Positions 1-64,000 of a DNA stretch of 64,000 bases are shown here, one piece after another. Each line of letters opens with the position of its first letter. The stretch's first letter is position 1. Origin of the DNA: Kangiella sp. (GTDB lineage Bacteria; Pseudomonadota; Gammaproteobacteria; Enterobacterales; Kangiellaceae); NCBI RefSeq assembly GCF_014762745.1, contig NZ_JABURJ010000112.1:1-64000 (forward strand), given 5' to 3'. The position numbers and the translations under genes were made by a program. Below the pieces are notes generated by a model. It was not told the origin of the DNA, did not search any database, and saw nothing but the letters and a program-made list of their open reading frames with translations.

Positions 1-104
1 TCTTGGTGCATAATAACACCTCTAATTAGGTGGCCAAATTTAGTTTGCCACTACACTCCGGCCTACCATCATTACCCAGAATATTCTGTTTACATGAATC
101 CTAC

Positions 105-1181
105 TTACATATAAAACCAGGTATCATCAAGATGCTCTACAATTTCTTGTGCCAAATTTGAAGAGAATAGATTATCTGAATTTCCAAACATAACGATGCC
201 ATAACCTTTTTCCTTATAGAAATGGCAATAGGCTCTGAAGTCACCGTTATTTCCAGAATGGTAATATCTCAAACCCTTTGTTGTTTGCTTAACTGGAAAG
301 CCCAGGCTACGATGCATCTCACCCTCTTCACTCGGCATTTGAGTTTGGAGCGAAAGAAAATCCTCAACCAGCTTTCTCTTTGAAGCTGGTGGTTTCATGA
401 GTGTAATCAAAAATTTCGCATAATTCTCTGCTGATGTATTTAAGCTGTAGGATGCTCCAAAGTTCATGTCGTGTTTGTGATTATCTGTTGGCAATCCCTT
501 TCGATGGCCAAATGCTTTCCGTGACGGAATCTCATCATCCCATGTATACATCATAAAGTCGGCTCCGATTGATTCGACGACTTCTTTATCAACTAATTCT
601 TGTAAACCATCATCATCGACTTGCAACAACTCCTGAAGCACTCTTCTTAAATACTCATATCCTTCACCTGAATACTGAAACTGAGTCCCTGGCGTGAATA
701 GTACCTCTAACTCATCACCCGGATTCTTTCTCCAATTTACTAATCCTGAAGTATGCGTTAGTAGCATACGTGCCGTTATCTGTTTATGGCGGCTATCGAT
801 TAAAAGGTGTTTATTAGGATGGTATTGATATAAAGGTTCATCCAGTTCGATCAGCCCTTTTTGAACTTGTAGCATTACAAAATAAGCAAATAGAGGTTTG
901 GAGAGAGATGCCGCTTCAAAAATTGTTTTGTTTGTTATTTTTTCTCCTGTCGAAGTGTTTTTTACTCCAAAGGCTCCCTTATAAGCAATACTACCATCTT
1001 TAATAATTACGACTGAAACACCAGGCACCTTGAGTTTTTTCATTCGCTCTTCAATAAATCGATCAAGCTTGGCTGCCTCAAGTGAATCAGCAGATTCTTT
1101 TTTGATTTCTCTGGGATTGCTTTGACACGCAGTCAAAGCAATGATTAACATGCTAACCGCTAACCAATCCCCAAATTTCAT
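105..1181 (-). CDS. beta-lactamase-fold serine hydrolase, putative lipoprotein
   Basis: SLSK (SxxK) and YSG motifs; lipobox LTAC; start moved to MKFGDW to avoid overlapping the upstream gene. Confidence 0.8.
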   Translation of the reverse strand: MKFGDWLAVSMLIIALTACQSNPREIKKESADSLEAAKLDRFIEERMKKLKVPGVSVVIIKDGSIAYKGAFGVKNTSTGEKITNKTIFEAASLSKPLFAYFVMLQVQKGLIELDEPLYQYHPNKHLLIDSRHKQITARMLLTHTSGLVNWRKNPGDELEVLFTPGTQFQYSGEGYEYLRRVLQELLQVDDDGLQELVDKEVVESIGADFMMYTWDDEIPSRKAFGHRKGLPTDNHKHDMNFGASYSLNTSAENYAKFLITLMKPPASKRKLVEDFLSLQTQMPSEEGEMHRSLGFPVKQTTKGLRYYHSGNNGDFRAYCHFYKEKGYGIVMFGNSDNLFSSNLAQEIVEHLDDTWFYM

Positions 1182-1191
1182 TAATCGATAC

Positions 1192-2670
1192 TCAATATTT
1201 AATAAGGTCATAGTTCCAGCCACTTTCATGAGTAACACGCACCCACTTAATGGAACCGTCCCTGCCTTGTATGAATTCGTAAGTGGTGTATTCAGATGGT
1301 AGTATAAATTTATTGATCGCGATTGGTATTAACTCTTGACCCAGCTTCTCAACTTCCGACGATAGATAAAATTTTCCATCTTTAATTGAAAACTGGCTTA
1401 CTGCACCATCTTCTTTACCATCACCGAATTTACCCAGATACCTTGCTAAGCTATCTTCATCTATTGATACAGGCTCATATACTTTTGGTTTAAGCAATTT
1501 CCAGTCATATTCTTGCGCTACCGCTCTAGCTATTGCGGCCATCAGCGCAAAGCCATTATCACTGTTGGTCATCACCACCAATCCCTGTTTATCCTCGAGA
1601 GAGCCGACCATATAGGAGGTAAACCCTGCATTGCTTCCCCAGTGGTCAAAGATCAAATCATTTCCTTCATCGCTATACTTCTTTGTAAAGCCAAGTCTGT
1701 TCTCTGTTCTGGCAAATATTTGCTGTGCCATCTTCTTTGATACCAACACATTACTTCCTTCGTGATAGTCATTCATTAGAGCATTCATGAATTTGGCTAA
1801 ATCATCAGGCGTGGTCCATATTCCACCGGCCGCTCTCCATGGAAATATTTTATATGGATAGGGTTGTAATTCATTCGAATAGCCAATTGCTTTTCTCTTC
1901 TTTAAATACTCCGGTATAGGCTGCACAAAAGAACTGTCTTTCATGTTTGCTGGCGATAATACGCCTTCTTCAACAATCTCTTCGAAGCTTTTGTCAGTCA
2001 CATCTTGTATCAGTTGTTCAATGATGTAATAGCCGGGATTTGAATACTTGTACCGTTCACCTGGTTCTGCCATCATCGTAATAGCAGGATCGACAGAAGG
2101 AGCTTCTCCTGCCAACATTTGTGCTACTGTTGGAATCTTCTCTTCTGTACCGTATGAAGACCCGACGAGATTCATTACACCAGCAGTATGACCTATCAAG
2201 TGGCGTAGGGTGACTTTTTGTTTTTTTGTTAAATCACTTTCCGGAACTTTCCAGCTCTCCAGCTTAAGATTAACATCCTCATCCAGCTCTAACTGCCCCT
2301 GATCTACTAATTGTAATGCTGTGATTGCCGCTATTGGTTTGCTCAAGGATGCTCCTGTGAAAACTGTTTCAGGAGTTACTTTCTCAAGCTTTACCAAGTC
2401 TGCATAGCCATAAACCTTACGCCATGCAATTTTTCCATCATCTATAAAAACGATGCTTACTCCCGCAATCTTATCTTGTAGCATCACCTGCGGAATTGAT
2501 TTTTTTGTCACATGACCTTTCAGATAATGTATTGGCAAAAGATTACTTTCTATTTTCTCAGCCACTTTATTTTTTGAAGTCATATTCTCGGCAGTATTAG
2601 AAGCCATCGCCTCTACTCCGACCGTAAGTAATATCAAAACGATTGCTTTCACTAAAGTTTTTCCTGACAT
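1192..2670 (-). CDS. beta-lactamase-fold serine hydrolase, secreted
   Basis: SLSK, YSN motifs, signal peptide-like N-terminus. Confidence 0.85.
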   Translation of the reverse strand: MSGKTLVKAIVLILLTVGVEAMASNTAENMTSKNKVAEKIESNLLPIHYLKGHVTKKSIPQVMLQDKIAGVSIVFIDDGKIAWRKVYGYADLVKLEKVTPETVFTGASLSKPIAAITALQLVDQGQLELDEDVNLKLESWKVPESDLTKKQKVTLRHLIGHTAGVMNLVGSSYGTEEKIPTVAQMLAGEAPSVDPAITMMAEPGERYKYSNPGYYIIEQLIQDVTDKSFEEIVEEGVLSPANMKDSSFVQPIPEYLKKRKAIGYSNELQPYPYKIFPWRAAGGIWTTPDDLAKFMNALMNDYHEGSNVLVSKKMAQQIFARTENRLGFTKKYSDEGNDLIFDHWGSNAGFTSYMVGSLEDKQGLVVMTNSDNGFALMAAIARAVAQEYDWKLLKPKVYEPVSIDEDSLARYLGKFGDGKEDGAVSQFSIKDGKFYLSSEVEKLGQELIPIAINKFILPSEYTTYEFIQGRDGSIKWVRVTHESGWNYDLIKY

Positions 2671-2741
2671 ATACTTTATCCTTTCTATAATCTATATCAT
2701 GAATAAGTTAATTCGTTGTATCTTACAACTTAATCTAAAAA

Positions 2742-3803
2742 TTACTTTTCCAGCATCAGCTGATATAATTTTTGAATGTCTGCAGGATGGCCCTGCTTTT
2801 TTAATCCTATAAAGATCAAAAAACCCAGCATTGAATTGCCGGTGTCACGACGCGTAACCAGTACCAAATCCTGCTCACGATTAACCAACATGAACTGTCC
2901 GCCCCAACCATCGGCTGCCACAGCATCAAGCTCAGAGTTCAACCACCATGAGTAGCCAAATCCGTCATAGAAATAATTGTTTGTCTCTGAGTATGGCTTG
3001 ACGCTTTTCTCGATCCACTCCTTTGAAATTAGCTGTTTTCCGTCCCATATTCCATCTTGAGCGACTAAAGCGCCTAACCGCGCAAGATCACGTGCACTCA
3101 TATGAATCCGATAGGTTCGAAAATCCGAGTCGGAACCCTGCTTATCATAAAAAACATGTTTTTGACTATAATCTTGCATACCCAAAGGTATTGCCAGCCA
3201 AACTTCCAGTGCTTCCCCAATAGACAGCCCAGTTTCTTTTTCAAAAACTGCACCCAGCACATTGAAGTCCCAGTTGTTATAAAAATAATGCTCACCGGGA
3301 GCATATTGCCCACGGCCCGGACGACCATCCTTTATCTCTACCGTTTCTGCACCAGACTGCAGGTAAATCCCTGAGCGAGCCTGTAAAAGCTGTTCGATAG
3401 TCGCCTGCTTTTCAATTTCTGTCAGTGGGTTGCCAGTTTCATCAATGCCCAGTTCAGCAAGCGTTTGCTCTATATCAATCAGACCACGATCCGATGCGAT
3501 GCCAAACAACAAACTCAGCACACTTTTTCGGGCAGAGGCCAGATTCATTGGCGTACCCACTTCGCCATATTGCATTAAAGCCCTTTCACCGCGCAACATC
3601 ACAAAAGCATCTATACCATCGGCTTCATTCTCAATAAAAGTTTTAATCTTCTCTGCTTGGCCTTGTGGCAAAGGCGCTTCTTTCAGCGGAACAGGATTCG
3701 CTGCTTCTGCATCTCTGTCAATAAAGGGACGAAGCCCAATCACCACCGCAATGACTAGAACTACCAGCATTACAATACCGATATACTTTATAATTTTTCG
3801 CAT
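2742..3803 (-). CDS. beta-lactamase-fold serine hydrolase
   Basis: NLASARKS (SxxK) and YNN motifs; N-terminal TM segment. Confidence 0.8.
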   Translation of the reverse strand: MRKIIKYIGIVMLVVLVIAVVIGLRPFIDRDAEAANPVPLKEAPLPQGQAEKIKTFIENEADGIDAFVMLRGERALMQYGEVGTPMNLASARKSVLSLLFGIASDRGLIDIEQTLAELGIDETGNPLTEIEKQATIEQLLQARSGIYLQSGAETVEIKDGRPGRGQYAPGEHYFYNNWDFNVLGAVFEKETGLSIGEALEVWLAIPLGMQDYSQKHVFYDKQGSDSDFRTYRIHMSARDLARLGALVAQDGIWDGKQLISKEWIEKSVKPYSETNNYFYDGFGYSWWLNSELDAVAADGWGGQFMLVNREQDLVLVTRRDTGNSMLGFLIFIGLKKQGHPADIQKLYQLMLEK

Positions 3804-3947
3804 ACCAAGTGTTCCTTGTTAACTTTTATTATTCATCAGCTTTAACAAACATGTATTTGCTTGCAAGGCTAGCAGCACAGAGTTTCTTCCACGTACATCT
3901 TAGTTAGATGCTTAATAACTCATACGGGTTTAGTTAGTGGCTAGTGA

Positions 3948-5255
3948 CTAGTTCTGCTTCTTTACTAAATGATATTCCTGGTCTTGAAACTTCATCACTG
4001 CATCATAGTCTTTTGACTCAGTCATTAAGAAGTTAATGGTTAAGGGTATCTCTGCCAGTTTGAACTGGTGCTCATTCATTCCATACATTCGTGTTCTTCG
4101 AACCAGATCTCCCTCAGCAGTTTCTTCAATGTAAATCATTCGTCCATCACTATTTTGAAAAGTAAATGAATTGCCTTCGAGATCATCTTTTATGTAATAA
4201 ACGCCGACAAAAGGTGCTAACTCTTCATCGGAATATTGTCTTGCTGGCGGGCTATCAAACTTGGGTAAATCAATCGTAGGATCGAGAAAATGCAGTGCTA
4301 CTTGTTGCAATGCATCATCGGCGCTTGAGTTGCTTAATAAGACAATACCCACTTTATTATCTGGACGGTAGCCTACAAACGCCTGATTACCATTGCCATC
4401 ACCACCGTGGTAATAGCTGACAAAGTCTTTTTCTTCATATTTCTTCCAACCAAGATTGTTATAACCATTCTGATTCGAATTTTCCGATGTGTTGATTTGG
4501 TGCTCTATAAACTTTGCTAAATCACGCGCTGTTGAATAGAGTCCGCCTGCTCCTCGCGCGACATCAACGGTAGACATGTTCGGCTGCTTTACCGGCTCCA
4601 TGACTCGATGCATGCCAACTAACCATTGCGTGTCAGGCTCATAACTGGTTTGTTTTAAATCCAATGGCTTGATGATCGTCTCCGCCATTAGAATTGCAAT
4701 ATCCTTTTCTTTCACTTTCGCCAGCGATAATGCCAATATAGCCATCCCTGCATTGGAATACTCATATTCTGCCGGCAATGATTGGCTACGATTCAAAGTT
4801 GCCAACAATAGTCGCACATCATTATTTGCCAATGCTTCAAAGGGAATCTTTCTGGGTAACGCAGCTTTATGACTCGCTAAGTGCCATAGCTGAGTGTCAC
4901 TTCCATCAACCACACCAGGCCAAATATCTTTAACCTTGGTTTCATAGCTCAGAGTTTCATCCTCAACCACTTGTTGAAAAGCTTCGGCTGTGAATAATTT
5001 AGTTAGCGATCCAATGGCAAACTGCGAGTCCGCCGAAAGCTCTTTATTCTCACCGGCAACTGCGCTGCCATAACTATAAAAGTAAGTGCCATTAGGATTG
5101 ATTAAAGCAACAACCACTCCTGGGCGATGACCACCATCTACCGCTTTTTGGATACTGTCTTTAACTTCTTGTGGGATCTCGGTTAACTTCTCAACCCTAT
5201 AACTTTCACATCCAACTACCAAAAAACAAAGGATAAAGGCTTTTAATAATTTCAT
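3948..5255 (-). CDS. beta-lactamase-fold serine hydrolase, lipoprotein-like
   Basis: SLTK, YSN motifs; N-terminal MKLLKAFILCFLVVGC lipobox; 4-bp ATGA overlap with upstream XRE gene. Confidence 0.85.
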   Translation of the reverse strand: MKLLKAFILCFLVVGCESYRVEKLTEIPQEVKDSIQKAVDGGHRPGVVVALINPNGTYFYSYGSAVAGENKELSADSQFAIGSLTKLFTAEAFQQVVEDETLSYETKVKDIWPGVVDGSDTQLWHLASHKAALPRKIPFEALANNDVRLLLATLNRSQSLPAEYEYSNAGMAILALSLAKVKEKDIAILMAETIIKPLDLKQTSYEPDTQWLVGMHRVMEPVKQPNMSTVDVARGAGGLYSTARDLAKFIEHQINTSENSNQNGYNNLGWKKYEEKDFVSYYHGGDGNGNQAFVGYRPDNKVGIVLLSNSSADDALQQVALHFLDPTIDLPKFDSPPARQYSDEELAPFVGVYYIKDDLEGNSFTFQNSDGRMIYIEETAEGDLVRRTRMYGMNEHQFKLAEIPLTINFLMTESKDYDAVMKFQDQEYHLVKKQN

Positions 5256-5464
5256 TCTGTATCTTCCCTGTACTCTAAGATGTTACCCGGCTGACACTCG
5301 AGCACTTTGCATATTGCTTCCAAAGTTGCGAATCGTATGCCTCGCACATGACCATTTTTTAACAACGACAAATTAGTCGTTGATACACCAACCGCTTCCG
5401 CCAGATCTTTCATCTTCATTTTGCGGCGAGCCATCATCACGTCTAAGTTAACAATAATCGCCAT
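5252..5464 (-). CDS. XRE/Cro-CI family HTH regulator (YozG-like)
   Basis: 70 aa, MARRKMKMKDLAEAVGVSTTNLSLLKNG HTH signature. Confidence 0.85.
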   Translation of the reverse strand: MAIIVNLDVMMARRKMKMKDLAEAVGVSTTNLSLLKNGHVRGIRFATLEAICKVLECQPGNILEYREDTE

Positions 5465-6108
5465 CAGATAATCTCATCACTATCGCGTTGCAGCTCGATC
5501 CCAATTTCAAATGCTCTTGCTATCACCAAAACGAAAACACCCGCTATCAACAAACCCACATTAAAGTCCGGATAAATGCTCATTCCTGCACTACCTTCTG
5601 TTAAAAGCTGAATATGTGTAAACCGAAATTCCGATACATCCGTAGCGTTTGGCATAAACACATAAAATCGAATAAACACTTCGAGGAATAACCAAATCGG
5701 TAAAGCAATTAATAAATAACCCGCTCTCTTCAAGTATTGGGCGCTATTAAGATTGAAGGGCCTTTCACTTCGCACATCCCCGACCACGCGTCGTAGATTG
5801 CAGATTATGGTCACCACTATTCCCCAAACAACCAGTATGTTTAAGGCTCTGCTGACACCCAGCTCCCAGGCGGTTGTGCCCACCGACAACACCCCCTGGC
5901 TTGGTTCGAGACTCCAGGCTGTAATTGGCGCTGGATCTATAACTGAGTTATACAGCTCAGGGTCATAAGACACCTGCCAAGTGGTTAAAAGAGGCTCATT
6001 CAGGATCGGCAAAGCAATCGCAATAACCATTGTCAGCACTGCGATAAGGGCAGAAATCACCAGAGATAAGGTTAAAAGAAAGTACAAACTTCGAGCGGTC
6101 ATTATCAT
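5464..6108 (-). CDS. DUF2975-type membrane protein
   Basis: Four predicted TM segments; overlaps XRE gene by ATGA, the usual DUF2975/XRE pairing. Confidence 0.7.
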   Translation of the reverse strand: MIMTARSLYFLLTLSLVISALIAVLTMVIAIALPILNEPLLTTWQVSYDPELYNSVIDPAPITAWSLEPSQGVLSVGTTAWELGVSRALNILVVWGIVVTIICNLRRVVGDVRSERPFNLNSAQYLKRAGYLLIALPIWLFLEVFIRFYVFMPNATDVSEFRFTHIQLLTEGSAGMSIYPDFNVGLLIAGVFVLVIARAFEIGIELQRDSDEII

Positions 6109-6317
6109 ACTCAGTCACCAATAGCATGCGGCTACTTTAGAACAACAAAGTATGTTTTTCAAACGAATTATTATGTTTTACGTAATATTTTTTGCCTTTT
6201 ATAATACTTTTCCCTTGACGATGACATTGAGAGTGCATTAACCGTCTTATTATGGAATCAGTATAATGCTCTGAATAATGCCTTCTTATCCCTTTATTAC
6301 CCTAATTGTTGAGTCCA

Positions 6318-6995
6318 TTAATTCTTTATATACCTGACGCTAAACCCACATCCTTTATTTCCAGCGGCTCTTCCAATTTTGCCATTATTTACCCCTATCA
6401 TACGCTCACATGCTCCTCCTTCACTCATATCATCAGAGCACCAGAAATTGGCATGTTGATTGATGTAGTTGAACTGTCCATAGTCCGTCATCCAGCCACC
6501 GAAAAGTACATCCAGGCCAGTGTCGCCCTTTACTTTTAACCTGTCAGCCTCATTATTTGCACCTCGCCACTGTTTACTTTCTATATCATCAGGAGCGATA
6601 CCAATATTTCGTTCTAATTGTTTCCACTCCTCATCGCTAGGTAAGTGCCATCCTTCCGGAGCCAGCTCCTTTGCTGCGCTCCAGCTATAGAGTGCACCAA
6701 AGGTTTTGTACTCTTCAGTTTCTTTTGCTTCTGAAAGTTGCTCACCAGAATAGTTATAAACCCAGACACCGCAATTATAGGCATCAGACTTACACACGTA
6801 AGGTAGGTAGGCGAAGTTTTCAGCAAACCATTCCTGGTCACCAATTTTCACCGTTTTATAAGTTCTATTATCTCTTGGATCGATGAATGCACCATATTCA
6901 ATTTTTGAACTTTGCTTTTGTGGCTCAGAAGCCAAACCTGTTGATAGGGATAGCAGCAATAATAAAAAGGAGAGCATTTTCATAAATGTCCTCAC
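6318..6995 (-). CDS. FISUMP-domain (Fibrobacter succinogenes major paralogous domain) protein
   Basis: DPRDNRTYKTVKIGDQEWFAENF ... GWHLPSDEEWKQLE ... GFSVRYIKN signature. Confidence 0.85.
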   Translation of the reverse strand: MRTFMKMLSFLLLLLSLSTGLASEPQKQSSKIEYGAFIDPRDNRTYKTVKIGDQEWFAENFAYLPYVCKSDAYNCGVWVYNYSGEQLSEAKETEEYKTFGALYSWSAAKELAPEGWHLPSDEEWKQLERNIGIAPDDIESKQWRGANNEADRLKVKGDTGLDVLFGGWMTDYGQFNYINQHANFWCSDDMSEGGACERMIGVNNGKIGRAAGNKGCGFSVRYIKN

Positions 6996-7606
6996 TGACT
7001 AATTTTGTTTATTGAGCCACCACCAGCTGAAATATTGGATAGCACTTCGGGATTACCCTGGTATCCAATTGTCCCCCCTCCATTTATCTCGGCCTTAAGC
7101 TGTTTATCAACGTTAAGAAGCATTGTTCCACCACCATTTATCGTAGCGGAAAACGAATTTACTTTTAGTGCTTTCATATCGACGTTCCCACCGCCATTCA
7201 AAACATAGCGAAATGAATCGGCAACATCGAATCCTGCATTAACTTTAACATTGCCTCCGCCTCCTTGCTGTATGCTCACCAGCTCTGGTGTCCTGACATA
7301 ATATTTTAATTGGCAATCTTGCAGGTTGTTATTTTCTCGTTTAATCACCAGGGTTTCGGAGTCCACCTCTGCATTCACCAATGACAAACAGGTTGAACTT
7401 CCCACTATCTTTAGTGTTGTCACTGGAGATTGGCTAATAAATAGCTCGCCACCACCAGCCAAGTCCACTTTGTTAAAATACTCAAACGTATTTTCCTGCT
7501 CGACAATGGAACCATCTTGCACCTCAATGGTATTGGTTTGTGCAGCGCAGGAGGTTATTAAACCCAATAACGTTATTGGTAGAAATGTTTTTATTTTTTC
7601 CATCAT
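6992..7606 (-). CDS. GIN-domain (DUF2807) protein, lipoprotein-like
   Basis: GGGxxxxN repeats (NGGGNVDM, NGGGTM, NGGGTIGY, AGGGSI); LITSCA lipobox. Confidence 0.8.
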   Translation of the reverse strand: MMEKIKTFLPITLLGLITSCAAQTNTIEVQDGSIVEQENTFEYFNKVDLAGGGELFISQSPVTTLKIVGSSTCLSLVNAEVDSETLVIKRENNNLQDCQLKYYVRTPELVSIQQGGGGNVKVNAGFDVADSFRYVLNGGGNVDMKALKVNSFSATINGGGTMLLNVDKQLKAEINGGGTIGYQGNPEVLSNISAGGGSINKISQ

Positions 7607-7806
7607 GTTTTCTCTTTGCGGGATTGATGCTTCTAAACTAGCATAACGATCCAATTTATCTTTACGTTTACTTCACTTTTTTGTAAGTAGGTTTTTCTAT
7701 TTATCGAATGAGTGAGGTCTAGTGTTACAAGCTATTATTTTCTTTGTCAGATTGTAAGCGACTGTTATCTTTGTTCCGGCTTTTTTCCTATTTTTTCTGC
7801 ACTACC

Positions 7807-7908
7807 TTGTAATCCTAAGGCTCTCTACCCAAATTAATTCACAAGCACCTTGTCCAATTTCATGTCTATTTAAGATAGTGTTCCTCCACTAGTCACCCAT
7901 GTTCAAGA
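7807..7908 (-). pseudogene. Remnant of a paralogue of the 10708-11298 gene
   Basis: Minus-strand translation LEHGD*WRNTILNRHEIGQGACELIWVESLRITR aligns with KAKDGWFWSSSLTRNDTGNGACELIWVDSLTIMK. Confidence 0.7.
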
Positions 7909-7957
7909 CAATAAGCAATAGATAAACCAGTGGCTTTCCAGTGTTTCAAGCTAATGA

Positions 7958-8710
7958 CTAATTCAGTTTTCTGGCAACATAAAAACCATAGCTATAATAG
8001 TCTTTATACTTTTTATATAAGGCAATCTCTTGTCTTTCCGCTTCGGCTATCTCAGTGGCTCTTTCACAATTGTCATGTCGCTTTAAAAAGTCCTCAAGGC
8101 TCTTTTCTATTGGTTGGTAATAATTATCTAACCAGCATGATTCAGGCAGAGTGAAGTATCCGATGGGTGAATAATCACTCTCTTCCAGCTGCTGTATTTT
8201 AGCCGAGGCGGTGTTGATTTCAGGGTATTCACTTTCCCAGTGCTGCTGAATTTCTTGTGGGCGTCGAGCTGTTGTCCAAGTTATTTCTGAAGCGACTAAC
8301 AGTCCACCTGGTTTTAAAAACTGACGCCATTCTTTGATGCCTTTTTTAAATCCAATATTATAAATAGCACCTTCTGACCAAATGATGTCAAACTCTTGAT
8401 CATTAAAAGGCAGACTCTCCATCGAACAGCACAAAGTTTTAATCTTCTCGCTTACACTCTCTTTCTTGGCTCGCTCCCTCAATACAACAAGAAACTCCTC
8501 AAGAAAATCCACTGCAGTAATTTCTGCGTTTAATGATTTTGCCAAGATCAAACTCGATGCACCCGTTCCACAGCCTATATCTGCAATCTTTAATCGTGTG
8601 GTTGCATTAATACCTGTTAAATCAATGGCCTTTCTTGTTTCGAGCTCAGCACCGGGGCCTTGCCGTTCATGACTCTTATGTAAATCAACCAACAGTTTAA
8701 ATTCATCCAC
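7958..8710 (-). CDS. class I SAM-dependent methyltransferase
   Basis: IADIGCGTGASSLILAK motif I. Confidence 0.88.
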   Translation of the reverse strand: MDEFKLLVDLHKSHERQGPGAELETRKAIDLTGINATTRLKIADIGCGTGASSLILAKSLNAEITAVDFLEEFLVVLRERAKKESVSEKIKTLCCSMESLPFNDQEFDIIWSEGAIYNIGFKKGIKEWRQFLKPGGLLVASEITWTTARRPQEIQQHWESEYPEINTASAKIQQLEESDYSPIGYFTLPESCWLDNYYQPIEKSLEDFLKRHDNCERATEIAEAERQEIALYKKYKDYYSYGFYVARKLN

Positions 8711-8725
8711 TATTTAGTCCTGTGT

Positions 8726-9373
8726 TTATCTGGTTTCATCGCTTTCTGGTGCTAGCCCATTCCTTTTTAGGAAGTCGAAAGTCATGGTTAGCCGCCCCTG
8801 ACTGCCTATCGAGTTTTTAGCTATCTGGTTATACACATGATTAGCAAAAGGAATGCTTACCAGCTCTATTGGCAGCCCTTCGCTTCTGGCTTTTTCAACA
8901 AACTGATAAACCGACCATGCTGGAACCAGACCGTCCTTATCCGGCTCAATAATCATCGTTGGTGGAGCCTTCTCATTGATATAAGAATAAGAACTAACGG
9001 TCTCTACTCTTTCTGGATACTCGTATGGGCTTCCGCCAATATATCCTTCCACTAACATTTCCGGCTCAAAACCTTTTATCGGGTAGTCATGCTCATAGAT
9101 AGCGAGCGGATCGACAGCGGGGTATTGAACTACAACGCCTTTAGGCTGCGGTAACTCGCCCTGACATGCTCGATCTTTTATTCCGCCCGCAACAGAGTAT
9201 GCAAAATTAATTGCAAGATTACCTCCAGCAGAGTCTCCCAATATAGCCAGGCGACTAAGATCACCACCATGCTTTTCAGCATTGTTCTGTACCCACTCAG
9301 CTGCGCACTCAATATCAGCAGGTGCTAAATTCCAGGTGGGTTGATCCTTTAACTCTACCTTGACCTTCGTCCA
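8726..9373 (-). pseudogene. N-terminally truncated alpha/beta hydrolase (HSL-like)
   Basis: GDSAGGNLA nucleophile elbow; homology continues in frame upstream to 9373 then a stop; HGGG oxyanion-hole region missing. Confidence 0.75.
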
Positions 9374-9420
9374 TTATCTCCAGCTGCTCATCTGACGCTC
9401 ACCGTAGTAAGCTTTATTTC

Positions 9421-10524
9421 CTATTCCTTACCGATACGCTTTTCTAATTCTTTAATTTGTGCTGCCGCCTCTGGATGCTTCAGTCTCTCCGCTATTCGAA
9501 ACTGATACAGTGCTTTCTCCAAATCGACTTCGGTGCCAATTCCATCGCGATACATCACACCCATATAGAACGAAGGATAGGTATCTTTATATTGATACGG
9601 CTGAAATGCTTTAAATGCTCTCTTTTGATCTTCCTCTGAACCATCCATCAATTTAATGACTGCGTTAAGAAATGAATTGTAATGACCTAAGTCCCACCCT
9701 TTCTGAAACCACTTCATGGCTTCTTCATGATCAACTTCAGTGTTAACGCCGTTGTCATAAATTAAGCCAAGCCTATATGCTGCTTCAGCATTCTTTGCAT
9801 TCGCCAGTCTCTTCAGATCCTTAATGCCCTGGTCTTTCATCTTCAAAGTTGGTGTTGTAGCTCGCAAATAGGCAATCGAAAATTCTGCATGAGGCGAACC
9901 GCGCTCCTGCGCACGCTGCAACCACTTCATTGCTTCAGCTTCAGCCCCTGGTAATTCTCCTGCTTTCCCCCACCATAACCCAAAGATTCTTTCTAGTAGT
10001 GAATAATCAGCGCCATTTTTATAGGCATCTTCCCACCACTCGGTTGCTTCATTACGTCGTATTTTGTTATCACTGCCGCGCATCCACGTTACGACGCCCA
10101 TTCCAACTTTGCCTGCATTATCATCGGCTTTAGCGGCTATCTTGAAGAAATATTCGCCATGGTCCAAATTACAGGAGCCGAATAGCCCATCCGAAGGATC
10201 ACAACTTACCCACCTGAAGCCCTGCTCAACCGCCCACTCAACCAGCTCATCCTCTGGCACTTTCGTTAACCAGTAGCCGTAATCCAGATGTTCGTGCTTT
10301 CCCCACAATGCCTTACCATTGGTTGAAAACAATCGAAGCGTTTCTGAAAACTCCAATCGACTTTCTGCACCACCAGAAACCGCTTGTTGATATTCATGAA
10401 CATAGCCTTCATAGCCATTATCTCTTAACAGTTGAGCGACATATTGACTGTAATTTACTGCCTTGACTGCTAAGCTTGAAACTAGCGCAACTAAAGCAAT
10501 TGCTAAATAAAGTACATTCTTCAT
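9421..10524 (-). CDS. SEL1-like repeat protein, secreted
   Basis: Repeats such as AAYRLGLIYDNGVNTEVDHEEAMKWFQKGWDLGH; signal peptide. Confidence 0.85.
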   Translation of the reverse strand: MKNVLYLAIALVALVSSLAVKAVNYSQYVAQLLRDNGYEGYVHEYQQAVSGGAESRLEFSETLRLFSTNGKALWGKHEHLDYGYWLTKVPEDELVEWAVEQGFRWVSCDPSDGLFGSCNLDHGEYFFKIAAKADDNAGKVGMGVVTWMRGSDNKIRRNEATEWWEDAYKNGADYSLLERIFGLWWGKAGELPGAEAEAMKWLQRAQERGSPHAEFSIAYLRATTPTLKMKDQGIKDLKRLANAKNAEAAYRLGLIYDNGVNTEVDHEEAMKWFQKGWDLGHYNSFLNAVIKLMDGSEEDQKRAFKAFQPYQYKDTYPSFYMGVMYRDGIGTEVDLEKALYQFRIAERLKHPEAAAQIKELEKRIGKE

Positions 10525-10707
10525 TTCTTTATCCCCATATTATTATTGGACTTAGCCCCCGATACCTATTTCAACAGTGCCCACTAATCGTCATCAGCAA
10601 CCAATGCGTTTTCAATCTTTATCAATTCTAGATACAAAATCACTTCGGCTCAAATATTCACCAAGCCACATCTTAATAGTTACCCAGGCACTCTGAATTG
10701 GACCTCT

Positions 10708-11298
10708 TTATTTCATAATTGTCAGGCTATCCACCCAAATTAATTCACAAGCGCCATTTCCCGTATCATTCCTGGTTAGCGAACTGCTCCAAAACCAACC
10801 ATCTTTTGCTTTCACATTCACCAGACTGCCAGATAACTCAATAATCTCCCCTTCTCGAATATCATCAATCAGGTGCTTAACATATTCATCAGCAGGTATC
10901 AGATGCATATTAGCACTGTGTGTTTCTATTTCACGACGAGGTATTGGAAATGACTCAACACGCCAGCGATAAAAGCGGCCTGATTGAGTGATGTTGATAT
11001 GCTGTAAAATACTTTCATCCGACATTCTGCCCCAGCCCAAGGCCAGATCAGTTGGCGAAACCTCCGCCTCACGACCAAAATAGTAATTTTCCTTTGCTAA
11101 TACTTTCGCTTTAATCCGAAAGTTCGCAATCTTAGTAACAGTGAACCCCTGGTGATTGAAACTTATTGGAGGGTCTAAATTTTTTTGCAGTGGTATCTCA
11201 GGTGCCATAACGCCGGGACCTAAGGATACCTCTCTGGAGTAATTCCAGAATCCCCAAACAACGACTATGAGCAAAACCACTAACAGAATTTTTTTCAT
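10708..11298 (-). CDS. conserved hypothetical membrane-anchored protein
   Basis: Intact ORF, N-terminal TM; GACELIWVDSL C-terminus. Confidence 0.7.
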   Translation of the reverse strand: MKKILLVVLLIVVVWGFWNYSREVSLGPGVMAPEIPLQKNLDPPISFNHQGFTVTKIANFRIKAKVLAKENYYFGREAEVSPTDLALGWGRMSDESILQHINITQSGRFYRWRVESFPIPRREIETHSANMHLIPADEYVKHLIDDIREGEIIELSGSLVNVKAKDGWFWSSSLTRNDTGNGACELIWVDSLTIMK

Positions 11299-11516
11299 GA
11301 ACTAACTATAAGTTAATTCTACCTCTGATTGTAGTTCCTATGTTCTTTTATAGCTTTAACAGGGCTTTTCACTATCGACTTTCCGGGGAATCCAACAACC
11401 TTACAACCAGCCGTCATTGTTGGGCCTGACCGACAATACAGTGACGTTAATAGATTTATTATCTATAAAAATGTTAAGAAAGAAACTTTAATTTTTTTGT
11501 TAGAAATTTTTTTTAC

Positions 11517-13026
11517 TCAGCGGTATCGCTCGTGCGTCGCATACCATTCTGCCTTGTCGCGGTACATGTCCTCATCTGCAACAGCTAACACCTTTTCGGG
11601 CTCTATATGGCTGGAGCTAGCCAAACCAATGCTAAGTTCAAGGGGTACAGCAGCCTTCCCCCTGCTCTCCATCCGGCAGTCGAATTTGGCGCCCCAATAC
11701 CTCACGCCTAATCCGTTCTCGCAGTCCTTTTGCATCGTCACGACTACTGCCACGGCAAATAACCACAAACTCATCACCACCATAACGTCCGAAGGCATCC
11801 GTGGCACGACAAACTTTCTGCAGTGCGGCCGCAGTTTCTCGGATAAGCACATCCCCGGCTTCGTGGCCATATTTGTCGTTGACTTCCTTCAAGCCGATCA
11901 CATCGATCATTAATACCGCAAACTCCATGGCACCGTGCTGCTTACGGCTTCGTATGGCAGAAGCTAGCTCGGCGTCAAGGCGTCCACGGTTGAAGACACC
12001 TGTCAGAGGATCCCGCTCTGCCGCATATTTCAGATCAAGCGCGAGCATCTTGTTCTCGATGTGTACTCCGAGCATTTCAAGAGACAGCCGGGTAGCTTCG
12101 CGGAGCAACGAACTGATCATTCGCGCACGTATTACCATGATGCCTTCATTGCCACGAACTCGGCTATTATCGAAGACCATTTGAAATATGATTCCATTGT
12201 CAGGATTGACCCAGGTTAACTCTCGGCTATCTGGTGTGTGTCTAGCAGACAAATACTTCACCACCGCATTCTGCTCTTCCTCAGAAATCCCCACGAATTC
12301 CACGAAACGCAGGACTCCTGGCCGCTTCACATCCCGCACTACCATCCCCAGGCCATACTTTGGGTAAAGGTCATGAATTCGTTGTAGCGCATCCTGGATG
12401 AATTCTTGCACCTCCCCCACAAGATCGGCGCTTGACGAAATCTCTACCAGCACCTGAAAGACACGATTTCGTTCCTCTACCCCACGGGTTGTGCTGACCA
12501 GACGGGCATTCTGATTGTACGCAAGGAAGCCCACACCAAGCACATAGCCCAACAGGAGGGCCATGGACATTATGTCTAGATAGAAAGGGCCTTCAATCTG
12601 CAACTTCCAACCGTTGATGATACCACCTGCAATTGCGCCTAATGTGTACAGAGCCAGCGAAAGCATCAGCTGCCTACTACCGCCAACAACTGACGCGTTC
12701 AAGGCAATAGCGACCATGAACCCGAAAGATAACCAAAGGTAAAAGTTAACGTAGGCTGCCAGGAAACCTAAAATCAGGGAATCGGCGAGGATGGCTCTTG
12801 TTTCAAATCGAGCAGTTGCCGAGAGAAGCCCACCAGCCACAACAAGCAGGTGTGGGTATATGAGAAGATACAGCGCAGGAAATGCAAGATACCAAACGCC
12901 CCAACCCCGTTCTTCAGCCAGGAGCGCAATAATTACAAAGCTTATGGTAAAGGCAATAGCTCTTGGAGCGTAATTGACGCGAGACAGGCGGTGCGCACCC
13001 GCCATGAAGTCTTTAAACATGCTCAA
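11517..13026 (-). pseudogene. membrane diguanylate cyclase (GGDEF), frameshifted
   Basis: GRYGGDEFVVICRG in ORF 11638-13026; GGDEF C-terminus (LELSIGLASS...ADEDMYRDKAEW) in another frame in ORF 11517-11870. Confidence 0.75.
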
Positions 13027-13512
13027 CTCCTATTGTTACCTGGCCGTCGTCTGATATACAACCGGCCTAACTATGAGTCGATGTCACCTAGCTCTTTCCA
13101 TATTGCTACATCCGATAAAGTGTTCACCTATAAACAAATATGATTCATGTCCTGCTTCATACCATTCAATCTACTGTGTATTTGCGTATCTACACATAAT
13201 TTTAAAAACTCACACTTATGACCATATTCTCATTGTTAAATTTTTACAAGTATCGGCTTCCCCTCACTATGGGTTAACTCTCGCACTTGTTTAGAAATCA
13301 ATGAATAAATGAAGGAATCTTCTGGCACCCTTAATGATTTGAGTAATACTGCACCCAATGACGGAGTCGCTCGAACATGGTTGGTCAAATCTGCTCTTGC
13401 CCACATCGGCCAGCAAAGAGCATCATTCGTAGGGGCGACTCGTGCCGAGTCTTTTTCAACCTACCAGAATACCACTACCCGGCAATCCAGTGACATTGCT
13501 GTACTGATCGCC

Positions 13513-14298
13513 TTATAAATTTTCCCAGGACTGCCGTGAATATCCGAAGTGTTCAAAATCTTTCTGATAAAGGTTGTAAATACGGTCGGCCAACTCGGAA
13601 TTTAAAACAGGGGCAGCTAGAGGGCCGCTGGCATTAGCTGGACGCGAAAGCTGCTGCCTAATCCAGTCTGGCGACACTCCCAGAGGTTGCAAGAGATGCA
13701 TTACCCCCTGAACCATTCCAGTTTCTATTTGATGGATATGGGTATAACACACCTTTTCTAAGCAAAGGACACTCGTCTGCGTATCCCAATGCTGGTTACG
13801 TTTCCCTTCTGGCTGAGATTCGATATAGCTCAAAAATGTCGCAAACGGCACTGGTGCCTCCTCGCTCGCCCCCAGCAGATTATTATCCCTTGCATAACGA
13901 CGAATTTGCGGCACCAACTTTCTCATACTGGGCGGATATTGTGGTGCATAAAAGCCCTTAACCAGCTTGTCATTCCATGCAGATATCACTCGTGTGTAAG
14001 GGTTACGGACAAAACAATGGAATTCGTATCGTTGCGGGTGAGCAAAAGCATCAATATAGTCGCGTAGAGGAGCGGTCATGTAACGTCGCTTGCTATTCAT
14101 CGGCCAACCGCGTCCTCGTGCGGGAGGTATTCCCTGCTGTTTCATTGCTGCAACGACAATCTCGCGAAATGCCGTGGAGCCCACCTTTGGATTTAAAAAC
14201 ACCACCCGCTTATGGTCACTCTGAATATAAACTTTATAGGGGCTAAAGTGAGGAAGACGAAAAACAGGTAACGCGGTTTTAAGGTCCTTTAATAGCAC
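13513..14298 (-). CDS. sulfotransferase family 2 protein
   Basis: NPKVGSTAFREIV PAPS-binding-like motif; CFVRNPYTRVISAWNDKL. Confidence 0.8.
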   Translation of the reverse strand: MLLKDLKTALPVFRLPHFSPYKVYIQSDHKRVVFLNPKVGSTAFREIVVAAMKQQGIPPARGRGWPMNSKRRYMTAPLRDYIDAFAHPQRYEFHCFVRNPYTRVISAWNDKLVKGFYAPQYPPSMRKLVPQIRRYARDNNLLGASEEAPVPFATFLSYIESQPEGKRNQHWDTQTSVLCLEKVCYTHIHQIETGMVQGVMHLLQPLGVSPDWIRQQLSRPANASGPLAAPVLNSELADRIYNLYQKDFEHFGYSRQSWENL

Positions 14299-14712
14299 TG
14301 TGACTCCGACATTTTACAAAATTTGGGACATCCAAACTGTAGTTGATAACTCAAGTTCAGGCAAATAATCTTTTAGCTACAAGTTAATGCAGTACTATTA
14401 TACTGATGAATATTTACTGAATGACTAATTAGTGTACGCCGAAAGCTTAATCATATAAAACACCACTAATTACCATATAAAGAGCAGTCTTCATTGCTGT
14501 GATAGCACCTAATAAAGCTGCCCATAAATTGGACGCACCCATTTGGCGGCATGATTGATTACTTAATCCCATAACTTTGTCACCATATGTCATTGTCGGG
14601 CGTGACCCGATAAGCCAGCGACTTTAATAAGGTTCTCGCCTATCAACAATGTGCGGAATAAACTTTAATTTGTCCGTGTGCAAATTTTTAGTCGATGCCA
14701 CACTGAGTAAAA

Positions 14713-15075
14713 TTACTCATCTTGTTTGAACTCACGCAGCTGAATATGATTACCGTCTGAATCGGCAATATTGCAAACACTGAACAAAGGATTTGACCAA
14801 GCACCATCAAAAGCCTTTCCACCTAACTCCACCGCTTTTTCCTTAGCTGCTCCAAGATTATCCACTGTTAGAAATAGCTTTACGGTATTTACATTTTGCT
14901 GCGGGATTATTGTTGGCGGCGTATGAACAATGACGTTGAATCCATCTTTTGCAAGACTAATAAATTCTGAAGTTTCTCGAATAACCTTCATCGAAAACAG
15001 TTCGGTGTAAAACTGAGCAAGCGCCTTTATATCGCTTGAGTAAATTATTGCCCCATACTTTACTGGACCGTTCAT
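14713..15075 (-). CDS. VOC (glyoxalase/bleomycin resistance) family protein
   Basis: Size and fold pattern; ADSDGNHIQLREF C-terminal motif. Confidence 0.85.
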   Translation of the reverse strand: MNGPVKYGAIIYSSDIKALAQFYTELFSMKVIRETSEFISLAKDGFNVIVHTPPTIIPQQNVNTVKLFLTVDNLGAAKEKAVELGGKAFDGAWSNPLFSVCNIADSDGNHIQLREFKQDE

Positions 15076-15113
15076 TAGTTTTCCTTAGAAGATTAATTTA
15101 TGGATACGTCTTA

Positions 15114-15133
15114 TGCTTGAATGAATTATTAGG
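15114..15133 (-). other. truncated attC half-site (R''-L'' like)
   Basis: Minus strand GCCTAATAATTCATTCAAGC, cf. classical attC TAACAATTC(A/G)TTCAAGC; no matching L'-R' half found. Confidence 0.45.
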
Positions 15134-15142
15134 CCGTGTTCA

Positions 15143-15484
15143 TCAGGACTGCGGGTCGAGCCCGAATACACGTAGCTCTTGGTCACAACGACAAGCCTTC
15201 GCGATGCGCGCGGCCCACGCGATGGCTTCATCGCGTGAGGGTAGTTCGAGCACAGTGAAGCCACCATCAAGCGGTGGCGCCCATGGATAACCGCCCTCAG
15301 CGACCGACCCATTGGCTGAAACTAGAACGGGGGGCACCGTTTCGTCAATACCACCACCAAAGACATAGACTCCAGCGGCTTTCGCCTCATCGATCACGGC
15401 GTGTGCGTCGCGACCCACCGCCTCCAACTCACTATCGGATACATTCATTGCAGCACTGGGGAATGAAATTAAATATTTTGCCAT
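15143..15484 (-). CDS. YciI-like (YCII-related) protein
   Basis: 113 aa; GYPWAPPLDGGFTVLELPSRDEAIAWAARIAKACRC. Confidence 0.85.
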   Translation of the reverse strand: MAKYLISFPSAAMNVSDSELEAVGRDAHAVIDEAKAAGVYVFGGGIDETVPPVLVSANGSVAEGGYPWAPPLDGGFTVLELPSRDEAIAWAARIAKACRCDQELRVFGLDPQS

Positions 15485-15528
15485 AAGCTTCTTTCTCTAA
15501 AGACTTTGTAGCTGGTGATACAGGTCAT

Positions 15529-15605
15529 GTCTAACGCCTCCAGCAGAGAAGGCAAAAACATAGCGAAGGAGCGATTTTGACTTCCCTTTGGCTGACATTG
15601 ATATG
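15529..15605 (-). repeat. putative attC site behind the metallo-beta-lactamase gene
   Basis: Minus strand ATCAATGTCAGCCAAAGGGAAGTCAAAA...TTTTTGCCTTCTCTGCTGGAGGCGTTAGAC; imperfect inverted repeat ending in canonical R' GTTAGAC; R'' degenerate. Confidence 0.55.
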
Positions 15606-15614
15606 CTGCATACC

Positions 15615-16415
15615 TTATTTACTCGGTACGCTAACTTTGTGTGCTTCAACAATATTGGCGGTGTGTTGAAGCAACTCCAGGCCTCCTGGTAGACCATGCC
15701 CAGGGACAATAACTTCAACCTCAGAATAGCGTTGCTTAATTCGTTCAATGGAAACGGGCCACTCCATCAGATCAGCATCAGCAACATTACCTGCGGTTGT
15801 GCGTGAAGCTTCGTGAATAGCACAACCTCCAAACAACACGCGTGCCGAGGGAACGTATACCACTAGATTATCGGGAGAGTGCGCCGCACCAGGGTAGAAA
15901 ACCTCAACAGGACCAAAGTGCACTACATCTCCACTTGAGGAAAACTCTCCCAGCGAGTGGGCAGGCACCTCGCTACCTTCCGCCTTAGCTAGTCGGCGTG
16001 TCAGATCTGATGCGTATGTTTCCACGCCAGCTTTCCCAAGAACCTGGACTCCGCCGACCCGGTCGTCATGGAAGTGTGTGGAAATGGCGCGCGTTACGGG
16101 AAGCCCTATCTGCTTTTCTATTGCTACCAGAAGAGCCGCAGTGCTATCAGCGCCCCACGCTGAATCAATCAACAACAACTCATCACCGTCACGAACGATT
16201 AGCCCATTAGACGGATAAGCCACTTCACCAAAGTTCTGCGTTGAGATATGAGACCAAATTCCATCGTCAATCTGAAAAATCCGAACCTGCCCAACCGGCA
16301 CTTCATCGGCTAACGGGTATGCACGTTCCGGCTCCGCAGCAACAGCAAGCGAAACGAATACGGCTATAAGATAGAAACCGAGCCCAAAAATAAAACGGCG
16401 AGTTTGCATCATCAA
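15615..16415 (-). CDS. subclass B1 metallo-beta-lactamase, VIM-like
   Basis: [43 protein letters not shown] (all B1 zinc ligands); [22 protein letters not shown] and [10 protein letters not shown] as in VIM enzymes; signal peptide. Confidence 0.93.
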
Positions 16416-16524
16416 TACCTCCTAAGAATCAACCGCGGCATCAGCCCGCATTTGAGGCCACAGTAAAGCTTAACAGAGCAAGAACCCGACAGAGTCGAAC
16501 TATGTACGGTTATCACAAATTACT

Positions 16525-16803
16525 CTAATCATTTTTAGTGAGTTCTCTTTTGATAAATATTTCCACTGGTATAAAAGCAAAGGGAATAATAGATGCCAAG
16601 AAAACCATCAACCAAATGCCCAAAGACCAATTTTGGCGATGCGAAGCTAGCAGTGATAATACGAAATACAAAAGAAATATAACGCCATGCCCCATACCAA
16701 TAATGAAAACATAATCTCTACTAATAACGCCTAGCGTTACACACAATATAAGCAGATATGAAATGCCTTCTATCAGGCTGACGACTCTAAAAACCTTTAA
16801 CAT
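16525..16803 (-). CDS. DUF3817-like membrane protein
   Basis: 92 aa, three TM segments, RVVSLIEGISYL start. Confidence 0.65.
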   Translation of the reverse strand: MLKVFRVVSLIEGISYLLILCVTLGVISRDYVFIIGMGHGVIFLLYFVLSLLASHRQNWSLGIWLMVFLASIIPFAFIPVEIFIKRELTKND

Positions 16804-16852
16804 TGAAGATACTCTTGTTACTCAGGGAGGGATAATTTTTATTATATAAATT

Positions 16853-17560
16853 GGGGCTGATCCAGATAACTAGCCCATTCCGTCTTTAACCCATTGTTTT
16901 AATTGCTTTAATTGAAGCTTTGGGTCGCTGTAATTAAATCGCCACTCACATTCCTTCAAATAGAGTGGAAACTGCTCTTTCGGAATACCATTAAACTGGC
17001 GTAAATGTCTCTTTGCCTGGTTCCAAAAATTCTCTATTCCATTGATGTGATTATGCTTATCTGCGAACAACTGACTATGGTTGATTCGATAGTGCTTAAA
17101 TTCACTCACATCCAACGCGTTATAGCTGCGAAAAGTATCAGTATAAACAATGCTGTCTGGCTTCACTTTGTCACGAATAATAGGAAGCAAAGTCTGCTCT
17201 TTAGCATCGGGTATAATCACCGTAAAAACCTTGCCTCCACGCTTTAAAAGGCCAAACACTGGTATTTTACCTGCTGCGCCTCGACCTCGTTTTCCTTTGC
17301 GTTTACCACCGAAATAACTCTCGTCAACTTCAACCTCACCAAGTAGCTGCTCTGATGGTTCACTATACTTAAAAATCAACTGCCTTAAACGCTGATAATA
17401 GTAAATAGCTGTCTTAACATTTACGCCAATCAACTGGGCAGCACAACGAGCTGTTGTACCAGCCACAAAGTGCTCGATAAGGCGGTTCTGTTTGTATTGG
17501 CTGAGTCTACTTTTATTCATTTCCAGATAATACTAAATTATAGTTATCTGGATCAGCCCC
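16853..17560 (-). mobile_element. IS1595-family insertion sequence
   Basis: 20-bp perfect terminal IRs GGGGCTGATCCAGATAACTA (16853-16872 / 17541-17560) flanked by 8-bp TSD TATAAATT (16845-16852 / 17561-17568). Confidence 0.95.
16870..17520 (-). CDS. IS1595-family transposase
   Basis: EVDESYFGGKRKGKRGRGAAGK, VYTDTFRSYNAL, NHINGIENFWNQAKRHLRQFNGI. Confidence 0.95.
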   Translation of the reverse strand: MNKSRLSQYKQNRLIEHFVAGTTARCAAQLIGVNVKTAIYYYQRLRQLIFKYSEPSEQLLGEVEVDESYFGGKRKGKRGRGAAGKIPVFGLLKRGGKVFTVIIPDAKEQTLLPIIRDKVKPDSIVYTDTFRSYNALDVSEFKHYRINHSQLFADKHNHINGIENFWNQAKRHLRQFNGIPKEQFPLYLKECEWRFNYSDPKLQLKQLKQWVKDGMG

Positions 17561-17806
17561 TATAAATTTAATTGTCAGACTTTATTATCATTAGTCTTTT
17601 TTTACAAGGGCGGCTTTTCATGTCACCACTACGCAGCCAACGCTTTGTTAATCTATAGGAAATTGACTTCAAGACAGATTTGTATAGGTAATTATTTAAG
17701 CTTCCATCATGTCATTGTCGGGCTTGACCTACAATCCAGTGACTTTGCTGTTCTGATCTTCAAAAAACCAAACGGAGAAATGATTAAGTTGGCTAGTCCA
17801 TAACAT

Positions 17807-18913
17807 TTAAGGTAAGTCTGCACCCTCGCCAAGCACTATTGGCAATATATGATTTCTGCTTAGCCGATGATGCGTTGCATTTTTATATTTAGTATCGTGT
17901 GCATTTAACAACAGAACGATTAAAAGATCACGATTCGGCACAAACTGAATCAGAGCGGTGTAGCCATAGTCAGTGCTACCACCCATCTGAATAATTGACT
18001 CACCACTTATTTCGACCTGAGCCAAACTACCTAGCAACCATCGCTCGTTCGCCTCAATAAAAACTGAATTTGACGCCCCTGCGGGGAATATCGTTCCGTT
18101 TTTAAGTGCAGCAGACCAGGTAGCCAAATCATCAATTGACGTAACCATACCACCAGCACCAACTAGCGCCCAGGTTAAGCCTTTTTCAAAAGTGGTACTG
18201 CCTTGGTCATCGCCCCCATAACCACGAGCTATGTTATTTACTGATACTCGTTGATCTTGATAGAAGCCGGTGTTGCTCAAGTTTAATGGGGTCAATAAGT
18301 TGTCGTGAACGTAATCCTGAAAGGGCTGCTCGCTCACTTTCTCGACGATAGCCGCCAACAGAGTATAGCCCGCATTGGAATACGCAATTTTCTCGCCCGG
18401 CTTAGCAATTAACGGCATAGCTAAGATTCTGCTTTCAGCCTCGGCTTTATCCATCAACTCAAAGTCAGAATCATTGTGAAAGTTATCCAAGCCACTTGAA
18501 TGCCCCAAGAGCTGCATAATTGTTATCGGCTTTACTTCATCAGGTGCCGTTGGATAAAAATCTCCAATCGTATCGGAAAGCTGCAACCTTTCACTCTGGG
18601 CAAGTTGTAGAACCGCAGCTGCGGTAAACGTTTTCGCAATTGACCCCATATCAAAAATAGTGACAGCACTATTCTTCACAGAGCTTTCTCTATCTGCGTA
18701 ACCATAAGCACTCTTAAATAAAACAGCATCACTCTCAGTAACCAGAACCAGCCCATCAAAAGTACCCGCCATGTGTTCTCGCTGAAGTTCATCAGCCAAG
18801 CTAGCGATAACCCCATTATCCGACTGAATGATTGAAGACATATTGCGATAGTCAGATACAGCACTACAGCCTGAAAGAGTGAGGACAAATAAAAAAGTGA
18901 TTAGTCGATTCAT
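17807..18913 (-). CDS. beta-lactamase-fold serine hydrolase, lipoprotein-like
   Basis: SIAK, YSN motifs; LTLSGCSA lipobox. Confidence 0.85.
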   Translation of the reverse strand: MNRLITFLFVLTLSGCSAVSDYRNMSSIIQSDNGVIASLADELQREHMAGTFDGLVLVTESDAVLFKSAYGYADRESSVKNSAVTIFDMGSIAKTFTAAAVLQLAQSERLQLSDTIGDFYPTAPDEVKPITIMQLLGHSSGLDNFHNDSDFELMDKAEAESRILAMPLIAKPGEKIAYSNAGYTLLAAIVEKVSEQPFQDYVHDNLLTPLNLSNTGFYQDQRVSVNNIARGYGGDDQGSTTFEKGLTWALVGAGGMVTSIDDLATWSAALKNGTIFPAGASNSVFIEANERWLLGSLAQVEISGESIIQMGGSTDYGYTALIQFVPNRDLLIVLLLNAHDTKYKNATHHRLSRNHILPIVLGEGADLP

Positions 18914-18980
18914 TGTATTCCTAAGTTAGCTAACGATAATAGTCCTTGACCGCCATGGAGTTCGGCGTATTATTTTCTGA

Positions 18981-19292
18981 TTATTCATCTTCCTCTAAAT
19001 GCCAACCAACGATATCTCCGACATCGTTGTAAACATTAAAGATAACCTCGCAGTCGCAATAGCCACCATGTTCCTGCAGCCAGGGGACTATCGTTTCAGG
19101 TATTAGATTGCGGGATTTCAGGAAGCCAATAGTTTCCTTATGGGTATGGTCACAGGGAGGTACATCTTCCCTGTCTAGGAATGACAGCAAATCTTTAAGT
19201 TCATCGATTTCCATAGGGATGGATGACTTTAACGCCTCCTGTTCATTCCGCTTGAATTCAGCTTTTAATCTTTTCTTCTGATCTTTATCCAT
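18981..19292 (-). CDS. DUF2695-like small protein (cassette ORF)
   Basis: CDHTHKETIGFLKSRNL...EHGGYCDCEVIFNV. Confidence 0.7.
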   Translation of the reverse strand: MDKDQKKRLKAEFKRNEQEALKSSIPMEIDELKDLLSFLDREDVPPCDHTHKETIGFLKSRNLIPETIVPWLQEHGGYCDCEVIFNVYNDVGDIVGWHLEEDE

Positions 19293-19312
19293 GAGTATAA
19301 GTTACTTGTGAT

Positions 19313-19390
19313 GCATAACACCGGAGTTAAGCGGCCGAGCGTAGCGAGGTCCAGCCCCGTAGGGGCGATGCTGATTGGCCTTGTTATAGG
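19313..19390 (-). repeat. attC site (integron recombination site)
   Basis: Minus strand CCTATAACAAGGCCAATCAGC...GGCCGCTTAACTCCGGTGTTATGC; R''/L''/L'/R' layout between two cassette ORFs. Confidence 0.85.
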
Positions 19391-19400
19391 CTTCTCTGGT

Positions 19401-20198
19401 TTATTCATCTAATTTTTGTTTAAGCTCATCAATACGTACTTCGCAATACTTAACCTGGGATTTATACCATCTGGATCTCGGGTCAGCTTCAAGATCTTTT
19501 TGATACTTATCCTTTTCTTCTTTTAGAGTTTCGGATTCTACCAAGCAAAGCTCCCGCTCATAATCAGTGGCACTTGAGCCAAGCTTAAGAAAAACCTCGC
19601 CGTACTCTTCAATTATTCTCTCGTGCCTCTCTTTTTCCCAGTCTCTAACACTGTCATAAGGCGTAGCATGAGTGGTCTTTTTCTCGATTAGCAGGTTCGC
19701 GAAACTAGATTTCAGTTTCTTTCTATAGAGTTCTGAAGCTTGCTGATAATACCCTAAGTCTGCTGCGAGCTTCGCTGAAGGGATCTCCTTCAATAACCTT
19801 TCTGGTGTTGAATATTGTTGAAACCACTCGAGCCCAGGACCTGATAAAGCATCTACTACCTCTTGAATAGACTTTTGGGCTCCTTCAGGCGTTTTAGTCC
19901 ACCATGTATGTTGCCCATGCCCAAACCCCTCAGGCGACAGATGACCTAAGTAACCAACACCGCGAGGAAATGGTTCATCTTTGTGCTGGCAAGGTATCCA
20001 GTAAGGAGTAATTAGGACATCAAATAATGGGTTACCTCTATGCGAAAAATTCAAGCATACGACCCATGCTAGCCTTTCATCTTCATTCGGAAACTTCCAA
20101 TATGTGGGGGTACTAGTTTTCTTTCTAATAAATCCAATCTCAGCCATTTTCTTATCCAATTCTGGCATCAATTGTTTTTTGAATTCTTGGTAATTCAT
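19401..20198 (-). CDS. DUF4304-like hypothetical protein (cassette ORF)
   Basis: Intact ORF delimited by attC-like sites; N-terminal DUF4304-like pattern. Confidence 0.65.
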   Translation of the reverse strand: MNYQEFKKQLMPELDKKMAEIGFIRKKTSTPTYWKFPNEDERLAWVVCLNFSHRGNPLFDVLITPYWIPCQHKDEPFPRGVGYLGHLSPEGFGHGQHTWWTKTPEGAQKSIQEVVDALSGPGLEWFQQYSTPERLLKEIPSAKLAADLGYYQQASELYRKKLKSSFANLLIEKKTTHATPYDSVRDWEKERHERIIEEYGEVFLKLGSSATDYERELCLVESETLKEEKDKYQKDLEADPRSRWYKSQVKYCEVRIDELKQKLDE

Positions 20199-20213
20199 CC
20201 TAGTACCTTGGCC

Positions 20214-20315
20214 CTATAACGAATGAGCTTAGCGGCGACCTTGTAATGGAGGCGTAGCCGCAATGAAAAGGGCGTCCGGCGGCCATCGGCCGCGTACTAC
20301 AGCGACTTGTTAAAA
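20214..20315 (-). repeat. attC site (integron recombination site)
   Basis: Minus strand TTTTAACAAGTCGCTG...GTCGCCGCTAAGCTCATTCGTTATAG; directly after the stop codon of ORF 20317-20610. Confidence 0.75.
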
Positions 20316-20316
20316 G

Positions 20317-20610
20317 TTATCGCAGGCCACCCAAGGCCATGAGAGCTACGAACGATACCAACCTGCTAACGATAACCATCAGAATTATATCCGGCCAGAT
20401 ATTTGCTCTGCTGAATTTTTTGAGCAGAACAAAAAGCACGACAAGCGACAATAACCAGCCAATCGTAGGCACCAAAGCAACGGCAGCGGCCCCACCCGCC
20501 GCAATGACAGTCTCACTCAATGCTAAGTCGACAAGGGTAATCTTTGCGGCAAGCCACAAAACCACGCCGCCGACTAAGGCATCCAGCACTACAACTAACA
20601 ACTCACCCAT
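20317..20610 (-). CDS. small hydrophobic membrane protein (first cassette ORF)
   Basis: 97 aa, three TM segments; adjacent to intI/attI. Confidence 0.6.
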   Translation of the reverse strand: MGELLVVVLDALVGGVVLWLAAKITLVDLALSETVIAAGGAAAVALVPTIGWLLSLVVLFVLLKKFSRANIWPDIILMVIVSRLVSFVALMALGGLR

Positions 20611-20619
20611 GGGGTCTAT

Positions 20620-20700
20620 CCTTACCTTTTAACATTATATTACCGGACGTCGCCGATAACCTTTTGATTTTAAATAATTTATTTTCAATGTCCGTTTTTC
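20620..20700 (-). promoter_or_regulatory. candidate attI region
   Basis: GTTAAAAGG core (minus, ~20628-20634) between the first cassette ORF and intI. Confidence 0.45.
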
Positions 20701-20864
20701 CGGCTAATACCATATAAAACCGGACATTTCTGTTCTGGTATCTCTTTTTGAATTGGGTTTACAGATACCATGGTCAATGACCTACAGGCCTTATAGTAAT
20801 TGGCTCTTTAGTAATTGCAACGCTTTTTTTAGTATGCAGCTAAATCCGACAAACAGGACAAGGA

Positions 20865-21830
20865 ATGTCTGGCTCTCCTTTTTTACAATCTATTCGTACA
20901 TACCTGCGAACGAATCATTACAGTTATCAAACTGAGAAGTGTTATCTGTATTGGATTAAGGATTTTATTCGCTATCATCGAATGGAGCATCCTCAAAATC
21001 TATCGGATGCTGATGTCAGTAACTATTTATCTTTTTTAGTTGTTGAACGTAACGTCAGTAGAAGCACTCAAAAACAATCCTTGAATGCTCTGGCTTTTCT
21101 CTATCGAGAGATTATCGGCAATCCTCTGGGTGTCCTGCCAGGTATTACACGCTCTAAAAAGCCTCTTCGTTTGCCTACGGTATTTAGCCCTGATGAGGTT
21201 TCCCGGATATTTTCAGTTCTCACGGGGGAATATAAAGTTATTGCTTCTCTTTTATATGGTAGTGGCATGCGTATTTCTGAAGCTTTGTCGCTACGCGTCA
21301 AGGACATTGATTTCACAAGAAGCACTGTGACTGTTAGGCAAAGCAAAGGTGAAAAAGATAGAGTCACGATTTTATCCAAATTATCCGCTCAATTACTTTC
21401 TGACCATTTCTCTCACCTGAAAATTAACTATGATAGTCTTAAACTAGATTCTGATTGGCCTGGCGTGCATTTGCCTAATGCTCTAGGTAAGAAATATCCA
21501 AATGCCCATAGATCCTGGGGATGGCAGTTTGTCTTCCCTTCCTCTACCAACCCTCCCGATTTGATTACGGGTGTTCGTCGTGGCTATCATCGCCATCCTA
21601 GAACCATTGGTAGAGTGCTTAACCATGCGTTCAAACAAGCCAACATAACAAAGCATGCTTCGAGCCATGCTTTCCGTCATTCTTTTGCGACTCATTTGTT
21701 AGAAGCTGGTTACGATATTCGCACTGTGCAGGAGTTGCTTGGGCATAAGAGCGTCGAGACGACTCAGATTTACACGCACGTTATGAATAAGGGGGCTAAT
21801 GCAGTTAAAAGCCCATTGGATCATTTATAA
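20865..21830 (+). CDS. intI: integron integrase (IntI-type tyrosine recombinase)
   Basis: GSGMRISEAL, HAFRHSFATHLLEAGYDIRTVQELLGHKSVETTQIYTHV; IntI-specific insert KYPNAHRSWGWQFVFPSS; C-terminus VKSPLDHL. Confidence 0.93.
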   Translation: MSGSPFLQSIRTYLRTNHYSYQTEKCYLYWIKDFIRYHRMEHPQNLSDADVSNYLSFLVVERNVSRSTQKQSLNALAFLYREIIGNPLGVLPGITRSKKPLRLPTVFSPDEVSRIFSVLTGEYKVIASLLYGSGMRISEALSLRVKDIDFTRSTVTVRQSKGEKDRVTILSKLSAQLLSDHFSHLKINYDSLKLDSDWPGVHLPNALGKKYPNAHRSWGWQFVFPSSTNPPDLITGVRRGYHRHPRTIGRVLNHAFKQANITKHASSHAFRHSFATHLLEAGYDIRTVQELLGHKSVETTQIYTHVMNKGANAVKSPLDHL

Positions 21831-21846
21831 TTTAATAAGGATATTT

Positions 21847-23376
21847 ATGTCTCTCGCTATTGTTTATTCCCGCGCTGGGGTTGGGATTGAGGCGCCGTTG
21901 GTGACGGTTGAGGTACATTTGTCGCACGGTTTGCCGAGTTTGAATATTGTCGGTTTGCCGGAGGCTGCGGTTAAGGAGAGTAAGGATCGGGTGCGTAGTG
22001 CGATTATTAATTCGAACTTTGAATTTCCGGCGCGACGTATCACGATCAATCTAGCCCCTGCGGACTTACCCAAGGAAGGCGGTCGTTTTGATTTGCCGAT
22101 TGCCTTGGGCATTTTGGCGGCTTCTGGGCAGTTGCCGTCTGATTATTTATCCAATTATGAATTCATTGGCGAGCTGGCTTTGACTGGTGAGCTCCGTCCG
22201 GTTAAGGGTGTCTTGCCGGTGGCGCTGGCTTGCACTGAAGATCAACGTACCTTGGTTGTGCCGGAAGCTAATTCTTCGGAGGCGGGTTTGGTGCCATCGG
22301 TGCAGGCGGTTCACGCCAAGCATTTATTGGATGTCTGCCAGTCGTTGATGCGTAACACACCTTTACCCGAATGCATCAATGACGCAGTGGTTAATGATTA
22401 CGACTTTGATATGGATATGTCGGATGTGATTGCCCAGGAGTCGGCCAAACGTGCCTTGACGATTGCGGCAGCGGGTAAACATCACCTGTTATTTATCGGT
22501 CCTCCCGGTACGGGTAAAAGTATGCTTGCTTCACGCATGCAAACCATTCTGTCGCCCATGACCGAGCAGGAAGCGAAAGAGTCGGCTTCGATTTATTCGG
22601 TCAGTCATTTTGGTTTTGATGCGAGTCAGTTTTTTGTGCGAAAGTATCGTGCGCCCCATCATTCCTGTTCCGCACCTGCTTTGATTGGTGGCGGCAGTCA
22701 TCCCAAGCCCGGGGAAATTTCCTTGTCGCACAATGGTGTTTTATTTCTTGATGAGCTGACCGAGTTTTCGCGTCAGGTGTTGGACAATCTGCGCGAGCCA
22801 CTGGAGAGCGGCAAGGTTACGATTTCACGTGCGGCTCATCAGGCGGAGTACCCAGCCAACTTCATGTTTCTTGCCGCGACCAATCCGTGCCCTTGTGGTC
22901 ATTATGGTAATCCGAAAGGCGCCTGTCGCTGTTCGCCGGATGTCATTCGTCGCTACTTGGGCAAGATTTCTGGGCCGCTTTTGGATCGCATTGATATGCA
23001 GGTTGAAGTGCCCTTGTTAAGTCAGCAGGAATTGACCAATGGCAAACCTAAAGAAGCTAAGCCGCAGGAAACTAGCGCATATTTACGTGAGCGCGTGATG
23101 AAATGTCAGGAGGCTCAATATAAAAGACAGGGTAAGCTGAATGGTCAGTTGCAGGCTGGGGAAATTGATGACCATTGCCGCCTATCGGATTCAGCGAAGA
23201 TGCTTTTAAATAAAGCTCTGGAGCAATTGAATCTTTCGGCACGTTCCTATCATCGGATTATTAAGGTTTCGCGAACCATAGCGGATTTGTCGGGTGAAGA
23301 GTTGATTCAGCCGCATCATATTAGCGAGACATTGAATTATCGGAAGATGGAGCGGTATCTGGCGCAGTTGCCGTAA
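21847..23376 (+). CDS. comM: YifB/ComM family Mg-chelatase-like ATPase
   Basis: MSLAIVYSRAGVGIEAPLVTVEVHLSHGLPSLNIVGLPEAAVKESKDRVRSA; GPPGTGKS Walker A. Confidence 0.95.
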   Translation: MSLAIVYSRAGVGIEAPLVTVEVHLSHGLPSLNIVGLPEAAVKESKDRVRSAIINSNFEFPARRITINLAPADLPKEGGRFDLPIALGILAASGQLPSDYLSNYEFIGELALTGELRPVKGVLPVALACTEDQRTLVVPEANSSEAGLVPSVQAVHAKHLLDVCQSLMRNTPLPECINDAVVNDYDFDMDMSDVIAQESAKRALTIAAAGKHHLLFIGPPGTGKSMLASRMQTILSPMTEQEAKESASIYSVSHFGFDASQFFVRKYRAPHHSCSAPALIGGGSHPKPGEISLSHNGVLFLDELTEFSRQVLDNLREPLESGKVTISRAAHQAEYPANFMFLAATNPCPCGHYGNPKGACRCSPDVIRRYLGKISGPLLDRIDMQVEVPLLSQQELTNGKPKEAKPQETSAYLRERVMKCQEAQYKRQGKLNGQLQAGEIDDHCRLSDSAKMLLNKALEQLNLSARSYHRIIKVSRTIADLSGEELIQPHHISETLNYRKMERYLAQLP

Positions 23377-23548
23377 CCCATTTGTTACCAATTAATAATT
23401 TGATGGGTTACGCATAAATGCTAACCCATCCTATAAGAGCGGATTGCCTTAATGTGATCTTTTTCACTTTATCCCTATCTGTTAAGAATAATACCTTGCC
23501 CTGATACGTCACCTTAATGACATGCATATAAAACAAGAGGTGATGATT

Positions 23549-24337
23549 ATGTCTAAATTTACACAATCTACATTATTGCTTGCGACTTTAACTTTTGCTT
23601 CGAGTCTTGCGATGGCGCAAAACCTTGATGCCGAAGCTGATGCAGAAGCAAAAGCGGGGCTTGAGGTTGCGGCTGAAGCAACGCAAAGCGCGACCGAGGA
23701 AGCTGACGCAGCTGCTGAAGCAGGTCTTGAAACTGCTTCAGATGCTATTGCTGATGCTCAAACCAAAGTATCTGAAACTGAAGAAGAAGTTGAGTCTACG
23801 GTAGACGGTTCAGCTCAGGCTGGTCTTGAAGTTGCTGCTGATGCGACGCAAAAAGTCGGCGAGCGTGCTGACTCTGCTGCCACTATTGGTATCGAAACTG
23901 CCGGTAATGCAACCGCTAATGCGCAAACTCAAACCGAGCAAGCCAGCGACGATGAAGAAGAAATCGAGTCTGAAGTGGGTAACTCTGCTCAGAATGGCTT
24001 ATCTGTAGCTGCTGAGGCCACGCAAAAAGTAGCGGAAAACGCTAACCCTAATGCTTCTATCGGTATTGATGCTGCTGCTAACTCAACTACTCAAGCTGAA
24101 ATTGCAACTTCTGACTCTTCGACTGAGGCAAGTGCCGAATCAAGCAGCGACGTTAATGCCGAGGTTGAAGGCAGTGTTTCTGAGTCAGTCAGTGCTACCG
24201 TTAACTCAGCATTAAACCAGTCGGTTAATGCTCAGGTTAGCACTTCGATTAAAGAGCAGGTGACTGAAACTGTAGAAGATGCTATTGATGGCAACATTCG
24301 CGATTCTATTAAAGATAGAATTCCAGGTCGTCGTTAA
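23549..24337 (+). CDS. secreted Ala/Glu-rich repeat protein, unknown function
   Basis: Signal peptide ending SLAMAQ; three degenerate ~55-aa repeats (AGLEVAAEATQ...EEEVES). Confidence 0.75.
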   Translation: MSKFTQSTLLLATLTFASSLAMAQNLDAEADAEAKAGLEVAAEATQSATEEADAAAEAGLETASDAIADAQTKVSETEEEVESTVDGSAQAGLEVAADATQKVGERADSAATIGIETAGNATANAQTQTEQASDDEEEIESEVGNSAQNGLSVAAEATQKVAENANPNASIGIDAAANSTTQAEIATSDSSTEASAESSSDVNAEVEGSVSESVSATVNSALNQSVNAQVSTSIKEQVTETVEDAIDGNIRDSIKDRIPGRR

Positions 24338-24347
24338 TAGTGATTAT

Positions 24348-24372
24348 GGCCAGCTTCGGCTGGCCTTTTTTT
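24348..24372 (+). terminator. rho-independent terminator
   Basis: GGCCAGCTTCGGCTGGCC followed by T run. Confidence 0.85.
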
Positions 24373-24421
24373 CGATTAGAATATAGTTAATGTTTAGCTT
24401 ATTCCTGTGATAGGAGATGGT

Positions 24422-25327
24422 ATGAAATACTTCTTAATTCCTGTTTGTGCTTTGGCAGTAAGTCAGGCTCTGTCTGCAGCTCAAAACTCAGATGGCGAAT
24501 TTACTGTCGCTGTTGAAGCCGGTCTGGAAAGCGACTCGCAACTTACCGTTGAAGAAATCGACCAATATGAGGCTACTAGCGACATTGCAAGGCATTTACA
24601 GCTTGAAGCTGAGGGTGACTGGCAGGCTGGTTCCAACTTCAACATTAAAGCCGGTTACAATTATATGAGTAAGTCCTATCAAGATAATCCAGACTTTGAC
24701 CTGGATATTGGACGATTGTACGGTGATGTTTCTTATGACTTCACAGAAGTTACTTTAGGAACAAATCATCACTCTATCGATGCCAAACTGGCTGGTGATA
24801 GCTTTCTTGATATGAGTCGCACTGGTTTCTACGCTGGCCGCTTATTTGCTAACAGCTTCTATGTTCGCGCTGAGCTGCTTGATATTGAAAAAACGTTTAA
24901 TACTTTAAGTGATCGTGATGCCAATGCCGATGTGATTGCGCTTGACGCCTACTATTTTTTCAACCAAGGCTTGAGCTTTATAGCTTTCGGGCTGGAGAAC
25001 GAGGAAGAAACAGCACAAGTTAATTACTACAGTTATGATGCTGATAATTATCGTGCGACCTATTCCAACGAGTTTAATTGGCTCAGCAAACGCAATCAGT
25101 TAAAACTTAACTGGCGTTACTATCAGCGTGACTATCAGGGCATCTATCCTGATATTGAAGAAAGTCGTGAAGATACCAGAAATAGCTTTAGCCTGACCTG
25201 GGATCTGTTCTTTAATGACTCATTATCCTTGATAACCCATCTGGAACAAACTTATTCAGAATCTAACTTACCCTCTGCAGATTATGATGCTACGCAAATT
25301 AGCTTAATCCTGAGAGCTGAGTTCTAA
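24422..25327 (+). CDS. outer-membrane beta-barrel protein, putative
   Basis: Signal peptide, alternating amphipathic strands, C-terminal RAEF. Confidence 0.65.
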   Translation: MKYFLIPVCALAVSQALSAAQNSDGEFTVAVEAGLESDSQLTVEEIDQYEATSDIARHLQLEAEGDWQAGSNFNIKAGYNYMSKSYQDNPDFDLDIGRLYGDVSYDFTEVTLGTNHHSIDAKLAGDSFLDMSRTGFYAGRLFANSFYVRAELLDIEKTFNTLSDRDANADVIALDAYYFFNQGLSFIAFGLENEEETAQVNYYSYDADNYRATYSNEFNWLSKRNQLKLNWRYYQRDYQGIYPDIEESREDTRNSFSLTWDLFFNDSLSLITHLEQTYSESNLPSADYDATQISLILRAEF

Positions 25328-25389
25328 GTTAGCTATTCGTTTACCAGAGTCCATTGCTCAGCAGGGATGCCGAGCAAACTTTGTTCCCT

Positions 25390-26754
25390 TTATGGATGCA
25401 ATAATCCATTGCCAAAAACCTTATCTTTCCCGGCTCTTCCTAAATCTATTACTTGCTTGTTTAGCTCAGTAACTACATTTTCTTTTTCTGATAATCCGTT
25501 GGCATAACAGGCAACAAAAGAGCTGATCACGGGCGCAGCAATTGATGTGCCACTTTCTCGGCCCAACTGATTGCTCGCTCGCGCAGTTAATACCGATACA
25601 CCAAGTGCTGCAAAGTCAACATAATCGCCCTGGTTTGCCCAGCGATAAATTTGCTGCTTTTTATCAACAGCGGTTGCGCCAATAACTTCCGGATACGCTG
25701 CTGGATACAGCGGTTGTGATGCTGGACCTTCATTGCCAACGGCAGCAACAATCATGGTTCCTTTATCACCGGTTCTTTCAATTGCCTGTTGCAATATTGG
25801 GTTCTCCGGCCCAGTTAAACTCATATTGATTACAGAAACATTGTTTAACACCAGCCAATCCAGCGCCTGCACCAGATTAATCAGGGCTGCGCCCTGTGAG
25901 TATTCATTTCTTGGATAAAAAACCGATGCCGCATACAGCGTCGCATTAGGCAGTAACGGAACCAGTTCATCATGCTGACCAATCAGCAATCCTGCTACCG
26001 CAGTGCCGTGCGCCGTTGGTACGCTAATATCCTCACTCATAAAATTTTTTGCTTGAATGGAAGCTTTACTAAATGCCTGGTGGCTCTCTTCTACTCCAGT
26101 ATCAATCAAGCCTACTTTGACACTCTTGCCACAGACCGCTTTTTGTATCTTTAATCCTTCTTCTTGTACAACCAATTGTTCGCCAGCAGGATCACTGTTG
26201 GCCTCATAGATATGATTTCTTCCCAATTGTTTTATCCATTCGGCAGGTAAGTGTTTTTTCAGTACAGAAAGTGAATCAAACTCATTCGGCACACGGAACT
26301 GTACTAGAGCCATATCCAGGCTTTGCAGTTCGGTTTTTTTTATGATGACAGCATTTACTTTATTCAGTTGATCGATATCCTGATTATCCAACATCAATAA
26401 CCATTGATTGGCCACCGCGCGCCAGCCGTCCTCTACTTCTTTTTCAATCAGCACTGTCTGACCAGCTTTGTCCATTATTGGTAGCTCTTTGGGCAAATTT
26501 TGCAGAGGGTCAAGTGTTTTCAAAGCAGCGACATCCAGTTCTTTTAATCGCTGCTGAACATCTTCCAGAGCTTGCTCCGGCATTTGCATCTCAATCGGAG
26601 GTTGCTTGATATCAATAGAATCTATTGGAATATTACGCATATCAGGAATTCTATCCTCAATATTGCGGATAGCTTTATTAATTCTCTGATCGGCAGCCTG
26701 TGCTGCTATACAGCCAAGCAGGACCAATAGGACAGCTAACTTCATATAATTCAT
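25390..26754 (-). CDS. S8 family serine peptidase (subtilase)
   Basis: Catalytic motifs GLIDTGVEESH, AHGTAVAGLL, SGTSIAAPV; signal peptide. Confidence 0.9.
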   Translation of the reverse strand: MNYMKLAVLLVLLGCIAAQAADQRINKAIRNIEDRIPDMRNIPIDSIDIKQPPIEMQMPEQALEDVQQRLKELDVAALKTLDPLQNLPKELPIMDKAGQTVLIEKEVEDGWRAVANQWLLMLDNQDIDQLNKVNAVIIKKTELQSLDMALVQFRVPNEFDSLSVLKKHLPAEWIKQLGRNHIYEANSDPAGEQLVVQEEGLKIQKAVCGKSVKVGLIDTGVEESHQAFSKASIQAKNFMSEDISVPTAHGTAVAGLLIGQHDELVPLLPNATLYAASVFYPRNEYSQGAALINLVQALDWLVLNNVSVINMSLTGPENPILQQAIERTGDKGTMIVAAVGNEGPASQPLYPAAYPEVIGATAVDKKQQIYRWANQGDYVDFAALGVSVLTARASNQLGRESGTSIAAPVISSFVACYANGLSEKENVVTELNKQVIDLGRAGKDKVFGNGLLHP

Positions 26755-26973
26755 GCAAGGGTCACCAATAGTTTCTTCATTGTATACAATCTCTATAGAA
26801 TTGACGTTTGAAGAGTGCAAAAAATTCCCACTTTGATGGAATAATTCATGCTTTTAATCCGTCTTCATAGTAAATGAGCCACTTATTAGTTTTTAATAGG
26901 TAAAAACCCTCATTGATTCTGGTGCTATTTTTTTGTTCACTGAAATCAAAGAGTTATTATTCGGAGCATACTC

Positions 26974-27465
26974 ATGAGGCAAAAGCTGGAACCTATTATC
27001 CCAATGATTAGGCGTTTTGCCTATTCCTTGACAGGTAATCAACATGACGCTGATGATTTATTGCAGTCAACCTTAGAGCGCCTTTTAACCAAAGACTTGC
27101 CGCGTGATGTTGATCTGACTAAATGGGCTTTTCGGGTATGTCGTAACCTTTGGATTGATGAATACCGCTCACAAAAAGTTCGTCAGGAAGCAACCCAGAA
27201 ACCTGAGCTGCAACAGCTGGATATTGTTGATGGAGACAAGGTTATGACCAATCAGCTAACTGTACAACAGGTCCAAAGAGCACTTCAACAACTGCCGGAG
27301 GATCAGAAATCCATATTGACGCTGATTGCTGTTGAAGATTTAAGTTACCAAGAAGTTGCCGATCTGCTCAACATTCCAGTTGGAACAGTTATGAGCCGAT
27401 TGTCACGAGCACGCAAGGCGATGGCCAAATGGTTCAACGATCACGATATGAGGATAATCGCATGA
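26974..27465 (+). CDS. ECF RNA polymerase sigma factor
   Basis: sigma2 and sigma4 regions, DADDLLQSTLERLL, LSYQEVADLLNIPVGTVMSRLSRARK. Confidence 0.93.
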   Translation: MRQKLEPIIPMIRRFAYSLTGNQHDADDLLQSTLERLLTKDLPRDVDLTKWAFRVCRNLWIDEYRSQKVRQEATQKPELQQLDIVDGDKVMTNQLTVQQVQRALQQLPEDQKSILTLIAVEDLSYQEVADLLNIPVGTVMSRLSRARKAMAKWFNDHDMRIIA

Positions 27466-28193
27466 TACATTTTTCTGATGAACAGCTTTCTGCTTTCCTT
27501 GATTCAGAATTGCCTGAATCTGAGATGGAGGCTATTCGTGATCAATTAGCTGTTGATGATATTCTGACGAACCGGATAGCACAGCTAGCAAGTGTCGATG
27601 CGATTGTGTCATCCACATATCATGCCATTGATGAAAAACCTCTACCTGATTCAGTGCTTCAGCTTCTGGATTCGATTGATAGCCAGCAGCCGACGCCTGC
27701 TGCAAGTGTCACTCCTTTGTCAGCCTGGCAGCGTATTATGTCCGGCCTGAATAATCATGCGCCTTTAGCCACCGCTGCTGCTTTGATTATTGGCCTGACT
27801 ATTGGATTGATGTCGCGCATCAATGATGTTCAGGATTCAGACTACTGGTCAACTATTGCAGCCAGCCTTGATAACAATATCAGTGGTAAGCCAATTACGC
27901 TTGCCGAAGGTTATACCTTATTACCTCGTGTTTCCTTTTCAAATGCCAACGAACAGTTTTGTCGCCAGTTCGTGTTAAACACGCCCAATAACAGCCAACA
28001 CAGTATTGCCTGCCGCAATTCTGACGGGTGGCAACTGGCCGCAACCATATACGACAAACCCATTGAAGCCGGCAGTTATCAAACAGCCAGTAGTGACTCT
28101 GCTATCAACAAGCTGGTTGATACTATGGCAGTCGGTACATTCCTTAACACTGAGCAGGAACAAAAAGCCATTCGCTCAGGTTGGGCTCAATAA
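27462..28193 (+). CDS. anti-sigma factor, membrane-anchored
   Basis: ATGA overlap with sigma gene; N-terminal FSDEQLSAFLDSELPE zinc-less anti-sigma pattern; one TM segment. Confidence 0.8.
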   Translation: MIHFSDEQLSAFLDSELPESEMEAIRDQLAVDDILTNRIAQLASVDAIVSSTYHAIDEKPLPDSVLQLLDSIDSQQPTPAASVTPLSAWQRIMSGLNNHAPLATAAALIIGLTIGLMSRINDVQDSDYWSTIAASLDNNISGKPITLAEGYTLLPRVSFSNANEQFCRQFVLNTPNNSQHSIACRNSDGWQLAATIYDKPIEAGSYQTASSDSAINKLVDTMAVGTFLNTEQEQKAIRSGWAQ

Positions 28194-28220
28194 TTCATTT
28201 ACTTTTTTCGGAGGTTATGT

Positions 28221-28733
28221 ATGAAACACTTAATTTCGCTACTAACCATCACACTATTTCTGACGGCCTGTACTTCAAGGCCTGTCTATAGTCCTTCCAC
28301 TGGCAATGGCTTTGGTTACAGTCACACACAGCTGGATGGCAACAGTTATCGCGTGCACTTTAAAATGCGTGGTGATGACAGTCAGCAGGCGATGGACTAT
28401 GCCATGCGTCGCGCCGCACAACTGACTCTGGAAAAAGGTTATGACTGGTTTGTAATCAATGACCAGCAAACCTTAACCCATACCCGTGAAAAGGCAGATC
28501 CCAGTATCACTCACAGCCAGACTATGGTAGTAACTCGAGATTGCGGCCTGATTGGCTGTAAAACTCGCAGCTACCCGGTTCATCAAACCAGTTTTGGCAC
28601 TCAGTTAGATTCTAATCAAAGCATGGTCGAAAGTATTCTTGCCATTCGCATGGGTAAGGGCGTCCGTCCCAATTCAGACAATAGCTATGATGCACTTGAA
28701 GTGCATGAGTCTATACTTAATCAGGACTCCTAA
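28221..28733 (+). CDS. lipoprotein, CC0125/CC1285-like
   Basis: LTACTS lipobox; conserved MRRAAQLTLEKGYDWFVI. Confidence 0.7.
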   Translation: MKHLISLLTITLFLTACTSRPVYSPSTGNGFGYSHTQLDGNSYRVHFKMRGDDSQQAMDYAMRRAAQLTLEKGYDWFVINDQQTLTHTREKADPSITHSQTMVVTRDCGLIGCKTRSYPVHQTSFGTQLDSNQSMVESILAIRMGKGVRPNSDNSYDALEVHESILNQDS

Positions 28734-28764
28734 TTAGATTCACTTGCGGCACCCCTCGTAAAGC

Positions 28765-28788
28765 ACTGGCTAGATTGGTCTAGCCAGT
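28765..28788. terminator. stem-loop, possible terminator
   Basis: ACTGGCTAGA-TTGG-TCTAGCCAGT. Confidence 0.5.
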
Positions 28789-28876
28789 CGCTTTATGTCG
28801 AGTCGTTACTTGCTTATATGTAACTCCCTGTCTATATTAGTTTCTTTGCATATTTTTTCAGACAATTACTCCTATA

Positions 28877-30340
28877 ATGAGCCTAACCGAACATTTTGCG
28901 CCTTTCCGTCAGGGAATTATTGGCGAGAACCACCGTTATGATACTGCGCCAAATGGCGATTCCATTTTATACGCCGACTGGACTGCCAGTGGTCGTCTGT
29001 ATCGTCCAATTGAAGACTTTATTATCAATACCTTAGGGCCTTATGTAGCCAACACTCATACTGAAACGACGCTCACCGGCACCACCATGACCAATGCCTA
29101 TCATGATGCGCAGCAAATTATTAAGCGTCATGTTAACGCTGATGAGAATGATGTGTTAATTGCTGCAGGTTCAGGTATGACACTGGTGATTAACAAGTTC
29201 CAGCGCATGTTGGGTTTGCGCGTTCCTGAAAAGTGGCGAGACCGGTTAGATATTCAGGAACATGAAAAGCCATTGGTGCTGGTGACTCACATGGAGCACC
29301 ATTCCAACCAGACCACCTGGCATGAGTGCGAAGTGACTTTAGAGATTATTCGCTCTGATTCGCGTGGTCGCCCTGACTTGGGTCACATGCGCGAACTGCT
29401 TGAAAAGTATCAGGATCGATTGGTTAAGATTGGTTCTTTTACGGCCTGTAGTAATGTTACCGGGATTAAGACGCCCTACCATGAAATGGCGAAAATCATG
29501 CATCAGCATAATGGTCTGTGCTTTGTGGATTTTGCTGCTTCCGCACCTTATGTCGATATTGATATGCACCCTGCCGATCCGGAACACAAGCTGGATGCTA
29601 TTTTTATCTCACCGCACAAGTTTCTAGGCGGCCCCGGCAGTAGCGGTATTCTGATTTTTGATAAAAAACTCTATGATTGCAAAGTGCCGGATCAGCCAGG
29701 CGGCGGTACTGTGTCCTGGACTAACCCCTGGGGTGAGCATCGTTTTTTCGATAATATCGAAGCACGCGAAGATGGCGGAACGCCCGGTTTCCTACAAACC
29801 ATCAAAGCGGCGTTGGCCTTTAAACTTAAAGACGCCATGGGTGTTGATAAAATTCAGCAACGTGAAGCCCATCTCGCCAACATCTTACTAGAGGGTTTCT
29901 CTTCCATTCCTGACGTTCGGATTTTAGAAGGTGAACAGAAGGAGCGACTTTGTATTATATCTTTTTATGTTCTTGGCATTCATCACAACCTTATTGTTCG
30001 CTTATTGAACGATAAGTTCGGTATTCAAACTCGTGGTGGTTGCTCCTGCGCCGGCACTTATGGCCATTTATTGCTAGGCGTCGATCAATTACAAAGCCAT
30101 GAAATCACTAATAAAATTGACCAGGGTGATCTGACTGATAAGCCAGGTTGGGTTCGAGTTTCGTTACATCCAACTAATCATGATGAAGAGGCCCACTTTA
30201 TTGTCGATGCACTCAGGCAAGTGATTGAAAATGCAGAAGCCTGGTCGCAAGATTATGATTTTAATCCAGCTACTGGCGACTTTATCCCAAGTTTTTCCCA
30301 GCCAGCATTAAAATCATTGCGCGACTTTTCACCTTTATAG
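28877..30340 (+). CDS. class V aminotransferase (cysteine desulfurase-like)
   Basis: PLP lysine ISPHKFLGGPGSSGIL; RGGCSCAGTYGH. Confidence 0.88.
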   Translation: MSLTEHFAPFRQGIIGENHRYDTAPNGDSILYADWTASGRLYRPIEDFIINTLGPYVANTHTETTLTGTTMTNAYHDAQQIIKRHVNADENDVLIAAGSGMTLVINKFQRMLGLRVPEKWRDRLDIQEHEKPLVLVTHMEHHSNQTTWHECEVTLEIIRSDSRGRPDLGHMRELLEKYQDRLVKIGSFTACSNVTGIKTPYHEMAKIMHQHNGLCFVDFAASAPYVDIDMHPADPEHKLDAIFISPHKFLGGPGSSGILIFDKKLYDCKVPDQPGGGTVSWTNPWGEHRFFDNIEAREDGGTPGFLQTIKAALAFKLKDAMGVDKIQQREAHLANILLEGFSSIPDVRILEGEQKERLCIISFYVLGIHHNLIVRLLNDKFGIQTRGGCSCAGTYGHLLLGVDQLQSHEITNKIDQGDLTDKPGWVRVSLHPTNHDEEAHFIVDALRQVIENAEAWSQDYDFNPATGDFIPSFSQPALKSLRDFSPL

Positions 30341-30385
30341 AAAGTGCGAATTGCGCATTGTTATAGATTAAGGCAGAATTTGATA

Positions 30386-30721
30386 ATGAATGAACGACCT
30401 AACTCTAGCACTATGGCATTTACTGATGAGATGCAACAGCACTCTGCCGAAGCTGCAAAGCTTCTAAAAAATATTTCCAACGAACAGCGATTGATGATTC
30501 TCTGTATTTTACTTGAGAAAGAATTATCTGTTGGTGAGTTAAATGAAATGCTTCCCCAACTAAGTCAATCTGCGTTATCACAACACTTGGCCTTGTTGCG
30601 TAAAAGTGATCTGGTGAACACCCGTCGTCATTCACAAACCATCTATTATTCCTTGGCATCGACAGAAGTCGCTCGCATCATTCACCTACTGCATGAAATC
30701 TATTGTCAGGAGACTTGTTAA
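30386..30721 (+). CDS. ArsR-family regulator, BigR/SqrR-like
   Basis: NEQRLMILCILLEKELSVGELNEML...QSALSQHLALLRKSDLV; two Cys at BigR-type positions. Confidence 0.85.
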   Translation: MNERPNSSTMAFTDEMQQHSAEAAKLLKNISNEQRLMILCILLEKELSVGELNEMLPQLSQSALSQHLALLRKSDLVNTRRHSQTIYYSLASTEVARIIHLLHEIYCQETC

Positions 30722-31104
30722 TGCAACCTTGTTTACAAAATTACATTGGTACGATTAAGCAAAATATTAAAGAAATTTCCATTGAAGATTTTAAGTGCAC
30801 CGATTGCTCAGATGCTTTGGTGATTGACGTTCGCGAACCAGCTGAACATGCTGATGGAATTATTGAAGGTGCTTTGCCGATTCCTCGAGGCGTTCTTGAA
30901 TTTAAATTATTCAGCCACCCCGAAGTTGAAGGCCTGTCTGAAGAAGAAGTTCTTAATAAACCTGTATATATCTATTGTGCAACAGGTGGCCGTTCCGCAT
31001 GTTGTGCACATGCTCTTGAGCAAATTGGTTTTAAGAATGTGTTTTCGGTTGCTGGTGGAATTAAGCAGTGGGTCGAAAGCGGCGGCAAAATTGTTAAGCC
31101 TTAA
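30721..31104 (+). CDS. rhodanese-like domain protein
   Basis: VIDVREPAEHADGIIEGA; CATGGRSACCA active site. Confidence 0.9.
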   Translation: MQPCLQNYIGTIKQNIKEISIEDFKCTDCSDALVIDVREPAEHADGIIEGALPIPRGVLEFKLFSHPEVEGLSEEEVLNKPVYIYCATGGRSACCAHALEQIGFKNVFSVAGGIKQWVESGGKIVKP

Positions 31105-31134
31105 TATCCATATTTCAGACCATATTAAAAAACA

Positions 31135-31160
31135 TAGGGACAACTCATGAGTTGTCCCTA
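31135..31160. terminator. 26-bp perfect palindrome between convergent genes, possible bidirectional terminator
   Basis: TAGGGACAACTCATGAGTTGTCCCTA. Confidence 0.5.
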
Positions 31161-31175
31161 CATAAACTCTAACTA

Positions 31176-31403
31176 CTAAGATCCTGTTGCAGTCTGTCTT
31201 TCAGTTTTAAAACCCAACTTCTTTATCACCATCATGGCCGGGCAGAATCCTGTGAATGCTGACTGGAATAAATTCGCGCCGACAAAAACCGTTAGCCACA
31301 ACCAATAAGGATGAACATACCAGGTTAGCACTACTGATAATAAAACCATAAAACCGGCGAAAGCCATCAGTACTCTTTCGGCGGTCATTTTTTTCTCTGC
31401 CAT
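31176..31403 (-). CDS. DUF2892 (YgaP-type) membrane protein
   Basis: 75 aa; ERVLMAFAGFMVLLSV...ANLFQSAFTGFCPAMMVIKKLG. Confidence 0.85.
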   Translation of the reverse strand: MAEKKMTAERVLMAFAGFMVLLSVVLTWYVHPYWLWLTVFVGANLFQSAFTGFCPAMMVIKKLGFKTERQTATGS

Positions 31404-31414
31404 AGGATTGCCTC

Positions 31415-32734
31415 CTAAAATTGATATCTCACACGCACATAGGCGTTACTTGCATCTTCAAACTGGCCAAAGAAGCTGTGTGCTTCTTGACCATTGAATA
31501 GGTTTGCACCAACCGTAAACAACCATTCATCACTGAAACGGTAATTCATGCTGGGGCGTAAATAACTGTCATCATCACTCGGCGAATAGAATGCAAACAG
31601 TGACCAGACAAACTTATCTTTAGGCGTACGATAGGTGACTCTCGTTGTCACCAGATGACGCTTTTCCTCTCCCTCATATTGCGGGAATGGTGAATTCGCA
31701 ATCAGTTCATCATAATCCTGTGTCCACTCCAGATAATACTGAAGTCCAAGCGTTAATCGCGTCGCCACTTCCGATTCATAACCAGCTAAGAATCGCCATT
31801 GCGAATTTTTAACAAAGGGATCGGTGCCATCAGAATCTTCAGCTGCATCGTGGTAAGCCACCTCAAAATTATAAAGTCCACTTTCAATACTTCCTCGAAC
31901 ACTGGCACCAAAAATATCTTTACGATGAAAGGTTGGTCGAAAATTGTTGGTGATACCAACCGGCTGCTTATCGAATCCTCGATAACCATATAAAGCGTAC
32001 TCGGTGCCTTCCACATTTTTGTATAAACGCAACGCTATTTCGCTGTTACCAAAGTTTTCATCAGGCTCTACCGGATTAATCACATCAAAGCCACCAATAT
32101 TGTCACCTACGATGGGGTTAAATAATGAAAATCGCTCGCCATTAATGTAACGATCTTCTTCAAACACAGGTGTCCAAACCAGATCCACATTCAGTGCATC
32201 AAAATAACTGGTGATTCGTACCGAGTTTGCCGGCGCTTTCAAGTAAGTGTCTTCGCGTCCTGAAAAAAATGACTGCCAATCTTTTGGAAACAGATCATTC
32301 AGGAAAACCAAATCTCCGGTTCCCCAGGTGCTGATTTGACGACCAACTTTAAAATCTGTATTTCCGAACGCAGAAAAGCTCCAGGCTAATTCCCGAATAT
32401 CCAACTCCATATCATCGGTCACACCGTCATACCAGGTATCACCTCGAAAACTGAAATCTACATCTTCACCGTTGTAATCAGCTTCCAGATGTCCGCGTAT
32501 TTCATTCAGGGTTTCTTTATCATCAAATAACGGATCGGTTTGCAACCGACGGCCGTAACCTGCTTCAACAAACCCCGCCCAGGACCAATTGGAAGACTCT
32601 TCTTCATCCCATTCCTCTTCCCACACATCGCCCCATTCATTTTCTTCAGCGGCCATGCTTACGGGCAGTCCATAGGTGGTTATCAAACCACCCAGGATCA
32701 ACCATTTGAATATCCGTGTTTTTACTCGCATCAT
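31415..32734 (-). CDS. outer-membrane beta-barrel / porin-like protein
   Basis: Signal peptide, repeated amphipathic strands, C-terminal VRYQF. Confidence 0.7.
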   Translation of the reverse strand: MMRVKTRIFKWLILGGLITTYGLPVSMAAEENEWGDVWEEEWDEEESSNWSWAGFVEAGYGRRLQTDPLFDDKETLNEIRGHLEADYNGEDVDFSFRGDTWYDGVTDDMELDIRELAWSFSAFGNTDFKVGRQISTWGTGDLVFLNDLFPKDWQSFFSGREDTYLKAPANSVRITSYFDALNVDLVWTPVFEEDRYINGERFSLFNPIVGDNIGGFDVINPVEPDENFGNSEIALRLYKNVEGTEYALYGYRGFDKQPVGITNNFRPTFHRKDIFGASVRGSIESGLYNFEVAYHDAAEDSDGTDPFVKNSQWRFLAGYESEVATRLTLGLQYYLEWTQDYDELIANSPFPQYEGEEKRHLVTTRVTYRTPKDKFVWSLFAFYSPSDDDSYLRPSMNYRFSDEWLFTVGANLFNGQEAHSFFGQFEDASNAYVRVRYQF

Positions 32735-32748
32735 TTTTCCTTTGCCTG

Positions 32749-33591
32749 CTAGTCTTGACCGGCTTCCAACCATTCGCTTGGCGGATTTCTCAATGAACGT
32801 GAAGTAAATACATCTTCAGGTACACCAATGTTATATACCGGACGACGGAATTCCATGTAGGTAACACTGCCACTTTCCAGATTCGAAATCTTCGATTTCA
32901 TCACCGTTGGAATACCCTGCACTTCTTCAACTTCAGCAACGTCCATCCGACGATAGACTTCACCTTTATCGTTAAAGTATTCCACCGTCATCGGCAAAAA
33001 AGTTTCCTTGTTGATATTCGCAATGTAATAGGCAAACTCAACATTCGCTTTATCCTTCGGTGTGTTTTTGACAATGTAGGCAGTATCCGTTACTTCCATT
33101 AGCTCATGACTATCGAGCGCAGGGTTACGTCCCGATACATCCTCATAAAAGAAATCCGATCCTACAAAGCTGGTACGTTTATCACCTGCCGAGATCCGTT
33201 TTTCCAAATCCAGGCCAGGCAGATACAACCAGCGATCATCATCACGATCCACATGCTTATTCACTAGAAAAACAGTGCCACGCACATCGGATGGACGACT
33301 GAACACCACCAGAAAATTCTGATCGCCTTCATCTTCGATATCTTTTCGCAGAATAACAAACTGTCTTAACTGACGATTACCATCTTTATCGACAATCATC
33401 ATACGCGCATCACTACGGCCATCATCTCCTGCATAGTAGGACACTTTATTTGCCTTACTAATAATTTCTTCAACGCTTAATTCGCTGTCGCTTTCCGCTA
33501 CCTGTAGGCTGGCGGCCATCATTGGCAGGGCGAGACCAGTTACCAATAATGCTAAAACTTTTTGCTTCAAACTTTTGTGTAAGCTTTTCAT
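32749..33591 (-). CDS. outer membrane lipoprotein-sorting protein (LolA-like fold)
   Basis: DVRGTVFLV...DDRWLYLPGLDLEKRISAGDKRTSFVGSDFFYEDVSGR. Confidence 0.85.
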   Translation of the reverse strand: MKSLHKSLKQKVLALLVTGLALPMMAASLQVAESDSELSVEEIISKANKVSYYAGDDGRSDARMMIVDKDGNRQLRQFVILRKDIEDEGDQNFLVVFSRPSDVRGTVFLVNKHVDRDDDRWLYLPGLDLEKRISAGDKRTSFVGSDFFYEDVSGRNPALDSHELMEVTDTAYIVKNTPKDKANVEFAYYIANINKETFLPMTVEYFNDKGEVYRRMDVAEVEEVQGIPTVMKSKISNLESGSVTYMEFRRPVYNIGVPEDVFTSRSLRNPPSEWLEAGQD

Positions 33592-33602
33592 GTAAAGCCT
33601 CC

Positions 33603-36116
33603 TTATGATTTAAATGCCCACTTGCGTGTAGCTTTTAACGCCACCGGTAATAAGACCAGTGTTACCACTGCTGACGCAGCCATAATGGTTGCCAGGAAGA
33701 AACCTACTGTTATGTAGGGCACTAATGGCGCGAACAGTAATGGTGTAAAACCAATTGCAATCACAATCGCATTACGACTGATTGCTGATGCCGGTTCTTC
33801 AAACATTTTGACCATGGTTTGTTTAAAGCCTCCTGTCTGCTTGAAGATCTCTCGAGAGCGCTCCAAGAAATGGATTGCAAAGTCAATCGACAAACCGAGC
33901 GTCAAGGACGATAAGACTGCAATCGGCATGTCATAGTCTTTGCCCACCCAGCCAATCAGTCCGTAAATAAACAGAATGGTGATACTTAATGGCAACATAG
34001 CCAGCAATCCAAACAGAATGCTGCGGAATAAAATGATCATCATCAATAGCACTACCACAAAGGCGCTCATCAAACTGTCCAACATGCCTTTGACCATTTC
34101 ATCCTGCCAGACCATGTTAAGATAACTCTTACCGGCCCATTGTGCCTTAACACCATCCGGTAATGGATTTTCCGCAAAGTACTGTTCAACAAACTCCACC
34201 ACCTTCGTCATATCCTGGTTATCACCACTGGTTAACTGTAGCCAGACCGCTGTTGAGTCATACTCCTTAGTCACCATATGCCACAGATCCTGCGGTCTAT
34301 GCGATGACTGATATTGCAACAACGCCTGTGCTACACCATTCTGACTATCTGGAATAACAAAATCTTTTGGCTGACCGGTTTTTAATTCACGGGTCACCGT
34401 TTTAACCACATCAGCTAACGAATTACTTTTACCGACATAACCACTGTCCGCCAACGCCTGTTGTAATTCCTCTATTTCATGCAGAATTTCTGGCTGCTGG
34501 AAATAGGCAACTTTGATCCGCGCTTTATCAGTCTGCATGATCAAGTTTTCCAAAATCTCAGCCTGCTCATCGGTTGCATCAAACAACTTATCTTCCAACA
34601 GGATAATGACCTGATTCAGTTGTGTTGCCAGTGCATTTTCGTTTTGCATGACGCCCTCGATTTCGCTACGTAATGTATCGTCTTCGATCACACTGACCGC
34701 ACTCATCCACTCGTCTTTAGCCACTGCATCATCTGCTTCTAAAATCAGGTAAGCATCGTAGGTTCCGGCAAAGTGCTCATTGAGCACCTTATCCGCCACC
34801 CGAATTTCATGATCCGCCTTAAACCAGCGCACAGGGTTATCATTAATCTGAATCTGCGTAATACCCCAGACACTTAACGCCACCACCGCAACGAAGAATA
34901 CTGTCACCAGCTTGCTGGCTGCCAGGCTGCCTTTGCCAATCTTGTGCAGCACTTTCTGCAATGCATCTTCTTTTTTCGCTTCTGTCTGCAATGACGCCAG
35001 CGCTTTTGGCTTTAATGCAACAAGATAGGCTGGAATAAAGATGATGGTTAGCAGGAATGCCAACAAAATACCAAAACCAACATAGGCACCGAAAATCTGT
35101 ACCGGTGGAATTGGCGTTAGTAATAACGAGAAGAAACCCACCGCCGAAGTCACACTGGTGTACAACATGGGTGTGAATAGATGACCAATGACTTCTTTAA
35201 TCACCTCTTTGCGATCACGCCCCGGCTTATAGCTATCGGCAAATTCTGACATGATGTGGATGGAATCCACCACCGCAATTGGCATCAGGAAGATCGGAAT
35301 CATCGAGCTCATGATGTGTACGGTAAAGCCCATGCCAATCAGCAACCCCATGGTGATAATCACCGTCGCCATGGCGATAATCATAGGCGCCGCAATAAAT
35401 TTATAGTTACGAAAGAATACCCACATCAGGATGAAAATGACTAAAGCTGCCAGCGGTGCTGAAATTCCCATCTGCACAAACATCTGATAACCAAAAGTAT
35501 CTTCGGCTACCGGTAAACCGGTAATGTGGTATTCATCCTCTGAATCCAATTGGCTAATTAAGCCTCTGATTTCCTCTGAAATACGATAGCTTTCATCTTT
35601 ATCCAGAATAGGCACATATATCGCCGTTGCCTTATCATCGCCCGAGGCCAGGGTATCCTGTAATAATGGTAGGCGTTCCACCTGCTGATTAATCCAGTCA
35701 GCCCGCTGCTGAGTCTCTGGAGCCTCTTTCATCAACCATTCAAAGCGAATGGTGCCCGGGCCTTCCTGACTGATATTGTCCACGGTTGATAGGGCCATCA
35801 TATCCGGCGCTACCACTCCTTCAATCTCTGCAATACCATCGGTCAGCTGTTTAATAGCCTGTAGTGACTGTGGGTTAAAAATCCCCTGCTCGCCATGGTT
35901 GACTGCACCAACCACAATGATGTCATACAGGTCAAAGCGATCTTTAACGTCATTGTGATAGACACGCGACGCCTGATCTTCAGCCAGCATATTCTCCGGA
36001 TCCGTATCCACCACGATGTTCGGGATCATGGCTCCGGTAATTGCTGTCAGTAGCAATGTCATGATGAAAACCCACTTGGGCTTCGTCATCGAGAATTTAA
36101 GCAGAGACTGTTTCAT
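33603..36116 (-). CDS. RND/MMPL-family exporter
   Basis: Two MMPL modules, 12 TM segments, DSIHIMSEF and LSIDFAIHFLERSR. Confidence 0.9.
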   Translation of the reverse strand: MKQSLLKFSMTKPKWVFIMTLLLTAITGAMIPNIVVDTDPENMLAEDQASRVYHNDVKDRFDLYDIIVVGAVNHGEQGIFNPQSLQAIKQLTDGIAEIEGVVAPDMMALSTVDNISQEGPGTIRFEWLMKEAPETQQRADWINQQVERLPLLQDTLASGDDKATAIYVPILDKDESYRISEEIRGLISQLDSEDEYHITGLPVAEDTFGYQMFVQMGISAPLAALVIFILMWVFFRNYKFIAAPMIIAMATVIITMGLLIGMGFTVHIMSSMIPIFLMPIAVVDSIHIMSEFADSYKPGRDRKEVIKEVIGHLFTPMLYTSVTSAVGFFSLLLTPIPPVQIFGAYVGFGILLAFLLTIIFIPAYLVALKPKALASLQTEAKKEDALQKVLHKIGKGSLAASKLVTVFFVAVVALSVWGITQIQINDNPVRWFKADHEIRVADKVLNEHFAGTYDAYLILEADDAVAKDEWMSAVSVIEDDTLRSEIEGVMQNENALATQLNQVIILLEDKLFDATDEQAEILENLIMQTDKARIKVAYFQQPEILHEIEELQQALADSGYVGKSNSLADVVKTVTRELKTGQPKDFVIPDSQNGVAQALLQYQSSHRPQDLWHMVTKEYDSTAVWLQLTSGDNQDMTKVVEFVEQYFAENPLPDGVKAQWAGKSYLNMVWQDEMVKGMLDSLMSAFVVVLLMMIILFRSILFGLLAMLPLSITILFIYGLIGWVGKDYDMPIAVLSSLTLGLSIDFAIHFLERSREIFKQTGGFKQTMVKMFEEPASAISRNAIVIAIGFTPLLFAPLVPYITVGFFLATIMAASAVVTLVLLPVALKATRKWAFKS

Positions 36117-36240
36117 AGGACCTTCCATTAAGCTCTTTATTAGGCATTCATTAGAGATAGCTAATATATTGTAGATTAGTGTTTGCTAATATTCAAGCAA
36201 TAAACTATCCTAACTAGCAAATTTATTGATTCAATATAGC

Positions 36241-37104
36241 ATGTCTATCGAAATTAAATCCTTCTATCACGATGATACTGGCACCTGGAGTTATATCCTT
36301 ATTGATCCTGATCAAAAAATAGCCACTATTATTGACCCGGTCATGGACTACGACCTCAGCTCAGGCAAAGTTAGCTATCAGTCCGCCAACCAACTTATTG
36401 ATTACATTAAACAAAACTCCCTCAGCTTACAATGGATACTCGAAACTCATGCCCACGCAGATCACATTTCTGCGGCCCAACATATAAAACAGCAGCTTGG
36501 CGGCAAAATTGTTATCGGCGAAGGTATAAAAGAGGTGCAAAGCCATTTCAGCGAGTTTTTCAATATTGATATGCCAATTGATGGCAGCCAGTTTGACCGC
36601 CTGATGGCCAAGGGTGAAAAGCTTCCTTTCGGCTTTTACGAATTTACCGCTTACCCAACCCCCGGCCACACCAACGACAGCATGAGTTACCTGATTGAAG
36701 GCAATCTGTTTATTGGCGATACCTTCTTCCACCCCGACACAGGCACCGCGCGCTGTGACTTCCCCGGCGGTGATGCCGAAAAACTGTTCGACAGCCTGCA
36801 ATTCCTCGTTTCCTTCCCGGATGACTATAAATTGTGGTTGTGTCATGACTATCCCGATGGCCGTGAACCGGAAACAGGCATCACTGTGGTCGATATGAAG
36901 CAAAATGTCCATTTGCAGCAGGCGCATAACAATAAAGACGAATTTGTCGCAATCCGCACCAAGCGAGACTCGACTCTGGATGTCCCCCGTTTGATTTATC
37001 CGTCGGTTCAATTAAATATTCGCGCTGCTGAGTTACCGCAGGATGAGACCAACGGACGTAAGTATCTGAAAATGCCCTTGTTTGTACAAAAAGACAACAA
37101 CTGA
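36241..37104 (+). CDS. MBL-fold persulfide dioxygenase-like (ETHE1/Blh type)
   Basis: THAHADHISAA, PTPGHTNDSMSY, GDTFFHPDTGTARCDFPGGDAEKLFDSL, LCHDYP. Confidence 0.9.
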   Translation: MSIEIKSFYHDDTGTWSYILIDPDQKIATIIDPVMDYDLSSGKVSYQSANQLIDYIKQNSLSLQWILETHAHADHISAAQHIKQQLGGKIVIGEGIKEVQSHFSEFFNIDMPIDGSQFDRLMAKGEKLPFGFYEFTAYPTPGHTNDSMSYLIEGNLFIGDTFFHPDTGTARCDFPGGDAEKLFDSLQFLVSFPDDYKLWLCHDYPDGREPETGITVVDMKQNVHLQQAHNNKDEFVAIRTKRDSTLDVPRLIYPSVQLNIRAAELPQDETNGRKYLKMPLFVQKDNN

Positions 37105-37201
37105 TATTGAGTGTCCAGCCCATTTCTTGATTTTCCATTGTCTTTGCTGGCGGCAAATTGCTAAACTTGCCGCCAGTTTTGATTAATCCTCTTGCAGCCT
37201 T

Positions 37202-39226
37202 TTGTCACTACCACAACTCAACGAAAAACAACGTGAAGCACTCTTAGCCACTCAAGGTCCGCTCCTGGTATTGGCCGGTGCTGGCAGTGGTAAAACAAGT
37301 GTGATTACGCGCAAGATGGTCTATCTAATCAAAGAAAAAGCAATACCCGCCCGCAATATTATTGCCGTAACCTTTACCAACAAAGCTGCTCGCGAAATGA
37401 AACAGCGAGTCAGTAAACTGGCCGGTGCAAACGCTACTCAGGGCCTGACGGTTTCGACCTTCCATAACTTTGGCCTTAACTTTATTCGTCGCGAATATAA
37501 AAAGCTCGGCATGAAGTCCAACTTTACTATTTTCGATGATCAGGACAGTCTGGCGCTGATTAAAGATCTGGGGTTCAAGGTAGCTGAAAGCGACAAGCAA
37601 TTGCTGTTTCGTCTGCAACAACAAATTTCGGCCTGGAAAAATGATCTGATTCTTCCTGAGCATGCAATCAATCATGCCAAAGATCAGGAGCAGCTTATTT
37701 TCTCCAAGGTCTACGAAAAATATGCACGCAGCATGAAAGCTTACAATGCGGTTGATTTCGATGACCTGATCCTGATTCCAACTTTATTGTTGCGCGATGA
37801 TCCGGAAGTTCGTGAAAAATGGCAAAACAAAATTCGCTATTTGCTGGTCGATGAATATCAGGATACCAATACCAGCCAGTATGAATTAATCAAACATCTG
37901 GTCGGTCAGTTTGGCAATTTTACAGTGGTCGGTGATGATGATCAGTCTATCTATTCATGGCGCGGTGCTCGGCCTGAAAATCTTGATCAATTAGCCAGAG
38001 ATTATCCTAATTTACAAGTTATTAAGCTCGAACAGAATTACCGTTCTTACGGCCGCATTCTTAAAGCAGCCAACGTTCTGATCGAAAATAATCCCCATGC
38101 CTTTGAAAAGAAGTTGTGGTCAGACAAACCTTATGGGGATCCACTGAAAGTCGTCACCTGTCCCAATGAAGATGCTGAAGCGGAAAAAGTAGTCACTGAG
38201 ATTATCAGCCGCAAGGTGCGCACAAAAAATGGTCGCTATTCAGACTTTGCCATTTTGTATCGTGGCAATCATCAGGCAAAAATTTTTGAACGTACTTTAA
38301 TTGCCAATAATGTTCCCTATAAAATTTCCGGAAGCACATCCTTCTTCTCTCGCGCAGAGATTAAAGACATTATGGCTTACCTGCGTTTGCTGACTAATCC
38401 AGATGACGATAATGCCTTTTTGCGCATTGCCAATACACCCCGTCGCGGTATTGGCCCAACAACATTGGAACAGTTGGGCTCCTACGCCAATATGCGACAT
38501 ATCAGTTTGTTTGCCGCCACCCAGGAAATCGGTCTGGAGCAGCACTTGCAAGGTAAGGGCCTGGAAAATGTCCGTCGTTTCTCTGATTTAATTTCTCGCG
38601 CTGCGGATAATGCCGAGCGAGGTGATAGCGTGGGCGTTATTCATGATCTGGTAGCACGTATCGGTTATCACTCCTGGCTACACGAAACCTCCAGCACACC
38701 TAAGGCAGCTGAATACCGTTGGAATAATATTCAAGAATTACTAGGTTGGGTAGAGAAAGGTATTGATGACAATGAGCAGGATCCAAATCCTTTCGCCGCA
38801 GCCGTAGCTAATCTGATGTTACGCGATATGCTGGATCGCAATGAAAAAGAAGAAGAGGAATCCAACGAAGTACAGCTGATGACTTTACACGCAGCCAAGG
38901 GTCTTGAATTCCCGCATGTTTATCTGGTAGGTATGGAAGAAGAGTTTCTCCCTCACAAGTCCAGCATTGAAAACGATGATATCGAAGAAGAAAGACGCCT
39001 CGCTTATGTTGGCATTACCCGAGCACAGAAAACTCTGACTTTTACCCTTTGCAAAAAACGTTCAAAGTATGGTGAAGTAATGGCCTGCGAACCCAGTCGT
39101 TTTCTTGAGGAGCTCCCTCAGGATGACCTCGACTGGGATGCAAAGCGCAAGCCGCTAACCGAAGAAGAACAGGAGCAGCTCGCTACTGATAACATTTCGA
39201 TGTTGAAATCACTTTTTGCTGATTAA
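37202..39226 (+). CDS. rep: ATP-dependent DNA helicase Rep
   Basis: UvrD/Rep superfamily motifs GAGSGKTSVITRK, VDEYQDTN, TLHAAKGLEFPHVYL; TTG start. Confidence 0.93.
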   Translation: MSLPQLNEKQREALLATQGPLLVLAGAGSGKTSVITRKMVYLIKEKAIPARNIIAVTFTNKAAREMKQRVSKLAGANATQGLTVSTFHNFGLNFIRREYKKLGMKSNFTIFDDQDSLALIKDLGFKVAESDKQLLFRLQQQISAWKNDLILPEHAINHAKDQEQLIFSKVYEKYARSMKAYNAVDFDDLILIPTLLLRDDPEVREKWQNKIRYLLVDEYQDTNTSQYELIKHLVGQFGNFTVVGDDDQSIYSWRGARPENLDQLARDYPNLQVIKLEQNYRSYGRILKAANVLIENNPHAFEKKLWSDKPYGDPLKVVTCPNEDAEAEKVVTEIISRKVRTKNGRYSDFAILYRGNHQAKIFERTLIANNVPYKISGSTSFFSRAEIKDIMAYLRLLTNPDDDNAFLRIANTPRRGIGPTTLEQLGSYANMRHISLFAATQEIGLEQHLQGKGLENVRRFSDLISRAADNAERGDSVGVIHDLVARIGYHSWLHETSSTPKAAEYRWNNIQELLGWVEKGIDDNEQDPNPFAAAVANLMLRDMLDRNEKEEEESNEVQLMTLHAAKGLEFPHVYLVGMEEEFLPHKSSIENDDIEEERRLAYVGITRAQKTLTFTLCKKRSKYGEVMACEPSRFLEELPQDDLDWDAKRKPLTEEEQEQLATDNISMLKSLFAD

Positions 39227-39232
39227 AAAGTT

Positions 39233-39625
39233 CTACTCTGGTTTGCCTTCCTTAAACTGTGCGAAGCAAACCCAATTATCATAAGGGTCAGTACAAATAG
39301 TTTCGGTTGCACCGTAAAAAGTTTCCCGCTCTTCAATGAGAATTTTCTCCCCTACCAAGTTTCTTTGAATCAGCTTAAGATCATCAACCTCAACAAATAA
39401 AAAGGTTTTTGATTCGGGCAGTTTTTGATTGATATCTTCTTCAATACTAGCCGTAGTTTGATACATGATTTCAGTTTTTCCATTGCTCAAAATGACAAAA
39501 CCAATGTCATCACCCTGCGGCACAGTTGTCACTGCTTCAAAACCCAGCTTTTCCCAAAACTTGATTCCTTTTTCCACGTTTTTGACCACAATCACATTTG
39601 TTATCTTCTGACAGTTCGATTGCAT
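39233..39625 (-). CDS. VOC family protein
   Basis: KGIKFWEKLGFEAV...TICTDPYDNWVCFAQF. Confidence 0.8.
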   Translation of the reverse strand: MQSNCQKITNVIVVKNVEKGIKFWEKLGFEAVTTVPQGDDIGFVILSNGKTEIMYQTTASIEEDINQKLPESKTFLFVEVDDLKLIQRNLVGEKILIEERETFYGATETICTDPYDNWVCFAQFKEGKPE

Positions 39626-39920
39626 CACATTTCTCCCTCCACTATTCACCTTTGATTCACTCGTTTCAGTATAAACTACAATTAAACTTTTACATTCTTT
39701 TAGTTGCTAACTTTTCTTTTATTCGCCAAGATGAAAGAAAAGCACAGGAGGTGCCTTATGACACTATTCGAATGGATCATAGTGATATTAGTATCACTAC
39801 TTATATTCCTTTTCGGCCTCGCCGGAATAACCGGTAGCATATTCTTTGATAGCCAACGCAATCAAAGCTCGTCCGATCAAAAACTCAAAAATAAACCCTA
39901 GTATGTTTTTATTCTGTGTC

Positions 39921-40009
39921 GTAGGCTGGTGATGAGCAAAGCGAATCCCAGCACCTAAACGATTAATACAAAACCTTGCTGGGATTCGCTTCGCTCATCG
40001 CCAGCCTAC
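39921..40009. repeat. long inverted repeat (33-bp arms)
   Basis: GTAGGCTGGTGATGAGCAAAGCGAATCCCAGCA / TGCTGGGATTCGCTTCGCTCATCGCCAGCCTAC, two mismatches. Confidence 0.95.
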
Positions 40010-40056
40010 CAGGTCTTTTTGTTACTAACCCGATACTACTTTTTTACTTTCCCAAT

Positions 40057-40085
40057 AAAAAAAGGCTCCTGATGGAGCCTTTTTC
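40057..40085 (-). terminator. terminator downstream of fadA
   Basis: AAAAAAAGGCTCCTGATGGAGCCTTTTT. Confidence 0.85.
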
Positions 40086-40102
40086 TGTTTTAAAGTTAAA
40101 GC

Positions 40103-43443
<3,341 letters not shown>

Positions 43444-43708
43444 TCTTAATCTCCATTGCTGGCTGCCAATTGTCTAGCAAGAAATGCTATGGCGGTAATT
43501 GTTCTGGCGGCAGAGTCTGTTAGTTGAATCAGCGCCAAAATAAAGAAAACCAGTGTACTGCCGCAGTTCGGCAGACACAATTGAAACTTCTGGTCTGACC
43601 AATCATAACGAAGTTTGCCAGTAAACGAAAGCCCCTGACTGCCCTTCTGATCGGGCGTGATTTCTGGAATAATGGTGCCACTATTGATTAACCACAATCG
43701 GATATTTT

Positions 43709-45028
43709 ATGCACGATTCTTCGTTGGCCCCTTTATTCAAGCATCATATTGACGTTGTTACACAACGCTATCAAAAAGCTATGGCTAACCACGACTTCGA
43801 TCACCTGGTGATCCCGGCCGGCTCACAGCATGGCATCTTCCTCGATGACATGTCTTATCCGTTTAAATCGAACTTCCACTTTAACGGCTTTGTACCGCTG
43901 GATGATTTGCACGATAGCGTTCTTATCATTTCTGCTGACGGTACACGCAAGCTGTGTTATTACCAGCCAGTGGACTTTTGGCACTATGTAGCTGGCGATC
44001 CGGAAGGTTTCTGGGTTGAGCATTTTGATATCGTCATGACCCGCACCAAAGATGAAGTGCTGTCTCATATTCCGACCAGCGGTAATGTTGCCTATATAGG
44101 TGAAATGGCGTTTCCATTCGATGAAGACGGTTTTGCCGCAGTCAATCCAGGTTACTTCATGAATGAGATCAACTGGCACCGTGCCATCAAGTCTGATTAT
44201 GAGGTTGAGTGTGTTTCACGTGCCAACAAACGTGCAGCACTGGGCCACATGGCTGCTCGCGATATGTTCTTTAAGAAAGGTTCGGAGCTGGAGATTCATC
44301 TGGCCTACCAACTGGCAACTGGCCATACCGAGCACCAGCTTCCTTATGGCAGCATTGTGGCGCTGAATGAACACGCAGCTATTCTGCACTATACCTTATA
44401 TAACAATACAGCACCCGATCAGCACAAAACCTTCCTGATAGATGCCGGTGCTCGTTATAATAATTATGCAGCGGATATTACTCGTACTTATGCTTTTGAG
44501 CAGAATGAGTTTGCTGAGTTGATTGGTGATATGGATGCATTGGAACAGCGCATCTGCGGCAAAGTTACGACCGGTCAGTCTTATGTGGATCTGCACATTG
44601 AAACGCACCATGAAATTGCCAAGCTACTCAATAAATACAAATTCTGCGATATGTCACCAGAATCTATGGTTGAAGCGGGCGTAACCTCGACCTTCTTCCC
44701 ACATGGGCTGGGTCACCATATCGGTCTACAGGTACATGATGTCGGTGGACACCAGGCCAATATTGCCGGCGATCCGGCTCCGCCACCGAAAGCACATCCA
44801 TTCCTACGTAATACTCGCGACATCGAAGTCGGCAATATCCTGACTATTGAGCCAGGTCTTTATTTCATCGACTCTCTGCTCGGTGATCTCAAACAGACCG
44901 AACATGCTAAAAGCATAAACTGGGATAAGATTGAACAGTTTAAGCCTTTCGGTGGTATTCGTATTGAGGATGAAGTACTGGTTACTGCTACCGGCCCACG
45001 TAACTTGACTCGTGAGCATCTGGATTAA
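43709..45028 (+). CDS. pepQ: Xaa-Pro dipeptidase PepQ
   Basis: M24 metallopeptidase: DAGARYNNYAADITRTYAF, FFPHGLGHHIGLQVHDVGG. Confidence 0.92.
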   Translation: MHDSSLAPLFKHHIDVVTQRYQKAMANHDFDHLVIPAGSQHGIFLDDMSYPFKSNFHFNGFVPLDDLHDSVLIISADGTRKLCYYQPVDFWHYVAGDPEGFWVEHFDIVMTRTKDEVLSHIPTSGNVAYIGEMAFPFDEDGFAAVNPGYFMNEINWHRAIKSDYEVECVSRANKRAALGHMAARDMFFKKGSELEIHLAYQLATGHTEHQLPYGSIVALNEHAAILHYTLYNNTAPDQHKTFLIDAGARYNNYAADITRTYAFEQNEFAELIGDMDALEQRICGKVTTGQSYVDLHIETHHEIAKLLNKYKFCDMSPESMVEAGVTSTFFPHGLGHHIGLQVHDVGGHQANIAGDPAPPPKAHPFLRNTRDIEVGNILTIEPGLYFIDSLLGDLKQTEHAKSINWDKIEQFKPFGGIRIEDEVLVTATGPRNLTREHLD

Positions 45029-45034
45029 TTTCTT

Positions 45035-45691
45035 TTGATGTCAGACTCAACAAAGCAGGAACTTGCTGGTTATCGGGTGCCTCGACATAGCGTTGAGCAC
45101 CCGTTTTCATTTGAAGAGGTGATTAAAGGCAGTCGTTTCATTGCCCGAATTGCCTATACGCCGTCGGTCGAGGATGCCAAAGCCTTTGTTCAGCACTTTA
45201 ATCAGACAGAACCTGATGCGACCCATCATTGCTGGGCCTATATTGTTGGCAACCCATCAAGCACAACTTTAATTGCCTGTTCCGATGATGGCGAACCGAG
45301 CGGCACCGCCGGTATGCCGATGCTTAATGTGTTGCAGCACAGCGATGTTGGCGATATTACCGCTGTAGTGACTCGCTATTACGGCGGCACTAAATTGGGA
45401 ACCGGCGGTCTAGCTCGCGCCTATGGCGGTTCAGTTAAGCAGGCCATGGAGCAACTTACACTTGGTTCGCGGATCTACACCCAAAAAATTGATCTAACCT
45501 GTGCTTATGATCTTCAAAAACAGGTAGAATACCTGCTTAAAGAAGCGCAGGCAGATATTATTGATACCCAATTTTCTGATCAGGTAACCATTCGCGCGGA
45601 AGTTCCTATTAATTATTTAAGTGAACTTGATTCTGCGCTAGAGGCTTACCTCAACCGAAATCAAATAAAGGTGGATAAAATTCAATGTTAG
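45035..45691 (+). CDS. yigZ: YigZ/IMPACT family protein
   Basis: CSDDGEPSGTAGMPMLNVL...VTRYYGGTKLGTGGLARAYG. Confidence 0.93.
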   Translation: MMSDSTKQELAGYRVPRHSVEHPFSFEEVIKGSRFIARIAYTPSVEDAKAFVQHFNQTEPDATHHCWAYIVGNPSSTTLIACSDDGEPSGTAGMPMLNVLQHSDVGDITAVVTRYYGGTKLGTGGLARAYGGSVKQAMEQLTLGSRIYTQKIDLTCAYDLQKQVEYLLKEAQADIIDTQFSDQVTIRAEVPINYLSELDSALEAYLNRNQIKVDKIQC

Positions 45692-46050
45692 CATTAAAGC
45701 ATTTTCATATGACGTTAGCGGCATTGACCGTTTTAGGTTTTTTAATTCGTAGCGTCTGGCTATTTAGAGGCAGTCAGTTATTACAGAAAAAAGTAGTAAA
45801 AATCTTACCGCACATTATTGATACTTTTTTGTTAGCTAGCGGTATCGTATTAATGGTGCAGTTTAAGATGTACCCACATCATCAACCCTGGTTAACAGTA
45901 AAGATTCTGCTTATAGTTACCTACATCATGTTTGGCATAAAAATGTTTCATGCCACTGAAAACAAAAAGCGACTGATCTTTTTTGTGCTAGCACTCGCCA
46001 GTGTTTTAGCCGTTCTTTACTTGGCAAGAGTTAAACCACCACTCTGGTAA
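45685..46050 (+). CDS. SirB2-family membrane protein
   Basis: LKHFHMTLAALTVLGFLIRSVWLF; four TM segments. Confidence 0.85.
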   Translation: MLALKHFHMTLAALTVLGFLIRSVWLFRGSQLLQKKVVKILPHIIDTFLLASGIVLMVQFKMYPHHQPWLTVKILLIVTYIMFGIKMFHATENKKRLIFFVLALASVLAVLYLARVKPPLW

Positions 46051-46066
46051 TAGAGGGATACTAAAA

Positions 46067-46309
46067 ATGATCGACCCCAAAGTACTTGATGGTATTGCCA
46101 GCAAGCTGTCTGATGCAATTCCACAGTCAGTAAAAAATACCGGTGACGAGTTTGCCAAACAGGCTAAACAGATACTGCAAAGCCAATTAGCCAAACTGGA
46201 CCTGGTGACCCGCGAAGAATTTGACGCACAGACTAAAGTGCTACAGAGAACTCGTTTAATGCTCGAAGAGCTGGAAAAGAAATTATCAGAATTAGAAAAG
46301 AAGTGTTAA
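46067..46309 (+). CDS. ubiK: ubiquinone biosynthesis accessory factor UbiK (YqiC)
   Basis: 80 aa; LDLVTREEFDAQTKVLQRTRLMLEELEKKL. Confidence 0.9.
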   Translation: MIDPKVLDGIASKLSDAIPQSVKNTGDEFAKQAKQILQSQLAKLDLVTREEFDAQTKVLQRTRLMLEELEKKLSELEKKC

Positions 46310-46313
46310 TGAA

Positions 46314-46337
46314 AAGGCAAGCTGTCTAGCTTGCCTT
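46314..46337. terminator. stem-loop terminator
   Basis: AAGGCAAGCTGTCTAGCTTGCCTT between convergent genes. Confidence 0.8.
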
Positions 46338-46345
46338 ATTAGATC

Positions 46346-46909
46346 CTATTGAGATGCTTCTATTGTTAGACTTAGCTCCACAGGCACTGGGATAATTGTC
46401 GCCTCTGCTTCAGAGGATCCTAGTTGCACACGCGCATAACCTATCACTGTATAGTCTCCTGGTTGTAAATATTCACCGGTATCTGAAATTGCTCCAGTAT
46501 CAGGATCTACATTATATAACTCTTGATCCCAAAGTGTTTGCGTCCCTATTGTTTCTCCTGTGTACATTACCTCAACATTCCACACTGCACTGCAACCCGT
46601 TGTTGTATATTCAGAGCTATAAACCATGTCACCATTCGAATCATATATTTCAATAACATCAAATCCACACCCTCCGAACTCTACACGCTCTGTTTTGAGT
46701 CCAGTATTGGTCAACTTCATATCAAATGCGATAGGCTCTTGCTCAGAAAAAACCGTTTTATCTTCCCCATAAATTATTTCCGGATTTCCTATCTCCCAGG
46801 TTTTTAGGGTTAAACTCGCTTCTAATTTTGTTTCATCATCACTTTTACAACCCGACAAACCCAAAGCCATCAATCCAGCAACCAGCAATATCCAGTTTTT
46901 CATACCCAC
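46346..46909 (-). CDS. lipoprotein, BsuPI-like domain
   Basis: LSGCKS lipobox; Ig-like fold pattern. Confidence 0.55.
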   Translation of the reverse strand: MGMKNWILLVAGLMALGLSGCKSDDETKLEASLTLKTWEIGNPEIIYGEDKTVFSEQEPIAFDMKLTNTGLKTERVEFGGCGFDVIEIYDSNGDMVYSSEYTTTGCSAVWNVEVMYTGETIGTQTLWDQELYNVDPDTGAISDTGEYLQPGDYTVIGYARVQLGSSEAEATIIPVPVELSLTIEASQ

Positions 46910-47024
46910 TCCTATTTTAATTTTAACTTTAAAAACAAAACGTTATATAACATCAACCTAATTTTCAATTAATTCTTTTAACTGTTGTTAACTGCTAGAC
47001 GTTTTGTTATTGGGTATGGTTACA

Positions 47025-49004
47025 TTATTCTTCTTCTAGAGTTTTTATCTGACTGGCATTAGCCCGGATTTTATAGACTTCGAGTGCTGATATTTCTTTT
47101 TTACGAGCTAACTCTAAAGCCATTTCCGCTAAAGTGACCATTCCCTGTTTCTGCGCGATTTCATTTAACTTATTAATATCCAGGCTGTCCTGAATTTCTT
47201 TGGCCACTTCTGGACTGATACTAAGCAATTCATAAACCGAGCGCCTTCCTGCAATGCCCGTGTTAAAACATTCTGCGCAACCCGCACCTTTATAAAACTT
47301 ATCGTTTTTTGCCGCCTGTATTTCTTTGCGAATCGACTCGGGAATTTTTTCTTCAATCAGGCAGTGCTGACAGTTTTTCTTAACCAGTCTTTGGGCTAAA
47401 ATTCCAACCAGTGCATCTTTTAAAAGATAAGGCTCCACACCCATTTCAATTAGTCGTGTAATAGTACTGACCGCACTGTTGGTATGCAGAGTGCTTAACA
47501 CCAGATGCCCCGTTAAGGAGCTCTCCACTGCAATTTTAGCGGTTTCTCCATCACGGATTTCACCTACCATAATCACATCCGGATCGTGTCGTAAAATATT
47601 CCTTAAGGCTCTTGCGAAGGTGTAGCCAATTTTATGATTAACCGGTATCTGGGTTACGCCCTCCATTTTGTATTCTACCGGCTCTTCAACCGTTACGATG
47701 TGTGGTCCTTCTTTAATCTTTTCGTTAATCGCAGCATACAGGGTTGTGGTTTTTCCTGAACCAGTCGGCCCTGTGACCAGAAACATGCCATAACTTGAAT
47801 GCAATAAATTAATGAATCGCTCGGTATCTTTCTCGTTAAATCCCAATTCACTAATATCACGTAAACCCTGTGAGCTATCCAGAATACGAATCACCACACT
47901 TTCGCCATAAACCGTTGGCATCACCGAGATCCGCATATCAATACTTTTGCCGCTCCCTGTATATTCGATTCGTCCGTCTTGCGGTAAGCGTCTCTCTGAT
48001 ATATCCATACCACCGATGATTTTTATTCGACTGACCAGAGCCTGGTGGAGCGATAAATTCAACTTTCTGATTGGGGTTAATGTTCCATCCATTCTATACA
48101 ATAATTGCAAATATTTTTCTCTTGGATGAAGGTGGATATCTGATGCGCCTTTTTCGATGGCATCAGTAATAATGGATGCCATTAAATTGATGACACCTTT
48201 TTTCTTACCTAAGCTTTCAATTTCATTCGTTGCTAAGCTTTTACTGGCATCAATTCCCACTCGTTCCAGTTCGTTGAGCGCTTCTTTTTCATTCTGGAAC
48301 TGTACAATGCCACTTAAATACTCTAGCAAGTCGCGCTTATTGGCTTTTAACGGTTCTATGTTGCAACCGGCTATAAAGCTCATCACCTGCATGGCATCAA
48401 TCTGTTGTGGATTGGTAAAAGCTACTTCAAGAAAGTTATTCTTTTTAAATAGTGGTAGTGCCTGATACTTAAATAATAATTCGGGTGGAAACTTATGGAC
48501 CCATTTTTCATCAATCTTTACAGTGCCTAAATCTACTTCTTTTATCTCTCCCGTGTAGCGCTCCTCCTCACGGCCAAATGTTGAACGACCATTGCTTTGA
48601 ATAAGCTCCATATTGGTAACGTTTTTTTCCGAGACTAAAATAATAAAGATATGATTTTTATGTAATCGAAGAAGTTTCCATAACCCTTCTTCTTTTTCGC
48701 AATAAACACATTGTCCTGTAATAGTAAATTTATCGCTCATCTCAATGCGGTAATTAGAGTAGTTTAGATTGCCGGTTTCTTTTTGATATTCTTCGAGGTT
48801 TTCATAAACGGGTTTCTGGATCACAACATACTGAACATCAGCAAAGGGAATGCTCTGCCCTTCGGTTACAAATAACTGCTCTTCAAAACTAACTTCAACC
48901 AGTTTTACATCCTGTAGTTTATTGTTCTTATCACAAAATACGCTGTTGGTAGCCTGCTCCTGATTAGCGCCGATAGCATTGCTGAGCAATTGATTGAAGT
49001 TCAT
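47025..49004 (-). CDS. GspE/PilB-family ATPase with atypical N-terminus
   Basis: VTGPTGSGKTTTLYAAI, CxxC pairs (CQHC, CAEC), MshEN-like segment. Confidence 0.9.
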   Translation of the reverse strand: MNFNQLLSNAIGANQEQATNSVFCDKNNKLQDVKLVEVSFEEQLFVTEGQSIPFADVQYVVIQKPVYENLEEYQKETGNLNYSNYRIEMSDKFTITGQCVYCEKEEGLWKLLRLHKNHIFIILVSEKNVTNMELIQSNGRSTFGREEERYTGEIKEVDLGTVKIDEKWVHKFPPELLFKYQALPLFKKNNFLEVAFTNPQQIDAMQVMSFIAGCNIEPLKANKRDLLEYLSGIVQFQNEKEALNELERVGIDASKSLATNEIESLGKKKGVINLMASIITDAIEKGASDIHLHPREKYLQLLYRMDGTLTPIRKLNLSLHQALVSRIKIIGGMDISERRLPQDGRIEYTGSGKSIDMRISVMPTVYGESVVIRILDSSQGLRDISELGFNEKDTERFINLLHSSYGMFLVTGPTGSGKTTTLYAAINEKIKEGPHIVTVEEPVEYKMEGVTQIPVNHKIGYTFARALRNILRHDPDVIMVGEIRDGETAKIAVESSLTGHLVLSTLHTNSAVSTITRLIEMGVEPYLLKDALVGILAQRLVKKNCQHCLIEEKIPESIRKEIQAAKNDKFYKGAGCAECFNTGIAGRRSVYELLSISPEVAKEIQDSLDINKLNEIAQKQGMVTLAEMALELARKKEISALEVYKIRANASQIKTLEEE

Positions 49005-49156
49005 GCTTTCTCCTTTGTTGAGATCTCATTTTATCTGACTTTGGCCCTTGTTTATTGACTACAATCAGTTTCCCTGTTTAGCTATGTTGATCTTTTTCCT
49101 TGCCTTTTCGTTCTGATTATTTATTCTGAATTAACATTTATGTATGGACTAACCCT

Positions 49157-50620
49157 ATGATACTTATTGGCGGTAATAAAGAACAACAGCATATTCGGTT
49201 AAACCCCAAAATGGCCAATCGGCATGGATTAATTGCTGGTGCAACCGGTACCGGTAAAACGGTCACCCTGCAGGTATTGGCCGAAGCCTTTTCCAACATA
49301 GGTGTTCCGGTTTTCGCGGCCGATATAAAAGGCGATCTTAGTGGTATAGCTAAAGCAGCGGGCTCTCATCCGAAAATCATTGAACGTATCAATCACATTC
49401 AAATCCCTGATTATCAACCACGCGCCAATCCTGTTCTCTATTGGGATGTCTACGGCAAGCATGGCCACCCTGTTAGAACGACCATCACTGAGATGGGGCC
49501 ATTACTGCTGTCGCACCTTTTGGAACTTAACGATACTCAAAGCGGCGTTCTGCATATCGCCTTTGATATAGCTGATGAAGAAGGTTTGCTGTTGCTTGAC
49601 CTCAAGGATTTGCGTTCCATGTTGAACTGGCTGAGTGATAACCGTCAGCAAGTCAGCCGTGATTATGGCAATGTCACGCCACAAACTGTTGCCGCTATTA
49701 TCCGCAAACTGTTAGTTCTCGAAAATTCTGGTGGCGATCATTTTTTTGGTGAGCCAGCTCTTAACATTAATGACCTCATGCGCCAGGATCATAACGGCAA
49801 AGGTTTTATCAACCTGTTATACAGCCGTGAACTCATGCTTAATCCTAAAATTTACTCCACCTTCCTGCTCTGGATGCTGTCTGAACTTTTTGAAGAACTG
49901 GACGAGGTTGGCGATCCTGAGAAACCCCGTCTGGTTTTCTTTTTCGACGAAGCCCATCTTTTGTTTGATCATGCACCTAAAATCTTATTGCAACGTATTG
50001 AGCAAGTGGTTCGCCTGATTCGCTCTAAAGGTGTCGGTGTTTATTTTGTTACCCAGAACCCAACTGACATTCCTGACTCTGTACTTGGTCAGCTGGGTAA
50101 TCGTGTGCAACATGCTTTACGCGCCTTCACCCCCAAGGATCAGAAAGCCATAAAAGCCGCTGCTGAAACTTTCAGGCCCAACCCCAAGCTCGATACCCAG
50201 TCCGTTATAACCCAACTTTCCGTTGGCGAGGCATTGGTGTCCGTATTAGACGAAAAGGGACGACCAACGCCAGTAGAACAAACTCTGATCTGTCCACCCT
50301 GTTCTCAGATTGGCCCGCTTTCTGATGCAGACTGGGAAACTTCCTTTAAGCAATCAGTTCTTAAAGGTGTTTATGACGATGCGGTCGACAGACAATCCGC
50401 CTATGAAATTCTACTTAAGCGAGAACAGGAACTTGAACAGCGGCAAGCAAGGGAAATGAAAGAGGCTGAAGCCATCCGCAACAAATCTAAAACCAACCGT
50501 CGATCGAATCGCCAGTCAGTTGGAGAAGCTTTCACTAAAACTCTGGTTCGAACGATCAGCTCAGGTCTTGGTCGAAGAATCGTTCGCGGCCTACTTGGCT
50601 CAATTCTTGGTAGTAAGTAA
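49157..50620 (+). CDS. HerA-like helicase/ATPase, DUF853 (YjgR)
   Basis: GLIAGATGTGKTVTLQ; FFFDEAHLLF. Confidence 0.92.
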   Translation: MILIGGNKEQQHIRLNPKMANRHGLIAGATGTGKTVTLQVLAEAFSNIGVPVFAADIKGDLSGIAKAAGSHPKIIERINHIQIPDYQPRANPVLYWDVYGKHGHPVRTTITEMGPLLLSHLLELNDTQSGVLHIAFDIADEEGLLLLDLKDLRSMLNWLSDNRQQVSRDYGNVTPQTVAAIIRKLLVLENSGGDHFFGEPALNINDLMRQDHNGKGFINLLYSRELMLNPKIYSTFLLWMLSELFEELDEVGDPEKPRLVFFFDEAHLLFDHAPKILLQRIEQVVRLIRSKGVGVYFVTQNPTDIPDSVLGQLGNRVQHALRAFTPKDQKAIKAAAETFRPNPKLDTQSVITQLSVGEALVSVLDEKGRPTPVEQTLICPPCSQIGPLSDADWETSFKQSVLKGVYDDAVDRQSAYEILLKREQELEQRQAREMKEAEAIRNKSKTNRRSNRQSVGEAFTKTLVRTISSGLGRRIVRGLLGSILGSK

Positions 50621-50646
50621 TTACTTCTACACAAACCCCTGATAGC

Positions 50647-50674
50647 AAAAAGCCCATGAGTAGTCATGGGCTTT
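50647..50674. terminator. bidirectional terminator
   Basis: AAAAGCCCATGAGTAGTCATGGGCTTTT. Confidence 0.85.
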
Positions 50675-50695
50675 TGATAGTAACTACTCTAGTTT

Positions 50696-50899
50696 CTAAT
50701 CTTTCAGTAAGAAAGTGACTTTCATAACAACACGAAAGCTTTCAACTTCACCATCTTTAATCACAACCTGCTGCTCTTTAACCCAGGCCGCTTTGACCTG
50801 GTCGAGGGTTTTATTTGCTCGACGTATACCTCTTCTCACAGCATCTTCGAAACTATCCTCTGAGTCAGCAATAATTTCGGTAACTTTTGCTACAGACAT
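50696..50899 (-). CDS. dodecin
   Basis: 67 aa; SEDSFEDAVRRGIRRANKTLDQVKAAWVKEQ. Confidence 0.92.
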   Translation of the reverse strand: MSVAKVTEIIADSEDSFEDAVRRGIRRANKTLDQVKAAWVKEQQVVIKDGEVESFRVVMKVTFLLKD

Positions 50900-51056
50900 A
50901 TTAACTCCTTTTTCTTATTGATTCGCTTTTTATCTTACTCCTGCTGTCACATAACTCAATGATATAAGACTCATTTTCAAAAGTTTAACAATTCAAACTT
51001 GTGATTTACCGGTTATTATAAGATCTTGAAATTACCTTTTTTGTGGAGCACCCAGC

Positions 51057-51985
51057 ATGAACCTATCCGATAGCCGCCTAACCCCTGGCTTTCGTTGTAT
51101 TGAATCACCTTACCTGATGCCCTTTGATGGCAAGCTTAGCCTAAGCCAGCAACCGACCAAACCTATAGAGCAGCTGTCAAAAGAAGATTACAAAGCTCAA
51201 TTAAAGGTTAACAGCGACTCTCTTTATCACCTGCAACATAAGATGTACGCCGATAATCGTTTTTCTCTCCTGCTCATTTTTCAGGCATTGGACGCAGCGG
51301 GTAAGGACAGCACCATTCGGAAAGTTTTCAGTGGCATCAACCCAGCCGGCTTTCAGGTTCATAGTTTCAAACAACCATCACCTCAGGAGTTAGAACATGA
51401 TTTTCTATGGCGTACCGTAAAAGCTCTTCCTGAGCGTGGCCGCATTGGTATTTTAATCGCAGTTACTATGAAGAAGTTCTGGTTGTTAGAGTACATCCCA
51501 AATACCTGCTTAATCAGCATTTACCAGACCTAAACCCCGACAACATCGAATCAATTGATTCCAACGATGCTTTCTGGACCGCTCGTTATCAGTCTATCAA
51601 TGACCATGAGGCGCATCTGGCTCGTAATGGCACCATTATTTTGAAATTCTTTCTTAATGTTTCACAGCTGGAGCAACACCAGCGGTTCCTCTCACGAGTC
51701 CAAGACCCAGAAAAGAACTGGAAGTTTTCCAGTGGCGATATTGAAGAAAGTCAGTTATGGGACAAATATCAGCATGCCTATCAGCAAGCTTTATCTCACA
51801 CTTCCCGGCCCTGGGCTCCCTGGTACATCATTCCGGCCGATGATAAGCCGGCAATGCGGGCAATAGTTTCTGAGCTGGTATTACAAAATATGCAGCAACT
51901 CCCTCTGGCATTTCCTCAGTTATCAGCTGAAGATCAGCAGGCCTTACCTGTTTATGAGGCCCTCCTCAACAAAGATTTAAAATAA
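51057..51985 (+). pseudogene. polyphosphate kinase 2 family, frameshifted
   Basis: [35 protein letters not shown] in frame 1, then [16 protein letters not shown]...KNWKFSSGDIEE...PWYIIPADDK in another frame; one T missing at ~51450-51454. Confidence 0.85.
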
Positions 51986-52071
51986 AGTAAGTATTTACTT
52001 CCCTTTTTTCCTTCCTTAACAAAAAACCGCCATTGAGGCGGTCCTTTGCTACGAACTTGTTAAATTAAGCT

Positions 52072-54507
<2,436 letters not shown>

Positions 54508-54527
54508 TTATGATTGTTCTATTGAGC

Positions 54528-55643
54528 TTATTGCGCATACTTCTCTGAGGCTGTATCTATCACAGTAACAGCCCCATGTTCCACGTGGAACAACCTGACG
54601 TTATTATACCTGTTTATGAGGCTTTTGAGAGGATCTAAATGCACACAAGTAATAAATATCTGTTGGCTTTTGGGTTGCTGAGCAAGGAAATCAAGTAACA
54701 TCTGTTGATGCTGTTGATCCAGCTCGGCACCTATATCATCGAGCAAAAAAACAGGATACTGTTGCCCTCTTTCTTGTGCAAGGCTTAATTGAGCAAGCTT
54801 CAAAGCAGTGGTCACAAGCTTTTGTTGACCACGGGACAGATAGTCTGCAGCAAGCCTTTTTCCGGACATAATCTTTAGATCAGCCTTTTGAATGGTAGAG
54901 TGGGTGTAACCTTGCTTTGCGTCTTTGGGGTACTGTTCGATCAATAACTGCTTTAGATCGTCACCCTGCCAACCTTGATAAAACTGCAACGACACATCAA
55001 CATCAGGAAGAAACGATTTAATGATGCTATTGAAAAAAGGCTTTAGAAGTTGACAATATTCCTCGCGGTATTGATTAACATTTATGGAAAGAGGCACCAG
55101 TTGGCTATCCCATGCTTCTAACTCTCTATAGTTATTACTGGTCTTAAGTAACTTGTTTCGTTGCAATATCAACCTCTGGCAATCTTGCCAGCGTTTGAGA
55201 AAGGAATGTTCCACGTGGAACACTCCCCAGTCCAACATTTTTCGTCGCCCGCTGGAACCTTTGGTTAATAACTCGTAGTGCTCTGGAGCTAGAACTTGCA
55301 CTGGTGCGAGGGTCACCAGATCACTGAGTTTAGACAGTGGCTCCTGATTTAATCGCATTCGGACATCATTATTACGAAAACGCTGAATACCAAGTTTATG
55401 ACTAGAACCTTGGGCGATCAGTTCACTAAACAAAGTAAAAGAGTCATGCTCATGATTAACAAGTTTATTATGACGGCTGGTTCTAAAGGAACGGCCGTGG
55501 CCAAGAATGTAGAGAGACTCAAGAATACTGGTTTTTCCAGCTGCATTATTACCGTAGATAATATTAAGCTGTGGAGAAAAATGCAGCCTCGTGGGCTGCA
55601 GATTTCTAAAGTTTTGGATAGATAGGGATTGTATGTGCATCAA
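54528..55643 (-). CDS. recF: DNA replication/repair protein RecF
   Basis: YGNNAAGKTSILESLYILGHGRSFRT; between gyrB and dnaN. Confidence 0.97.
   Translation of the reverse strand: MMHIQSLSIQNFRNLQPTRLHFSPQLNIIYGNNAAGKTSILESLYILGHGRSFRTSRHNKLVNHEHDSFTLFSELIAQGSSHKLGIQRFRNNDVRMRLNQEPLSKLSDLVTLAPVQVLAPEHYELLTKGSSGRRKMLDWGVFHVEHSFLKRWQDCQRLILQRNKLLKTSNNYRELEAWDSQLVPLSINVNQYREEYCQLLKPFFNSIIKSFLPDVDVSLQFYQGWQGDDLKQLLIEQYPKDAKQGYTHSTIQKADLKIMSGKRLAADYLSRGQQKLVTTALKLAQLSLAQERGQQYPVFLLDDIGAELDQQHQQMLLDFLAQQPKSQQIFITCVHLDPLKSLINRYNNVRLFHVEHGAVTVIDTASEKYAQ
54577..54592. promoter_or_regulatory. parS: parS-like ParB-binding site
   Basis: Perfect palindrome TGTTCCACGTGGAACA. Confidence 0.88.
55207..55222. 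promoter_or_regulatory. parS: parS-like ParB-binding site
   Basis: Perfect palindrome TGTTCCACGTGGAACA. Confidence 0.88.
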
Positions 55644-55673
55644 AGATGCTTGCTGATTAGCAGTAAATGGTTA

Positions 55674-56777
55674 TTAAAGACGCATCGGCATAACAACATA
55701 GAGACTCTCGCCGCCATCGACTTCTTCTATCAGAGTACTGCTGTTAGCATCGATGAAAGTCAGCTTGACCTGAGGCGTTTTGATGGTATTCATAACGTCG
55801 ATCATGTAGCTGACATTAAAGCCAATTTCCAGATCAGAACCTTGATAGTCAACACCGAATTCGACTTCGGCTTCTTCCTGCTCCGGGTTGTTTGCATGTA
55901 AACGCACCTGGCCATTGGAAAGCATGAAGCGCACACCTCGGAACTTTTCATTACAAAGAATAGAAGCTCTTGAAAGAGACTCTTTAAATAACTCACGATC
56001 CGCAATCACGATCTTGTCACCGTTACGTGGTAACACTTTGTCGTATTCAGGGAAACGACCATCAACCAATTTTGAAGTAAAGGAATAGTCAGCACCGATA
56101 ACTTTAATATGGTTAGAGCCCAGGTTAAGAGTCACCTTTTCATCGCTGTGTTCTAGAAGTCGGGCTAATTCTGTCACCCCTTTACGAGGAATGATGGCAC
56201 TAATCTTATCTTCCGTATCAATGGATACTTTGGCGCGCGACAAAGCCAGGCGATGACCATCGGTAGCAACTGTGGTTAAACGATCGTTATCGAATTCGAA
56301 CAGCATGCCATTGAGATAATAGCGAACATCCTGTTGAGCCATGGCAAATTGAGTTTTCTCAATCAAAGTCTTAAGTACTTCCTGGGTCAACTCTAAAGAA
56401 GCGAGGCTGGCAGTTTCGTCTAGATTAGGGAACTCATTAGCCGACATGGTTGAAAGGCTGAAACGACTGCTTGGGGTAATGATTTTAAGGCGTGTCTCAG
56501 ACTGTTCAACTTTAACATTTTCGCCATCACCAAGACTGCGAACAATATCCAGCAACTTTCTGGCTGGAACGGTGATCTCTCCGGGTTCAAACTCTCCCTC
56601 TAAATCTACCTGAGCCTTAAGTTCGACCTCAAGATCAGTGGCGGTTAGTGATAACTTACTATCATCAACAACCATTAGAACATTAGAAAGAACAGGAAGT
56701 GTTTGTCGCTTTTCAACTGCACCGCTGACTAATTGAAGCGGCGCCAGCAATTGATCCCGGCTTATGGTAAAACGCAT
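55674..56777 (-). CDS. dnaN: DNA polymerase III beta sliding clamp
   Basis: MRFTISRDQLLAPLQLVSGAVEKRQTLPVLSNVL; C-terminal YVVMPMRL. Confidence 0.98.
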   Translation of the reverse strand: MRFTISRDQLLAPLQLVSGAVEKRQTLPVLSNVLMVVDDSKLSLTATDLEVELKAQVDLEGEFEPGEITVPARKLLDIVRSLGDGENVKVEQSETRLKIITPSSRFSLSTMSANEFPNLDETASLASLELTQEVLKTLIEKTQFAMAQQDVRYYLNGMLFEFDNDRLTTVATDGHRLALSRAKVSIDTEDKISAIIPRKGVTELARLLEHSDEKVTLNLGSNHIKVIGADYSFTSKLVDGRFPEYDKVLPRNGDKIVIADRELFKESLSRASILCNEKFRGVRFMLSNGQVRLHANNPEQEEAEVEFGVDYQGSDLEIGFNVSYMIDVMNTIKTPQVKLTFIDANSSTLIEEVDGGESLYVVMPMRL

Positions 56778-56792
56778 AGAGACACCTTATTA

Positions 56793-58187
56793 TTAGCTGG
56801 ACAGAGTCCTGAGTAAATTAGAGAAATCTTCTTCAATATCGATGCTTTCGCCTTTCAGCTGCTCAATCTTACGGCAGGCATGTAAAACCGTGGTATGGTC
56901 TTTCCCCCCAAAAGCATCACCAATTTCTGGCAGACTGTGGTTCGTCAGATTCTTAGCTAGAGCCATAGCCATTTGGCGTGGTCTGGCGATAGACCGACTA
57001 CGTCTCTGAGATAATAGATCAGAAACCTTTATCTTGTAATAGCTGGCAACAGTTTTTTGAATATTTTCAATAGAAATCAGTTTGTCCTGAGCGGCAATAA
57101 GGTCTTTTAGTGCGTCTTTAACGAAATCGAGGGTAATGGCACGGCCGGTAAATTGTGCATTGGCAATCACCCGTTTAAGAGCACCTTCGAGCTCTCGAAC
57201 ATTGGAGCGAATTCTTTTAGCAATAAAAAAAGCTACCTCATTAGGTAACTCAATTTTTGAGGAATGGGCTTTGCTCATAAGAATGGCAACCCGCGTTTCT
57301 AGCTCCGGTGGCTCAACGGCTACCGTCAACCCCCAACCGAATCGGGACTTTAACCGCTCTTCCAAACCCTCAACTTCTTTTGGGAAACGATCACAGGTAA
57401 TAATAACCTGTTTATTTTTTTCAATCAGGTTGTTGAAAGTGTGGAAAAACTCTTCCTGAGTACGACCTTTATTGGCAAAAAACTGAATATCATCAATTAA
57501 CAGAGCATCAACCGAGCGATAGAAATTCTTAAACTTATCCATGGTTCCAGTCTGTAAAGCCTTGACCATGTTAGCCATGAAACGCTCAGAGTGAAGATAG
57601 ACGATGCGGGCATTAGGCTTCTGCTCAAGAATGGCATTACCGACAGAGTGCATAAGGTGAGTCTTACCCAGGCCAACCCCACCATAAATAAATAAAGGAT
57701 TGTAAGCTTCGCCTGGATTTTCGGTAACCTGCTGGGCAGCCGCTCTTGCCAACTGATTAGACTTACCTTCAACAAAGTTGTTGAAGGTAAAATTAGGATT
57801 AAGATTGTTTTGTTGAAAGCCTGAAGGAGGTTGCTCTGTATGAGATTGGATGACGCGCCGAGCCTGAGTAACGGAATCAGAACTTGAACCATTTATATTT
57901 GCCTGCGAATTTGAACCAGAACTGCCTTGATCAGCAGATTGGTTTAAATTACCAACATGCAAAGAAATTTGTTTTTGAGACGAAGAGTCTTTTTGTTCTA
58001 AGTACTCATTAATACGATCCAGGTATTGCTGACGAATCCAGTCCACAAAGAAAGGGTTCGGCGCATACAGAGCCATCTCTGAGTCGGTTTCTTTAACCTG
58101 TAGCGGCTTGATCCAGGTGTTGAACTCAGTTGCAGACAATTCAGACTGTAGTTTTTGTAAACAACTTCGCCAGACGTTACCCATCAT
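56793..58187 (-). CDS. dnaA: chromosomal replication initiator DnaA
   Basis: [40 protein letters not shown]. Confidence 0.98.
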
Positions 58188-58189
58188 TA

Positions 58190-59100
58190 TTATTAGAGTC
58201 CTAAAACTTTAGTTGTTAGTGCGTCTGATACATTGAAGCCCGACACACTGGGTAGCAATGTATTAACGCCTATTATCACTTCTAGATTGAACCTAAGAAC
58301 AGTCATTAACAGCTGTTCTTAAATCAGTATCGGCTAGTGTAGATCCGAAGGCTAAAATAATCCACAAGTTTACCTATATATTTTTCCTATAAGCTATTCC
58401 CTCATGATTGACGGGGCTAGATTTAAAACTATACAGAATCTGATTAAAAACCATTCAAATAACAAATTTGTGGGCATATCATGTATAAAAACCGTTTAAA
58501 TCTGTTGATAGAAGCATAATAAGTACAAATTGAACACTTATGCAGTTTTTGCACACCCGTTTGATGACAAGTTACACAAAGAGTTATCAATTCAGTATCC
58601 ATTTGATTTTACGCACAAAAAATCAGTTACCCACAGGAATAACGGTCACTAATAATAGTAATAAGATCTTTTTAAATAACTTTATTAATATTACGCGGTT
58701 AATAACATAAAAATACACGCTCATAATAACTTAAGCACTTTTTTTAGTACCATTTCTGACAAAAGCAACAAAAAGCCTTAAAAAGTCAAAATGTCAGTAA
58801 CGAAATGCTTTGGAATGCGCCATAACATATCCACAGAAGGCTTGCTAAAAAGAAAGAAATATCGACCATCTTGTGGTATTGAGAGAGCTAAAACACTAGA
58901 TAATCGAAAAAGAGGAAATTTTACGCAATTATCTTGTTTTTCAAGAGAACTTGATAAAGCTAAAAGATTGTTAAATAGCCTATAATACCGTTGCACAAAG
59001 GCTCCAGATCCTATAGAATCTCGCGTCCTTGTAGTAAGGCTGATACATGATCTGGTTTCGGAAGTCTAACCAATGACTTATGAGACTAAGGTTATCGGCT
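58190..59100. other. probable oriC region
   Basis: AT-rich intergenic region between dnaA and rpmH; TTTTGCACA (58547) plus near-consensus DnaA boxes at 58358, 58627, 58827; GATCTTTTTAAAT at 58665. Confidence 0.7.
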
Positions 59101-59129
59101 TAAATTTTATTGGCTAGTGGGTTAATCCG

Positions 59130-59264
59130 ATGAAAAGAACATTTCAACCAAGCGTAATCAAGCGTAAGCGTACTCACGGCTTCCGTGCACGTATGGCCAC
59201 CAAAAACGGTCGTCAGGTTATCAACCGTCGTCGTGCTAAAGGTCGTAAGCGTTTAACCGCCTGA
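59130..59264 (+). CDS. rpmH: 50S ribosomal protein L34
   Basis: [44 protein letters not shown]. Confidence 0.98.
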
Positions 59265-59284
59265 TAAGTAAAGTATTCCTTGAT

Positions 59285-59671
59285 GTGAGTGACAGTCAGA
59301 CTTGTACTAAACAGCTTTGTGCTGGCTTTCCTGCAAGTCTGCGACTGCTCACAGCAGAGGATTACAAATGGGTTTTTAATAACAACCCGATCAAATTAGT
59401 TTGCCCTCCTTTCACCCTTCTTGCCGTTCCAAATCAAAAAAAGTTTTCTCGGCTTGGTCTGATTGTGGCTAAAAAAAATGTGCGAAGAGCCGTTGATCGT
59501 AACCGCCTTAAGCGCATGGCCAGAGAAAGTTTCCGTTTGCAACAACAGCAACTACCGGCATACGACATTGTTTTATTAGCGCGTCGTGGTAGTAGTCAGT
59601 TAGCGAATAAGGTATTATTCGAGCACCTTGAACAACTCTGGATTCGTTTACAGAAAAGGGTTAACAAGTGA
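59285..59671 (+). CDS. rnpA: ribonuclease P protein component
   Basis: [25 protein letters not shown] start. Confidence 0.96.
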
Positions 59672-59892
59672 TTAATCGGGTATTGATTGGAATCGTTCGT
59701 GGCTACCAGAAGGTATTGAGCCCAGTGATGGGTAATCAGTGCCGTTTTTATCCCACCTGTTCTAATTATTCGATAGAAGCTTTGGAGCAGCATGGAGCCA
59801 TTAAGGGGAGCTGGTTAACCGTTAAGCGAATTGCTCGTTGTCATCCCGGATGTGAGGGTGGACATGATCCTGTCCCTCCCGTAAACCAATAA
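59668..59892 (+). CDS. yidD: membrane protein insertion efficiency factor YidD
   Basis: [32 protein letters not shown]. Confidence 0.96.
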
Positions 59893-59922
59893 CAGTACAC
59901 GCAAAGAATTAAAGAGATTGCT

Positions 59923-61536
59923 ATGGAATCGATGCGCGGATTTTTTATTTTAGGTTTTGCTATTTGTAGTTTCTTGCTTTATCAAGCCTGGCAAAAAGAC
60001 TATGGCCCACAACCACAACAGGAAATTAATGAACAGTTTGGCCAAAGCGACTCTGTGGCCAACAGTAAAGTTGAAACCGACAACCTGATTGAAGTAGTCA
60101 CTGATGTATTAAAAGTTAAAATCGATCGTGTCGGCGGTGATGTGGTCTATGCTGAACTGAATAACTATAACCGTGAGTTAGATAGCGAAGCTGAAAAAGT
60201 GGTCCTGTTTGATTATCGCGATCGACTTTATCAAGCAAAAAGTGCTTTGTTGGGCAATGGTGCTCCCGATAACCAGTTACCGCGCGCCAGCTATCAGGCA
60301 GAGCAGAAAAGTTATCAATTAAATGCCGAACAAGATACGCTTGACGTTCCATTGAGTTGGACCAATCAGGAAGGTGTTGAGTTTACTAAGACCTTTAAAT
60401 TCAAACGGAATGACTATGAAATTGGTGTTGAATATAAGGTTAATAATCAATCTGCCAACGATAGAACCTATAATTTTGTAGCCGAACTGATTCGTGATCA
60501 GAAGCCAACTGGGCTAGAAGAAAAATCATCATTTGGTATGTCACCTTTTATTGGTGTTGCCTACTCCCCTGAAGAAAGAAAATACGAAAAGATTTCCTTT
60601 GAAGATATTGCAGAAGAACCTATTGATGTAACCCGTCAGGGTGGCTGGATTGGCTATTTGCAACATTACTTTATTTCTGCCTGGATCCCTGAGCAGCAGG
60701 AACAGATTAAAGTGACCTCTACGGTCAAGCCTAACCAGGATACAATTATTCGCTTTATCCAGCCGACGGTATCGGTTCCGGCTAAAAGTGAAAAAGTCAT
60801 TGGAGCAACTTTGTATGTGGGCCCTAAGATTCTGAAGCGCTTAGAAGCGGCTGCGCCAGGGCTTGAAAAGTCACTCGATCTGAGCTGGGTATGGTGGATT
60901 GGCTTACCTTTATATAAGTTAATGCAGTTCTTCTACTCGTTTGTTGCTAACTGGGGTGTGGCTATTATCCTGGTTACGCTGGTGGTAAAAGCATTGCTTT
61001 ATCCATTATCAGCAGCACAATATCGCTCAATGGCCAATATGCGTAAGTTGGCACCTAAAATGCAGCAATTGAAAGAGCGTTATGGTGAAGACAAACAACG
61101 TATGCAGCAGGAAATGATGAAGATGTATAAGGAGGAAGGAGCCAATCCATTTGGTGGCTGTCTGCCAATGTTATTGCAGTTCCCAATCTTTATCGCACTC
61201 TATTATGTGTTGTTCGAAGCGGTTGAGTTGCGCCATGCCCCTTTCTTTGGCTGGATTCAGGATTTATCGGTAGCCGACCCTTATTTTGTATTACCTCTGT
61301 TGATGGGCGGTAGTATGTGGCTGATGCAGAAGTTACAACCACAGTCACCAACCATGGATCCGATGCAGCAGAAAATCATGAGCTACCTTCCTGTAGTCTT
61401 TACCGTCTTTATGCTGTTCTTCCCTGCTGGTCTGGTTCTTTATTGGCTATGTAACAACCTGATTTCGGTTGCTCAGCAACAGTACATCACCAAGAAGATC
61501 GAAAGACAGGGAACCGTAAAAGCTAAAGCTAAATAA
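59923..61536 (+). CDS. yidC: membrane protein insertase YidC
   Basis: [49 protein letters not shown]. Confidence 0.97.
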
Positions 61537-61549
61537 CACAGAAAGTATC

Positions 61550-62908
61550 GTGGATAATCGAGATACGATAGCCGCAATAGCAACGCCACCCGGTCGCGGT
61601 GGCGTTGGCATTATTAGAGTATCGGGAAAAAACTGTGAATTAATAGCGGAAAAAATACTACATAAACCACTTAAAGTTCGCGAAGCCACTTACCTCCCCT
61701 TCTATGACAATAAAAACAATGTTCTTGATCAGGGCATTGCTATTATATTTAAAGCTCCTAACTCATTTACCGGCGAAGATGTACTGGAATTACAAGGTCA
61801 TGGGGGACCGGTTATTCTAGATCTGTTGTTAAGGGAAGTACTCTCGGCGGGTGCGAGAATCGCAAAGCCCGGCGAGTTTTCTGAAAGAGCTTTTCTGAAC
61901 GACAAGCTGGATCTTGCTCAGGCTGAAGCAATTGCCGATTTAATTGAATCAACCTCAGAACAGGCCGCTCGTTCAGCCATGCGATCATTGCAGGGTGAGT
62001 TTTCAAATAAAGTTAATGCACTGGTTGAGTCACTGATTCATTTAAGAATTTATGTTGAAGCTGCGATTGATTTCCCAGAAGAAGAAATTGACTTCTTATC
62101 TGATGGCAAGGTGCAGACTGATCTATACGCTATCATTGATGCTATAAAACAACTCAAGAATGAAGCCCAGCAAGGCTCGATTTTGCGCGAAGGTATGACG
62201 GTAGTGATCGCCGGTAAGCCTAATGCAGGTAAATCAAGCTTGCTTAATGCGTTAGCTGGAAAAGAGTCAGCCATTGTAACGGACATTGCGGGAACAACCC
62301 GCGATGTCTTGCGCGAACATATTCATATTGATGGGTTGCCTGTTCACATTATTGATACTGCGGGGTTGCGTGACAGCGATGACACAGTTGAAAAAATTGG
62401 TATCGAGCGAGCCTGGCAGGAAATTGAAAAAGCAGACCAAATCATTCTGGTGGCAGATGCCAGCGAAACCCGTCAGTTTGTACCTCATGAAATTGATCCA
62501 GCCTTTACCCGCTTCGAACAATTTAAGGATAAATTATTAATTGTGGCGAACAAGCTGGATCTGACCGGCAATGATAAACTGATCGAAAACCAACATTATA
62601 AAGTACTGCCTTTGAGTGCTAAAACCGGACAGGGAATAGAAAAACTAAAAGAAACATTAAAAGATATTGTTGGATTTAAACAAACCTCTGAAGGATCCTT
62701 TATTGCCCGTCGCCGACATCTTGATGCCATCGAGAGAGCATTAGAATATTGTGAAAATGGAAAGCAGCAACTGGAGGTTTATCATGCCGGAGAGTTGCTG
62801 GCGGATGAATTAAGACAGGCGCAAAATGCATTATCAGAAATCACCGGCGAGTTTACCGCCGATGATTTATTAGGACGAATCTTTAGTAGTTTCTGTATCG
62901 GTAAGTAA
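61550..62908 (+). CDS. mnmE: tRNA modification GTPase MnmE
   Basis: [39 protein letters not shown]-terminal FSSFCIGK. Confidence 0.98.
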
Positions 62909-62924
62909 ATAGAGCTGAACAATT

Positions 62925-63971
62925 TTAAGAAGTTTGTTCAGCAGTTTGCTGTTGCAAACCAATCCGATTCCATTTCTGCCATTTAACCGATTCGCGATTA
63001 TAGAGTTTCTGCAGGCTCATAGTTAGAGCAACTAGTTCGATAAACTCAATCACGTAAAGCAGCAACCAGGCCACAGGAATAAACGGGATCAGGTTTTTGT
63101 GGAAACTGGATTTGGAATCAAGTTTTATCTGCATCGTTACCAGCGCTGATGAAACCAGAATCACCGAGGCTAGCAAGACAAAGTCTTGGCTGACAATGAC
63201 GTAGCAGTAGAAAAGCGATAAAAACAAACCGACATTTAAAAGCATAATTTCCGCGTATATTGCCAGTGGTAAAATAAACCAGGACAGATAGCGACTGTGT
63301 TGATTATTGCTGCTTAAAAACAGTTCTTTATGTTTAAAATAACAAAGAATGCGGCCGTACTTCCAACGCAGGCGTTGCTTGCGCAGGCCTTTCCAGTCTG
63401 TGGGACCTTCGGTATAAACCACGGCATCATGTGCATATCGTGTTTTGTAGCCATGACTTAAAATACTCATTGAAAGATCGATATCTTCTGTAATGATTTC
63501 TTCGTCAAAACCTCTAAGGTTAGTAAGTACGTCACGACGATAGGCAGCTGCGGCACCGCCAATAATGTGCACGGCATTGAAGTAAGAATCAGCCCGCTTG
63601 TAGAAAAAACCGCATACATATTCGAGCTGTTGTAGCCATTCGAGAGGTTTTTTCTTGTTACCGACAATGATGTTACCGGCAACCGCACCTACTGAAGGAT
63701 CGTCAAAGCGTTGCACGAATTTGTAAATGGCATTTTTATCAACGATACAGTCTGCATCAATAGTGATAATGATGTTACCTTCGGCAATTTCCAGGCCTTT
63801 ATTTAAGGCGCGCGCTTTGCCGCCATTGGTCAAAGATAAGTACTTGATAGGAACAAGTTGATCAGAGTGTTGTTCGTAATCTGCGATAAAGTTTCGAACC
63901 AGCTGATCGGTGCTGTCGGTAGAACCATCATTGATCACAATCAGTTCAAAATCGTGATAGTTAGATTGCAA
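62925..63971 (-). CDS. family 2 glycosyltransferase (5' end outside window)
   Basis: VINDGSTDSTDQLV, GNIIITIDADCIVD, EDIDLSM, QRLRWKYG. Confidence 0.9.
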   Translation of the reverse strand: MQSNYHDFELIVINDGSTDSTDQLVRNFIADYEQHSDQLVPIKYLSLTNGGKARALNKGLEIAEGNIIITIDADCIVDKNAIYKFVQRFDDPSVGAVAGNIIVGNKKKPLEWLQQLEYVCGFFYKRADSYFNAVHIIGGAAAAYRRDVLTNLRGFDEEIITEDIDLSMSILSHGYKTRYAHDAVVYTEGPTDWKGLRKQRLRWKYGRILCYFKHKELFLSSNNQHSRYLSWFILPLAIYAEIMLLNVGLFLSLFYCYVIVSQDFVLLASVILVSSALVTMQIKLDSKSSFHKNLIPFIPVAWLLLYVIEFIELVALTMSLQKLYNRESVKWQKWNRIGLQQQTAEQTS

Positions 63972-64000
63972 AACAGATTCGATGGTTTTAATAATTCCTA

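Follow-up and report, generated by a model that had tools for sequence, protein, structure and literature searches.

The locus described here lies in a window of 64,000 nucleotides (the whole stretch of DNA that we analysed, 43.5% GC) from Kangiella sp., whose 2.79-Mb genome is assembled in 146 contigs. Within it, a gene for a VIM-like subclass B1 metallo-beta-lactamase is found about 4.5 kb from the end of an integron integrase gene (intI), between two fixed points formed by comM-intI on one side and a conserved gene at 10708-11298 on the other. The contig of 77.8 kb carries genus-typical DNA on both flanks, which is evidence against a chimeric assembly. The features of the region are as follows.

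10708-11298, minus strand: conserved gene past the variable region, at the distal end of the array (50-56% identical in five congeners)
11638-13026, minus strand: gene for a MASE2-GGDEF protein, close to the far end of the variable region (Pfam)
13513-14298, minus strand: array gene of the sulfotransferase family (profile search)
14713-15075, minus strand: array gene with a glyoxalase/VOC fold (profile search)
15143-15484, minus strand: YCII-like array gene, downstream of the VIM-like gene (Pfam match below cut-off)
15529-15606, minus strand: attC-like site of the VIM-like cassette, beginning nine bases past the stop codon (best score in the array)
15615-16412, minus strand: coding sequence of the VIM-like B1 metallo-beta-lactamase, 265 amino acids (profile, structure-database and alignment evidence)
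16418-16423, minus strand: Shine-Dalgarno-like AGGAGG (read in the sequence)
16525-16803, minus strand: gene for a DUF3817 membrane protein, the immediate upstream neighbour of the VIM-like gene (profile search)
16853-17560, minus strand: IS1595-family insertion sequence (transposase profile; terminal inverted repeats)
17807-18913, minus strand: PF00144 array gene, serine hydrolase/class C beta-lactamase fold (bla_class_C 83 bits, cut-off 415)
18981-19292, minus strand: DUF2695 array gene (profile search)
19313-19389, minus strand: attC of the second cassette
19401-20198, minus strand: second cassette gene, 265 amino acids (no Pfam family)
20214-20315, minus strand: attC of the first cassette (low score; confirmed by a match to a plasmid attC)
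20317-20610, minus strand: first cassette gene, membrane-like protein of 97 amino acids (no Pfam family)
20630-20864, no strand assigned: leader adjoining intI, the probable attI region, with attI function inferred (about 85% shared with congener G006)
20865-21827, plus strand: integron integrase IntI, 321 amino acids, 47% identical to IntI1 (TIGR02249 399 bits, cut-off 265)
21799-23376, plus strand: comM, a YifB-type Mg-chelatase-like ATPase (Pfam; adjoins intI in nine genomes)

The array genes lie on the minus strand and run away from intI, and the comM reading frame overlaps the end of intI, with its true start probably near 21847. Two genes upstream of the VIM-like gene, the IS1595 element has terminal inverted repeats and lies between perfect 8-bp target duplicates, AATTTATA (16845-16852 and 17561-17568), so its insertion into the array was probably recent. 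Short repeats are interspersed among the array genes, one of the form ATGTCATTGTCGGGC..GACC (14587-14607, 17709-17729 and 11411-11431) and another reading CAATCCAGTGAC (13483-13509 and 17732-17758). The window also holds five PF00144 genes (class C beta-lactamase/esterase fold), four of them in tandem at 105-5255 and the fifth at 17807-18913; a strong homologue of the gene at 3948-5255 (71%) was present in one of 16 congeners searched.

The initial annotation had envisaged a sedentary chromosomal integron and a gene native to its host, and comparison across the genus upholds the first proposal and speaks against the second. An intI gene is present in nine of 20 genomes of the genus and adjoins comM in all nine (the host and eight congeners), and it is this fixed position that marks the integron as sedentary. 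The close relative G006, whose IntI and ComM are 96% and 94% identical to those of the host, shares DNA up to position 20630 (intI, comM and the leader), and the similarity stops at the first cassette. Array contents differ among congeners, G006 has none of the cassettes in the window, and the VIM-like gene was absent from all 19 other species of the genus in which it was sought. Based on these comparisons, the integron is a native, genus-wide element, and the VIM-like gene an accessory part of its changing content. The arrangement is that of other sedentary chromosomal integrons in its divergent intI, same-orientation cassettes, variable content and fixed genus-wide locus, here beside comM, but differs in that the array is short and has few clear attC sites. 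A 111-bp copy (77%) of the intI-adjoining stretch at window positions 20721-20830, perhaps a second attI-like site, occurs 7.5 kb into the G006 array (L069 6803-6911). The literature collection that we searched contained no paper on integrons in Kangiella.

Whether the VIM-like gene is itself a cassette depends on the site behind it. Three schemes for detecting attC by folding alone overlooked even clear sites of the array, and we used instead a score combining R box motifs with arm complementarity, trained on 12 congener and 5 mobile sites (none from the window) and controlled with 308 kb of wrong strands and non-integron DNA as well as 60 shuffles of the array. The site at 15529-15606 scores 30.1, compared with a control maximum of 27.7, and this value was reached in 0 of 60 shuffles. 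Its boxes read GCATATC (R'') and GTTAGAC (R'), and its arm GGGAAG..CAAAA pairs with TTTTG..CTTCTC. The R'' box differs by a single base from the GCATAAC found in the attC sites of VIM-1, VIM-2 and VIM-7; because this turns the core AAC into ATC, the site may recombine poorly. As DNA, it folds no better than its shuffles, and neither do clear attC sites, such that this comparison lacks power. A search for the site found no match in plasmids, a search of phage records was negative, and an Rfam search of the window returned nothing.

The highest-scoring attC-like site in the array directly follows the stop codon of the VIM-like gene, which is therefore, as far as its sequence can tell, an integron cassette. 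The most serious competing reading is that the gene is an ordinary chromosomal or island gene 4.5 kb from intI and that the region past the second attC is not a cassette array. There are just two other strong attC sites, both less than 1.6 kb from intI, and the score of the one at 19313-19389 (27.5) is matched by the strongest background; the outer intergenic stretches are long, with no clear attC site, and an IS1595 copy lies in between. In addition, no clear attC or attI was seen at the upstream border, between 16803 and 16412 (from the DUF3817 gene to the VIM-like gene), and for this reason the cassette unit may hold two genes, or its border may have decayed. Weighed against a site score above everything in the 308-kb control, a gene orientation as expected for cassettes, and content that varies between the conserved comM-intI pair and the gene at 10708, we regard a non-cassette origin as improbable.

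The attC of the first cassette ties this integron to the mobile world. Despite its low score, it was confirmed by a 97% match over 89 bp to a site on pEC521_2 (window 20217-20312; L084 4001-4095, AP027409.1), an IncN plasmid of a pig E. coli with a class 1 integron (dfrA12-aadA1-...-qacEdelta1-sul1), whose row of cassettes ends with the match. This near identity shows that sites of this integron lineage do reach clinical-type integrons. The plasmid cassette that precedes the matching attC showed no obvious match to the first cassette gene of the window.

The initial annotation had also described an open reading frame of 266 codons at 15615-16415 with intact B1 motifs, and a signal peptide unlike that of VIM throughout. 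The frame and its motifs exist, although it is the minus strand that encodes them: the plus-strand frame holds many stops, and the minus strand is open for 265 codons from an ATG at 16412. The 266-residue version begins at a TTG at 16415, and the ATG is the likelier start because AGGAGG stands five bases before it. Sec-type features judged by eye predict a signal peptide over roughly residues 1-27. Its alignment with the VIM-7 signal peptide needs no gaps, and it is not as wholly different from VIM as the earlier description implied. All six B1 zinc ligands (HxHxD, H196, C221 and H263 pattern) are present, as had been claimed, with the motifs HFHDDR, GAAHS, GGCAI and PGHGLPG in register with VIM-2, NDM-1 and IMP-1, and loop L10 keeps VIM-7-like residues (HEASR, H224/R228 type). 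A promoter search close upstream produced no strong or convincing candidate. The third-position GC content (GC3) is 0.445, near the host value and below the 0.52-0.57 of mobile VIMs. Overall, this looks like a gene that is expressed and under selection.

Family models place the protein near VIM, though outside its curated limits, and the earlier view of a diverged VIM-like enzyme distinct from known alleles is sustained. The NCBIfam blaVIM model (NF012100) gives 441 bits (E = 1.3e-132), less than its curated cut-off of 500 bits, which VIM-7 (535) and VIM-1 (592) pass; the protein is thus VIM-like and not a VIM allele by NCBI naming. The Bowmanella protein from genome G918 and the protein from gammaproteobacterium G561, both discussed below, follow at 385 and 304 bits. 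The general B1 equivalog model (NF033088) reports 252 bits for a cut-off of 200, and the next-best B1 family model gives 203 bits versus 441 for blaVIM. The protein also matches the solved VIM-like structure 2y87 (E = 6e-123), and the two E values exclude chance resemblance; solved VIM structures exist at about 70-75% identity to it.

Over the mature domain, the window protein is 73-75% identical to VIM-1, -2, -4, -7 and -61, 63-64% to the Bowmanella proteins, 55% to the G561 protein and, apart from such VIM-like relatives, no more than 40% to NDM, IMP and the other B1 enzymes compared; mobile VIM and Bowmanella proteins are 64-70% identical to one another. PYX, COR, MYX, NDM, IMP and other B1 families share its fold and ligands, but their models give it at most 203 bits, and identities where compared are 33-40%. 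With the mobile VIM family it has in common subclass B1, all ligands and loops, and the form of an integron cassette whose attC begins just past the stop codon. The mobile genes reside in class 1 integrons on plasmids and transposons, whereas the window gene is part of a chromosomal sedentary integron and occupies a sister branch of its own. Matches in plasmid records were VIM-7 (69.6% over 98% of the query) and VIM-61 and the VIM-1/-4/-19 group (72-73% over 92%), and plasmid records yielded no closer relative than these; viral contigs yielded no VIM relative. We sought relatives in 1,235 whole genomes and in a pattern-limited scan of 84,980 species (one genome each). Among those found, the window protein is the nearest non-clinical relative of VIM, and given the set of genomes searched, closer relatives may exist.

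A maximum-likelihood protein tree of 27 B1 enzymes, the phylogenetic check proposed at the outset, joins VIM, the window protein and the Bowmanella proteins in one clade (support 99.5/100; 94.4/96 with G561), the inner order of which is without support. A codon-model tree makes the window gene sister to all mobile VIMs, with Bowmanella outside (97.9/96). In the AU test this topology scored 0.991 and the five alternatives tried were rejected (p no greater than 0.03); the two in which mobile VIMs enclose the window gene gave p values of 0.015-0.03, and neither is rejected by the more conservative SH test. The SH test and the protein data are compatible with a window gene inside the mobile VIMs or outside Bowmanella, and an analysis restricted to first and second codon positions fails to separate the branching order. 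The sister position is favoured by the full codon model alone and, with synonymous sites near saturation, should be taken with care.

Divergence estimates bear on the timing. Between the window gene and VIM-1 or VIM-7, dN is about 0.16-0.17 and dS 1.0-1.7, whereas dS between VIM-1 and VIM-7 is 0.5-0.7; the split between the window gene and mobile VIMs therefore predates the deepest of the splits tested among mobile VIMs. Because dN/dS against mobile VIMs is about 0.1-0.2, the window gene has been maintained by purifying selection. At such synonymous distances the gene would be an old sister of VIM and not its recent progenitor, and so not the source of the clinical VIM spread of recent decades. 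The initial annotation had suggested that a diverged homologue in a sedentary integron would bear on the origin of VIM; it does so indirectly, as an old sister.

The same distances weigh on two further histories. One is that a VIM-type cassette from clinical settings or wastewater recently passed from mobile class 1 integrons into the chromosomal one, a notion encouraged by the mobility of VIM cassettes elsewhere and by the array attC nearly identical to that of a plasmid class 1 integron. It is very improbable given a dS of 1.0-1.7 to every mobile VIM, DNA identity of no more than 73.7% across 298 VIM-bearing plasmid records, the lack of any known allele nearby, and a GC3 closer to that of the host than to those of mobile VIMs. 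The other makes the window gene a native chromosomal gene and the direct ancestor of the mobile VIM genes. Its sister position in the codon tree and its existing cassette form fit that idea, which is nevertheless hard to credit for a gene missing from the other 19 species searched, with synonymous sites near saturation and a place in an exchangeable array that even in G006 has different contents.

The reading that we prefer, and to which we assign a probability of roughly 85% from the sequence data at hand, is that the window encodes a secreted di-zinc B1 enzyme of the VIM lineage, whose gene is one of the cassettes of a sedentary chromosomal integron and is sister to mobile VIM without being its recent source. 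The enzyme would be exported to the periplasm by the Sec pathway, where a zinc-bound hydroxide would open the beta-lactam ring, and its 73-75% identity to VIM and intact ligands lead us to expect protection of the host against penicillins, cephalosporins and carbapenems. The cassette would have been inserted by IntI from outside the genus, and the attC that follows the gene might allow its excision. Many metallo-beta-lactamase-fold proteins use other substrates, but a hydrolase devoid of useful beta-lactamase activity is scarcely to be expected here, given that all B1 ligands and the VIM active-site loops are retained, that the B1 equivalog cut-off is exceeded, and that B1 enzymes with identities as low as 30-40% have been reported to hydrolyse imipenem in E. 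coli (PMC5637372).

The search for relatives turned up other loci. The pattern scan of 84,980 species added three, of which those in Pseudomonas defluvii and Paenalcaligenes suwonensis are ordinary mobile VIM alleles and the third is in Bowmanella denitrificans JL63, and whole-genome sampling added the gene of the Bowmanella congener G918 and the more distant G561 gene. On a 327-kb contig of P. suwonensis 191B (L026 4647-6756), a VIM-1-like allele stands directly behind an integron integrase that shares 45% identity with IntI1; this is a mobile VIM outside class 1 integrons. The two Bowmanella genes, 82% identical to each other, are positioned as follows.

L025, 6001-6747: VIM-like gene of B. 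denitrificans JL63
L053, 6028-6846: VIM-like gene of Bowmanella congener G918 (likewise below the blaVIM cut-off)

Both belong to the supported clade of the window protein, but unlike the cassette they occupy one common chromosomal locus, in which a gene for a large TolB-like amidohydrolase is followed by the VIM-like gene and by VOC, AraC and LysE genes (JL63 has one extra acyltransferase gene relative to G918). The VIM-like gene is present in two of five Bowmanella genomes, and two others have a distant B1 gene only (36-42%). No integron integrase above cut-off was detected in the JL63 genome, and the gene is apparently resident there, outside any integron. The Bowmanella genes are candidate outgroups for VIM and, at a conserved non-integron locus, bear as much as the window gene on its origin. 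The B1 gene of G561 (L054), the next outgroup of the VIM clade, likewise has a non-integron setting, behind an isochorismatase-like gene, and occurs in one of 57 members of its family. Elsewhere in the Bowmanella family, genome G960 (L049) has a B1 gene of 41% identity with one internal TAG, which would mean a pseudogene, a sequencing error or readthrough.

VIM is a hospital enzyme that destroys last-resort antibiotics. We know of no established origin for it, and to our knowledge VIM carbapenemases are met almost only as mobile cassettes.

Berglund and colleagues grouped VIM with chromosomal B1 genes of proteobacteria, and their large B1 survey found no mobile B1 gene with a close chromosomal match (PMC5637372). 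Attention to attC sites has led others to conclude that resistance cassettes probably derive from sedentary chromosomal integrons (PMC8352920). In the literature collection that we searched, no VIM-like gene had been described from either Bowmanella or Kangiella. As a tentative scenario, which we consider rather doubtful as a whole, a Bowmanella-like chromosomal gene could have been captured as a cassette and spread among the sedentary integrons of marine gammaproteobacteria, with one branch passing into class 1 integrons and giving rise to clinical VIM.

The window gene and the Bowmanella locus provide two concrete non-clinical relatives of VIM, and together these genes give work on the evolution of VIM an enzyme to serve as outgroup. 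Through targeted sequencing of marine gammaproteobacteria, it thereby becomes testable where VIM turned into a cassette, and how.
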